A stretch of DNA of 48,519 nucleotides from Acidobacteriota bacterium (GTDB lineage: Bacteria; Acidobacteriota; Blastocatellia; Chloracidobacteriales; Chloracidobacteriaceae), in the NCBI GenBank assembly GCA_016208495.1, contig JACQXX010000099.1, forward strand, positions 1 through 48,519, given 5' to 3'. The translations under genes were made by a program, and so were the position numbers. Below are positions 1 to 48,519 of the stretch, one piece after another. The notes below the pieces were generated by a model. That model worked only from the letters and a program-made list of their open reading frames with translations, had not been told where the DNA came from and searched no databases. Position 1 is the stretch's first letter, and each line of letters starts with the position of its first letter.

Positions 1-128
1 CCGGAAAAACCACGAGGAGAAATACTATCGAGCACACCAGCAAAAATTGAAACATTGCCACCTCAATTATCTCCCTTCCTGTCGGGAGTTGGGAGAGAGA
101 TTTTTGACTTGTGTCAAGGGACTTTTTA

Positions 129-2066
129 TCACCTACTTAGTAAGTTCAAAAGCACTCTAGCCACTTCTTTATTTCTCACCACAAGCCGCCCTAATGCCTC
201 TTCCACACTTTGAAACACTGACCTGTGCCCATCCCGGAGTAACTCAACGAATGCCATTACCACCTTAATATCCGTCACCCCAAGCTGACCTAGTGCCGTT
301 GCTGCCGCATTTTGCACCGACGGCTCATTATCTTTCAACAACCTCAAAAGTGCCTCTACTTCCTCGACACTGCCCACTCCGAGCTGGCCTAAGGCTAGCG
401 CCGTTTTCCTACGCACTAACCAGGATTTATTGCGGAGAGTATCTATCAGTTTTAAACTGAATTTATTTTTTATTCGCTCACTGGCACTGAAAAAGCTTTG
501 TAACACCACCTCTTTATAAGGGGTTTTTTCCTGTTTTTCTTCCTTTACAAACTCTATCATCCGATCAGCATGGTGATTGATTCGAAGTTCACCAAGCTTC
601 GACCCGGCATATCTCAACCCTCGTGCCCGAACCCGCAGGTTTTTAAAGTCCAACGATTCCGGCAACTGTTCCAGAGCTTCATAAAATGAATCTGGATCGC
701 TGGTCATCCCCAGGGCCATCGGAAAGACTTCCATCTCCGCCAGGGTTGGGTTAAAAAAGGCCCGGCACAACGCTTTTTTATCTCTGGCCAGGGCTTTTGC
801 TCCCAGGTATTCGTGAATCGTCAAGTGGATAAAGGTATATCGCTCCAATCCGACTTCACGCAGCAGCGCCGTGTGGATAACATCTTCAGCCAAACTCATT
901 GAATCAGTGGATTTGACATTCTTCGTCTGACAAAATCGAGCGGCGGTTTCTTTGATTTCATCTTCGGAGAAAACCAGCCAGTCATCTTTGTCCTGCCGGG
1001 TCCGGTCCAGGAGTCGTTCGGAAGCCAGAAACGCGAGAAATTCACGTTTGGTATCGTGGTCTTCGCTATCAGGGAATTGAAACCGTTGAATACTTTTTTC
1101 TTCGTCCGGCTTTCCAGCAAGCTGTTTGACAAGCTGGTCATAGAGTTTCAACGGTTCACCCGAAGCAATGCCGTGTTCCTGATATAGCCAGGCAATCACA
1201 CCCAGCAAAAAAGGCACTCGCGCCAGGTCACGTAATTCAGTTTGTTGCTTCAACTCCTTTTCTAGCCCGGTCACGACATTTGGTTTGTCCTGGTAATAGT
1301 GTTTCAGGAAATTCGACATTTGCTGGTCTGTAAGCGGGCCGATTTCCATCTGTTCCAACCCGGCAAAGGCTGACGTCAGGGCATAAGGTCGGGTTGAGAC
1401 AATCAGGCTGAGGTTGCGCGGTAACGAGGCCAGGAAATCCCGGATGGCTTCCTGAAGCAGATTTTTCTGATCCGAAATCTCATCGAGTCCATCGAGCAGA
1501 ATGGTGACATTTCCTATCCTGAGTTGTTCTGAAAAATATTGCTTAAATCCTTCTGAGGGCTGGGTTTGGAAGCATCGTCCAGTAATGCTTTCAATCAGAA
1601 TCTCAACGAGTGGTCGTTTGTCAATCAGGGCTCTGGCAACCGTTTTTAATTCAAGGAAGACTGGCAGGTGCTGCCCATGGTTGTGGGTCATCCAGGCCAG
1701 CCAGCGCATCAGGGTTGTTTTTCCACAACCGGGCGCACCGACAATCAACGCCCGAGTTCCAGGTTTAATCAACTGGTCTGGCTGGATGATTCGACGGATT
1801 TTCTGTGGCTCAAGCTCTGGTTGGTCGTCCTGAGATTTTGGCCTGTGTTTATCTTCATCACGTGGAAAAAGTGTGCGCTTTTTGCGGAGTTCGGCGTCCA
1901 TTAAACTCCACAAGGCGTCTTTGTCGGTTGGGCGGCGATATTCCTCAAAGATCGTCAATTCGACAAAGATTTTTTCCAGGTCAAATTCCCGGCTGTTGCC
2001 AATGAGTTTGACTTTCCCCACTGTTGCCGCCAGCCAGGAACCGTAAACGGCAAGCGCCTGGTTCAC
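129..2066 (-). CDS. NACHT-domain NTPase with C-terminal HEAT-like repeats
   Basis: STAND-type P-loop NTPase, 645 residues. A short N-terminal segment (about 1-90) precedes a NACHT core with Walker A GAPGCGKTT at about 110-118 and Walker B TILLDGLDEI at about 188-197; the acidic LDGLDE form is typical of NACHT. The last ~100 residues carry HEAT-like helical repeats (ALALGQLG, ATALGQLG, EALGRL), probably the sensing end. In this family ligand binding drives nucleotide-dependent oligomerisation and activates an effector. No effector domain is visible in this protein, so the phosphoesterase gene just upstream (26-bp gap, same strand) is the likely partner. The start is uncertain: the first codon used is GTG with AGAAGGG directly against it, no ATG is available, and the frame stays open into the upstream gene. 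Family assignment is firm; a role in defence or programmed death is inference. Confidence 0.9.
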   Translation of the reverse strand: MNQALAVYGSWLAATVGKVKLIGNSREFDLEKIFVELTIFEEYRRPTDKDALWSLMDAELRKKRTLFPRDEDKHRPKSQDDQPELEPQKIRRIIQPDQLIKPGTRALIVGAPGCGKTTLMRWLAWMTHNHGQHLPVFLELKTVARALIDKRPLVEILIESITGRCFQTQPSEGFKQYFSEQLRIGNVTILLDGLDEISDQKNLLQEAIRDFLASLPRNLSLIVSTRPYALTSAFAGLEQMEIGPLTDQQMSNFLKHYYQDKPNVVTGLEKELKQQTELRDLARVPFLLGVIAWLYQEHGIASGEPLKLYDQLVKQLAGKPDEEKSIQRFQFPDSEDHDTKREFLAFLASERLLDRTRQDKDDWLVFSEDEIKETAARFCQTKNVKSTDSMSLAEDVIHTALLREVGLERYTFIHLTIHEYLGAKALARDKKALCRAFFNPTLAEMEVFPMALGMTSDPDSFYEALEQLPESLDFKNLRVRARGLRYAGSKLGELRINHHADRMIEFVKEEKQEKTPYKEVVLQSFFSASERIKNKFSLKLIDTLRNKSWLVRRKTALALGQLGVGSVEEVEALLRLLKDNEPSVQNAAATALGQLGVTDIKVVMAFVELLRDGHRSVFQSVEEALGRLVVRNKEVARVLLNLLSR

Positions 2067-2092
2067 CCCTTCTGAATCGCCATTCGAAGGGG

Positions 2093-3439
2093 TCAGGTAG
2101 GGCGGTTGAGGACCTCTTCAACCCCTCTGGCAAGGCGGTCCAACCCGCATCCAGTATATGACTTTGCCCAGTTCATCAGGTTATTGGTTCGTTGACCTTG
2201 TGGAGCATTGACTGAAGACATCTCACTCTGAGGAACGCCAATTTTGTGCACAACAGCGTTAAACTGATGCGAGGTCAATTCGTCGGCCAGCAAGGAAAAG
2301 AGTTCGCCTGGATCAGTGGAAACTTTTTTGTATGGAACAGGTTGCACCGGAATGGGAGTTGGCGGCTGGTGAGTTGAACCTGGAACTGAAAGAAACCGCT
2401 TTGGCAAATCCCATTCAAATTGTCCGACGGCTGGGGTTTCAAACCGGGCATCAGATGTCCATTTTGAAATCGTTGGTTCGTAGCGCCGCAAATACGCCAG
2501 TCCTTTTCCAGTATTAAAGTCAAGCCGGACAACATTATAGCCGTTGTACCACTGGCTTCCGCCGTAAGCCGAGCCGGCAGCAATTCCAGAGCACCGTTGT
2601 GGACCATTAACCCGCAATTCGAAATCGTGTTCGTGCAGGTGCCCGCTCAAGTGGAAATCGCATCGGCTGTTGATTTGCTGCTTGCACAGGCGTTCATCCC
2701 ATTCCGGAAACCACGAAAACGGATGATGTGTCAGGGCAAAGATCAGGTCTTGGGCTGGCGTGCCATCTTTTTCGATTGAACCAAGCGCCGCCTGCACCTG
2801 TTCGTACCCAAGCAACAACTTCCCTTTGGTCTCACTTGCCCGTGACAGCCAGGCACTGTTCAGACCGACAATCCAGAATCGTTCGAATGGAAAACCGGAA
2901 ACCGAAAACCCGCGTGTGTACCAGCCGGGCAGGCCATCTGGCGTGCAATACCCATAGCACGTTTTGACGAATTCAACATACGCCTCGTATTTGCCCAAAA
3001 TAGCGTCACGGTCATGCTCATATTCATCGCTGGTCAGAAACTTGAGAATCTGATCTTCATTGTCTGCGCCAGCCGCATCGGCAACCAGTTCCTCCTGGAA
3101 TTTCTTCAGAGCTACACTTTTTGGAACAGTCCGGTCAACATCGTGGTTGCCAGGAATCACGAAAATCTGTTCGGGTCGAATACCGGCAGCTCGCTGTAAT
3201 TCTTCAAGGAAGCTTTTAGCGTCCATATACTCGACGTCCGTGCCGCTCCAGGCAATGTCACCTGTTACAAACACAAAGTCGAAAGCCAGATTTTCTTTCT
3301 CACGAAGCGCCTTCACGTCAGTCAGCAACCGGTTGAGCACAGCCCGTTGTTCGTGATGCCGCTTTTCACCAAAATGGATATCTGAAAGGTGTAACCAGGT
3401 CAAAACTCCTGATTGGTGTGGAGTAAACAGATTGACCAT
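2093..3439 (-). CDS. Calcineurin-like metallophosphoesterase with C-terminal death-like/effector-associated domain
   Basis: Predicted metal-dependent phosphodiesterase or phosphatase, 448 residues. The metal-site motifs are visible in order: LSDIHFG (D20, H22), TGDIAWSG (D61), PGNHDVD (N98, H99), THHPFSWF near 245 and SGHLHEHD near 272. After a proline-rich linker (about 355-370) comes a small all-helical domain (about 372-446, LFSLLADEL...GLDRLARGVEEVL) that resembles bacterial death-like or effector-associated adaptor domains. Those domains recruit effectors to NACHT/STAND proteins, and the next gene is a NACHT protein. I chose the ATG at 3439 because AAGGA lies 8 nt before it; an upstream in-frame start would add 18 residues without such a site. 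The enzyme fold is certain from motifs. The adaptor domain is judged by size, helicity and context only. The substrate is unknown; nucleotides or cyclic nucleotides are possible. Confidence 0.88.
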   Translation of the reverse strand: MVNLFTPHQSGVLTWLHLSDIHFGEKRHHEQRAVLNRLLTDVKALREKENLAFDFVFVTGDIAWSGTDVEYMDAKSFLEELQRAAGIRPEQIFVIPGNHDVDRTVPKSVALKKFQEELVADAAGADNEDQILKFLTSDEYEHDRDAILGKYEAYVEFVKTCYGYCTPDGLPGWYTRGFSVSGFPFERFWIVGLNSAWLSRASETKGKLLLGYEQVQAALGSIEKDGTPAQDLIFALTHHPFSWFPEWDERLCKQQINSRCDFHLSGHLHEHDFELRVNGPQRCSGIAAGSAYGGSQWYNGYNVVRLDFNTGKGLAYLRRYEPTISKWTSDARFETPAVGQFEWDLPKRFLSVPGSTHQPPTPIPVQPVPYKKVSTDPGELFSLLADELTSHQFNAVVHKIGVPQSEMSSVNAPQGQRTNNLMNWAKSYTGCGLDRLARGVEEVLNRPT

Positions 3440-3528
3440 ATATTTTTTCCTTATGCCGGAAGAGTAAAAAGATGATCTGTGGCAGATTACCAAAAAGTGA
3501 AATGATTCTTGAAGCGGAAAATGTGGTT

Positions 3529-3632
3529 ATACCAGTCAGTAGTCAGTAGTCAGTAGTCAGTAGTTCACTAAGCTCTGTTGATTGAATTACTTGACTGTTT
3601 CCTCATACAAGGGGTCCATTGCACAATAGTAT
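3529..3632 (+). repeat. 104-bp dispersed element, heptamer-tailed type (copy 1)
   Basis: It starts ATACCAGTCAG and ends near ATAGTAT, and is exactly 104 bp. The left third is a tandem of a 7-bp unit (AGTCAGT) followed by a conserved AT-rich middle with TTGATTGAATTACTTGACTG. The copy at 37017-37120 has the same length, ends and middle. It lies between the phosphoesterase gene and the divergent secreted-protein gene. Confidence 0.8.
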
Positions 3633-3757
3633 TATCCGAAAGGCTATAGATGCCGATTTTGAACTTACAACCCTGACCAAATTTCTCAAGTTTCTCCGTT
3701 GTGATTGGCAAAAGATCCATATTCTGTGCTGATTGAACCATTCGGAGGCTACCGTCC

Positions 3758-4975
3758 ATGAAATCGTCCTGGTCAACTCTATTTCAAGGCTTGATGACAC
3801 TGACCCTTATTTGTAGTTGTTCCCAACTCTCGTTTGCCTTTTTTCAAATTCCATTTCCAACCCCCAAACGGCCACAATCCTCTCCCAACACTTCAAATAC
3901 ACGACCGGCACCGCCCTCTCAAATGCCCTCGCGACCGGATCGTACAACGACAACTCCAGGTCCTGGAAATTCAATCCCTCCGCAACCCGCTCCAATGGGT
4001 CCCACGTTGTTGAAAATGTCACTCGACGTCCGGGCTGACATGATGTCCCGGTACTGGAAATTGCCCAACGAATCGTTTTATTCAAGCTGGGTGCCGCAAC
4101 TCAAATTCCAGGTGTTGTTTGTTGGTTCGCCCAATCCCCAATACACAGTTGAGTTTACTGGCAAAGACGGAAAGCCCTGGTTTACTGAAGATTGCAAAAC
4201 CAACCGTTCGGGCCAAACCGTGCTGGATGTGTGGACTCCAGGCGCCAAACAGCCTTCGGATGAGCGTTCAACTATTGATACCGGCAGCTACGGATTTACC
4301 ATCAAGCACAAGGATTCGGGCGAAACGATCTATCAGGGAAAGTACAAAGTAACCAAATTTCATTACGGTCCAGGCATTCCAATGTATAAAAACCAGCATG
4401 CCTACGTGGTTGACAATGACTGGAATTTGCCAATTGGCTATCTCTGGCTGGATGCCACCGGGAATGACCGGTACGCGCCGAAGTTAAAATTTGCCACCTG
4501 GTTCCGTGGTGAAGCCCGAGCCGATAATGTCGAAGGCAAGTTGTTTTATAATGGTCAGGAAATTGCCACGACAAAAAACAAAGGCGAATCCCTCTCAAAG
4601 GTTGCGCGCTTCAGCACACTCGAAGATAAACCCAATACGCGCTATGAACGGTGGGAATTATGCTGGTATCTGGTGCTTGGATACCAGGATGCCAAAAGTG
4701 GATTCAAATATCCGGGTGCTCACATCCTCGATAAGAACCCAGGCAGCTATGAAGTCAAAGTTTTACGGGATGGGGTCATTGTTCGGGAAATGCAGTTCAC
4801 CGTTGGGGCTGATGGAAAAATCGTTGATACCGGGTTGGCCAAACAAAACAACCTGGGCGATGACCGGATGATTTTCCCGCTCAAAGTTCTGGGAACGCTC
4901 GACGGCAACTGGAATCAGGCTTCCTGGCAAGCCGATGCCTTTTATGGCAACCCGGTGGCAGGTCTTTCGAAATAG
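3758..4975 (+). CDS. Secreted protein of unknown function with proline-rich linker
   Basis: 405 residues. The N-terminus is a good Sec signal peptide: basic start, hydrophobic stretch around 9-27, then SFA as the probable cleavage site. A proline/serine/threonine-rich linker follows (about 32-75), then a ~320-residue body rich in aromatic and beta-type sequence (YTVEFTGKDGKPWF, GSYGFTIKHKDSGE, GSYEVKVLRDGVIVREMQF) that could form repeated beta-sandwich units. No catalytic motif is recognised. GGAGG about 9 nt upstream of the ATG supports this start. The gene stands alone: the neighbours on both sides are on the opposite strand. A cell-envelope or periplasmic role is likely from the export signal; nothing more specific can be said. 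Confidence 0.8.
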   Translation: MKSSWSTLFQGLMTLTLICSCSQLSFAFFQIPFPTPKRPQSSPNTSNTRPAPPSQMPSRPDRTTTTPGPGNSIPPQPAPMGPTLLKMSLDVRADMMSRYWKLPNESFYSSWVPQLKFQVLFVGSPNPQYTVEFTGKDGKPWFTEDCKTNRSGQTVLDVWTPGAKQPSDERSTIDTGSYGFTIKHKDSGETIYQGKYKVTKFHYGPGIPMYKNQHAYVVDNDWNLPIGYLWLDATGNDRYAPKLKFATWFRGEARADNVEGKLFYNGQEIATTKNKGESLSKVARFSTLEDKPNTRYERWELCWYLVLGYQDAKSGFKYPGAHILDKNPGSYEVKVLRDGVIVREMQFTVGADGKIVDTGLAKQNNLGDDRMIFPLKVLGTLDGNWNQASWQADAFYGNPVAGLSK

Positions 4976-5200
4976 GGTTTGGGGTTTGGGGCTCGGGCGG
5001 GTTGAGAAGGACGAAAAGGATATAAATTCGAAGACCCCGAAGTGCGGAACCCCAAATTTTCGCCACAACAAAAAACGATCAAAATCGAAAGTCCCAAGCC
5101 CCAAGCCCCAAGCCCTAAGTACTCTGTCGTAAGTTTCCTGAGATATTGAATTTGGTAAGTGTTTGATTCTTTTCGTGTTTTTCGTGTTTTTCGTGGTTAA
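4974..5200. repeat. Intergenic simple tandem repeats
   Basis: Just after the stop of the secreted-protein gene there is a short GGGTTTG heptamer run (about 4975-4992). At 5091-5119 there are four units of a CCCCAAG-type heptamer. At 5169-5196 there are three units of a 9-bp TTTTTCGTG repeat. All are too short to code and lie between two convergent genes. Confidence 0.7.
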
Positions 5201-5227
5201 AATGTCTTGGAATTTTCGGTAAAGTAC

Positions 5228-8200
5228 TTATAATTTGCCCCAGGCCCCCGACTGGATAAAACTGGCCCAATAAAACGGATGCCGCCGTTTCGGATCCTTG
5301 AGCATGCGCAGTTGCACGTGCCGGAGCGCTTCAGACCGGCCTTCTCCGGCTTTGAGTCGAGTGTAAAAATCAATCATCAATTCCCGAGTTGCTTTGTCTG
5401 ATACCGACCAGAGACTCATCATCTGACTTTCCGAACCAGCCAGGACCAGGGCCCGGCGCAGGCCATACACGCCTTCACCGTTTTTGACATCACCCACGCC
5501 AGTATCACAGGCTGAAAGCACAACCAGTTGAGTGCCCCACAAGTCGAGTTGTGACGCTTCAAGCGCGGTCATGATACCGTCGTTATCTTCTTTCCCACCT
5601 TGATTGGCACCCGCAAAGAAGAGCCAGGAGCGTAACAACGGATTTTTTTCTTTGATTTTCTCCGCATTGCCAGATTGCGGTTCCTCTTCGCGTTCGAGCC
5701 TGCGTGTGGTCTCAGTCAGTTTTGCTTGAGGGTCGTTTTGCAGAAAATAACCGTGGGTTGCAATGTGAAGAATCTGAGGTTTGACCGCAGATTTGAGTAC
5801 CGCTTCAGTGGCTTCAGTTTCCAGCTTTAACCGGGCTTCGGGAAAGATGGCTTTGAGTTGATTTCCTTCCTGATGCGTTCCTTTCAGACGGGAAAGTGGC
5901 TGGAAAGATTGCCCAAACAGATTTGGTCCGGGGCCCTCCATATAATTGGGGTCAGCCAGAACCAGCGGCGGATCCTGACTGGTTATTTTGGCCTGCAATC
6001 GGAGCAAATCGCGGCCACTGGTGAGGTAGGTCACCGTGTACTTTTCAACCAGGTAGTGATTGGTTTCATCCATCAGGGCGGAAAATGGAATCAAATTGAG
6101 CGCCCCGTCTGGTGAGATGAGCAAATGAGTAGCTTTTCCAATCAGTTCACGAACTGGTTTCATCACCAACTGATCCAGCTTGTGGGCGGTACGTTTCAAC
6201 GAATTTGACGGAACTCCTTGTGTTCCAGATGACAACTTGAGGGTGCGGGGTGAGACTTCTGGATTTGCCAGCAACTGCCTGAAGTCCTGAACTACGTGCT
6301 CAATCCGGTCTGCTTCGCCCAAATCAACCCATTTGATACTGCCGCTCCCGGTCATCAGGTACACAATATAGTGAGGTGCGCCTGAATCCTGTGTTTTCAC
6401 ATTGTACGGGTGGTAAATCGCAAACTCGACCAGTGCCGCATTGGCGGGGATCAGTTTCTGGATGGCTTCGAGGGTAATGGGCTGGGTCTGGACTCGATAT
6501 TCAACACTCCGGGCACTGATTTTGGCTTCGACGGCGTCTTCCTGAGTTTCCAGCGCTTTGACTCTGGCCTGATACACGTCAAGGGTATCTTTTTCCGGTC
6601 CCTTGAGGGTCAGGTTTGACAGTTGTTTTTTTACCAGGGTCAGTTCATTGAGCAATGTTTGATCTTCAGGCGTAGCCCGGCGCCTGAGGCTTTCAATCCC
6701 GGACGCCATCGCATCCAGTTCCCGGCCTTTGCGGCGCAAAACCACCGTGAACGCCGTTTGCAGGGCGTCTACATTTTGGGGCGCGCCCTGAGTCTGCAAA
6801 GAAATGGTTTGATCGGTGTAGTATCCCGTTTGCTCCAGATACAGCCCTTTTTGGTTTTCAGAACCAGTCACCAGATTGCGACACAGGTCACGTTCGATCA
6901 CTTCGTTGGTCTGTATCTGATAGCGGATCGCCTGAGGCAGCTCACCTTTGGCCCAGTATAACTTGGCCAGATGGTTTAAGACATTTGCCACATCTGGATG
7001 GTCAGGCCCAAGCTTTTTCTCCCGGATGGCCAGTGCTCGCAGGTAGAGCGGCTCGGCTTTGGCATAGTCTCCCTGGAGCTGGTAAATCCGACCCAGGTTG
7101 TTGAGCCGGGTGGCCACGGATGGATGGTCAGGACCAACGGTCTTCTCTTTGACGGCCAGCGATTGTTTAAAAAGGGTTTCGGCCCGAGCGTAGTCAGCCC
7201 GGTTATAGTAGACCCAGGCGAGATTGTTGATTGTTCGGGCCGTCGTTGGATGTTCAGAGCCAAACGCCTTTTCCTGGATCGCCAGCGCCTTGAGCAACAG
7301 CCCTTCAGCCTGAGCCAGGTCGCCTTCGTCCAAATAGATCAGCGCCAGATTGTTCATGGTCGTGGCTGCCGACGGTGCGTTCAGACCAGATGTTTTTTCA
7401 TCAATGGCCAGAGCCCGCAGGTACAGCGGCGTTGCCTTTGCATAATCGCCCTTGTCATAGTAGAGCAAGGCCAGATCATTCAGGCTTGTGCCAACCAATG
7501 GATGGTCAGGCCCCAGTGCTTTTTCTTTGATGGCCAGGGCGCGCAGATAGAGCACCTCTGACTGTGCATAGTCACCTTTGTCACAATACAGCGAGGCCAG
7601 TTCACTGAGCGCGGAGCCGACCAATGGATCATCTGGGTCCGTTGTTTTCTCGGCAATGGCCAGTACCCGCTGGAAAAGCGGTTCCGCTTTGTCATGGTTG
7701 CCTTGTGCCTGGTAGAGCCTGGCCAGGTTGTTGAGCCGGGTGGCGACTGATGGATGATTGGGCCCCAGTGCTTTTTCTTTGATGGCGAGAGACCGCAGAT
7801 ACAACGCCTCAGCTTTGGCATACTCGCCTGTGTCCTGATACAGCCTGGCCAGGTTGTTGAGCGTGGTGGCTACCGATGGGTGGTCTGGACCAAGCGCTTT
7901 TTCCTGAATGGCAATCGCCCGCACAAAGAACGGCTCGGCTTTGGCGTACTCACCCTTTTCCTGAAGGAGCAGGGCCAGGTCGTGGAGTGTATCAGCCAGA
8001 ACCAGATCCTCTGGACCAAAAATCCGTTCGGCGACCTCCACTGCCTGAAATGCAAGTGGGAGGGCTTCATTCAAGTTTCCTTTGTTTTGCAGGTCCGTAA
8101 TCTGGGTGGTGAGCCGGTTGAATTCAATTCTTGCCTTGTCCTGGTCAGTCGCTGGCCGGGTTGGCTCCAGCTTCAACTCATATTTTCCCGGCTGACCGGT

Positions 8201-8680
8201 TGGCTCCAGAGATTGTACTTCGAGGGTGTATTGACCGGTTTGCTCAACGACATAGAGGACCGGTTCTGGCCCCTCAGTCCCATTGGGGCTATCCACTTCC
8301 TCGACAACTTTTCCATCGGGCCCTATCAACCGGACAATCACATCAATCCCGTGTTGCTCCACGACCAGATTGAAAAAATCTCTGGCGGTCAGTGTCAGAT
8401 GGTAGGTATGACGCTCACCTGTGTTTAAGGATTGAGGCGATATCGGCAATGGAGATGGGCTGGCCTGAGCGGTTTGTGATGTGCCTGCTGTCGGCGTGGA
8501 TTTTGATTCTTGCGCGGTGACGATCTTAATCAAACTATCGGCCAGAACTGAATTTCCGGTCACTGGCGGCAGGTTGAATCTCACTTCGAAGCTGATCGAA
8601 AGTGCCATTCCGATTCCAAATAGAACGCCGACCCCGGCTCCAACCAACCGGTTGGAACGCATCAGTGTGCCTGGTTTCAT
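5228..8680 (-). CDS. Membrane-anchored PPC-TPR-CHAT protein (caspase-like peptidase)
   Basis: 1,150 residues. Order: basic start and one hydrophobic segment (about 10-32) acting as signal anchor; a beta-rich region matching the bacterial pre-peptidase C-terminal (PPC) type at about 85-185 (TYHLTLTARDFFNLVV, YTLEVQSLE); about nine or ten 42-residue kinesin-light-chain-type TPR repeats from about 215 to 610 (ALAIKEKALGPDHPSVAT is the recurring core); a helical linker; and a C-terminal CHAT domain. The expected Cys/His pair is visible: His in HIATHGYF at about 976 and Cys in LSACDTGVG at about 1058. CHAT proteins are caspase-clan peptidases. The anchor suggests the repeats and peptidase face the periplasm, which is inference. 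Both catalytic residues are present, so it should be active. It is monocistronic here. Confidence 0.92.
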   Translation of the reverse strand: MKPGTLMRSNRLVGAGVGVLFGIGMALSISFEVRFNLPPVTGNSVLADSLIKIVTAQESKSTPTAGTSQTAQASPSPLPISPQSLNTGERHTYHLTLTARDFFNLVVEQHGIDVIVRLIGPDGKVVEEVDSPNGTEGPEPVLYVVEQTGQYTLEVQSLEPTGQPGKYELKLEPTRPATDQDKARIEFNRLTTQITDLQNKGNLNEALPLAFQAVEVAERIFGPEDLVLADTLHDLALLLQEKGEYAKAEPFFVRAIAIQEKALGPDHPSVATTLNNLARLYQDTGEYAKAEALYLRSLAIKEKALGPNHPSVATRLNNLARLYQAQGNHDKAEPLFQRVLAIAEKTTDPDDPLVGSALSELASLYCDKGDYAQSEVLYLRALAIKEKALGPDHPLVGTSLNDLALLYYDKGDYAKATPLYLRALAIDEKTSGLNAPSAATTMNNLALIYLDEGDLAQAEGLLLKALAIQEKAFGSEHPTTARTINNLAWVYYNRADYARAETLFKQSLAVKEKTVGPDHPSVATRLNNLGRIYQLQGDYAKAEPLYLRALAIREKKLGPDHPDVANVLNHLAKLYWAKGELPQAIRYQIQTNEVIERDLCRNLVTGSENQKGLYLEQTGYYTDQTISLQTQGAPQNVDALQTAFTVVLRRKGRELDAMASGIESLRRRATPEDQTLLNELTLVKKQLSNLTLKGPEKDTLDVYQARVKALETQEDAVEAKISARSVEYRVQTQPITLEAIQKLIPANAALVEFAIYHPYNVKTQDSGAPHYIVYLMTGSGSIKWVDLGEADRIEHVVQDFRQLLANPEVSPRTLKLSSGTQGVPSNSLKRTAHKLDQLVMKPVRELIGKATHLLISPDGALNLIPFSALMDETNHYLVEKYTVTYLTSGRDLLRLQAKITSQDPPLVLADPNYMEGPGPNLFGQSFQPLSRLKGTHQEGNQLKAIFPEARLKLETEATEAVLKSAVKPQILHIATHGYFLQNDPQAKLTETTRRLEREEEPQSGNAEKIKEKNPLLRSWLFFAGANQGGKEDNDGIMTALEASQLDLWGTQLVVLSACDTGVGDVKNGEGVYGLRRALVLAGSESQMMSLWSVSDKATRELMIDFYTRLKAGEGRSEALRHVQLRMLKDPKRRHPFYWASFIQSGAWGKL

Positions 8681-8776
8681 AAAAGTGAGCCTTTAGTGTC
8701 GGGATTGAATATTTGAGGGAAAAAGGGGCCATCAGTTTTCCATCATACATGAAGATCAGGTCCGGTTATATAGATT

Positions 8777-8850
8777 TTCAGAATAAGAAACCACGGAAAC
8801 CACGGAATACACGGAAAATAAATCCAAATCTTTCAATGATTTCTGAAATT
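8777..8850 (+). repeat. ~75-bp dispersed repeat, copy 1
   Basis: Contains TTCAGAATAA, a run of CCACGGAA units and TTCAATGATTTCTGAAATT. The reverse complement of 20996-21070 has the same blocks in the same order with a few changes, so this is an intergenic repeat family. It lies upstream of the CHAT gene, between it and the toxin gene. Confidence 0.7.
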
Positions 8851-8916
8851 CCATCGAAATATGAACAAAGGAAATATTTATCTGAAAGGCTATAGTCCCT
8901 GACGTTCCTTTATCCT

Positions 8917-9303
8917 TTACCAAAGCCGAACAACGGGATAGGTATCAAAAACAGCGTCAGCACTCACAATGGGGATGCCTTCAGCTATGCTTTGGGCAAT
9001 GAGTAGCCGGTCAAACGGGTCCTTATGGTGAAATGGCAAGCTCGTTAAAACTGAGGTATGAACGGGAGCAATCGGCAAAATAATCAATCCATTTCCAATA
9101 ATCGCCCGCTTCATAAAATCAGCATAGGGTTCAGTCAATAAATACTTTCCAATGCTTATTTTAATAGCCAGTTCCCAGTAAGAAGCTGGACTGATTAGCT
9201 TTTCGTTTGTGGGATCAGAAATCAGTGCTCTGGCTTTGTCACTCAATTGTAAATCACCAAGGACAAACCATAACCAGGCGTGGGTATCAAGGAGAATTTT
9301 CAT
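8917..9303 (-). CDS. vapC: PIN-domain ribonuclease toxin (VapC-type)
   Basis: 128-residue PIN-domain protein, predicted Mg-dependent RNase of a type II toxin-antitoxin system. Acidic residues of the PIN site are visible: LLDTHAWLW at the N-terminus (D6), SYWELAIK in the middle (E about 44), DPFDRLLIAQS (two Asp) and SADAVFD near the C-terminus. The ATG at 9303 overlaps the antitoxin stop codon as ATGA, which implies translational coupling and fixes the start; a longer in-frame extension runs back through the antitoxin gene and is not credible. Such toxins usually cut tRNA or rRNA; the target here is unknown. Confidence 0.93.
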   Translation of the reverse strand: MKILLDTHAWLWFVLGDLQLSDKARALISDPTNEKLISPASYWELAIKISIGKYLLTEPYADFMKRAIIGNGLIILPIAPVHTSVLTSLPFHHKDPFDRLLIAQSIAEGIPIVSADAVFDTYPVVRLW

Positions 9304-9530
9304 GGCATATAGTCGTTGAAATCTTCCAGGTGTGAATCGTCCTCGGACACAATGATAAGTTTCCCTTTGCAACTTCCAAAGACTGGTTGTGGCTTCTCTT
9401 CGGAAATTAACTGTAAATGAGCAATTGCCCGCTCATTTTGGAGAATGACCAGATCGTCTCCCGGACCTAACTGGGCAATTAACTCTGGTAACCTGGCTTG
9501 AGCTTCTTCAATCGTGACAGTTTGAGACAT
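9300..9530 (-). CDS. Phd/YefM-type antitoxin
   Basis: 76 residues. The N-terminal half fits the Phd/YefM DNA-binding fold (VTIEEAQARLPELIAQL, then a strand-rich stretch DLVILQNERAIAHLQLI); the C-terminal part (FGSCKGKLIIVSEDDSHLEDF) is the usual toxin-binding tail of this family when paired with PIN toxins. It is first in the operon, so autorepression of the pair is expected. Its stop overlaps the toxin start by 4 bp. The ribosome-binding site is weak (GAAAGAAG about 10 nt before the ATG). Confidence 0.88.
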   Translation of the reverse strand: MSQTVTIEEAQARLPELIAQLGPGDDLVILQNERAIAHLQLISEEKPQPVFGSCKGKLIIVSEDDSHLEDFNDYMP

Positions 9531-9574
9531 GAGTTGAATCTTCTTTCACTTTTTTAAACCGTCTGGTTATTTTA

Positions 9575-12424
9575 TCACTTTTTCCCGGTATCTCCCTGTC
9601 TGCCACGTACCTGCTGGCGGGCTTTGCGGAGGGCTTCGACCATGGCGGTTTTGTCTTTCTGGTCGGTTGGAAGTGATGATGGCCCGGTTGGGTCAGGTTT
9701 GGGATCAAATTTTGGAACACTGGTTGATGGTTGCGGTGGTGCCGGTGTCGAAGACGGTGGAACGTGGGCTGGAACAACGCCTGGCTGGCTGATTTGAGTT
9801 TTTGGTTTTGGCGTCCGGAGTCGCTCAAATTTCGGCCAGTGGAATTTTCCGATTTTCAGGCTCGCCCATTGGGCGGAAACCAGTCGGGTTCGACGTTCCA
9901 ACACTTCAATCAGAAGCAACAGAATGGCCGTCATCAAAAGCCATGGCGTCAGATCAATCAGACGTGGGCGCTTCGGAAGGTCCTTCCAGACAGAAGTCAA
10001 ATCCAGACGCTCGGTGCCGCCCGTGGCTTTGGCGAGTTGTTCGAGGACAGCAATGCCTTCAACTGACGCAATCGGGCGAAATTCAGGTGAATAGGGCAAC
10101 GCAACTGGTGGCAGCGTCACTTTGCCAAGCCCGGCAATATCCACCGTTGACAGTGTTGTTTCCGTGCCCTGGAGCGGAACTTCAAGGGCCAGGGTATCGG
10201 CATCAATCCACTGAAGCGGTGCTTTTTCAACTTCGGCTTTTGAGCCCGCTTTCCCACGCAATGTGGTCACGTTTGGCGCATCACGAAAGCCTTCGGATTC
10301 CCGTTCCGGATCCAGGTGAAGCTGGATCGTTCCAACTCCATTTTTGATTTCCTGGGTAACCAGCATATTGTTGGCCAGTTGATCGGTCGAACCGGCTGCC
10401 CAGCGTGCGAGACTCGAAAACATATCGCCCACGTTTGGCCAGCCCGCCATCGCGCCGGTAAATTTGCCGTCGGCTTCACCGGTATAGGCAACCACCCGGC
10501 CAATTCCAGCCTGCCACGTGGCCACAATCGGGGCCTGGTATTGATCAACCGTGATGCTTCCCAGCGTGGCACCTGGTCGAAGATAACACAGGTTATAACC
10601 GCCGAGCTGTGCTCCGGGAAACTGCTTTCCAGTTACCGAGACCATCCCGCCCGTAAATTTGACGGTGGTTGGGTCTTCCAGAAAGGTGCTGCGGGCGACA
10701 ACAAACGTGTCCTGGGCAAAGAGCCGGGGCAGGTCATCAGCATTTTCCGTGAAGTAAATCCGTCCGTTGCCGCGTTTGGCGATGTCTTCGAGCAATTTGG
10801 CATCCACATCCGACGGCTTTCCAAGACCAATCACACTGACCGTGATGTTGGCTTGTTGACATTGTTCGAGGAGTTCTTTGTATTTGCCGGGTTCTTCGGA
10901 ATCAGCCGCATCGGCAAACAAAATGATGTGGCGGGTGCCGGCTTTGGCTTTGAGCAGCATATTGGCGGAGGCTGAAAGCGCCTCGTAGATAAAAATTCCG
11001 CCGCCTTGTGAGTCTACGCGCAGGATGTCATTCCTGACCCGCGATGTTTTATCCACCGGACCCAGTTCCGCAATGGTATGCGGCGAACTATCAACCGCAA
11101 TCACACCAAATTCGTCAAATGGCGACAGCAGGTCATACACCTGAACCGCGCCTAAGTTTGCCAGATCCATTTTGATCCGGCCACCGCCGGCTGGTGCCGC
11201 CATACTGCCGGAACGATCCATGGTGACCACAATCGCCAGGGTCAGTTTGCGATGTTCGCGCCGCAACTCCATCGAAACCGGCAGAATCGGGTCAATCGGC
11301 GACTGGAAATAGCCTCCGGGGCCAAAGGCGTTTTTCCCACCAGTCATCATCAACCCGGCACCCGATTCCTTGACCCAGGCGGCCAGGTTTTCCATTCCAT
11401 TCAGGCCAATATCTTGAGCTGGAACATTTTCGAGCAACACCGCTGAATATTTGGCGAGTTCTTCCAACTGCCAGGAACATTCCTTTGGTGTCAAAACTTT
11501 GATATTGAGCCCGCCGGACTTGAGCAACTGGGCATAGGCGGAGGTGGGATTTTGGGTGACGCACAGCAATGGTTTGGCGCCTTCGACTCCGACCAGAACG
11601 CGGGCGGCATTATTTTCCGGGATTGGATCCTGGGTCGCGCCTTGAACCCGAACGGTGTAATTTTGAGTTCCAGGTTCTCGGGCAATGTCACGGAAGGTCA
11701 GGCGATTGAGGCCGGAGGAAACGTCGCGTTTGCCCGAGCCGATGACCTGGGAACCATTCATCAATTCAAAGGTTAATTCCTGCTGCGCCGGCGCCTCAAC
11801 CCACACGGTGAGCATAAAGGCTTCACCCGGAGCGACTTTGGCCGGAGCATCAAGTTGCGTGATAGCGACATCATTGGCTGAAGTTCGCGAGATTGCCCGG
11901 TAATCAATCGCGACATTGCGTGAAGCGGCAATACCGGCGGCGTTGGTCGGATTCTTTCCGGTCCATTTTCCATCAGACAAGACCACGATTTTGCCGGGTG
12001 AATCGGGCGGGATCAGCGACAATGCCTTCTCAAGACCATCATTGAGATTTGAGGCATCTTTTCCAAGTTCGGTGACAAACCCACCAAATCGTCCACCTTG
12101 CGGAAGTTGTTCAACCGCTGATTTCTGGCCAAATGAAACCACCGCGACCTGATCATTGGCCCGTCGCGCCGCCTGAATCAGGTTAATGGCTTCTTTTTGA
12201 ACGGCTTCACTTTCAATTGGCATTGATAAACTTCGGTCAGCGACAACCACCACCGTTCCGGCCTGACTGGGCAACTTCAAAGCCAGGCCGCACAGGCTGA
12301 GGAGAATCAACAGGCTGATGAGCGCCCGCAGCCCCTGGAGCAAGCGGGTCGGAAATTTCCAGTTCCACCAGGCCACCGCCAGCGGAATGAGCAGTATCAG
12401 CCAGATCGGATAGAGCAAAATCAT
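9575..12424 (-). CDS. Membrane protein with two von Willebrand A domains and a glutamine-amidotransferase-like insert
   Basis: 949 residues. Two N-terminal membrane segments (about 2-20 and 30-52) precede a first vWA domain whose MIDAS motif is DRSLS (about 64-68). An Ig/CARDB-like segment follows, then a GATase-like region (LAAWVKESGAGLMMTGG) and a second vWA domain with a full MIDAS DRSGS. A last membrane helix (LLMTAILLLLIEVLE) precedes a proline-rich cytoplasmic tail. This arrangement is common in Bat/MoxR-type operons, where the proteins are thought to form a metal-dependent envelope complex assembled by a MoxR AAA+ chaperone. The start overlaps the stop of the upstream BatA-like gene by 4 bp (ATGA), so the two are coupled. 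The precise role is unknown. Confidence 0.9.
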   Translation of the reverse strand: MILLYPIWLILLIPLAVAWWNWKFPTRLLQGLRALISLLILLSLCGLALKLPSQAGTVVVVADRSLSMPIESEAVQKEAINLIQAARRANDQVAVVSFGQKSAVEQLPQGGRFGGFVTELGKDASNLNDGLEKALSLIPPDSPGKIVVLSDGKWTGKNPTNAAGIAASRNVAIDYRAISRTSANDVAITQLDAPAKVAPGEAFMLTVWVEAPAQQELTFELMNGSQVIGSGKRDVSSGLNRLTFRDIAREPGTQNYTVRVQGATQDPIPENNAARVLVGVEGAKPLLCVTQNPTSAYAQLLKSGGLNIKVLTPKECSWQLEELAKYSAVLLENVPAQDIGLNGMENLAAWVKESGAGLMMTGGKNAFGPGGYFQSPIDPILPVSMELRREHRKLTLAIVVTMDRSGSMAAPAGGGRIKMDLANLGAVQVYDLLSPFDEFGVIAVDSSPHTIAELGPVDKTSRVRNDILRVDSQGGGIFIYEALSASANMLLKAKAGTRHIILFADAADSEEPGKYKELLEQCQQANITVSVIGLGKPSDVDAKLLEDIAKRGNGRIYFTENADDLPRLFAQDTFVVARSTFLEDPTTVKFTGGMVSVTGKQFPGAQLGGYNLCYLRPGATLGSITVDQYQAPIVATWQAGIGRVVAYTGEADGKFTGAMAGWPNVGDMFSSLARWAAGSTDQLANNMLVTQEIKNGVGTIQLHLDPERESEGFRDAPNVTTLRGKAGSKAEVEKAPLQWIDADTLALEVPLQGTETTLSTVDIAGLGKVTLPPVALPYSPEFRPIASVEGIAVLEQLAKATGGTERLDLTSVWKDLPKRPRLIDLTPWLLMTAILLLLIEVLERRTRLVSAQWASLKIGKFHWPKFERLRTPKPKTQISQPGVVPAHVPPSSTPAPPQPSTSVPKFDPKPDPTGPSSLPTDQKDKTAMVEALRKARQQVRGRQGDTGKK

Positions 12425-14229
12425 GCGCGGCTTCCTTGGGCGTTGCGGGCAATGAGTGCGCTGTGAAGGGTAAGACCTGCCGCGGCGAGCAGCAGAAATA
12501 TCCAGGCAATCGAGCGGTATTCAGTCAATCCATTTGGGGCATTGAGCCAGTTTCCCCATTGTCCGGTGACACAGTTCATCAAATTTGATTCCGTTTGGGA
12601 AAGGGCATTGACGGCAAAATACCAGTTTTGAGGTGAAGCTGAACTGGTTTTTTGTTTGGGATGAATTTCAAACACGCCGACCTGATTGGCGGGAACGGAA
12701 ACCGTTTTTTCACGAATCACCACGGACTGGGTTTGTTTTTGAGGTGTAACGACATCAAGCGAAACGGTTTCGGGATCAACCGTCATGGCGGCGTCCGTTC
12801 CCAGCCGGTACATGGATTGATGGATTCCTGGGGATTGTGACGCCCGCCAGTTCAGCAGGTTAAACACCAAAATTGGCCAGTTTGGCGAGGTCTGCAGCGT
12901 GGAAAGATCTGGCCGAAAGTGCATCACAATATCGTGGCGGTTGTTGGAGCGTTCGGTTTCGGTCACCAACGGCACATTTCCGGCGGTAATGACTGGCGTT
13001 CCAGCCAGTGGAGTACCCGCCGCTGGTCGCCCAGCCCCCCAGATAACTCCGTTTAATGCAAGACCTTCGGCGAGTGGATGACCTTGATTGACCACAAAGG
13101 GGCCTAAAAAACTTTCGGCGGATTGATCAGCCAGAATGCGAAGGGTCCAGAGTCCCGGCCCGGCAAGGGTGTCGGTTGGCTGGTCGGTGATAACCAGTTC
13201 TGGTCCGGCAGCGGTCAATTGGACCTGGTCGGTTGCCACCAGGGCGCTTTCAAACAATTGCTTTAAGGTTTCATTGGCAATGCGCAGGTCAGTTCGGATT
13301 TTTTTCCGGGGAGGTGGAAAGACAATCACTTCATTATCAATCAAAAGCTGATCGTCGCTGAGTCTGGCTCGAATGGATGGTGGAGGCCGGTTCCCTGTCG
13401 TTTCCACCCTCTGATTGACCTTAAAAATCAGCCGCCGAACTTCATTGGCCTCCAAATCAAGGGTTGATTGTGTGGCCTGCGCGGTACCGGTTTCCAGTGT
13501 GAGTTCAGTGCGGAGGGATTGGCCAGACAGGTTGGCGATTTCAAGCAGGCACCGTTCGCCGTTCCAGTTGGCATTGACAATGGCGCAGTTGGGACGTGCC
13601 GCGCCAAAGGCCATCCATTGCACGGTTCCTGAATTCGGATCAAAGTCATTTTCCGGGGCATGATCAGTTATGACCATCAGTCGCGCGCCCTGTTTGGTTT
13701 CAAGCGCGGAAGCCAGGGTGATGGCTTCACGCAAATTGACATTGATCGCTCCACAATTCCATTGCGTCAGCACATCAGCCAGGGCTTCTTTGCGGGTCAC
13801 TTCGCCAATCAACTGGGGTGACTGGCCAGCCAGAATAAACCGCACTGGACGTCCATCGGATTTGGCGATTTCGCTTTCAATCGCTGAAAGAGCGTTGGTT
13901 TTGGGGGAACTCGTATCCCCGGCCAGCATTGAAAACGAATTGTCGAGGATCACAATCAGCGGGCGGGCCTGACTTCCGGTGAGCATTCGCGGCCCGGCAG
14001 CCCCCAAAATCAGCAGCAGAATGATGGCCAGTTCAACATAAAACCAGAGCGGGAGAGGCAGTCGCTCAAAGAGTCTTCCGCCTTCGCGGGTCTGGCGTTC
14101 CTCCATCCACAACATCAGGCTCGAAACCGTTCGGCGACGGAACCGGTTGCGTAGGAAATAAATTGCCACCAGCACCGGAATGCTCAAAATGCCCCAAAAA
14201 GCCAGTGGATGTGAGAAGAGTGGAAGCAT
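12421..14229 (-). CDS. BatA-like membrane von Willebrand A protein
   Basis: 602 residues. It opens with the typical BatA N-terminus: a hydrophobic helix (LAFWGILSIPVLVAIYFL), a basic loop containing RRRTVSSLMLWM, and a second helix (about 63-80). The vWA-like domain begins at LIVILDNSFSML, which carries the DxSxS MIDAS motif. A last membrane helix lies near the C-terminus (WIFLLLAAAGLTLHSALIA). It is the first gene of a two-gene unit with the next vWA protein. Normally MoxR and DUF58 genes precede such a pair; here the sequence upstream is a heptamer array that reaches within 6 bp of the ATG, leaving no Shine-Dalgarno sequence. How it is now expressed is unclear. Confidence 0.9.
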   Translation of the reverse strand: MLPLFSHPLAFWGILSIPVLVAIYFLRNRFRRRTVSSLMLWMEERQTREGGRLFERLPLPLWFYVELAIILLLILGAAGPRMLTGSQARPLIVILDNSFSMLAGDTSSPKTNALSAIESEIAKSDGRPVRFILAGQSPQLIGEVTRKEALADVLTQWNCGAINVNLREAITLASALETKQGARLMVITDHAPENDFDPNSGTVQWMAFGAARPNCAIVNANWNGERCLLEIANLSGQSLRTELTLETGTAQATQSTLDLEANEVRRLIFKVNQRVETTGNRPPPSIRARLSDDQLLIDNEVIVFPPPRKKIRTDLRIANETLKQLFESALVATDQVQLTAAGPELVITDQPTDTLAGPGLWTLRILADQSAESFLGPFVVNQGHPLAEGLALNGVIWGAGRPAAGTPLAGTPVITAGNVPLVTETERSNNRHDIVMHFRPDLSTLQTSPNWPILVFNLLNWRASQSPGIHQSMYRLGTDAAMTVDPETVSLDVVTPQKQTQSVVIREKTVSVPANQVGVFEIHPKQKTSSASPQNWYFAVNALSQTESNLMNCVTGQWGNWLNAPNGLTEYRSIAWIFLLLAAAGLTLHSALIARNAQGSRA

Positions 14230-14234
14230 GATTA

Positions 14235-14280
14235 GGGTTCAGGGTTTAGGGTTCGGGGTTTAGGGTTCAGGGTTCAGGGT
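14235..14280. repeat. GGGTTCA-type heptamer array, left part
   Basis: About six and a half units of GGGTTCA or GGGTTTA, with one GGGTTCG, directly before the BatA start codon. The array continues at 14626 after an inserted 345-bp element. Confidence 0.9.
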
Positions 14281-14625
14281 TGTTGAATCTCATTAAATCG
14301 TATACAGGAAAGTCTCATTAAATGTATACACTTTTGGCACCAAACAGTGAGCGGGCCGTATCAGCCTCAAGTTTTCAAGCTGGAGATAGCCCTGTAGCTC
14401 ACCCGATCAGGAGACACGAGCAAAAATCATGATTTCTCAACTGACTCAAGCGGGGCGGGGGCTGATTTGCTTCTCAGATTCGGTTCCAATTGTGGTTTCC
14501 CGTTGGCTTGGGATCAATTGCGCATGATTGTTCTAGTTAATCTTTTATCCGGGTCATTTCCCTGATATCTCACGATGTATACAATTTATGAGATTTTCCT
14601 GTATACGATTTAATGATACTCAACA
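14281..14625. mobile_element. 345-bp MITE-like element with 50-bp inverted ends
   Basis: The first 50 bp (14281-14330) and the reverse complement of the last 50 bp (14576-14625) match at 45 of 50 positions. The ends are TGTTGA...TCAACA. Each end contains two direct copies of an 18-19 bp motif (TCTCATTAAATCGTATACA and TCTCATTAAATGTATACA at the left), as expected for doubled transposase-binding sites. GGGT flanks both sides (14277-14280 and 14626-14629); removing the element and one GGGT restores a perfect heptamer array. The interior holds no open frame of useful length. TG/CA ends with repeated terminal motifs recall IS21-type elements, but that link is only an inference. Confidence 0.85.
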
Positions 14626-14700
14626 GGGTTCAGGGTTCAGGGTTCAGGGTTCAGGGTTCAGGGTTCAGGGTTCAGGGTTCAGGGTTCAGGGTTCAGGGTT
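14626..14700. repeat. GGGTTCA heptamer array, right part
   Basis: About ten nearly perfect tandem units of GGGTTCA continuing the array at 14235-14280. Short two- to four-unit stretches recur at about 14782-14800 and 15559-15588. Confidence 0.92.
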
Positions 14701-14741
14701 TTCGAAAGGGATGAGAGATGAAGGATGAGGGATGAAAAACT

Positions 14742-14781
14742 CACCTTGTCACCTTGTCACCTTGTCAGTCGGTCATCTTGT
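14742..14781. repeat. CACCTTGT octamer array
   Basis: Five tandem 8-bp units; three are CACCTTGT and two are variants. A related array of CCCCTTGT units lies at 40676-40707. Confidence 0.75.
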
Positions 14782-14825
14782 CAGGGTTCAGGGTTCAGGG
14801 AAATGCAATTATTTCAATAATTTAA
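14782..14825 (+). repeat. Direct repeat left of the Uma2 gene
   Basis: A short GGGTTCA run followed by GGAAATGCAATTATTTCAAT. The same composite (heptamers, then GGAAATACAATTTTCTCAAT) occurs in the same orientation at 15560-15611, so the two bracket the Uma2 gene and a 51-bp repeat copy. Confidence 0.6.
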
Positions 14826-14866
14826 ATATCTCATGGTCCGAGGGAATGATTGCAAAAATGGTATTA

Positions 14867-14911
14867 GTCCCGCAGGGACGTCGTGCAATAGCCGTGGTGC
14901 GAAGTCCACGG
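14867..14911 (+). repeat. 51-bp palindromic repeat, shortened copy
   Basis: Contains CCCGCAGGGACGTCGTGCAATAG then CCGTGG-TGCGAAGT-CCACGG, an internal hairpin. It matches the full 51-bp units at 19067-19117 and, inverted, at 40563-40664. It abuts the stop codon of the Uma2 gene at 14912. Confidence 0.75.
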
Positions 14912-15544
14912 TTACTTGAGCGGCGCCCACAATCTGGAGCAATCAAAAACGAATCCAGGCAGGACCGGCTCGCCTGAAAGTGTGGGAGGGTCAATCAATT
15001 CTTCAACTTCCGCATCTGGACGGTAAACAAACACCTGCTTGAGGCTGGTATCAATCAACCAGCCAAGGCGGGCGCCGTTTTCAATATATTCAACCATTTT
15101 ACTTTTGAGCGTCGCCAACGAATCAGTTGGCGATTTCAACTCCACAACTAAATCAGGACACAGTGGTAAAAATTTCTCGCATTCTTCATCAGTCAAAGTG
15201 TTGAGGCGTCCCTGGAGAACCCAGGACGCATCTGGTGAGCGAACCGCGCCATTTGGCAGCACAAACCCGGTTGAGGAGTCAAATACCTTGCCGGTTCCAT
15301 CCTGGAAAGCCCAAACGCCCAGCACTGTGATTATAGTGGCGTTGGTATTTCCAGCTCGGCCTCCAGTTGGCGGCATAAATTCAATATCTCCCTGGGCAGT
15401 GCGTTCAATTCGCCAATCGGAATTCAACTGACAAAATTCAAAGAAATATTCTTCCGTTTGCAGTAACTTCGGCGCGTGCAAGACGAGTGGCAGCACCAGG
15501 GTAACATTTGGTTCGGGAGGTGGAGAAAGGACACCAGTACTCAT
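14912..15544 (-). CDS. Uma2-family (DUF820) PD-(D/E)XK nuclease-like protein
   Basis: 210 residues. The fold is recognised from SPDASWVLQGRLNTL, the catalytic stretch DLVVELKSPTDS (E and K of PD-(D/E)XK) and the following YIENGARLGWLIDTSLKQVFVYRP. Such proteins are numerous in cyanobacteria, chloroflexi and acidobacteria. They are thought to be endonuclease-like, but their cellular job is not known. The ATG at 15544 has no Shine-Dalgarno sequence; a short heptamer run begins about 14 bp upstream. The gene is flanked by direct repeats, which suggests it could have arrived or moved with them. The product ends normally for the family. Confidence 0.9.
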   Translation of the reverse strand: MSTGVLSPPPEPNVTLVLPLVLHAPKLLQTEEYFFEFCQLNSDWRIERTAQGDIEFMPPTGGRAGNTNATIITVLGVWAFQDGTGKVFDSSTGFVLPNGAVRSPDASWVLQGRLNTLTDEECEKFLPLCPDLVVELKSPTDSLATLKSKMVEYIENGARLGWLIDTSLKQVFVYRPDAEVEELIDPPTLSGEPVLPGFVFDCSRLWAPLK

Positions 15545-15559
15545 GGCAAAAGCAGTTCG

Positions 15560-15611
15560 GGTTCAGGGTTCAGGGTTCAGGGTTCAGGAAATACAATTTT
15601 CTCAATGGTTT
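15560..15611 (+). repeat. Direct repeat right of the Uma2 gene
   Basis: Heptamer run (three to four GGGTTCA) followed by GGAAATACAATTTTCTCAATGG; a diverged match to 14782-14825 in the same orientation. Confidence 0.6.
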
Positions 15612-15650
15612 AGCTTCTCCATAATGCAAGAATCGCATTGCAACCTGAGA

Positions 15651-16859
15651 TTAGACACGTTCCAGAATCGTGGCAATACCCATTCCGCCGCCGACACAGA
15701 GCGTAATCAGCGCGGTTTGTTTGTCACGGCGTTCGAGTTCGTCGAGGACGGTACTCACCAGCGCGGCGCCAGTGGCGCCGAGCGGATGCCCCATCGCAAT
15801 CGCGCCGCCGTTGACGTTGAGTTTGTCGTCAGCCACATCCAGGTCGCGTTGATATTTGAGCACCACGGAGGCAAAGGCTTCGTTGAGTTCGACCAGATCA
15901 ATGTCATTGAGCGTCATACCGGCAATTTTTAAGGCTTTGCGCGTCGCCGGTTGCGGCCCGGTGAGCATGATTGTGGGTTCAGAACCAGAAACAGCGGCGG
16001 CACGAATGCGCGCCCGTGGTTTGAGACCAAGCGTTTCGCCTTTTTCACGACTACCGATGAGGACCACCGCCGCGCCATCCACAATGCCCGACGAATTTCC
16101 CGGCGTATGAACGTGTTTGATGCGTTCAACTTCCGGGTAGCGATGGCGAGCCACGGCATCAAACCCGAATTCACCCATCATTTCAAACGATGGGTTGAGT
16201 TTGGCCATTGTTTCCAATGAAGCATCGGCCCGAATCAGTTCGTCCTGACCCAAAATCAGCAAGCCATTCTGGTCAGTTACCGGAATCAGCGAGTTTTTAA
16301 AATATCCACCGGAGGCCGCCGCTGCGGCACGATGGTGCGAACGAACCGCATAAGTATCAATTTGTTCGCGGGTAAAGCCTTCGATGGTGGCAATCAGGTC
16401 GGCGCTGATTCCCTGTGGCACAAAGCTGATGGCATGGCTCACGGCTGGGTCAAGCGCCATCGGTCCGCCGTCGGAAGCCATTGGCACCCGCGACATGGAT
16501 TCGATCCCGCCGGCCACCACCAGATCTTCCCAACCGGAGCGGACCTTCATCGCCGCCAGGTTGATGGCTTCCAACCCCGAAGCACAAAACCGGTTGAGTT
16601 GGAATCCGGCCACGGTCTGTTCCCAACCAGCAAAAAGGGCGGCGGTTTTGGCGATGTTGGCGCCCTGTTCGCCAACCGGGGTGACACATCCGAGCACAAC
16701 ATCGTCCACCTGTGAGGTATCAAGGTCATTGCGGGATTGAAGTGCCTTCAAAAGGCCGGTCACCAGATCAATGGGTTTGACTTCGTACAACGCGCCGTTC
16801 TTTTTGCCTCGGCCACGGGGCGTTCGGATTGCATCAAAAATAAAAGCTTCGTGGGTCAT
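15651..16859 (-). CDS. fadA: Acetyl-CoA C-acyltransferase (3-ketoacyl-CoA thiolase, FadA type)
   Basis: 402 residues, the usual thiolase length. It would cleave 3-ketoacyl-CoA with CoA to acetyl-CoA plus a shortened acyl-CoA in beta-oxidation. The nucleophile is visible in [13 protein letters not shown] (C92). The C-terminal base pair is in [16 protein letters not shown] (H358) and TLCVGGGMG (C388). The N-terminus ([21 protein letters not shown]) and the rest resemble the FadA partner of trifunctional fatty-acid oxidation complexes more than biosynthetic acetoacetyl-CoA thiolases. A FadB-type partner gene would be expected next to it; none is in this window. The ATG has only a weak ribosome-binding site. 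Confidence 0.95.
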
Positions 16860-17065
16860 TGGTTTGAAATCTGAGTTTTGAAGGAATCAAGGATAGAAGG
16901 ATGAAGGACCACCCTGTCATCTGTTTCAGAAGGTAGAGTTGGGGCTGATGGAAACACGGTTGATGTCGCCCACTTTACCCGTGCCGTCATCGAATTTCCA
17001 GTCTTGCTCACAGACTGAATTTTGATACAGGTCGCCATAAAAAAATCATCGCACTACAAAAAGAG

Positions 17066-17097
17066 TTAGTACCACCCACTGATGCGGGTGGTACTGA
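17066..17097 (-). terminator. Rho-independent terminator downstream of glsB-type gene 1
   Basis: GTACCACCC pairs with GGGTGGTAC (17069-17077 and 17086-17094, perfect, 8-nt loop), extended by further pairs on both sides. Read on the minus strand the stem is followed by CTCTTTTTG, so it fits the end of the gene at 17171-17467. The rest of 16860-17170 shows nothing else I can name. Confidence 0.7.
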
Positions 17098-17170
17098 CAA
17101 GTCCTTTATTTCCAATACCAGCCTGATTCAACACAAAATCCGGTAAAAGCACATATGACGAGGTTCTGGC

Positions 17171-17467
17171 TCAGGCCCGAAACCAGCCGTTTCCCCGGCG
17201 TTGTCGGTTAAACAGGCTCAGCACGACCACAAGCACAATAGAACCAATGATTGACCATAAAATCGGATACGACTGGCCATCGAGGCGAACGGTTAACGGC
17301 TCCTGCAGATGGAGTTGCCGGCCAATCCACATTCCCAAAAAAGCACCGATAAACCCGATCACAATTGAAACCACCCATCCACCCCGACTCGACCCGGCAA
17401 TGACCTGTCCCAGCGACCCGCAGATACCGGCAATGAGCAACAACAACAAAAACGAAATCAACGACAT
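17171..17467 (-). CDS. GlsB/YeaQ/YmgE-family stress membrane protein 1
   Basis: 98 residues, three hydrophobic helices (about 3-22, 30-48, 70-90) with the family's glycine-rich first two segments (GICGSLGQVIAG, GGWVVSIVIGFIGAFLGMWIG). Often called transglycosylase-associated proteins, these small inner-membrane proteins rise in general and envelope stress; their biochemical role is unknown. GGAGG lies just before the ATG. A sigma-54-type promoter on the same strand at 17546-17531 would give a leader of about 50 nt. A second member is at 44892-45155. Confidence 0.92.
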   Translation of the reverse strand: MSLISFLLLLLIAGICGSLGQVIAGSSRGGWVVSIVIGFIGAFLGMWIGRQLHLQEPLTVRLDGQSYPILWSIIGSIVLVVVLSLFNRQRRGNGWFRA

Positions 17468-17530
17468 ACACCCTCCAGTTTGGAATTAAGTTTCACAATG
17501 ATTGACGACCGAACCAATCATGAGGGTAGG

Positions 17531-17546
17531 TGCAACTCTTGTGCCG
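17531..17546 (-). promoter_or_regulatory. Sigma-54 promoter for glsB-type gene 1
   Basis: On the minus strand: CGGCACAAGAGTTGCA. GG and GC are separated by 10 bp as required for -24/-12 recognition. It points at the gene ending 17171, with a start site expected near 17520. It is divergent from the promoter at 17768. Confidence 0.75.
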
Positions 17547-17642
17547 CAGCGGTTAAGCCAACCGGAATCATCGTTTGGACCGTGCTGGAGCTGGGAATTT
17601 CAATATCGGAGCTTGTTTTTTTCAGATTCCAGCGAAAGTTTT

Positions 17643-17659
17643 TGTATGGATTGAATACA
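17643..17659. promoter_or_regulatory. Candidate activator-binding inverted repeat between two sigma-54 promoters
   Basis: TGTAT-GGATTGA-ATACA, a perfect 5-bp inverted repeat with a 7-bp gap, about 100-125 bp from both divergent promoters, a normal place for an enhancer. Further ATAC/GTAT copies lie nearby, and five lie in the comparable gap 24137-24444. Weak motif; a proposal only. Confidence 0.3.
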
Positions 17660-17767
17660 CTCCAAACATTGAAGGCATACAGTAGTTTATTCGCTGTGAG
17701 ATGAGGTGAAAGAGATACAGGTATGTAAAGAGTTGATTACGCTCAAGATATCCTGGAAATCACTCTC

Positions 17768-17783
17768 TGGCACAAGCATTGCA
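17768..17783 (+). promoter_or_regulatory. Sigma-54 promoter for the SYLF/YSC84 gene
   Basis: TGGCACAAGCATTGCA, a full match to the TGGCAC-N5-TTGC pattern with 10 bp between GG and GC. The start site should be near 17794, about 110 nt before the ATG at 17903. The downstream bases CTTAAAAGGGCA are nearly the same as after the promoter at 24445. Confidence 0.85.
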
Positions 17784-17902
17784 CTTAAAAGGGCACATAG
17801 TAAAACCAGGAGACCTCACTTTCGCAAAGACAGGTTCATTTTTTTTCACCGCCAACGGTGTATTGCCAATCAGGTCTACCCAACCACAAGGATTTATCGT
17901 TT

Positions 17903-18628
17903 ATGAAAATAATTTCACGTCCCGCAACTTCGATACTTTTAGCCGCCGCGTTGCTTCCCTGCGTCGTCCCAGTGTTTGTACAGGCCGGCGAGAGCGCAAC
18001 TGTCAGGCTGCGTAAAGTCACCGGGAACGAAACCGAACGCCTTGAAAATGTAGCCACGATTCTTAACGAACTGATGGCAGCCAGAGACAATGCCATTCCC
18101 AAGGAACTCATTGATAATGCCGCCGCGCTGATCCTGATTCCCAGCGTCAAGAAAGGGGCCTTTATCTTCGGTGGTGAATTTGGCCGTGGAGTAGTGATCG
18201 TCCGACAGAAAAATGGAAGCTGGGGTTCGCCTGGGTTTGTTACCTTGAAAGGTGGCAGTTTCGGGTTCCAGGCTGGCGGCGAAACAACCGACCTGGTTCT
18301 GGTGGTCAAAAACCGCTCTGGAATCCAGAAATTGTCCAAAAATCAGTTCAAATTGGGTGTTGATGCCTCTGTGGCTGCCGGCCCGGTTGGCCGTTCCGCC
18401 TCAGCCAACACTGATGCCCAAATGAAGGCCAAAATTCTGGCTTATTCCCGCTCACAAGGGTTGTTTGCCGGAATATCGCTTGAAGGCGGAACGATCAAAC
18501 TCGATGACGATGCCAACATTGCCGTCTATGGACGCAAACTGAACGGCAAAGATGTACTGGAAAGCCGTTTTCAACGGACAGAGGCTTCAAACAACCTGTA
18601 TGTGGCGCTGGGCAACACCAAAAAGTAA
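17903..18628 (+). CDS. Secreted SYLF-domain (YSC84/DUF500) protein
   Basis: 241 residues from the ATG at 17903, chosen because AAGGA lies 10 nt upstream and a clean signal peptide follows (MKIISRPATSILLAAALLPC, cleavage near VQAGE). The body is the SYLF domain: IPKELIDNAAALILIPSVKKGAFIFGG, GRGVVIVRQ, WGSPGFVTLKGGSFGFQAGG and the TDLVLVVKN segment. In eukaryotes this fold binds phosphoinositides; bacterial members are secreted and of unclear role, often stress- or envelope-linked. It is led by a sigma-54 promoter and followed by a terminator, so it is probably a single-gene unit. Confidence 0.92.
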   Translation: MKIISRPATSILLAAALLPCVVPVFVQAGESATVRLRKVTGNETERLENVATILNELMAARDNAIPKELIDNAAALILIPSVKKGAFIFGGEFGRGVVIVRQKNGSWGSPGFVTLKGGSFGFQAGGETTDLVLVVKNRSGIQKLSKNQFKLGVDASVAAGPVGRSASANTDAQMKAKILAYSRSQGLFAGISLEGGTIKLDDDANIAVYGRKLNGKDVLESRFQRTEASNNLYVALGNTKK

Positions 18629-18719
18629 GCCTCTCCACACTGGAAGGTTCAAACTCTGGAACTGACTGACACCGAATACCAGGTTGTAAACTCACTATTA
18701 GCACGACCCTAAAAATCCT

Positions 18720-18748
18720 GAGAGGCGCCGTGGGGCGTCCTCTCTTTT
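18720..18748 (+). terminator. Rho-independent terminator after the SYLF gene
   Basis: GAGAGGCGCC pairs with GGCGTCCTCTC across a GTGG loop with one bulge, followed by TTTT. It separates the SYLF gene from the CsbD gene. Confidence 0.8.
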
Positions 18749-18812
18749 CAAGTCTCCCCGTTGCCGTTTCCCGACAAGAGGTTCAAACGGGTTGATCGAA
18801 AGGTAGGAAACT

Positions 18813-19022
18813 ATGTGGAGTAAAGATGAAGTCACCGGAAAAAGAAAACAAATTCAAGGCAGGGTAAAGAAAGCTGTGGGAAGCCTTACCAATGATGTCA
18901 CGCTTGAAAAAGAAGGCCAGGCCGATCAAGACGAAGGCAAGGTCCAGGAAACCGTGGGCCGGGTCCGGCGTAAGGTCGGAGATGCCGTTACCGACATTAG
19001 CAAAGCAATCACCGGTAAATAA
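18813..19022 (+). CDS. CsbD-family stress protein
   Basis: 69 residues, highly charged and helical, with the CsbD pattern: KDEVTGKRKQIQGRVKKAVG followed by a second GKVQETVGRVRRKVGDAV unit. CsbD-like proteins are small general-stress proteins of unknown biochemical role. AGG about 7-8 nt before the ATG supports the start. No sigma-54 match is seen directly upstream and a terminator precedes it, so it probably has another promoter. Confidence 0.9.
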   Translation: MWSKDEVTGKRKQIQGRVKKAVGSLTNDVTLEKEGQADQDEGKVQETVGRVRRKVGDAVTDISKAITGK

Positions 19023-19066
19023 TAATTCAGGAGTCAGGGATCAGGGGCATAAGCGCCAGGATAAGG

Positions 19067-19117
19067 ATTTCAGGCCCGCAGGGTCGTCGTTTAATAGCCG
19101 TGGTGCGAAGCCCACGG
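19067..19117 (-). repeat. 51-bp palindromic repeat, single copy
   Basis: Same length as, and inverted relative to, the tandem units at 40563-40664, with four or so differences. It contains the hairpin CCGTGG-TGCGAAGC-CCACGG. Located in the 19023-19375 gap. Confidence 0.8.
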
Positions 19118-19216
19118 TCACGGCCAGGACGCACCCCAGGCCCGACAAGAGCGTCATTCAATACCAACGGAAAGGACACAAGGTTTCTTATCCTGGCGCG
19201 TATGGGGGCAGGGGTT

Positions 19217-19320
19217 ATACCATTTTGGAATGATCCTATCGTATTAATAAGAGGTTAAGTTGTTGATAGAATTGTATTTTCCTTAGCCCTTAGCCCGATA
19301 CCCTCAGCCCTAAATGGTAT
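19217..19320 (+). repeat. 104-bp dispersed element, TTAGCCC type (intact reference copy)
   Basis: Begins ATACCATTTTGGAATGATCC and ends TAAATGGTAT, exactly 104 bp. The right third is a degenerate 7-bp tandem (CCTTAGC, CCTTAGC, CCGATAC, CCTCAGC). Its middle GTATTAATAAGAGGTTAAG is the undisturbed form of the two insertion points in the copy at 27696-28140. It sits 55 bp past the end of the NtrC-type gene. Confidence 0.88.
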
Positions 19321-19375
19321 ACCAATCGCCTCACCCTGGCTCAACTCGCCGCAGCCACCTGAAAAATCAAATGAT

Positions 19376-20938
19376 TCAAGGGTGCTGCGTTTTCTTTTTT
19401 ATACTGACCAGTACTTCGTGGCCGGGTTGCTCTTCGAGTTCCAATGGATCATCCGTCGAGGAAGACGAGAGATTGTATTTTCTGAGCAGGTTATAGAGGC
19501 GTGGCCGATAGAGCCCAAGCAGGTTGGCTGCCGCCTGTTTATTTCCTTTGGTTCGCTCCAGGGTGGCAATCACCACGGCACACTCAATCTCTTTGAGGAC
19601 ATCAGGTCGCTCTTCATCAAGAGACTTCGGATCTGGGAGTTTGGCAACCAGGATGCGGCCAAGCTGTTCAATGCTCAGCTCACCCGTTGCGGGGGTGAAC
19701 AGGGTCACAGATGGCACCGGGCTGACCGTCACATCTTTCTGAAACGGGAGGTCCTGAACGTCAATCGTTTCACCTTTGCACACCAGGACGGCGCGCTCCA
19801 TTATATTTTGCAATTCACGAACGTTCCCTGACCAGAGGTGGGCAAAGAGTTGGGCATATGCCTGTGGGGAAATCGCTCTCGCCAGGCGATGGTACCGGAG
19901 GGCAAAATCAGCCAAAAAGCATTCGGCCAGATGCTGAATATCTTCGGGGCGTTCCCTGAGCGGCGGCACCCGAATTTCTATGGTGTTGATGCGATAGTAC
20001 AAATCCTTGCGCAGAATCCCACTCTGGATCGCTTCGGCTGGCTCTCGATTGGTGGCGGCAATCAGGCGAAAATTGGCGGCTAAGGGTCTTTCACCGCCCA
20101 CCTGGGTATAGACTCGCTCCTGGAGCACCCGCATCAATTTGGGTTGCAACTCTAACGGCATTTCGCCGATTTCATCCATGAGCAGACTGCCGCCGTTGGC
20201 CTGGCCGATGAGTCCAACTGTTTCCGACATCGCTCCGGTAAAAGCGCCTTTGGTATGGCCAAACAATTCCGATTCCATCAATTCCTTCGGCAGCGCGGCA
20301 CAATTGACTTTGATAAAGGCTTTATTTGCCCGCAGACTCCGGAAATGAATCGCATTGGCGACCAGTTCTTTCCCGGTGCCTGATTCTCCATGGATCAACA
20401 CGTTGGCATCTGATTCAGCCACACTTTCGATGATCTCATAGATATGCTGCATGGCTTTGCTGCTGCCGATGATGCTCTGGTACGAGTCTCGGGTGGCGAG
20501 CCTTCCACGCAGGTGTTTGATTTCTGACGCCAGCCGGGTGCGTTCCAGGGCTTTGTCAATCAGCAGGAGTAATTCATCAAAATCAACCGGTTTTTCAACA
20601 AAGAAAAAGGCGCCGGCTTTGGTGGCTTCGACCGCTTTGAAGACAGAGCCATAACCGGAAATCATTATAATTTCGGTGTCTGGCGAAACAGCTTTGATTT
20701 GGGTGACCAACTCAATGCCATCCAGATCGGGCAGGTTTAAATCAGTCAATACCAGATCAAAATGAGAAGCACCCAGGAGACTGAGTCCACCAGTTCCGGT
20801 GCTGGCTGTTACTACCTCATACTTTTGCTCGCGCAAATGGTATTGGGCCAAATCAAGCATTGACTGGTCATCATCAATCACCAAAATTTTGGGTTTGGCC
20901 GGTAAATAAGCCGGAGTCTTTGAATAGTACCGTGCCAT
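19376..20938 (-). CDS. NtrC-family sigma-54-dependent response regulator
   Basis: 520 residues. Receiver domain at about 16-135 (IDDDQSM, phospho-acceptor D66 in LTDLNLP, Lys in EKPVDF). AAA+ activator domain at about 155-390 with Walker A GESGTGKE (about 184-191), the sigma-54 contact loop GAFTGA (231-236) and Walker B LLMDEI. Fis-type helix-turn-helix at the C-terminus (GNKQAAANLLGLYRPRLYNLLRKYNL). All parts needed to open sigma-54 promoters are present. It lies downstream of the two histidine kinases on the same strand (177-bp gap holding a repeat copy), and four sigma-54 promoter matches lie within 7 kb. It is the obvious activator of that set. Start supported by GGATGAG before the ATG. 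Confidence 0.96.
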   Translation of the reverse strand: MARYYSKTPAYLPAKPKILVIDDDQSMLDLAQYHLREQKYEVVTASTGTGGLSLLGASHFDLVLTDLNLPDLDGIELVTQIKAVSPDTEIIMISGYGSVFKAVEATKAGAFFFVEKPVDFDELLLLIDKALERTRLASEIKHLRGRLATRDSYQSIIGSSKAMQHIYEIIESVAESDANVLIHGESGTGKELVANAIHFRSLRANKAFIKVNCAALPKELMESELFGHTKGAFTGAMSETVGLIGQANGGSLLMDEIGEMPLELQPKLMRVLQERVYTQVGGERPLAANFRLIAATNREPAEAIQSGILRKDLYYRINTIEIRVPPLRERPEDIQHLAECFLADFALRYHRLARAISPQAYAQLFAHLWSGNVRELQNIMERAVLVCKGETIDVQDLPFQKDVTVSPVPSVTLFTPATGELSIEQLGRILVAKLPDPKSLDEERPDVLKEIECAVVIATLERTKGNKQAAANLLGLYRPRLYNLLRKYNLSSSSTDDPLELEEQPGHEVLVSIKKKTQHP

Positions 20939-20995
20939 AGTTGCTCATCCTGGAGTCTTTTTAGAAAAATATTTCCTCAATCCATAGCTCGTTGA

Positions 20996-21070
20996 AATCT
21001 CAGAAATCATTGAAGGATTTCGATTTATTTTCCGTGTGTTTCGGTGTATTCCGTGGTTTTTATTCTGAAA
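20996..21070 (-). repeat. ~75-bp dispersed repeat, copy 2
   Basis: Reverse complement matches 8777-8850: TTCAGAATAAAAACCACGGAATACAC..., then TTCAATGATTTCTGA. Lies in the gap between the hybrid kinase and the NtrC-type gene. Confidence 0.7.
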
Positions 21071-21115
21071 GTTTATGGCGAATGAGGTAATTGGGGCAAC
21101 TTTTTCCCGAGTGTA

Positions 21116-23089
21116 TCACAATTTTCCGGATCGCCCGGTCAGACTTGAAATCACAACCACCAGTTCATCGGCATCCACCGGTTTGGGAATATGCATTTGG
21201 AATCCAGCCGCAAGCGCCCGAATCCGATCAACCGACCGACCAAATGCGGTGAGCGCAATTGCCGGAATCTGTCCGCCAGCATTGGCCGACAGATTCCGAA
21301 TTTTCCGAATCAACGAATACCCGTCCTCATCCGGCATACTGATATCTGAGATAATCAAGTCAAACACCTGATTTGCCAGGATGATTGACATGGCTTCTGC
21401 CGCTGAAGCCGCCAGGGTCACCTGGGCCCCAAACTGGCGCAACAAGATGGATAACATTTCGCGGGCATCGAGCTGGTCATCCACCACCAGGAGCCGCAGC
21501 CCGTTGAGCGGCAAAGGTTGAACTGCCGGCATCTCTCCAGAAGGTGTTCGATGGACACTGAACGATTCTTTTCCCAGGGCACGGACCGGCAACCGGATAC
21601 AAAACGTAGCGCCTTTTCCTTCACCGGCACTTTTGGCTGTGACGCCACCACCGTGTAATTCAACCAGATGCCGCACGAGCGAGAGTCCAAGCCCTAACCC
21701 GCCATGGCGCCGGGTATTGGACGTGTCGGATTGACGATATCGCTCAAAAATGAACGGCAGAAATTCAGGGTTGATACCTTTTCCGGTATCAGACACTTCA
21801 ATCTGGACATAGGGGCCATTGCGCTCCAGGGAAACTCGAACCTGCCCATTGGGCGGAGTAAATTTGATGGCGTTTGAGAGTAAATTCCAAATCACCTGCT
21901 GCATCCGGTCGGCATCACCCGTGATGAACCCGGCACCTGGTTCCAGGATCAGGTGTAATTCGATGTTTTTGGCTTCTGCCGCGAGTCGCATCACATCGCT
22001 GGCAGCCTCAATGATTGGATGGAGATCTATCGGTTGGGCGTCCAGCCGGAGCTTGCCGGAGATGATCCGCGACACATCGAGCAGATCGTCAATCAGTTTT
22101 TGTTGCACTCGACCACTGCGCTCAATGGTTTCGAGCGCCTGGGAAATGGTGGATTCATCAGGATTTTTACTGCGCAGGATGCGCGTCCATCCCAGAATGG
22201 CATTTAACGGTGACCGAAGTTCATGCGAAATAACCGCCAGAAATTCATCTTTGGCGTGAGTTGCGGCTTCGGCCTCGGCGCGGGCGGTTTGTTCTAAAAG
22301 AAGCAACTTTTCCCGTTCCGCTTCAGCTTGTTTTCGGGCATTGACATTGCGGGCGATTCCAATCAGATGCGTCACGTTCCCTTCGGAATCGTGGATGGCC
22401 TGTGCCTGAGAGGCAATCCAGTCACTACGGCCATCGGCGAGCAAGGTGCGAAATTCGATGTCATAGGGGGCTTTTTCATTCACGGCTCGCGCTGCGGCCA
22501 CCTCGACCAGATTGTGATCCTCAGGATGGACAACCTGTAAAAACCCGCTATAGGTTCCATCAAACATGGTGTCAGGGAGCCCAAAAATTGAGGCCAGGTT
22601 TTCCGACCAGACCATTTTGTTGTCCTGAATATTCCAGTCCCAGGTCCCCATCGAACCAATATTGAGCGCCAGCCGCAACCGGTCTTCGCTCTGGCGTAAT
22701 AATTCTTCCGCCCGCTTGCGGTCGGTGACATCAACCCCGGAAGAAATCAACCGGGTCAGATTTCCGTCTTCATCGAAGAGGGGCACCAGCGCAAAATCAA
22801 TTGTAATGAACCGGTCTTCGCCAAAACGGACTTTGACATCATACCGGCGGGGCGTTTCACCTGCCGCCGCCGATTTGATCGCCGCCCGCAACTCGGCCTG
22901 GATATCGGGGGAATAGGACCACCAGTAGGTTTCCTCAAATGGTTTATTCAAGACATCTTCGGCTTGCAGTTGGGCCGCCTTGAGCGCCGCACGGCTGGCT
23001 TCAATCAGGGTGCCGTCCGGCTTTAAAACGCCGACAAAAACAACCAGCCGATCAAGAGGGAGACTGCCATCCAAGGATTTTGTAGTCAT
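21116..23089 (-). CDS. Cytoplasmic PAS-PAS hybrid histidine kinase with C-terminal receiver
   Basis: 657 residues, no membrane segment. Two PAS domains (about 12-125 and 132-252; the second has the PAS_3 pattern GTWDWNI...HPEDH), a coiled linker, and HisKA with the phospho-acceptor in FLAVISHELRSPLNAILGW (H289). The ATPase domain shows NLLSNAIKFTP, DTGKGI and GGLGLGLSLV. The receiver has LLVVDDQ, phospho-acceptor D582 in LIISDISMPDEDG and KPVDADE. It starts 15 bp after the neighbouring kinase gene ends, so the two should be one transcript. No HPt protein is in the window, so how its receiver passes or drains phosphate is open. PAS domains suggest a soluble signal such as redox or a bound cofactor. 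Confidence 0.95.
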   Translation of the reverse strand: MTTKSLDGSLPLDRLVVFVGVLKPDGTLIEASRAALKAAQLQAEDVLNKPFEETYWWSYSPDIQAELRAAIKSAAAGETPRRYDVKVRFGEDRFITIDFALVPLFDEDGNLTRLISSGVDVTDRKRAEELLRQSEDRLRLALNIGSMGTWDWNIQDNKMVWSENLASIFGLPDTMFDGTYSGFLQVVHPEDHNLVEVAAARAVNEKAPYDIEFRTLLADGRSDWIASQAQAIHDSEGNVTHLIGIARNVNARKQAEAEREKLLLLEQTARAEAEAATHAKDEFLAVISHELRSPLNAILGWTRILRSKNPDESTISQALETIERSGRVQQKLIDDLLDVSRIISGKLRLDAQPIDLHPIIEAASDVMRLAAEAKNIELHLILEPGAGFITGDADRMQQVIWNLLSNAIKFTPPNGQVRVSLERNGPYVQIEVSDTGKGINPEFLPFIFERYRQSDTSNTRRHGGLGLGLSLVRHLVELHGGGVTAKSAGEGKGATFCIRLPVRALGKESFSVHRTPSGEMPAVQPLPLNGLRLLVVDDQLDAREMLSILLRQFGAQVTLAASAAEAMSIILANQVFDLIISDISMPDEDGYSLIRKIRNLSANAGGQIPAIALTAFGRSVDRIRALAAGFQMHIPKPVDADELVVVISSLTGRSGKL

Positions 23090-23104
23090 AGGTTTTTCTT
23101 TTCA

Positions 23105-24037
23105 TTAGGGCTGCTCCGGGAGCCAGGGAGGATGAAAGAAAGGAGCTCCAGGCATCAAATATCGAAGCCAATCCGTTGGCGGGACGTTGATAAATTTAAG
23201 CACCGGAGAAATGAGCCGTACGGGGTTATTTTCAACATTGGTTCGGAGGTGCGATTGAGTTTTGACCAGAACCGGCAGTGTGACGACAAAGGTGGCACCG
23301 CGACCTTCTCCATCGCTGCTGGCGTGTACGGTGCCGCCGTGCAACTCCACCAGGTGCCGTACCAGTGACAGCCCGAGCCCGAGCCCACCGTATTTTCGCG
23401 TGGTGGAACAATCCGACTGGCGAAACCGCTTAAACATATGCGGCAGGAATTCGGGCAAAATTCCGATTCCGGTGTCACTGACCGTCAATTCAACCTGGGC
23501 CCGAACTTTCTCTAATTGAACCAGGACCTGACCACCCGCCGGTGTAAATTTGACGGCATTGGAGACCAGGTTCCAGGCAATTTGTTGCAGGCGTTCGGCA
23601 TCGCCAGCCACAAAAATATCAGCCGGGTCAAATGAGCATTCAAGGTGAATCCCCCTGGCTTCGGCCACTGGTGTCAGCGATTTGATGGCCGCCTGGATGA
23701 CCGGTTTGAGTTCAATCTCGTGAATTCCAGGCTGGTATTTCCCCGTGACAATCCCGGCAATATCGAGCAGGTCCTTGATCAATTGATGCTGTAACCGGGC
23801 ACTCTTTTCAATGGTTTCCAGAGCACGTGTGGCATCCACGGGAGTGAGTCTTCCTGAGCGTAATGCCGTCAGCCACCCAAGAATTGAATTCAGCGGGGTG
23901 AGTAATTCATGCGAGAGGGTCGCCAAAAACTCATCTTTGAACCGATTTAATTCTATTTCCTGGTCATGGGCGGCCTGCTCACGGGTGAGAAGATGGTTGC
24001 GTTTCTGATTTTCGTTTTTGGGTTTCTTCCTGTTCAT
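23105..24037 (-). CDS. Soluble histidine kinase without a sensor domain
   Basis: About 310 residues from the ATG at 24037 (an ATG directly before it at 24040 is equally in frame). GAGG lies 5 nt upstream, and a sigma-54 promoter at 24136-24121 lies inside the only longer reading of the frame, which argues against that longer start. After ~30 basic residues come HisKA (DEFLATLSHELLTPLNSILG, H43) and an ATPase domain with NLVSNAVKFTPAGG, DTGIGI and GGLGLGLSLVRHLVELHGG. A ~50-residue tail of unknown role follows. No PAS, GAF or membrane segment is present. The catalytic core is close in sequence to that of the hybrid kinase downstream, suggesting duplication. It may signal through a partner or through the hybrid kinase. 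Confidence 0.92.
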   Translation of the reverse strand: MNRKKPKNENQKRNHLLTREQAAHDQEIELNRFKDEFLATLSHELLTPLNSILGWLTALRSGRLTPVDATRALETIEKSARLQHQLIKDLLDIAGIVTGKYQPGIHEIELKPVIQAAIKSLTPVAEARGIHLECSFDPADIFVAGDAERLQQIAWNLVSNAVKFTPAGGQVLVQLEKVRAQVELTVSDTGIGILPEFLPHMFKRFRQSDCSTTRKYGGLGLGLSLVRHLVELHGGTVHASSDGEGRGATFVVTLPVLVKTQSHLRTNVENNPVRLISPVLKFINVPPTDWLRYLMPGAPFFHPPWLPEQP

Positions 24038-24120
24038 CATTTCCTCACCGGTATTCAGAATCGTTGCCTGATTTCCCGGCTTCCCAGGAACTAAAACCAG
24101 AGCTTTAGCAGGGAACCTTG

Positions 24121-24136
24121 TGCAAAGTTTGTGCCA
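24121..24136 (-). promoter_or_regulatory. Sigma-54 promoter for the histidine-kinase operon
   Basis: Minus strand: TGGCACAAACTTTGCA, 10 bp between GG and GC. A start near 24110 gives a leader of about 70 nt to the kinase ATG at 24037. If used, the kinases, and possibly the NtrC gene, are under their own activator. Confidence 0.8.
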
Positions 24137-24444
24137 GAATAACTCAAACCTGGCTCGAATTGAATCCAAAATTTAATCTCAAGTGATTGAGACAGATTCT
24201 TATTCATAATCAAAAGAATGATTTACCTGATTCAGAATGCAACCTGATGCAGGTGGTGAATGGCATTTTAGCCTGGATACCATCAGGCAGGCAGGTGCCA
24301 GGGGGCGTATCAACTTCGTACATCAAGGCCATTGGATTCATACAGCGTGTTGGGCTACCGCATTAGAACCATACACCCATTTCATTCAAGCAAACCCTAT
24401 ACAAGAGATAGAGTTACCTGACGATCCCCGATGATCTTCCTCTC
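24137..24444. other. Gap between two divergent sigma-54 promoters
   Basis: No gene. It separates the kinase-operon promoter (24136-24121, minus) from the lmo0937-gene promoter (24445-24460, plus) by 308 bp. Five ATAC/GTAT words occur (in GGATACCA, GCGTATCA, TCATACAG, CCATACAC, CTATACAA), the same word seen between the other divergent pair. Enhancer sites for the activator probably lie here. Confidence 0.45.
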
Positions 24445-24460
24445 TGGCACAAGAATTGCC
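24445..24460 (+). promoter_or_regulatory. Sigma-54 promoter for the lmo0937-type gene
   Basis: TGGCACAAGAATTGCC with 10 bp between GG and GC. The start site should be near 24471, giving a ~155-nt leader to the ATG at 24626. Upstream CTCTC and downstream CTTAAAGGGGCA match the surroundings of the promoter at 17768. Confidence 0.85.
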
Positions 24461-24533
24461 CTTAAAGGGGCAGCACCCCAGACCTTCTTTCTTTGATTGA
24501 ATCCTCAGAAACGTACAGCTCTCTTTTGTTTGT

Positions 24534-24568
24534 AGTTTCCTTTGTTTTTTGATCAAACAAAGAAAACT
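24534..24568 (+). promoter_or_regulatory. Stem-loop in the leader of the lmo0937-type gene
   Basis: A 14-bp arm (AGTTTCCTTTGTTT) pairs with 24555-24568 with one G-U wobble and a 7-nt loop. It is AU-rich and has no T-run after it, so it is not a classical terminator; it could protect the mRNA or affect translation of the gene 57 bp downstream. Confidence 0.5.
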
Positions 24569-24625
24569 GGGAGCGATCAAGGCTCAAACCTATTTCAATA
24601 CTCAAAAATTTGATCGGAGCACTCT

Positions 24626-24772
24626 ATGGTGTGGACAATTTTGGTCGTCCTGTTTGTGTTATGGCTGCTTGGTTTTTCAATCGGACATTTTGGCGGGTTG
24701 ATTCACCTGCTGTTGGTGGCATTTTTAATTGTTGTGATCTTTCAGTTCCTGACTGGCCGGCGTAACCTGTAA
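24626..24772 (+). CDS. lmo0937-family small membrane protein
   Basis: 48 residues: MVWTILVVLFVLWLLGF, then a glycine/histidine turn (SIGHFGGLIH), then a second helix LLLVAFLIVVIFQFL and the basic end TGRRNL. This two-helix pattern with a GG[LF]IH turn and an arginine-rich C-terminus is that of the lmo0937 family, tiny inner-membrane proteins common beside stress genes. GGAG 7 nt before the ATG fits. It is preceded by a sigma-54 promoter and a leader stem-loop. Confidence 0.85.
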   Translation: MVWTILVVLFVLWLLGFSIGHFGGLIHLLLVAFLIVVIFQFLTGRRNL

Positions 24773-24926
24773 ATAAAAGTATATAAGACGTTTACCAAAC
24801 TCAATATTTTAAAAGATTATTGATACGGATAACTGACGACAAACGAAAAGGAACCGGCCCGTTCACGGCTGATAAATAACACTGGTTGTTGATTCAGCGC
24901 CTGGAATTCGGGCCAGGAGAAAGAAG

Positions 24927-25442
24927 ATGGAAGATAATAAAGTGGCAGTTGATGAAAACCGCCGTGTCGGGCAGCTTGCCTCGGTCAAGTCACAGGTCGA
25001 AGGTGATGTCCACGCCGAAATTGCCGCCCAGGCTGAAGTTGCCACTCCGGCGGAAGATAAGCGAATTCAACAGGTTGCCGAACAGTTTCGCGGCAAGGCG
25101 ATTGACGAGGTGGTCGGCACCGAGCGCGAAGTCACCGTCGGACGTAGCATGGCCCGGATTTCGCAGGTGTTTGACTATGTTTTTTGCATTATCTATGGGT
25201 TGCTGGTTATCCGGCTGATGCTGGCGCTGATGGCCGCCCGGTCAAGTGCCGGGTTTGTACAATTTATCTACGCCATTACTGATCCGCTCTACGCCCCGTT
25301 TCGGGGAATCGTCGGCAGCCCATCGGTCAACGGATATACCCTCGCCTTACCAATTATCATCGCGCTGGTCGTGTATTTGTTGCTCCACGCCGGAATCAAC
25401 GGATTTCTGCGGGTCATCGCACAACGGAAAACCGAAATATAG
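24927..25442 (+). CDS. YggT-type membrane protein with charged N-terminal extension
   Basis: 171 residues. About 75 charged, probably disordered residues precede two or three hydrophobic segments (about 85-105, 115-130, 138-160). The stretch FVQFIYAITDPLYAPFRGIVG is the hallmark of YggT-like integral membrane proteins, linked to osmotic shock and membrane/cell-division upkeep in other bacteria. The usual protein is ~90-180 residues with two such units; here only one unit is clear. GGAGAAAG before the ATG supports the start. It is 154 bp downstream of the lmo0937 gene with no evident terminator between, so it may share that sigma-54 transcript. Confidence 0.85.
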   Translation: MEDNKVAVDENRRVGQLASVKSQVEGDVHAEIAAQAEVATPAEDKRIQQVAEQFRGKAIDEVVGTEREVTVGRSMARISQVFDYVFCIIYGLLVIRLMLALMAARSSAGFVQFIYAITDPLYAPFRGIVGSPSVNGYTLALPIIIALVVYLLLHAGINGFLRVIAQRKTEI

Positions 25443-25674
25443 ACGACGGCTGACACTTTCCCGTCCGCACCGCCAGACGATAAATCACATTTTGGGTTCA
25501 GGATCTCGGACCTGGGTTTCTTTGAGAAAGAGCTATTTTTCAAGAAGTTCCCCTTTTTCCAATCCGAGGGACTGCCCTTCAAATGGTATGACCCCTTTCC
25601 CTTCACCTCTTCATCAACGACCGGCTCCGGACCGTTTATCAGGGTGAATGCCAGATGACACATGAGGTCCAAAC

Positions 25675-27393
25675 ATGAATTTAGTTGTAAACACCAATCC
25701 ATTTCTCTGTGCGATGCGCAGATCCTTTTCAATTCTCATTCTCTGTTTTCTGATCCTGTTGATGGCTGGCGCGCCGCTCTCGTGCCAGGCGGCCAGCGGG
25801 CAAGACATTCGATCAAGTATTCGATACTCAGGACCTGACATCCGTTCCGGCACGGTGTTGAAACTCCGAATGGACAATACCCTCAGTTCAGCCACGGCTC
25901 AGACCGGCGAGACCTTTACCATGACGGTTATGGAACCCGTGATCGTGAATGGCCAGACCGCCATTGCGCAAGGCACCAGAACCCAGGGCCATGTCACCAA
26001 TGTGGAACCCGCCCGGCGCAACGAAACGGGCACAATCTCGGTTGAGTTTGATCGGCTGGTGTTTGCCAATGGCCAGTCGCTTCCCATTGATGGGCTGCTG
26101 ACAAGTACGGATCCGGATGTAAAAAATCAAATTGACGAAGAAGGCCGCACCACAGGCAGTTCCACCACGAAACGAAATATTATTTTCGTTGGTGGCGGTG
26201 CCGGTGTCGGTGCCATCATTGGTGCCCTGGCCGGAGGCGGTAAAGGGGCGGCGATTGGCGCCGGGGTTGGTGCCGGGGCTGGTATCCTGGGCGCCTTGTT
26301 CAGCAAAGGCTATGAAGCTCAGGTGAAAGCCGGAGATACCTTTAATTATGAATTAACCCGCAGCCTGCGGATGTCGGATGTTGATTCCGGCTACAATTCA
26401 GCCAATACCGGCAACCACAATTCAGGTGGTGGCTATGGACAAACCCAGCAAGAATACACTGATTTAGAATTTATCAAGCTGGCTCAGGTCCAATTGCGGG
26501 ATCGCAATTATTATGGTTCAGCCATTGATGGACGCTTCACCGCCAGCACTCGCTCGGCGATCAAGAATTTTCAACGTGACAAACGCCTTGAACAAACGTC
26601 GCGACTTGATCTGCAAACCGCCCAGGCATTAGGTTTGGTGGACAATAACGGAAATATCACTGGAAATAATACTGGAAATGATAATGACCGAAACAGTCGT
26701 CTGGTGCGCGTGGTGGAAGCCAAAGCCTACCGCCAGTCAGACCGCAGTATTCGTGTTGCTATGCTGACCGAGGTCAATTCCGGTGGCTGGAATATCTTTG
26801 GGGATTATGAAATCAAAAACGGCCAGATGGAAGTCTGGGCGCGTGGTACACCACCCACTGGCTATGCCTCCCAGGGGAACAGTCGAAAGAACCTGGATGT
26901 GATTAGCCGTGAAGATGTATCGCGGATCCGAACGGTTGTGGTCCATAGCGACAATCGCGATTGGACCATCGCCGTCGGTTCTTCCAACCAACCTGGCAAC
27001 GGGTCGGGAATGAGCCTGGCGTCGTCACTCAAACTGCAGGCTGATCGGATGCTGGCCACCGTCAGATCACAATTTCGAACCAATGGCCGAACCAGCCGGT
27101 CATCAATCTGGCAATTGAATGAAAATGAGGCCACTCTGTACTCATCACTGGCCGCCCTGGCTGCATCTACCCAATTCTATGCCGAACTGGTTGACGCCCG
27201 AAGTTCTGATGAGGCCCAACGCGGGGCCGCCGAAGTGATCATCCGCAATGCACGTCGCGTCAGCCGGATGATGCAACGTGGCGGACGTTCAACCGATAGG
27301 ATCCAACGTGACTTTGATGCCTATGACTCTGGCATAAAACAATTGACCGACCAGTACCAGTTCACTACTGAAAATGAAGAAGCCTGGAAATAA
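25675..27393 (+). CDS. Exported glycine-zipper protein with peptidoglycan-binding domain
   Basis: 572 residues. A signal sequence with a longish N-region (hydrophobic core about 17-33, cleavage near CQAASG) is followed by a beta-rich domain (about 55-150: GTVLKLRMDNTLSSATAQTGETF...). Next come a glycine-zipper membrane-type stretch (GGGAGVGAIIGALAGGGKGAAIGAGVGAGAG pattern, about 170-205), a PG_binding_1 domain (about 265-315: VQLRDRNYYGSAIDGRFTASTRSAIKNFQRDK), an Asn-rich linker, an uncharacterised beta region and a helical C-terminal ~130 residues. GAGG 7 nt before the ATG fits. It probably links outer membrane and cell wall; that is inference from the domain mix. No operon partner is evident. 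Confidence 0.85.
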   Translation: MNLVVNTNPFLCAMRRSFSILILCFLILLMAGAPLSCQAASGQDIRSSIRYSGPDIRSGTVLKLRMDNTLSSATAQTGETFTMTVMEPVIVNGQTAIAQGTRTQGHVTNVEPARRNETGTISVEFDRLVFANGQSLPIDGLLTSTDPDVKNQIDEEGRTTGSSTTKRNIIFVGGGAGVGAIIGALAGGGKGAAIGAGVGAGAGILGALFSKGYEAQVKAGDTFNYELTRSLRMSDVDSGYNSANTGNHNSGGGYGQTQQEYTDLEFIKLAQVQLRDRNYYGSAIDGRFTASTRSAIKNFQRDKRLEQTSRLDLQTAQALGLVDNNGNITGNNTGNDNDRNSRLVRVVEAKAYRQSDRSIRVAMLTEVNSGGWNIFGDYEIKNGQMEVWARGTPPTGYASQGNSRKNLDVISREDVSRIRTVVVHSDNRDWTIAVGSSNQPGNGSGMSLASSLKLQADRMLATVRSQFRTNGRTSRSSIWQLNENEATLYSSLAALAASTQFYAELVDARSSDEAQRGAAEVIIRNARRVSRMMQRGGRSTDRIQRDFDAYDSGIKQLTDQYQFTTENEEAWK

Positions 27394-27426
27394 GAACAGG
27401 TTGGAGTCAATAGCCAGCAGTCAATA

Positions 27427-27569
27427 ATGCCAGTTAAGAGTTAAAAAAATAAGCGGATTTGAACCCGCGAAGCGGGTGGCAGGCTCGTAGCCCAGGGTGC
27501 AACCCTGGGCTACGAGCCGGCGCCCTTCGTGGGCTGAGAACCAAAACGGCTTTAACTCTTAACTGGCAT
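27427..27569. mobile_element. 143-bp MITE, family B, copy 1
   Basis: Perfect 19-bp inverted ends (27427-27445 and 27551-27569; ATGCCAGTTAAGAGTTAAA), flanked by the direct repeat CAATA on both sides (27422-27426, 27570-27574). The core holds the hairpin CGTAGCCCAGGG-TGCAA-CCCTGGGCTACG. Another ATGCCAGTTAAGAGTT start follows directly at 27575, apparently a solo end. Confidence 0.88.
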
Positions 27570-27620
27570 CAATAATGCCAGTTAAGAGTTCGTTAAGCTC
27601 ATTTGATTGAATTACTTGAC

Positions 27621-27693
27621 CCAGAAAAAATGCGAGAAAGCCCCATCCTCAACCGCGAAGTGGTAGGGCGGGGCTTTCTCGCATTTTTTCTGG
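27621..27693. repeat. Perfect 24-bp inverted repeat
   Basis: 27621-27644 is the exact reverse complement of 27670-27693, with a 25-nt loop. The stem includes AATGCGAGAAAGCCCC. It ends 2 bp before the next element. Either a strong terminator-like hairpin in this 716-bp gap or a mobile palindromic unit. Confidence 0.85.
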
Positions 27694-27728
27694 TAATACC
27701 ATTTTGGAATGATCCTGTTGTATTAATA

Positions 27729-27859
27729 ATGCCAGTTAAGGGTTGAAAAAATTGTTCGTTGAAAACAAAGGGCTTATCAAAATCTCAGATTTCAGACGTT
27801 CAATCTGCTGTCTGTAAGTTGTTGATTTTGAAGTCTCAATTTCAACTCTTAATTCGCAT
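27729..27859. mobile_element. 131-bp MITE, family B, copy 2
   Basis: Inverted ends ATGCCAGTTAAGGGTTGAAA and (reverse complement of the right end) ATGCGAATTAAGAGTTGAAA match at 17 of 20. Flanked by TAATA at 27724-27728 and 27860-27864. The interior is unrelated to the hairpin core of copy 1 and does not code. Confidence 0.85.
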
Positions 27860-27873
27860 TAATAAGAGGTTAA

Positions 27874-28074
27874 TACTACAGCGAGGTTTTAATAAAAAAC
27901 CGAGTTTTGAGCCCAGGAACTGGGCGGCAGGCACGCTAGCCCAGGGTGCAACCCTGGGACCAACGGCCCGGCCTCCCTCCCGCCCCACCGGCAACCCAGG
28001 GTTTCGAAGACTCCACCCTGGGCTACGAGCCTGCCACCCGCTTCGCAGGTTAAAACCGAAACCTCGCTGTAGTA
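27874..28074. mobile_element. 201-bp MITE, family C
   Basis: Perfect 16-bp inverted ends (TACTACAGCGAGGTTT), flanked by TTAA at 27870-27873 and 28075-28078. The interior carries GCCCAGGGTGCAACCCTGGG and, near its right end, a long match to the core of the family-B element at 27427 in inverted orientation. Confidence 0.88.
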
Positions 28075-28109
28075 TTAAGTTATTGATAGGATTGTATTTC
28101 CCTTAGCCC

Positions 28110-31100
28110 TTAGCCCGATACCCTCAGCCCTAAATGGTATAAGATCGTTACTTCTACCGTGTGCTCCTTCCGATCATCTATTAAAAGAAGCGCCTGGCCT
28201 TCCTGGGCCTGTCCGTCAACGGTCATGCCTGGTTTTTCAAGGGTTGGATCCGAAATTCGCCGGATGGTGATGTGATAAACCGTTTCCCGAAAGCGGTAGT
28301 GAATCGTATAGCCGTCCCAATTTGCCGGCAGGCAGGGGGTCAGAGAGAGTGTATCCACTTCCAGATTGAGACCCAAAAGTGATTCTAAAATGAGCCGGTA
28401 CATCCATCCGGCTGAACCCGTGTACCACGTCCACCCGCCGCGTCCAACGTGTGGCGGACGGGCATACACGTCGGCGGCAATGACATAGGGCTCGACCTTA
28501 TAAACTGTCATTGCTTCAGGCGACCTGCCGTGGTTGATCGGGTTGATGATGGAGAACAATTCCCAGGCTCGCTCGCCCTCACCCAGCTCAGCAAAGGCCA
28601 TCGCTGCCCAAATCGCGGCGTGAGTATACTGGCCGCCGTTTTCACGGACGCCGGGAACATAGCCTTTAATATATCCAGGGTTAAGGTCAGATATGTCAAA
28701 TGGAGGGTCAAGTAATTGAATCAGCCTCTGTTCCCGCCGCACCAGCCGCTGATTCAGTGCCTCCATTCCTTGACGGGAGTGTGCCCTGTCACCGGCGCCC
28801 GAGAGCACCGACCAGCTCTGGGCAATGGAATCAATCTGACATTCAGCATTGGTGGCAGAACCCAACGGTGTGCCGTCATCAAAGTAAGCCCGGCGATACC
28901 ACCCGCCATCCCAGCCGTGCTGTTCCAGGTTTTCGCGTAATCGAGCCGCTGTCTGATCACAGTGACTGGCAAAGGATATGTCCTGATGGCCCCGCGCCAC
29001 CACCGCAAACCGGACGAGCACCTGATAGAGAAAAAACCCCAGCCAGACACTTTCGCCGGTGCCATGCTCGCCCACGAGGTTCATCCCGTCATTCCAATCG
29101 CCGGAACCAATGAACGGCAGGCCATGGTCGCCGAATTTCAGCCCTCGTTCGATGGCAAGCCGGCAATGTTCATACAGCGTGGCAAGGCGTTCCGACTGAT
29201 TGGGGAGATTGTAATACGACTCTTCTTCCGGATTTAATTCCCGACCTTCGACAAAGGCGACCGGTTCATCCAGAACGCCGGTGTCTCCCGTGCTGGTCAC
29301 ATAGCGATGTGTGGCCAGGGGCAGCCAGAGGTAATCATCCGAACATTTGGTTCGCACACCGCGCCCCATTGGCGGATGCCACCAATGCTGGACGTCGCCT
29401 TCCGGAAATTGCCGCGAGGCACAGACCAGCAGGTGGGCTCTGACCGCCTGCGGATCAATATGGATCAGTGCCATGACATCCTGTAACTGGTCGCGGAAGC
29501 CAAACGCCCCGCCGGATTGATAATACCCGCTCCGAGCCCACATCCGACAGGCCAGGGTTTGATATAGGAGCCAGCCGTTGGTCAAAACATTGAGTGATTG
29601 ATCGGGTGTTTCCACATGAACGGCGCCCAGGGTGTGTTTCCAGTAGTCCCAAACTTGTTCCAGCGCGAGGCGGGCCGCTTTCGGTCCCCGGAACTGTCGG
29701 GCGAGTTGGGTTGCTTGAGCCGCGTCGGTTCCAACCCCGAGCAGAAACACGATTTCGCGTGTCTCTCCACCCGCCAGATCAAATGCCATCTGCAGCGCGG
29801 TACATGGGTCCAGGGCAGCGCCGAGTTTGCCCGACAATCGCGACCGCTTCAGAGCGGCTGGATTCTGGAGTGTCTGATTGCGTCCGATGAACTCAGTCCG
29901 GCTCCCGGTAAAGGTCCGGGTCGGGTCATCCACATCAAAAAATGCCACTCGACCTGGAAACTCGGTGTTGTAGGTATTTCGCGCCAGAATGGCACCACTG
30001 AGCGGATCCAGTTCAGTGCTCAGATGCATGGCGGTTTTTGGCGGCAGGTCTCCCAGTACCCACTCGACATACCCCGTGACCGAAAGGCGGCGCATCCGGC
30101 CAGAATCGTTGCGGAGTTTCAGGACGATGAATTTGACAGGTTCCTTGAGCGCCACATAGGTCCACAGTTCGGAACTGATGCCGTGCTCGGTATGCTCAAA
30201 AACACTGTAGCCAAATCCATGACGGCAGGCATAGGGTGTGCCTCCGCGAACAGGTAGCGGCGTCGGCGACCAGTAATAGCCAGTGTCTTCTTCGCGAATG
30301 AAGAAGGCTTCGCCGCTGGAGTCGCTCACCGGGTCGTTGTGCCACGGGGTGAGCCGGTACTCGTGGGCGTTTTCGCTCCACGTATAAGCGGCACCGCTTT
30401 CAGAAATGACACTGCCGAAACCTGGATTGGCCAGCACATTGACCCACGGCACCGGCGTTGATTGGCCGTGCGCCGTGGTGATGACGTATTCTCGACCGTC
30501 GCGGGTAAAGCCACCCAGTCCATTGAAGAAAATCAGATCGTCACGGGGTGACCCTCCAACCGGGATTTCGATTCGGCGGTTTCGAACCGGGATCAGAAGC
30601 GGAATCTCAGGTTCAATCGGCCCCCGGAGTTTGAGCTGATCCGCAAGTGTTCCCAGTCGGTCAGATAAAATCACGCGGGCGACCGAATGAACCAGGATTC
30701 GGTCTTCGGCTGAAACCTGGTCAATGGGCCGGACAAAGATTCCACCCGGTCGTTCCATTGACCCTGATTCGATGGTGGCCGGGATCAACTGCATAATTTG
30801 ATCGTGTAACAATTGCTGATAGCCGGTTCGGTCTTCGTTCCAAATCACCAGATCCACCGCCAGCCCCTTGTGCCGCCAGTAGGAATGAGCCTGAATCAAC
30901 CGCCGAACCAGGTCAATATTGGACGGGTCCCCGATTTTCAACAACACAATCGGCAGGTCGCCGGAAATCGAATATCCCCACAGCCCGGACTGTCCACGTC
31001 GGTTCTGGATCAAAAGACTGGCTTCGGCTCGCAACGTGGCATTGGCATAGAGGATTGATCTGGCCAAATCACAGTACAAATGAGCGTCGGCTTCGGTGGC

Positions 31101-34100
31101 ATTCAGGTGGCGCAACGTCACGTGGCTATGGGTCCAGGCCAGGTCAAAAACCCGGCCTGCAATCCGCCAATCCTGATATTTTTCGACCAGTCCCAGGCAC
31201 AAATCGCGGGTTTCGCCAATCCCCGTCACAATATTGACCGTGGCCGATGTTTCTGGTTCCAGGATGATTTGATACCGGATGGCCACAATCGGGTCGAGGA
31301 CCGAGCCTTCGCTACCCGAAAGAGGGCCGGTTTCACTCATCGCCAGGGGATTGACCAGTGTATTGCCGCGACCAATAAAGCGCGCCCGGTCCGTTTCATA
31401 GGAAACTTTGTTGATTTCAGCATTATGAACGGTCATCAAATGAAACATGCAGACCGTCAATTCGTGCTCGGAACGGGGTCGCCGGGCACAGACAATCGCC
31501 TGTCGCTGGGAAAGAATCTCCGTCTGAACAAACAACTTGCTAAACGCAGGATGCAGGGCATCGGCAGCGGACGAGGTCAGCACGACTTCGGCAAAACTGG
31601 TAATTTCGAGGACAACCCGTGTCCGTCCGGTATTTGTAATGCGGACGCGCCGTAATTCGATATCGTCTTCAGGTGAAACCGCGACCTCGGTATGGGTGTC
31701 AATCCCCGCGTTGCGGTTGCGGAACTCGCCACGGCCTTCTGAAAAAATTGCTTCGTAGTGCTCGGTTTGTTTGAGTGTTGGTTGATAGGAAGTGGACCAG
31801 TATTCCCCGCTGGTCACATTGCGCAGGTAACAAAACGTGCCCCAGTTATCGCGGGTCGTGTCCTCTCGCCAGCGGGTAATGGACAGGTCTTTCCATCGGC
31901 TGTATCCGCCTCCAGAGTTGGTGAGCATGACGTGATAGCGGCCATTGGAAAGCAACTGGACTTCGGGCACCCTGGAATTTGGGTTTTTGTAAATGCGCAA
32001 TGGCCGGTCTGAATTCTTCGGACCGGTATGAACCTCGGTGGTTTCTTCGGGCGGTGAATAAAACTCGGTGGTTTTTGGGACCCGTTCCTGCAGCAACAGC
32101 ATGGTTGCCTTAAACAGCGGCTCGGCCTCAAAGCGTTTTTGCATCGGACGGTTCAGCAGCACATAGGCCATTGACAGAAAACTCATGCCCTGATGATGCG
32201 CCATAAATGACCGCACAATGGCAGTGGATTGTCCGGGAGGAACTCGGGTCAAGGTATAATCAACGGCTTCATACAGGCCGTACTCACCTTCGACCCCTTC
32301 AGCGGTCAACCGCTGCAGGTTCCGGCAGGCTTCCTGTGGCGCGACCATCAGTGCCAGCGCCGAGGCATACGGAGCAATCACCAGATCCTCAGCCAGACCG
32401 CGCTTGAATCCGAGCCCTGGCACGCCAAACGCCCGATACTGGTAATTCAGATGGAGGTCAACGATGTTGTAGCCTGATTCCGAGACGCCCCAGGCGACAC
32501 CGTTCTTGCGGCCATATTCGATTTGCGTCTTGACCGAGGCCCGGTACGTCTGGTCGAGCAGCGTGTCGTCAAAGGTCGGCATAACCAGCAACGGCATCAG
32601 ATATTCAAACATTGAGCCGCTCCAGGAAAGCAAGGTCGGCCCACCGTCGGCGGTTGTCAGCAATCGCCCCAGGGCAAACCAGTGTTCCTGTGGCAATCGT
32701 CCCTGGGCAATGCCCACAAAACTGCTCAATCGTGCTTCGGAGGCCAGCAAATCATAGTAACTGGAATCCAGTCGCCGTTCGCCGACATTGTAGCCGGTTG
32801 CCAGGAGCTTTCGCGTCGGGTCAAACAGAAAGTCATATTCCATTTGAGCCAGGTCCCCACTGCGCCCGGCAAGCTCGTCCAGCTCTTTTAACCGTTCGGC
32901 AGCCCGCAAACGCGAGTGGCTGACCAGCCGTCGCAATTCGTTTCCAACAAGCTGGTCTTTTGAGGAAGGAATGGTCAGGGTTGCCAGTTGCCGGAGCGTG
33001 AGAATGTCATTCATTCCAACCTGAACAGCATCCGGATGGATGATCCAGGGGGCCAGAAACTGCAATTCATCAAGCGCTTCGCGGCAGTGCTGGGTCAACA
33101 CACTTGCCCAGTGGACCTTTTCTTTTCCAGAGGAAGGCGTCAGGGTTTGAATCATTTCCTCGCCGACCTTGAGCAGCCCTTCCAGTCCTCGCCGGACTTC
33201 CCCAAGCGTGGTGCGTGGTGAGGAGCAAGCCGCCCCAATGCGGGCGTGCAACCTGAGAAGTTGCGTCGAAGTTGAATCATTGAGGGCATCGGTCAGAATC
33301 TCAAGTGTGTCACTGATGCCTTCAAACAACCGGGGTCCGACAATCGGGCGATCAGGCAAATCCAAAAGAGCCGTTCGCAAAATCAACAAATGTCCGGCCA
33401 GGTTGCCGCTGTCAACCGATGAGACATAGAGCGGCGGGAGCGGCACCAACGTTTGGGTGTCATACCAGTTATAGAAATGCCCCCGGTGACGTTCCAGCCG
33501 ATCCATCGTGTTCAACGTGTTCGTCGTTCGGTTTATCAGTTGGGTGGTGGTGATGTATCCGAAATCGTGAGCGGTGACATTGGCCAGCAAGGCCAGACCG
33601 ATATTGGTCGGCGACGTCCGGTGGGCAATGACTGGATTTGGATGTTCCTGAAAATTGTCGGGTGGCAGCCAGTGGTCATCCTGGCCGACAAACTGCTCAA
33701 AGAACCCCCAGGTTTTGCGGGCCAGCTTGCGCAAGAACACCGATTGCTCGACGGTTAATGTGGCTTCGTGCCGGGCGATGGGCTGGCTGATCCACCAGGC
33801 AAGCGCCGGTGCCACAAGCCACAGGACGAGCAGCGGTGCCGCCACAATCAGTGCCTCCGGTCTGAAAAAGGCCAGCCACACAGCCGCCATCAGGGCAATA
33901 GCAGGGGCGCTCCACATCAGGCGGTATAACCCGATGAGGTCGGTTGGGGCCTGACGCTCGGCGTCAATTGACGGATTCCATTCCAACAGGTGTTTGTGCG
34001 AAATCAGCACCCGCCAGAGGGTCCGAACAACGGCATCAAGGCTGAAGACAGCCTCAAACGGAAGCATCGCCAACCCAAATACAGCTTGCGAAAGATTGCG

Positions 34101-36803
34101 AACGGTTGTGTGCATCACCAGGGACAGGTGCGGCCTGAGCCTCCGATCCGCCGGTTTTTGAAACAGGTCCGGAAGTGCAACCAGGACTGGCGGAATCAAC
34201 AGGATTCCGACAACGGCACAGGTCCAAACCCACACGGGTGATAAAAACGCCCAAACAAACAACAACAGCATCATCAACGTGGCGGGGGTCAGGCTTCGCC
34301 GCAGGTTATCAAAAATCTTCCAGCGAGACAGCAATGACAGCGGATTCCAGGCCCGGCCTCCGCCAGAAATCGAAACCCGTGGCAGCAACCATTCGGCAAT
34401 CTGCCAGTCGCCCCGGATCCAGCGATGGCGGCGGCTGACATCGGCACTGTAAGAAGCCGGGAATTCTTCGTGCAACTCGACTTCACTGAGTAACCCTGAG
34501 CGGGCATAACACCCTTCCAAAAGGTCGTGGCTGAGAATGCGGTTTTCGGGGAAGCGATCTTTGAGTGCGGTTTCAAATGCCGCGACGTCATAAATTCCTT
34601 TTCCAATGAACGAACCTTCGCCAAACACATCCTGATAGACGTCAGATACCGTGTGGGTGTACGGGTCAATGCCGGTTTCCCCGCCAAAAAGTTTGGCGTA
34701 CCGGGACCGGTTCAGGCCCGACATGCTCACTGTGACATGGGGCTGCAAAATGCCATATCCAAGGTTGACACAGTTGGTTTTGGCCTGATGTCTGGCCTGG
34801 TTGAGCGGGTGCGCCATTGCCCCGACAAACTGCCTGGCCGAATTTCGTGGCAGGTGGGTATCTGTGTCGAGCGTGATCACATATTGAATGCCTGATAACC
34901 TCGTGCGGTCGCCAACGACAACCGCAAAGCGGTCTTCTGAGCCATCCAGAAGCAGCGCATTGAGCTCCGCCAGTTTGCCTCGCTTGCGTTCATATCCCAT
35001 CCACGTTCCCTGAGGAAGGTTCCATCGGCGTGGGCGGTGAAAGAGAAAAAACGGGCCGCTGCGATCTTCATCATTGTCACAATATTGTTTGTTTAAGGCT
35101 TCGATTCCCTGCTGGGCCTGTGCAATCAGGGCAGCGTCTTGCGAAGGTATTACTTCCTGGGCGGAATCCCGAAAATCTGTCAGCAAGGCAAAGCGGAGAT
35201 TTGGATCTCGATTGGCCAGAAACCGGACTTCCAGAGCTTCCAGCAACCGCTCAACCCCCTGAACGCTGGTGAGCATCGTCGGAACCACAACCAGCGTCCG
35301 GCAGTCGGGCGGAATTCCTTTTGAAAAATCCAGGCGTGGCAGCGAATGGGGTTTGACCGTCAGGGTGGCAAACCAGTTCATCAGCGCCACGGCCAGGTGC
35401 AGCGTGCTCACCAGGGCAAATCCCCCAGTCACCGCCAGTTGCCAGCCTGGAATCCCAATGCTCCGGGCAGCCGTGATCCACAGAAAGGTCAATGTAGCCA
35501 TCAACACCAGAATTGGGCCAAGGTAAAAGGTCAATGGAAACTGACACCCTGCCCGTTGGAGAACCTCAGCCACTGGAAGTCGCCGTTTCAGGCGTTGCTC
35601 AAGTTTCTGCAACCCGGGGCCAACCAGAAAGAACCCGATATGGGCAGCGCGGTCGGTATCTCCGTGTTGACTGGCGCTGGCTTGTGAGAGTTGAACCACC
35701 TGCCGGGCTGTCTCGGTTTCGGTATGTGGGCTGTGCTTCGCAATTTGCTCAACCACGTGGCGATAGGCATCGCGGGTTGAAAAATCCATCCGGGAATAGA
35801 CTTCAGCCGGATCAGTCCGCAAAATTTGTTCGACAATACTCATCGCCTCGACAAATTCGCGCCAATCCATGCCTCCTAAAAACCGAAGACTGCCAATGCT
35901 GTTGCCAATCGAAACCTGATCTGCCGCCTGTTGCTGGTTTTCAGATTGCACCAGATGTTCAATCGTCTGACCAGTTTCGGCCAGACGCTGTTCGATCCAG
36001 GTGATCGGTAACTTTAAAGTTGGGCTTCGACCCTGTACCCGCCGCACAAATTCAGCCACAAACGAACTGACCAGGAGCGGATTTGACCGTGCCATGTCTG
36101 CCACCACCAAAATGAGACCTTTCGGGTCTTTTTCGGCGGTTTCCATCATCAAATCGGCCCACCGGGCGGCCCGGTTTCGAGTGCTCCAATCAGAGGTAAT
36201 GCGGGATCCAACTCGACGGAGATTTTCGATCAATGCCAGTCGGAGCATAATTGGGATGGCCCATAACTCCCCCAATGTCAGCGGGGTGATAGCCTGATAG
36301 GCCGTGACAAAGTGTCTCAGGCTTTCCGGATCAACCCGGCCATCGCCATGAGCAATGGCCTCAAGCACGACGTCATACACACGCGGCAATCCAGCGGAAG
36401 GGCCGGTGAGCAGGCGCGGCAATTCCCGGCTATATCCTTTGGGGAGATGCCGTTTGGCGGTGCGGATTTGTTCTTCAATCAGGTAAAAGTTATCGAAGAT
36501 CCATTCCCCGGCAGGTGGAATGCGACGTTTGGCTTGAACGGCTTCCATCAAACGGGCGTGAACATCCATCAGGATGTCTTCATTTTCGGCCAGCCGGTTC
36601 AGCAACCGATCTGGGCCCGGAGCTGGATTGATGCGGTGCGATTTCGCCAAATGGTTGGCGTGCAGCTCCATCTGTTCCCGGCTGAACAATTCCGCACGCA
36701 CCGGCACCTCAGAGCGCTCGGCTTTGGTCTCCACTTCAGTTCGGTAAACATACCTGGTCAAACGGAGCCGAAGTCGGTCAAATGCCGTTGGGCGTACCTT
36801 CAC
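28110..36803 (-). CDS. ndvB: Cyclic beta-1,2-glucan synthase (GT84 plus GH94)
   Basis: 2,897 residues, about the length of known NdvB/ChvB proteins. These membrane enzymes start, extend, trim and cyclise beta-1,2-glucan from UDP-glucose. An N-terminal helical region (about 1-420) precedes membrane helices (about 430-475) and a GT84 transferase segment (TLVVVPTMLTSVQGVERLLE; LDTDTHLPRN near 650). Further membrane helices lie at about 835-1010, then the glucoamylase-like region (SESGYNIVDLHLNYQYRAFG near 1,455) and the GH94 phosphorylase-like end (GSGDWNDGMNLVGEHG near 2,570, with the catalytic Asp; WYTGSAGWMYRLILESLLG). The start is GTG, with AAAGGAGAG 6-7 nt upstream. Its last ~10 residues (ILYHLGLRVSG region) and stop codon come from a 104-bp repeat that overlaps the 3' end. 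The product should be a periplasmic glucan for osmotic adaptation or host contact. Confidence 0.95.
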   Translation of the reverse strand: MKVRPTAFDRLRLRLTRYVYRTEVETKAERSEVPVRAELFSREQMELHANHLAKSHRINPAPGPDRLLNRLAENEDILMDVHARLMEAVQAKRRIPPAGEWIFDNFYLIEEQIRTAKRHLPKGYSRELPRLLTGPSAGLPRVYDVVLEAIAHGDGRVDPESLRHFVTAYQAITPLTLGELWAIPIMLRLALIENLRRVGSRITSDWSTRNRAARWADLMMETAEKDPKGLILVVADMARSNPLLVSSFVAEFVRRVQGRSPTLKLPITWIEQRLAETGQTIEHLVQSENQQQAADQVSIGNSIGSLRFLGGMDWREFVEAMSIVEQILRTDPAEVYSRMDFSTRDAYRHVVEQIAKHSPHTETETARQVVQLSQASASQHGDTDRAAHIGFFLVGPGLQKLEQRLKRRLPVAEVLQRAGCQFPLTFYLGPILVLMATLTFLWITAARSIGIPGWQLAVTGGFALVSTLHLAVALMNWFATLTVKPHSLPRLDFSKGIPPDCRTLVVVPTMLTSVQGVERLLEALEVRFLANRDPNLRFALLTDFRDSAQEVIPSQDAALIAQAQQGIEALNKQYCDNDEDRSGPFFLFHRPRRWNLPQGTWMGYERKRGKLAELNALLLDGSEDRFAVVVGDRTRLSGIQYVITLDTDTHLPRNSARQFVGAMAHPLNQARHQAKTNCVNLGYGILQPHVTVSMSGLNRSRYAKLFGGETGIDPYTHTVSDVYQDVFGEGSFIGKGIYDVAAFETALKDRFPENRILSHDLLEGCYARSGLLSEVELHEEFPASYSADVSRRHRWIRGDWQIAEWLLPRVSISGGGRAWNPLSLLSRWKIFDNLRRSLTPATLMMLLLFVWAFLSPVWVWTCAVVGILLIPPVLVALPDLFQKPADRRLRPHLSLVMHTTVRNLSQAVFGLAMLPFEAVFSLDAVVRTLWRVLISHKHLLEWNPSIDAERQAPTDLIGLYRLMWSAPAIALMAAVWLAFFRPEALIVAAPLLVLWLVAPALAWWISQPIARHEATLTVEQSVFLRKLARKTWGFFEQFVGQDDHWLPPDNFQEHPNPVIAHRTSPTNIGLALLANVTAHDFGYITTTQLINRTTNTLNTMDRLERHRGHFYNWYDTQTLVPLPPLYVSSVDSGNLAGHLLILRTALLDLPDRPIVGPRLFEGISDTLEILTDALNDSTSTQLLRLHARIGAACSSPRTTLGEVRRGLEGLLKVGEEMIQTLTPSSGKEKVHWASVLTQHCREALDELQFLAPWIIHPDAVQVGMNDILTLRQLATLTIPSSKDQLVGNELRRLVSHSRLRAAERLKELDELAGRSGDLAQMEYDFLFDPTRKLLATGYNVGERRLDSSYYDLLASEARLSSFVGIAQGRLPQEHWFALGRLLTTADGGPTLLSWSGSMFEYLMPLLVMPTFDDTLLDQTYRASVKTQIEYGRKNGVAWGVSESGYNIVDLHLNYQYRAFGVPGLGFKRGLAEDLVIAPYASALALMVAPQEACRNLQRLTAEGVEGEYGLYEAVDYTLTRVPPGQSTAIVRSFMAHHQGMSFLSMAYVLLNRPMQKRFEAEPLFKATMLLLQERVPKTTEFYSPPEETTEVHTGPKNSDRPLRIYKNPNSRVPEVQLLSNGRYHVMLTNSGGGYSRWKDLSITRWREDTTRDNWGTFCYLRNVTSGEYWSTSYQPTLKQTEHYEAIFSEGRGEFRNRNAGIDTHTEVAVSPEDDIELRRVRITNTGRTRVVLEITSFAEVVLTSSAADALHPAFSKLFVQTEILSQRQAIVCARRPRSEHELTVCMFHLMTVHNAEINKVSYETDRARFIGRGNTLVNPLAMSETGPLSGSEGSVLDPIVAIRYQIILEPETSATVNIVTGIGETRDLCLGLVEKYQDWRIAGRVFDLAWTHSHVTLRHLNATEADAHLYCDLARSILYANATLRAEASLLIQNRRGQSGLWGYSISGDLPIVLLKIGDPSNIDLVRRLIQAHSYWRHKGLAVDLVIWNEDRTGYQQLLHDQIMQLIPATIESGSMERPGGIFVRPIDQVSAEDRILVHSVARVILSDRLGTLADQLKLRGPIEPEIPLLIPVRNRRIEIPVGGSPRDDLIFFNGLGGFTRDGREYVITTAHGQSTPVPWVNVLANPGFGSVISESGAAYTWSENAHEYRLTPWHNDPVSDSSGEAFFIREEDTGYYWSPTPLPVRGGTPYACRHGFGYSVFEHTEHGISSELWTYVALKEPVKFIVLKLRNDSGRMRRLSVTGYVEWVLGDLPPKTAMHLSTELDPLSGAILARNTYNTEFPGRVAFFDVDDPTRTFTGSRTEFIGRNQTLQNPAALKRSRLSGKLGAALDPCTALQMAFDLAGGETREIVFLLGVGTDAAQATQLARQFRGPKAARLALEQVWDYWKHTLGAVHVETPDQSLNVLTNGWLLYQTLACRMWARSGYYQSGGAFGFRDQLQDVMALIHIDPQAVRAHLLVCASRQFPEGDVQHWWHPPMGRGVRTKCSDDYLWLPLATHRYVTSTGDTGVLDEPVAFVEGRELNPEEESYYNLPNQSERLATLYEHCRLAIERGLKFGDHGLPFIGSGDWNDGMNLVGEHGTGESVWLGFFLYQVLVRFAVVARGHQDISFASHCDQTAARLRENLEQHGWDGGWYRRAYFDDGTPLGSATNAECQIDSIAQSWSVLSGAGDRAHSRQGMEALNQRLVRREQRLIQLLDPPFDISDLNPGYIKGYVPGVRENGGQYTHAAIWAAMAFAELGEGERAWELFSIINPINHGRSPEAMTVYKVEPYVIAADVYARPPHVGRGGWTWYTGSAGWMYRLILESLLGLNLEVDTLSLTPCLPANWDGYTIHYRFRETVYHITIRRISDPTLEKPGMTVDGQAQEGQALLLIDDRKEHTVEVTILYHLGLRVSG

Positions 36804-37462
36804 AAAAACTCTCCTTTGGTCAATCAGGTCCGGGTCCTGGTTCCCAAACGGCCTGATCCACCCAAACCATCTGGTGACGAGGCTTCAACGCTGGTCATGA
36901 CATATTTCATCCACACGAGTTCAATCGTGTTCTGTCCCAGACCTGAAACGGATTTCATCTATATTGAGCAATCGTCGTGCCGTACCTGGAAGGAAGGAGA
37001 ATCTGGAGTGTATGTAATACCAGTCAGTAGTCAGTAGTCAGTAGTCAGTAGTTCACTAAGTTTATTTGATTGAATTACTTGGCTGTTCTCTCATACGATC
37101 ATTCCATTGCAAAATGGTATAATCGAATCTCAATGAGGAATCTGGCAATAGTCAATCCTGTAAAATAAACTGGAACTCAGGCGTGTGTGCAACTCATACA
37201 GCGGGAGGAGGTCAACCAGCCCGAGTGTACTGTTTCGGTACACTGTGGACACCACAAGGCGAGAGCTTTTCAGAACAAGGTTCAGCGGATCGTCTTGAAA
37301 CGAAAAGTGAATACTCGTATCCGAGTCACATTTTTTACTGCCTTCGGCCCATTTATTTGAGCTTCAACCGTCAAACAGAGAATAGCTGTCCCTCAAACAG
37401 TCATTCTCTGTTTGGAAATGAAGATAGACCACAAACTCTGGAACCGGAATCCCCACGCTTCA
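36804..37462. other. 659-bp gap between the glucan-synthase and sortase genes
   Basis: Holds the 104-bp repeat at 37017-37120 and a small inverted repeat GTGTAC-TGTTTCG-GTACAC at 37225-37243. A 102-codon open frame at 37183-37491 has no ribosome-binding site, looks low-complexity and overlaps the sortase gene, so I do not call it. Nothing else seen. Confidence 0.5.
37017..37120 (+). repeat. 104-bp dispersed element, AGTCAGT-tailed type (copy 2)
   Basis: Starts ATACCAGTCAG, holds five AGTCAGT-type heptamers, and ends GCAAAATGGTAT. Same length and middle as 3529-3632. Read in reverse it begins ATACCATTTTGCAATGGAATG, close to the start of the TTAGCCC type, so both types are one family with different 7-bp tails. 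Confidence 0.85.
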
Positions 37463-38173
37463 TCAGCGAACCTTTTGTGCCCGAACAATAAATCTGGTGG
37501 GGGCAGGCCCAATATAGTTAAAGGGATAACACGTCACCAGCGTCAAAACATCGCTGCCATCATTATTGAGCACTTCAATGGCATCTGGGGTGACCACTTT
37601 GGTGGAGTTCACCTTATACGAATAAGTCCCCGTCAGGGTCGTCAGTTGGATTTCATCATCCAACCGAATATGGCGCAGGCTGCTGAAAAATGTGTTGCGG
37701 TGGCCGGCAAGCGCGATGTTGCCGGGCTGACCCGGCAAGGGCGTCTTTGGAAAGTGCCCAACCGCTCTTTGGAGGGTACGTTCGGTAATCCCTTCCAAAA
37801 TCATAACTTTCAAACCAATCCGGGTGACTTCCATTCGACCAATGACCGAACCTTCCGCAACGCGTGTGACGGGTATTTTCGGAACGGTCGGTGTCACAGA
37901 AGGCACCTTCGCTGGTGGCATCGCTGGCGGCGAAACCGGCGGTAAACCCACTGGCAGTACCGGCGGGGCAACCGTGGCTGGAGATTCTTTCCGGCGACTG
38001 AGTGCTTCGTCAAACCGCTGGGATTCTTCAGTTTGATAGATCCAGGCTGAGAACATCACCAGGCTGACATAACTGAGTATCAGTGTCCCCATCACCAGGC
38101 AGATATTCCGGCCCCATTTCAGAATCCATCCCAGTCGTGGCAGATGGATCATCATCCATTGAATTCCAAACAT
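37463..38173 (-). CDS. Class D sortase
   Basis: 236 residues. One membrane helix (about 22-45) is followed by a proline-rich linker (about 68-105) and the sortase domain. The catalytic triad is visible: His in LAGHRNTFF (H158), Cys in LTLVTCYPF (C215), Arg in PTRFIVRA (about R227). The TLVTCYPFNYIG form is that of class D sortases, which favour LPxTA-like signals. A protein with an LPQTA C-terminal signal is encoded three genes upstream on the same strand. The start at 38173 lacks an obvious strong ribosome-binding site. In a Gram-negative cell its role is less clear than in Gram-positives; joining proteins to wall or to each other is the likely outcome. Confidence 0.93.
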   Translation of the reverse strand: MFGIQWMMIHLPRLGWILKWGRNICLVMGTLILSYVSLVMFSAWIYQTEESQRFDEALSRRKESPATVAPPVLPVGLPPVSPPAMPPAKVPSVTPTVPKIPVTRVAEGSVIGRMEVTRIGLKVMILEGITERTLQRAVGHFPKTPLPGQPGNIALAGHRNTFFSSLRHIRLDDEIQLTTLTGTYSYKVNSTKVVTPDAIEVLNNDGSDVLTLVTCYPFNYIGPAPTRFIVRAQKVR

Positions 38174-38201
38174 CGTCGTGGGTGCTCCGGGTGGAAAAAG
38201 G

Positions 38202-39182
38202 TTATGGTTTTAAAGGGGCTGAGTATCCGGCCCGCGTTCGGACCGAGAGATGTTCGTTTCCAGGTACATTGACCTTCACCTGAATGGCCCGGTACGTCCC
38301 GTCATACTTCAAATTGGTCGGGGCATAGGTCAGGCTGTACTGGTTGCGAATATCACGGGCGATGCGTTCACAAATCGGGAGGGCCTCTTTGACTGATTTG
38401 GCCAGAAATGCCTCGCCGCCTGTGGCTCTGGCAAGTTCTTTCAGCACCTTCGCGTTTCGATCTTTGTCGCTTTCGTCATAGATGCTAATGGTGTAAATGA
38501 TCACTTCGGACTTTCCAGCCAGCGCCAGGATGTGAGCCAGGGTATGGGTGCTGGCATTGTCACCGCCATCGCTGATGGCAATCAGGACTTGTTTCTCCCG
38601 ATTTCCTTTCTTCAAATGTTCAAACGCAACCGCCAGCCCGTCATAGAGTGCCGTCATGCCGTTGGTTACATTTTTGGAAAGGGCCGTTTCTAACTTGACC
38701 ACGTTGTCTGTGAACGGAGTGTCCGGCGGAAGCCCAAATGAAACCCGCTCGTTAAAGTTGACCACAAAAATCTGATCACGGGGGTTGCTAGAGCGGGCAA
38801 ACGCCAGGCCGGCGGCGATGACTTCGGTTCGCCGGGTGCGCATACTGCCACTATTGTCAACCACCAGCCCGACGGTCACCGAAACATCTTCATGGTGAAA
38901 TGTATCAATTTGTTGCAGGATTCCGTCCTCAAATACCTGAAAATTTTCTTTTTCAAGCCCCGAAATAAACGCCTTTTTGTCATTTTGCACGCTCGCATGC
39001 ACAACGACCAGATCAGTATTGATCTCGATGGCGTCCGGATCCTCCTGCGGTGCTTTCACCAGTTTGGATGGTGTGGGTGGCACCGGTTTATCGGGCTTTG
39101 GTTTGGCAAAGCTTGGGATAAACATCACGAAAAAAAGCACGATCAGACACTGGTTCAAGGTTTCCAATTTGATTAGTTTCAT
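38202..39182 (-). CDS. Secreted von Willebrand A protein (VWFA-related Acidobacterial type)
   Basis: 326 residues from the ATG at 39182; a GTG seven codons earlier is less likely. Signal sequence with core CLIVLFFVMFIPSFA, a proline/lysine-rich linker, then IEINTDLVVVHASVQNDKKAFISGL...NFQVFEDGILQQI, the N-terminal strand pattern of the acidobacterial VWFA-related family. The vWA domain follows with MIDAS DNSGSM and the later TxxD region (GMTALYDGLAVAFEHL). Such proteins bind divalent metals and protein partners outside the membrane. It starts the unit ending with the sortase (28-bp gap), so it may be part of the same surface structure. Best taxonomic marker in the window. Confidence 0.92.
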   Translation of the reverse strand: MKLIKLETLNQCLIVLFFVMFIPSFAKPKPDKPVPPTPSKLVKAPQEDPDAIEINTDLVVVHASVQNDKKAFISGLEKENFQVFEDGILQQIDTFHHEDVSVTVGLVVDNSGSMRTRRTEVIAAGLAFARSSNPRDQIFVVNFNERVSFGLPPDTPFTDNVVKLETALSKNVTNGMTALYDGLAVAFEHLKKGNREKQVLIAISDGGDNASTHTLAHILALAGKSEVIIYTISIYDESDKDRNAKVLKELARATGGEAFLAKSVKEALPICERIARDIRNQYSLTYAPTNLKYDGTYRAIQVKVNVPGNEHLSVRTRAGYSAPLKP

Positions 39183-39219
39183 ACGCTGATACCGAAAAAA
39201 CACGGCTCACCATTGAGTC

Positions 39220-39293
39220 TACCAGTCTGCAGTCAGTCATCCGCCGTCAGTCGTTCACTCAGTTTATTTGATTGAACTATTTGACTATTTTCT
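39220..39293 (+). repeat. Degenerate copy of the AGTCAGT-tailed 104-bp element
   Basis: CTACCAGTCTGCAGTCAGTC... then GTTCACTCAGTTTATTTGATTGAACTATTTGACTATTTT, clearly related to the middle of 3529 and 37017. Its right end is lost inside the small membrane-protein gene; it supplies that gene's last codons and stop. Confidence 0.7.
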
Positions 39294-39531
39294 GCTTCAC
39301 TGCTTCCCCCTGGGATTGCCTGGTCCCAAACAACAGCAAAAAAACACCACTCACCAGCACCAGTCCTCCGAGTATGGGTGAAAGCGCCACCCGTTTCTGG
39401 GTTTCCCGAGTGGCATGAATTGGTCCAACATCCAGTATTTTTTCTTGACGGGTATAGCTAAACCCTTGAAAGACAAGGAACAGAACACCCGCCAGCACCA
39501 GTACCATTCCGAGTACAGCCGTTGATTTCAT
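39277..39531 (-). CDS. Small two-helix membrane protein (DUF3185-like)
   Basis: 84 residues with two hydrophobic helices (about 5-23 and 52-70) joined by a loop with SYTRQEKILDVGPIHATRETQKRVALSPILGG. The 'Q-E-K-[IV]-[LV]-D-[VL]-G-P' loop followed by a proline-isoleucine-glycine start to helix 2 recalls DUF3185-type proteins; function unknown. GAGGA close to the ATG supports the start. The last residues (QKIVK) and the TAG stop lie in a degenerate repeat copy. Confidence 0.75.
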   Translation of the reverse strand: MKSTAVLGMVLVLAGVLFLVFQGFSYTRQEKILDVGPIHATRETQKRVALSPILGGLVLVSGVFLLLFGTRQSQGEAVKQKIVK

Positions 39532-39621
39532 AATTTTCCTCTGTCTCAGAGAAACTCTGGTGATTCAACCAAATCGGATGAATTCCCAGAGTTTCCTCAT
39601 CATAAGGTGAGCAAGTTAACG

Positions 39622-40347
39622 TCAGACGCCAAAGCGTTTGGCCGCCAGGAGCAATCCAAAGCCGGCACCGAGTGACAGGAAGCCAATCAGGGCAAAGAGT
39701 GGCAACTGACTGGCGGTTTGAGGTAAGCGATTGGTTGATTCGCCAGTGTCAATAGTTGAAGCGACCTGGGTATCGCGTTTTTCGACCACATACTCAGTTT
39801 CTTCACCGGTCGGCTGGACTGATTTGAGCGGCGCCGTTCGCAGGGCGACGATGGGTTCGTCAGTTTCAGATTTGGCGTCGGCCTTGATAACAGGCTCCAG
39901 TTCGACGGGCATCGCCAGCACTGGCTGACGGGTTACCCTGGCTAACTCATACGCCCTGGTCTTGGGATACACAAACTCTTCACCCCAATTGGCGCCGGGG
40001 TAAAACCAGGCGCGGATGGCTTCGGGTGCGCCAGCCGCTCGTTCCCCAAAGGTGATGACCGTTTTATCGGTTGACTCTAACCGGTAATTGGGGATGGCCA
40101 GAATCGTTGCAAAGAGATGGTTCTGATCTTCATTGAAAATCTGAACGATGTGACGGTCAGATTGTGAGTCCATCAGCAAAAAAACATAGGTGCCGGCAGG
40201 CAGGATAATGCCGCCCGGAACCTCGATTGGCTGACTGAAGGTCAATACAGTTTTCTTATTCCACGTATCAGCCTGGGCGCTGGATGAAAACATCAGTGCT
40301 GCAAGGCCGAAACAAAGAATAATCAGGGTAATTGTAAAACGTTTCAT
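39622..40347 (-). CDS. Exported protein with LPQTA sorting signal (probable sortase substrate)
   Basis: 241 residues. A signal peptide (MKRFTITLIILCFGLAALMF, cleavage near AQA-D) is followed by a ~120-residue beta-rich domain starting VLTFSQPIEVPGGIILPAGTYVF. This start recalls small acidobacterial exported proteins with an 'FdxP..VPGxxLPAGTY' opening. The end is a full sorting signal: LPQTA at about 208-212, a hydrophobic helix (PLFALIGFLSLGAGFGLLLA) and the basic tail KRFGV. LPxTA is the class D sortase preference and such a sortase is encoded at 37463-38173. GAGGAA before the ATG fits. Partner assignment is inference from motif and neighbourhood. Confidence 0.88.
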   Translation of the reverse strand: MKRFTITLIILCFGLAALMFSSSAQADTWNKKTVLTFSQPIEVPGGIILPAGTYVFLLMDSQSDRHIVQIFNEDQNHLFATILAIPNYRLESTDKTVITFGERAAGAPEAIRAWFYPGANWGEEFVYPKTRAYELARVTRQPVLAMPVELEPVIKADAKSETDEPIVALRTAPLKSVQPTGEETEYVVEKRDTQVASTIDTGESTNRLPQTASQLPLFALIGFLSLGAGFGLLLAAKRFGV

Positions 40348-40484
40348 AGGTTCCTCAGTTTTTGTTGTATTTGCCGCTACGATGGAACTTCCACAGTAAT
40401 GCGTATTTACGGAAATGAAGTTTCTGGTACTGTGCGGTCCAATAGTGGAGAGCGACTGTACTTTGCCCAGTCAGGGCAATTGTA

Positions 40485-40500
40485 ATACCATTGTGAAATA
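40485..40500. repeat. Solo end of the 104-bp element family
   Basis: ATACCATTGTGAAATA resembles the ATACCATTTTG end, but no partner end lies about 100 bp away. It is in the 379-bp gap 40348-40726, which otherwise holds the 51-bp tandem repeat and an octamer array. Confidence 0.4.
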
Positions 40501-40562
40501 AATTTACTGTACCAAAATATTGGGGGATGAACTGTTCTTTGTCACCTGGTCATCCGATAAGA

Positions 40563-40664
40563 CCGTGGGCTGCGCACCACGGCTATTACACGACGACCCT
40601 CCGGGCCTGAAATCCGTGGGCTGCGCACCACGGCTATTACACGACGACCCTCCGGGCCTGAAAT
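40563..40664. repeat. Two perfect tandem copies of the 51-bp palindromic repeat
   Basis: Units at 40563-40613 and 40614-40664 are identical. Each contains CCGTGGGCTGCGCACCACGG, which can fold as a hairpin, and CCCTCCGGGCCTGAAAT. The units match 19067-19117 in inverted orientation and a shortened copy at 14867. Because 51 is a multiple of three, one frame gives a doubled 17-residue peptide, which I take as an artefact. Confidence 0.9.
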
Positions 40665-40675
40665 CCTTATCCTTT

Positions 40676-40707
40676 CCCCTTGTCCCCTTGTCCCCTTGTC
40701 CCCTTGT
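40676..40707. repeat. CCCCTTGT octamer array
   Basis: Four perfect tandem units, next to the 51-bp repeats. Related to the CACCTTGT array at 14742-14781. Confidence 0.85.
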
Positions 40708-40726
40708 CACTGTGTCTTTCCTGTTG

Positions 40727-41407
40727 TCAGGCGAGTGATTCCAGATAGGAGGTGAGTTTATCTTCCTTGATAACAAGAAAATGGTCGGCGTTGAGTTCGA
40801 TCAGGCCCATATTTTTAAATCGCTGCATAAAAACACTGACCCTGGGTCGAGTTGTCCCAACCATTTCCGACAACTCTTCGTGCGAAATTTTAAGTTCAAT
40901 CCGGATGCTGCGCGGGTCTTTTTTTCCAAGTGTACGAGCCAGTTGGAGGAGGGTCTTTCCTAATCGTTGTTCGCTGTCCACGGTGACCAGATTGGCGATC
41001 ATCTGCTGCTGGTCGGCAATCCGGGCTGCCAGGTAGCGGATAAAACCCTCGCCGAGTGAATCCCGGCCTAAGCGGGCCAGAAACTGCGTGCTTGGAATTT
41101 GTTTAAGGATGGTTATCCCCATGGCGGTTGCCGTTTCCAACCGGTGACCGACCCCAGAAAGGCTCAACTCCCCGAAAATATCTCCGGTGGTATGGATCGC
41201 CAGAAGGCATTCTTTTCCTTCCGGTGAAACCATCAACAACTTGACCTGTCCACTGACGATAAAATACACCATTTCGTCATTGTCGCCGCAGGTGTAAATA
41301 TGACTATTTTTTTTCACTTTGATTGAGCGGGTGTGAAGGGTTTCATCCTGGAGCGATTCCTGCATTTGTTGCTTGAACCGGATGGTATAAGGATTTTCTT
41401 GAATCAT
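40727..41407 (-). CDS. Crp/Fnr-family transcription regulator
   Basis: 226 residues from the ATG at 41407 (GAGGG about 8 nt upstream; a longer TTG-started reading is less likely). An N-terminal cyclic-nucleotide-binding beta barrel (IKVKKNSHIYTCGDNDEMVYFIVSGQVKLL; GDIFGELSLSG) is joined by a long helix to a C-terminal winged helix (ISHEELSEMVGTTRPRVSVFMQRFKNMGLIEL). No cysteine cluster of the Fnr type is seen, and the cAMP-contacting residues of Crp (R-S pair) are not clear, so the ligand is unknown. Stress genes lie on the same strand just upstream, which makes it a candidate regulator for them. Confidence 0.94.
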   Translation of the reverse strand: MIQENPYTIRFKQQMQESLQDETLHTRSIKVKKNSHIYTCGDNDEMVYFIVSGQVKLLMVSPEGKECLLAIHTTGDIFGELSLSGVGHRLETATAMGITILKQIPSTQFLARLGRDSLGEGFIRYLAARIADQQQMIANLVTVDSEQRLGKTLLQLARTLGKKDPRSIRIELKISHEELSEMVGTTRPRVSVFMQRFKNMGLIELNADHFLVIKEDKLTSYLESLA

Positions 41408-41546
41408 ACGTGTGCCCTCTTTAGAGGTAAACTGAGCGAGAGACAGCAACTGAATCCCTCAGGAAAATAACGACCGGACAAATGTTTGACTACCAATATA
41501 CAAAGGTCAAAGGAAATTTCAATACATCTGAAATGTCTCTGAAGCT

Positions 41547-41574
41547 GGCATCCGTGGTTTTGGAAACGGATGCC
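41547..41574 (-). terminator. Hairpin after the 17M-like stress gene
   Basis: GGCATCCGT pairs perfectly with ACGGATGCC around a 10-nt loop, about 20 bp past the stop of the gene at 41595. There is no T-run, so it may be a terminator of another kind or an mRNA end-protecting hairpin. Confidence 0.5.
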
Positions 41575-41594
41575 CGCCATCTGAACGTCGAGGT

Positions 41595-42149
41595 TTATCG
41601 GTGGACGAGGTCGCTTCCTGCCGCCACCAGCTCGCGCTCGATCAATTCTTTATCGGCAGCGGAGTGCGGCATCACACTCATTAAGATACCACCTGGATTG
41701 GCATTCTGGTTATTGGTATTGACCAGGTCTCGTGGAATTCGGGCCCCGACGGCCAATCCAATCAAGCCTCCGATCAAACCACCCGCCCCAGCCCCAGCAA
41801 AGGCCGCCACGACAGGTCCGGCGATAATGACGCCGGTGCCGGGGAGCATCACCATCGTGCCAACCGTTAAAATCGCGGCCACGATGGCCCCAGTGGCGCC
41901 GCCGATTGCCCCGCCCAGGCCAGCCCCTTCCAACGCTTTATTGCCCAACGTGTAACGGCTGGAATTGGCCAGGGTATTGGTCTTGCTCAGATTGCTTACT
42001 CCATGCGTCGTCATGATGTTGATATCTTTGGCGGTGTAATCAAGCCGGGCCAGGATGTCCATGGCGTGCCGGGCGTGATCGTGATCCCGGAAAAATCCGG
42101 TAACCATTGAAGTTCCATTAGTGGTTGTGATGGGTGCGGTGTATGCCAT
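41595..42149 (-). CDS. General stress protein 17M-like protein with glycine-zipper segment
   Basis: 184 residues. The N-terminal ~60 residues fit the GSP17M/YflT-type fold (MVTGFFRDHDHARHAMDILARLDYTAKDINIMT). A long glycine/alanine-rich membrane-type stretch follows (GAGLGGAIGGATGAIVAAIL and GPVVAAFAGAGAGGLIGGLIG, about 75-135). A final alpha-beta segment (GGILMSVMPHSAADKELIERELVAAGS) completes the common layout of this family. Function unknown; found with stress genes. Excellent ribosome-binding site (AAAGAGGAG, 5 nt before the ATG). The BON lipoprotein gene lies 72 bp upstream on the same strand. Confidence 0.85.
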   Translation of the reverse strand: MAYTAPITTTNGTSMVTGFFRDHDHARHAMDILARLDYTAKDINIMTTHGVSNLSKTNTLANSSRYTLGNKALEGAGLGGAIGGATGAIVAAILTVGTMVMLPGTGVIIAGPVVAAFAGAGAGGLIGGLIGLAVGARIPRDLVNTNNQNANPGGILMSVMPHSAADKELIERELVAAGSDLVHR

Positions 42150-42221
42150 TGGGTTCTCCTCTTTATTTGAAATGATGATGATACAACTGTATCCAAAGCG
42201 GTGAAGCCGGGTTGGATTGGT

Positions 42222-42806
42222 TTATATTTTCTTTGTTACGAGCCGGTTTTGAACGCTTTTCACGCCTTCTACCGTTCTTGAAAACGCTTCGGCCTTTGCC
42301 TTCTCACTGGTATTGGGGATCTCTCCCGTGAGAATGACATTGCCGGCGACCACCTGTACTTCGATTCCGACCCCGCCGGCGACCACCAGGTGCGCCTTAA
42401 TTTTATTCGAGATCGTCTGGTCATTGGTTGAATCAACGGGTTGAACCAGTTCCGATGTTGTATCGGCAATGTGTTCAATCGCATTCCCAAGTTTTTCATC
42501 GGCATTGGTGGCACCGATTGACTCGGAATCAATGGTAATACTGTTGATCACCCGTTTCACATGATCGGTTTTTGAAGCCACTTCTTCAGCTCTGGTTTTT
42601 TCCGTTAAGGTCGGAACCGTTCCGCTCAGAGTGACCACGCCATTGGTGGTTTGCACTCCAATTTTTAACGCACTGGTATCGGCATTGACCAGTAACTTGC
42701 TTTTGACGGTGGTGGTTAAAGTCGAATCATCAATTTCCTGACTGGTACACCCAAAAAGGGTTAAGCTTGAGGCCAGGATAAATGTCGGCAGCAATTTGGA
42801 TTTCAT
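42222..42806 (-). CDS. Lipoprotein with two BON domains (OsmY-like)
   Basis: 194 residues. The lipobox SLTLFGC places the lipidated Cys at about 20. Two BON domains follow at about 30-95 (LTTTVKSKLLVNADTSALKIGVQTTNGVVTLSGTVP) and 125-192 (ISNKIKAHLVVAGGVGIEVQVVAGNVILTGEIP). BON domains bind phospholipid surfaces, and OsmY-type proteins guard the envelope during osmotic stress. GAAGGG upstream of the ATG is the ribosome-binding site. It probably belongs with the 17M-like gene. Confidence 0.92.
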   Translation of the reverse strand: MKSKLLPTFILASSLTLFGCTSQEIDDSTLTTTVKSKLLVNADTSALKIGVQTTNGVVTLSGTVPTLTEKTRAEEVASKTDHVKRVINSITIDSESIGATNADEKLGNAIEHIADTTSELVQPVDSTNDQTISNKIKAHLVVAGGVGIEVQVVAGNVILTGEIPNTSEKAKAEAFSRTVEGVKSVQNRLVTKKI

Positions 42807-42865
42807 GTCACTGTTTCCCTTCGTGAGGTCAATGTGTGGTTTATGCCGTGGATGACAAAAAAGTA

Positions 42866-42966
42866 ATACCAGTTTGTAATCAGTAGCCAGCAGTCAGTAG
42901 CTTGCTAAGTTTATTTAAATGAATAACTTGACTGTTTTTCTAATCCGATTGCTTCATTCCAATATT
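42866..42966 (+). repeat. Degenerate copy of the AGTCAGT-tailed 104-bp element
   Basis: Starts ATACCAGTTTGTAATCAGTAG, keeps CTAAGTTTATTTAAATGAATAACTTGACTG, and has a decayed right end near 42966. Lies in the 469-bp gap 42807-43275, where I see no gene. Confidence 0.7.
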
Positions 42967-43275
42967 CTTCGTTTTGCTCAGCGGGTCTTCAATAGTAAAA
43001 CGCCTCGGGGGGTTCCCATTTGATTGTCTGAGATAACTTATCTTAGGGCAATCCACGTGCCAGCAAATGACAGTCCTCGGAATAAACTATTATTCCTCAG
43101 GTGAATCCAATTTAAATACAATAATTTTAATGATTTACAGCGAGTAGACGTCAGACTGAAGCGGGGAAAAAAGGAGAGATTCTCTGGATACTGGGAAGGT
43201 GGTTTTGTATGCAAATCATACACTTTACCTGAGGAGGCTGACTGAATTGCTGACACCGATGAAGTTTTTGAAAGG

Positions 43276-44379
43276 TTATTTTTGAGAGCGATGTGCACCG
43301 GAATCGGCTGATTGGCGATATCTGGTCTCCAGTTTTTCTTTGGTTGACAGCAGATTCTGCCTGACACCGGTCAGCATTTTCCCTTCCACAATTGATCGCC
43401 GCAGGCCGCTAAACAGGCCCCGGAGCTGGTTGGTTCGCGAGCGGTTGAGATAAATCAGGTAGGACAAGGGTTGATTCCCTCCGCCCAGTTCCTCGACAAA
43501 TACGGTCAAGGCAAGCGACGAGTCAAAATAGTGGCTGGCATAGAGTTGCTTGGAACTGATGATCACGTGCGTGGCGCCCTGGCGTTTGACGGTCAAGATG
43601 GTCATATGCGTGAGGCTGATCACGGGTTTGAGCCCAAATGATTCCTTGGACCAGTAAATAAGATTTTCCACATTCTCAAGCTGGCCGGCTGGGTACTTTT
43701 CAAGGTATGTCTGGAACTCCGGCGCATATTCGGCAAGATAGGGTGAGGCAGCGATGAGCGAGTGAAACTCTTCGGCCAGGCTCAGGGCATGCTTTTGGTC
43801 GTGATACTCAGCCAGTGCCTGATAGCCGCCGGAAAGGTACGCGGTGACGTACTTTAGCAGAATTTCGCGAGTGAGTTTCGTTACCTGGTTTCCAACATCT
43901 CGCCGAGACCAGTCAATTTCTCGCTGGAACCGTTCGATTTCCGCAGCCGGAAATCTGAGGTCACAATCGCCAACCCGGCATTTTTTCAGGTCCGCAATGT
44001 CACTGGCGTCAACGGTCAACCCGGCGAGGTCGTCAAGACGTGGCGGGTCAGAGAATTTCCCGATTTGAAGAATACTTTCATTCTTTTTGTACTCGACAAT
44101 GTCGCGCACTTTTTTCACAAAATAATCTTTTGGAACATCAAGTCGAACAACGCCAAACACGGCCAGCTCACGCTTATTGGTCGGAGCCACCAGCTTGGAA
44201 ACGACTTCTCCACGTTTCATTTTGGCCAGTTCGGCTTTTGAAAGATGGATGTACTTTTCCAGAAATGTTTCGGGTTCGCGGACAGATGTTTGTGCCCCAG
44301 TCGTCGCGACGACCAATAAAATGAAAGAGAGGGCTGTGCAGAAGGCACAGACTTGAATCGGAACGTGTCTGGTCATCAT
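43276..44379 (-). CDS. Secreted protein of unknown function
   Basis: 367 residues. Signal peptide (core CAFCTALSFILLVVATTGA, cleavage near AQT). The mature part opens with a helical stretch (FLEKYIHLSKAELAKMKRGEVVSKLV), then a mixed region with two cysteines in KKCRVGDCDLRFP, a long helical middle, and a beta-rich region (ISLTHMTILTVKRQGATHVIISSKQLYASHYFDSSLALTVFVEE) before a basic helical end. The 'KQLYASHYFDSSLAL' stretch suggests a START-like or lipocalin-like pocket but I cannot confirm that. GGAGG 5 nt before the ATG supports the start. No family name is justified. Confidence 0.82.
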   Translation of the reverse strand: MMTRHVPIQVCAFCTALSFILLVVATTGAQTSVREPETFLEKYIHLSKAELAKMKRGEVVSKLVAPTNKRELAVFGVVRLDVPKDYFVKKVRDIVEYKKNESILQIGKFSDPPRLDDLAGLTVDASDIADLKKCRVGDCDLRFPAAEIERFQREIDWSRRDVGNQVTKLTREILLKYVTAYLSGGYQALAEYHDQKHALSLAEEFHSLIAASPYLAEYAPEFQTYLEKYPAGQLENVENLIYWSKESFGLKPVISLTHMTILTVKRQGATHVIISSKQLYASHYFDSSLALTVFVEELGGGNQPLSYLIYLNRSRTNQLRGLFSGLRRSIVEGKMLTGVRQNLLSTKEKLETRYRQSADSGAHRSQK

Positions 44380-44891
44380 TGCTTCCTCCAGTGCCTGCTG
44401 GGTCAGTGACGGTGGACTTGCGTGCGCGTGGGCGGCATCGTATTGCCGGATGCTGATTTGAGCCTGACTGGCGAGTCTTTACCACTGTGTTACACAGTGA
44501 ATTTCTTCTGTTTTTCTCAGCCTAAAATCACGAGGTGGTTTTTTCACCTTTGTATATAGTCCATCCTTGGGAACGATACAAGTACAGCCTACAAGGTTGA
44601 GGAAAAGCTGCCACGTCAGGTCCGGCAAGGCGGGTGAAAAGGGTTCGCTATTGTACAGAATCGTACCCTGGAAAGGTTTAGGGTTGGAGCCATGAACATT
44701 CACAGCACTTCTCGGGTTGAGTGTAATGACCGATTAGCCTGGGGAGTTTCCCGTGGCCTTGACGCGAAGTTCATGGTCACGGGACACATTAAAGTACTCA
44801 GTTCGTACAGATTGGAAAGACAGCCCGGGATTTGCTGAAAAATAGTTGGCTGATCATTGCAAATGGTTCAGCCAGGCAAGGCAGACACCCT
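44380..44891. other. 512-bp divergent gap
   Basis: Between the divergent secreted-protein and second GlsB-type genes. It holds the perfect palindrome CACTGTG-TTA-CACAGTG at 44483-44499, a possible operator about 100 bp upstream of the secreted-protein gene. An imperfect inverted repeat with CCCGTGGCC and GGTCACGGG arms lies at about 44749-44783. No sigma-54 promoter with correct spacing is found. Confidence 0.5.
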
Positions 44892-45155
44892 ATGAACTTT
44901 ATTACATTGATTTTATCTGGTTTGATTATCGGAGTACTTGCCAAGCTCCTGATGCCGGGTCGGGATCCAGGTGGATTCATTATGACGATCCTGCTGGGAA
45001 TTGCGGGCATGTTTATGGGCAGTTTCATTGGACGGATGATTGGATTCTACAAACCTGGAGAAGCTGCCGGATGGATTGTGTCAATCCTGGGAGCACTGGT
45101 GCTTCTGGTGATCTATCACGTATTTTTTTCCCCAAGCCGTAGGAATTATTCCTGA
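44892..45155 (+). CDS. GlsB/YeaQ/YmgE-family stress membrane protein 2
   Basis: 87 residues from the ATG at 44892 (AAGG about 12 nt upstream; a longer reading adds a non-family extension). Three hydrophobic helices with the family motif spacing: ITLILSGLIIGVLAKLLMPGRDPGGFIMTILLGIAGMFMGSFIG, then GWIVSILGALVLLVIYHVF. This is the classic form (GRDPGGF loop) and is closer to typical YeaQ proteins than the copy at 17171. Unlike that copy it has no sigma-54 promoter. Confidence 0.92.
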   Translation: MNFITLILSGLIIGVLAKLLMPGRDPGGFIMTILLGIAGMFMGSFIGRMIGFYKPGEAAGWIVSILGALVLLVIYHVFFSPSRRNYS

Positions 45156-45180
45156 GCAGATGGACCAGGTTAGTTGTAAT

Positions 45181-45259
45181 TCCGTTGTGGAAAGGTCGGG
45201 TTTTGCCTATCCGGGTGGGAACTGTCAACCCCAGGCGACCTTTCCGCAACGGAGTTTTT
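45181..45259 (+). terminator. Long hairpin with T-run between convergent genes
   Basis: 18-bp arms at 45181-45198 and 45236-45253 match at 17 of 18 (TCCGTTGTGGAAAGGTCG), with a 37-nt loop, followed by GTTTTT. It could end transcription of the GlsB-type gene and perhaps of the convergent radical SAM gene. The long loop also allows a decayed mobile palindrome. Confidence 0.55.
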
Positions 45260-45296
45260 CAAGCCTTCAGTTACATTCCTGACGACGCCTTTCCCG

Positions 45297-46775
45297 CTAC
45301 AGAGAACCTTCCGTCAATTTCCGAAAATGATAGCCCATTGCCGCCAGCCGCATCGCCTGGGGCAGTTTTTCGCGATGCTCGGTAAAGACGTGATAAAAGT
45401 ACTGCCAGAATGCCCAGCGCTCGTTTTCACGGACCCCAAGCTTGAAGACGACTCTGGTAAATGCGGCAAAATCCTTGAAAAAATCAGTCTGGAGTCTGGG
45501 TTCGTTGAGTGGTACACGTTTGAGACAATCCAGAGCGCGGCTGTAGTATTCGCCCGGCTGGTAAATGGTGGCCATAATGGACTTGTATCCTTCAATCAGT
45601 CGAGTCGGGTCCATCTTCGGCATAAAGTTGAGCGCATAGCTCGTATTATCGCCGGTGCTTTCCATCAACAACCGACCTTCCTGTTTGAGCCGTCGCCAGA
45701 GTTGCGTTTCCGGCAGGGCATTGAGCAACCCAACCATTGCCAGCGGGATGGCACTTTCACGGATAAACTGAATTTGGCGCTCAAAAATATCCACTGGATC
45801 ATTGTCAAACCCGACGATAAACCCGGCCATGACTTCCATCCCATAACTCTGGATTTTGTTGACCGAGTCAAGCAGGCTCCGGCGGAGGTTCTGGCCTTTG
45901 TGGGCTTCTTTCAGGCTGGCTTCCACTGGCGTTTCAATCCCCAGGAAGACCCGGCGGAACCCCGCCCGGCGCATTCCATCCAGCAAGTCATCATCTTCGG
46001 CCAGATTGACGCTTGCCTCGGTAATGAGTTCAAACGGATAGTTGTGGCGAGCTTGCCACTCCGCGAGTGCCGGGACGAGTTTCTTGACGTTGCGTTTGTT
46101 GCCAATAAAGTTGTCATCCACGACAAAGACGGTTCCGGTCCAGCCGACATCTCTGAGCGCATCAAATTCAGCCAGAATCTGGTCGTTGCTTTTGGTTCGC
46201 GGAATGCGGCCATAAATCTCAATGATGTCGCAAAACTCGCATTGAAACGGGCAGCCACGCGAATACTGAACCGACATGGCGCTATAGCGGTTGAGGTTGG
46301 CCAATCCGAAATCAGGAATGGGCGCCGTCGAAAGTGCCGGGCGTTCCGTTGCCTGATAGAGTCGCCGGGCGTCTCCGCGCTCAAGGTCACGCACCAGTTC
46401 CGGCATAATGGATTCGGCTTCACCCAGAACCAGGTGGTCCGCCTGGGGCAGGTCCTCGGTGCTGGTGGTAATGTACGGCCCTCCGACCACAACCCGCTTG
46501 CCCAATGCCTTGCACTGGCCAACCACGCGCCGCAACGCATCTTTTTGCACCAGCATGGCACTGGCCAGAACGACATCGGCCCATTTCAGGTCGGCAACCT
46601 TTAATGATTGGACATTTAAATCAACCAGCCGGCGTTCCCAGGATGGAGGCAACATTGATGAAATGGTCAACAAGCCAAGCGGTGGAAAGGCAGCTCGTTT
46701 TCTTTCAAAGGGGAGTGCATGGCGAAAACTCCAGTACGTGTCAGGGAATTCGGGATAGATCAACAGCGCTTTCAT
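45297..46775 (-). CDS. B12-binding radical SAM protein (HpnP/DUF4070-like)
   Basis: 492 residues. The N-terminal cobalamin-binding type domain (about 1-140: [38 protein letters not shown]) is followed by a radical SAM core with the CxxxCxxC cluster motif in [13 protein letters not shown] and [18 protein letters not shown]-terminal DUF4070-type region completes it. The opening and domain order resemble the hopanoid C-2 methylase HpnP and its relatives, so methyl transfer to an unreactive carbon using cobalamin is the family expectation. No hopanoid genes lie beside it, so the substrate is unproven. The cobalamin domain lacks a clear DxHxxG loop, as usual for this branch. Confidence 0.9.
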
Positions 46776-46828
46776 AGCAGATGTATCGGCGGGAAACCTC
46801 TTGCCTCACGCCGCTCCTTTCTTATGTA

Positions 46829-46932
46829 ATACCATTTTGGAATGAAGTCCTCTTATTCCAGCGAGGCTAAACTATTGAAAAAATTGTATTTCCCTTAGCC
46901 CTTAGCCCGATACCCTCAGCCCAAAATGGTAT
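46829..46932 (+). repeat. 104-bp dispersed element, TTAGCCC type (copy 3)
   Basis: Starts ATACCATTTTGGAATGAAGTC and ends CAAAATGGTAT, exactly 104 bp, with the CCTTAGC heptamer tail. 25 bp past the stop of the gene at 46958. Confidence 0.85.
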
Positions 46933-46957
46933 AAATTGGTGCCGGGGCAGGTTGCCT

Positions 46958-47440
46958 TCAACGGCTTCCATAAACCGAACATACAATTTTCTCCAACTGA
47001 CTGAGACTTCGTCGGAGCTTGATATTGTTGTGATGAATAAAAGCCGGAGGCTCATTGGCCTGGATTTCTTCCAGGAGTGGCAGGCAGATTTCAATCTGGT
47101 CAATGAGTGTATGCAGGCTGGAAACTTCTTTTTGGAGGATGAACAGGTGTGGTTCCAATCCCTCTGAAATTTCATCGGGATCAAGTCGTTCGATTTCCCG
47201 CAACAGGTCAATTTCGAGGAACACCAGGTTTTTCCTCAGAATTTCCAGGTCCTGATGAAGTCGGCGGCACATGGGATTTGCCCAGTTTTGACGAACCACG
47301 GCAAAGGTGGTCACGGTTTGCCGGCCATTGGTTGAGTTCCTGACCGGCCACGTCGCAATCAACGTGGGAAGTCGGTCTAAATACTCTTCGAGTCGCAGGG
47401 TATCAAAGTACACGGATTGCAAGTTTTGCAGCAGGCTCAT
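46958..47440 (-). CDS. Hypothetical helical protein
   Basis: 160 residues from the ATG at 47440, chosen because AAAGGGGG lies about 5 nt upstream; a longer GTG start adds six residues. The sequence is largely helical and charged, with a coiled-coil-like middle (LHQDLEILRKNLVFLEIDLLREIERLDPDEI) and a second helical stretch (VSSLHTLIDQIEICLPLLEEIQ). No signal peptide, membrane segment or catalytic motif. I do not recognise the family. Single gene on its strand. Confidence 0.65.
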   Translation of the reverse strand: MSLLQNLQSVYFDTLRLEEYLDRLPTLIATWPVRNSTNGRQTVTTFAVVRQNWANPMCRRLHQDLEILRKNLVFLEIDLLREIERLDPDEISEGLEPHLFILQKEVSSLHTLIDQIEICLPLLEEIQANEPPAFIHHNNIKLRRSLSQLEKIVCSVYGSR

Positions 47441-47861
47441 ATCATCCCCCTTTGTCACCCTGAGATTTCCGCTCCAGGAAGCTTTAACCTACAGTGAATC
47501 GCCACACCCAACGGGTGGTATGCAAAATGATCTTTGGCCTTATTGGATTTAAAAATTTTTTTGATTCTGGGAAGGTCGAAATTACAGAAATTATTCAAGA
47601 ATAAAGGTTTTATTTCCAATGTGTTCCGTGCATCCGGTTGTAACTTCTTCTAAAAATGTGTGACTCTCACCCCCTGGTAAGAGTTAGCGGACAATCAGAC
47701 ACGTTCAATCAGTTGACACACCTCTACCTGTTTTGTGCCGGGATAGTGCATCCGTATGATAGAAAAGGCTGTTCAATTTTGAACAATGTGTCAAAAACAT
47801 CCCCGCCAAATTCCAGATTTTGAAATCTGGCGGCGGTGGATAAAAGGCTAGAGCTGGCCTC
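47441..47861. other. 421-bp gap with two small hairpins
   Basis: No gene. TGTTCAA-TT-TTGAACA at 47770-47785 and CCAGATTT-TG-AAATCTGG at 47813-47830, followed by GCGGCGG, are tight hairpins just downstream of the deacetylase fragment's end and could serve as its terminator on the minus strand. A stretch at about 47595-47635 weakly recalls the ~75-bp repeat. Confidence 0.45.
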
Positions 47862-48519
47862 CTACTCAACGACTGGCTCCATCCCGTTTCGTTCCAGGAG
47901 ATAGCGTAAACTTCGTGCCACCAGATGATAACTCTGTTTGGTGTAGCCGCCGCTCAATGTCATTACAAAGGGTAAATTCGCAGCCATCAACGTGTTAAAC
48001 ACGAACCCAGTTCCTTGAGCACTCGCGGCAGATACTCCATCACAATTCCGGTATAGACCCCATCAGCCGTATTGGTTTGGATCGGAAAATGAAAATTGAT
48101 TCGCTTTTTGGCTTCGATATCGCCAGGGTAGATGTCTTCATTGTAGACATCAAAAATGAACACATTCTGAAACGCCAGTTGTCTGCAAATGCGTTCAATC
48201 CCATTTCCCTGATGGGCATCCAGGTCAAGAATCAGGATTTTGTCTTCCGGGCTCAACTGTTTAGTGCGGTGCAGCTCCGCAATCGCAATCGGAATGTCGG
48301 CATAAATGCAAAAACCCTCTCCCCTCCCGCGACTCGCATGGTGATAGCCACCCGCCAGATTGACGCCAATTCCGTGCGCCAGGGCTTCCTGAGTAGCCAG
48401 CATCGTGCCTCGAACCGCATACCGCATGGATTTGAGAATTTTCGAATCCAAAACCATCGCCGGAATGGCCGACACAAACGGCAATTCCAGCGCCCGGGCA
48501 ATGTAGATTGAGCTTTCCA
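47862..48519 (-). pseudogene. Histone-deacetylase-family gene, 5' end outside the window, broken near the 3' end
   Basis: The frame is open at the right edge (reading IYIARALELPFVSAIPAMV) and shows deacetylase hallmarks: GVNLAGGYHHASRG with the paired His, and ILDLDAHQGNG with metal-binding Asp and His. It runs to VLKELGSCLTR and stops at 47987. In another frame directly beyond, about 47862-47996, the sequence encodes LMAANLPFVMTLSGGYTKQSYHLVARSLRYLL (written here in two parts: LMAANLPFVMTLSGGY and TKQSYHLVARSLRYLL), the normal end of such proteins. About 40 residues expected between, including the NAGTD-type metal/active-site segment, are missing. So a deletion with frameshift has removed part of the active site. 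The family acts on acetylated lysines or polyamines. Confidence 0.8.

Follow-up and report, generated by a model that had tools for sequence, protein, structure and literature searches.

Two gene-less miniature elements inserted side by side in a third in an Acidobacteriota genome

A composite of three elements between convergent genes

The window analyzed here is a stretch of 48,519 nucleotides from an Acidobacteriota genome (contig JACQXX010000099.1 of assembly GCA_016208495.1). Between two convergent reading frames it carries a composite of 443 bp, which consists of a host element, F104a, and two guests, F131 and F201. The host (27697-28139, forward strand) has the ends TACCATTT...AAATGGTA, measures 102 bp without its guests and is interrupted twice. 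It is flanked by a TNA target duplication, TAA, at 27694-27696 and 28140-28142. Guest F131 (131 bp, 27729-27859, forward strand) has the ends ATGCCAGTTAAGGGTTGAAA / ATGCGAATTAAGAGTTGAAA, which match at 17 of 20 positions, and lies between two copies of a 5-bp duplication, TAATA (27724-27728 and 27860-27864). Guest F201 (201 bp, 27874-28074, forward strand) has a perfect 16-bp terminal inverted repeat, TACTACAGCGAGGTTT, and is bordered by a 4-bp duplication, TTAA (27870-27873 and 28075-28078).

The original prediction had placed the composite at 27696-28140, and direct reading confirmed the length of that interval (445 bp), both guest lengths and the arithmetic of their subtraction. The proposed guest ends and the TAATA and TTAA duplications were likewise upheld, by the sequence itself and by other copies in the genome. 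Removal of both guests together with one TAATA and one TTAA leaves a host of 102 bp, or 104 bp if an A and a T from the flanking TAA are included. The predicted host length of 104 bp thus counts one duplication base on each side; the element really runs from TACC to GGTA over 102 bp, and its target duplication is 3 bp long and of the type TNA.

Uninterrupted copies at other places in the same genome served as stand-ins for the empty site. The restored host is identical at 97/102 positions to an uninterrupted copy of the same subfamily in the window (forward strand, flanks TTA/TAC, an imperfect duplication), so that the predicted match to an intact copy holds, with that copy spanning 19218-19319 and not 19217-19320. 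It agrees at 96/102 positions with a same-subfamily copy on contig C103 (L002), the right end of which is cut, and at 83/102 positions, ungapped, with a second uninterrupted F104a copy in the window (46830-46931, forward strand, flanks TAA/TAA). In the copies at 19218 and on C103, and in the left part of a copy on contig C93 (L011), the target region reads TATTAATAAGAGGTTAAGTT, with a single TAATA and a single TTAA at the second target; another TTAA lies inside TATTAATA. Both duplications are therefore absent where the guests are absent.

The two guests sit side by side in the host, with 14 bp, TAATAAGAGGTTAA (27860-27873), between them. Three nested layers had been proposed; we found two, one host with two independent guests, and the host is older than both. 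The claim that the relative age of all three families is fixed holds for the host against its guests. It does not hold for the order of F131 and F201, because these are adjacent and not nested in each other. Nor does the identity to the nearest copy order them (98.5% for F131, L032 on C116; 94.5% for F201, L350 on C101), since the families may differ in their copy history.

We are confident that the earliest event was insertion of F104a at a TNA site and that F131, an IS982-type miniature element, and F201 then entered this host independently. In the proposed sequence of events, the 102-bp F104a would have entered at a TNA site, the 131-bp F131 would have entered F104a at TAATA, and the 201-bp F201 would independently have entered at TTAA a few bases from F131, with a staggered cut and repair at each insertion giving rise to the 5-bp and 4-bp duplications. 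One might instead suppose that the composite is an older compound unit, mobile as a whole, in which the inner ends are coincidental; with the outer ends undamaged and the outer TAA duplication complete, the entire 443 bp could in principle still be a transposition substrate. However, no second copy of the composite was seen: a 445-bp query matched at full length only itself (11 of 427 candidates in this genome scored), and its remaining matches each cover one family, except for a different composite on contig C80. As uninterrupted relatives exist and the inner duplications obey the rule of each guest family, we consider a compound unit highly improbable.

The composite also touches a neighbouring gene. 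A 2897-aa frame (28110-36803) reaches into the right end of the host and the adjoining TAA with its final ten codons and its stop codon (28110-28142). When a 396-residue query from this frame was compared with other genomes of the class, the matching part in six of them ran from residue 3 to 384-388 and thus ended about ten residues early. Because the homologous part stops there, the host element seems to supply the C-terminal end of the protein. The gene was present in 6 of 38 other genomes, in these only at 51-53% identity, and no genome of the same genus was among those compared. A scan of named genomes with the 2897-aa frame kept 80 loci from many phyla at 59-70% identity and gave no near relative. 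Homologues in other phyla are thus closer than those in the own class (59-70% over the 80 kept loci versus 51-53% with the shorter query), which may reflect horizontal transfer. Also between the convergent frames, at 27621-27693, lies a hairpin with a 24-bp stem (-32.8 kcal/mol, z -9.7) that probably represents a terminator or a further small repeat.

Three families with their own duplication rules

The genome that carries the window (G000) comprises 8.38 Mb in 177 contigs. End-pattern searches with at most one mismatch gave 208 sites for F104, 163 for F131 and 41 for F201, and reversed-pattern controls gave 1, 3 and 5. Profile models identified 35 full-length copies of F104a, 35 of its sister subfamily F104b, 15 of F131 and 10 of F201. 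The sequence searched, 1.48 Mb of the own genome, was made up of overlapping loci in which the elements are overrepresented; the models were trained on copies whose flanks differ at 0-1 positions. The prediction of three mini-element families is thereby borne out, with further copies of each in the genome. F104b carries AGTCAGT heptads at one end and is represented in the window, always on the forward strand, by copies at 3530-3631 and, again with heptads, at 37018-37119, by a partial copy at 39220-39295 (model positions 1-76 of 102) and by a nearly complete one at 42867-42962 (1-95 of 102).

A search for copies with different ends, which would have spoken against the proposed families, showed none, and length variants of the guests keep identical ends. 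Among the listed end pairs, which were restricted to those with at most one difference between the flanks (none above 600 bp), F201 ranges from 135 to 253 bp and F131 from 130 to 582 bp, the longest being interrupted or overlapping. Early genome searches for element copies scored 40 candidates out of 266, 133 and 155.

Target preferences had been said to follow from the one site. They required the other genomic copies, and from these the rules were obtained. Duplication statistics were computed without a flank-similarity filter and compared with 200 rounds of randomly re-paired flanks. An exact 3-bp duplication borders 22/35 F104a copies (re-paired mean 7.1, maximum 13) and 24/35 F104b copies (mean 8.7, maximum 15); 45 of these 46 duplications among 70 copies are TNA (TTA, TAA, TGA, TCA) and one is TAC. 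For F131, 9/15 copies have an exact 5-bp duplication (mean 1.9, maximum 6), which reads YANTR with TATAG as the one exception. For F201, 9/10 copies have an exact 4-bp duplication (mean 3.0, maximum 6), eight of them YTAR and one ATAG. Among lengths of 2 to 8 other than that of the family, no clear excess was seen (at most two copies). No exact duplication was present in 24/70 F104, 6/15 F131 and 1/10 F201 copies. Since one length per family recurs above the level of re-paired flanks, the duplications are not due to chance.

These figures also bear on the notion that the repeats are structured intergenic repeats, such as terminators or REP/ERIC-like palindromes, which spread in another way and owe their apparent duplications to target preference. 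Preference alone does yield matches, as the re-paired means show, the stack sits between convergent genes, and, as single strands, three copies of the elements form more stable folds than shuffled sequences (z -3.1, -3.8 and -2.3). But true flanks match far above re-paired ones at a single length per family, uninterrupted host copies lack the guest duplications, and no Rfam family reached its gathering score in 27300-28300. We therefore hold such an origin to be very unlikely. Even less credible is an assembly artefact from collapsed repeats or a chimaeric contig: the assembly is a draft of 177 contigs with many short repeats, but chimaeric joins would not produce family-specific exact duplications together with a restored 102-bp host.

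F104, F131 and F201 are gene-less miniature inverted-repeat elements (MITEs). They are short, their terminal inverted repeats comprise 11 bp in F104a (copy at 46830), 17/20 positions in F131 and 16/16 in F201, their duplications have a fixed length, and their copies are many and dispersed. Lengths of 102, 131 and 201 bp leave no space for a transposase gene, and a 115-aa frame that spans both guests (27759-28106) was taken as chance. None of the three was matched to a named family in the present analysis.

In the parts of the literature consulted, prokaryotic MITEs are likewise short and gene-less, with inverted repeats, target duplications and many copies (PMC10969869, PMC3852290), and nested elements are described 'as Russian dolls' (PMC3852290). 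Compared with the MITEs in those parts (PMC10969869, PMC3852290), the present composite stacks three families with different duplication rules in 445 bp. The arrangement is real and tidy and of an already known, ordinary kind, nested miniature elements being known in principle. A literature search for MITEs in Acidobacteria returned an acidobacterial paper that merely cites a plant paper. The value of the composite lies in the fact that three miniature families and their cutting rules can be fixed from sequence alone, that relatives hold a candidate enzyme for mobilising one of them, and that the stacked copies date host and guests relative to each other.

Candidate mobilising enzymes

Among other genomes of the class, miniature elements that are 69-73% like F131 and have the same ends occur in G014 (one) and G025 (ten long matches); by eye, 4/6 of these copies have an exact 5-bp duplication. 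In G011, which belongs to the same order, the F131 end lies close to the ends of contigs and follows a reading frame. A search with the 42 C-terminal residues of this frame was positive in 25 of the 162 genomes of the class, among them the same-family G001. Longer open frames among these IS982-like matches encode 293-326 aa, and several genes of the IS982-like elements are broken. Two of the proteins were compared with profiles, and both match DDE_Tnp_1_3 (Pfam) and IS982 (NCBIfam); against the IS982 cut-off of 130 bits, the G014 protein scored above (141.8) and the G001 protein below (116.9).

Thirty rows sorted by eye yielded 17 IS982-like elements of 933-988 bp in which both ends match the F131 type. 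Their duplications are exact at 5 bp in four cases, at 6 bp in one and at 4 bp in two; eight have no exact duplication, and in two the left flank is lacking. In G014, one miniature-element end and one insertion sequence (IS) end are identical over 20 bases; in G025, the corresponding ends agree over 19 bases, the IS there being incomplete. These ends, common to F131 and IS982-like elements in related genomes, support F131 as a putative IS982-type miniature element. F131 resembles the IS982-like elements of related genomes in its ends of about 20 bp and its 5-bp duplications. It differs in being gene-less, and the 42-aa C-terminal query gave no match to an IS982-like transposase in the genome that carries F131. 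The ends of about 20 bp would be recognized by an IS982-like transposase, which probably mobilized F131 in trans. We found no paper that joins IS982, MITEs and target site duplication.

For F104 and F201 the duplications point to the kind of enzyme. TNA duplication is the rule of the IS1031 group of the IS5 family, and YTAR duplication that of the IS5 group sensu stricto and of the IS701 family. F104 is like the IS1031 group in its 3-bp TNA duplications, but no transposase with F104 ends was found, and this placement is a candidate only. The same holds for F201, which is like IS5 sensu stricto and IS701 in its 4-bp YTAR-type duplications, but for which no transposase with F201 ends was found. 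The duplications thus point to possible IS5-like enzymes for F104 and IS5- or IS701-like enzymes for F201. A literature search joining YTAR, IS701 and IS5 found no paper.

Several searches looked for such partners. In the own genome, a PF01609 search gave seven weak or strong matches, two of them over the cut-off, and none was bounded by the ends of the three families. One of these loci, L304, appeared to have F104-like ends and was rejected: the match is spurious and falls within a 505-aa frame that is unrelated. End pairs 600-3000 bp apart, sought in the first 180 loci with about 1.5 kb on each side, revealed none that resembled a single element; F104 end pairs of 1424 and 1431 bp were dismissed, as their ends join separate copies. 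No transposase was recognized by eye beside 12 F201 ends. Outside the own genome, F201 ends gave 7 matches in 161 genomes of the class versus 10 for the reversed pattern, and F104 ends gave 16 versus 8, with no genome showing more than a single match. Across the class (162 genomes), the two kinds of end are essentially restricted to the own genome. Separately, an IS with GGGTAAACGCATCTTAA ends (by eye) and a PF01609 transposase is present at L299 (contig C122 of G000); it lacks the ends of the three families.

Other stacks and heptanucleotide arrays

Further insertions into F104 copies are present in the genome. Thirty-nine guest end-pairs, some overlapping, had been preselected for flanks with no more than one difference, and in four of them the joined flanks form one continuous F104 match. 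These are the F201 of the composite itself, a 143-bp element at 27427-27569 (forward strand) and the F131 copies L038 (C156) and L039 (C109), both inserted in F104b. The 143-bp element has F131 ends, a different interior and a CAATA duplication and sits in an F104b remnant; together they form a second stack at 27397-27620 that continues with an extra ATGCCAGTTAAG, which may be the remainder of another insertion. On contig C80, a 251-bp F201 lies inside an F104-type copy and is bordered left and right by TTAG (by eye); its flanks each match F104 models, yet not as one match under the criterion used.

F104a copies are also interrupted by other families, in L028 (440 bp) and L011 (387 bp). Inspection of these loci by eye (L028 1146-1585, L011 1183-1569) suggested further small families with TA-flanked CAGCAATTCTTTGTTTG ends, TACAAGTC...GACTTGTA ends and TACCTTGTCAT...AAGGTA ends. 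F201 and the 143-bp F131-type element have a common palindromic core (CCCAGGGTTGCAACCCTGGG type) despite their different ends, located at 27440-27519 and 27891-28058 and in L097, L098 and L120. The segment 27491-27535 weakly matches Acido-Lenti-1, below threshold (22.2 of 37 bits).

The genome is also rich in heptanucleotide arrays. In 848,519 bp (40 stretches, L394-L433, and the window), taken from contigs already known to carry an element match, we counted 152 exact period-7 arrays of at least three copies; two order-3 Markov controls gave none, and other periods from 4 to 12 gave at most 23 each. The main units are AACCCTG (42), ACTACTG (21) and AACCACT (18). With an array-like flank defined as 28 nt with 16 of 21 lag-7 matches, 10/15 F131 copies have such a flank (e.g. 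L035, L037, L040, L041, L043), as do 49 of 5000 random positions, 2/35 F104a, 1/34 F104b and 1/10 F201 copies. F131 adjoins heptad arrays unexpectedly often, a target preference that allows a test of the origin of 7-bp satellites and of their possible role as harmless insertion sites.

In F104b the heptads lie within one end, and the 35 copies of this subfamily include lengths of 102 bp (29 copies), 109 bp (2) and 95 bp (2). A general derivation of the arrays from F104 was rejected, as only 25/152 overlap an F104 match. Twenty of the 21 ACTACTG arrays do so. In 11 cases the match is long; the remaining overlaps are partly circular because the F104 model contains that heptad. For all other units the figure is 5/131. 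Heptad satellites might offer an IS982-type miniature element places to land while F104b carries heptads at its end and spreads them, such that elements would both seed and colonize satellites, an idea that we put forward as speculative and rather unlikely. In the part of the source consulted, arrays of 7-bp direct repeats like those of the own genome are described from cyanobacteria and Beggiatoaceae, and such heptamer repeats, it is suggested, could conceivably mark transposon excisions (PMC4679880). Compared with the arrays in that part (PMC4679880), the own genome has many different units, and F131 often lies in or beside them. Several of the heptad arrays are edged by TTCGAA.
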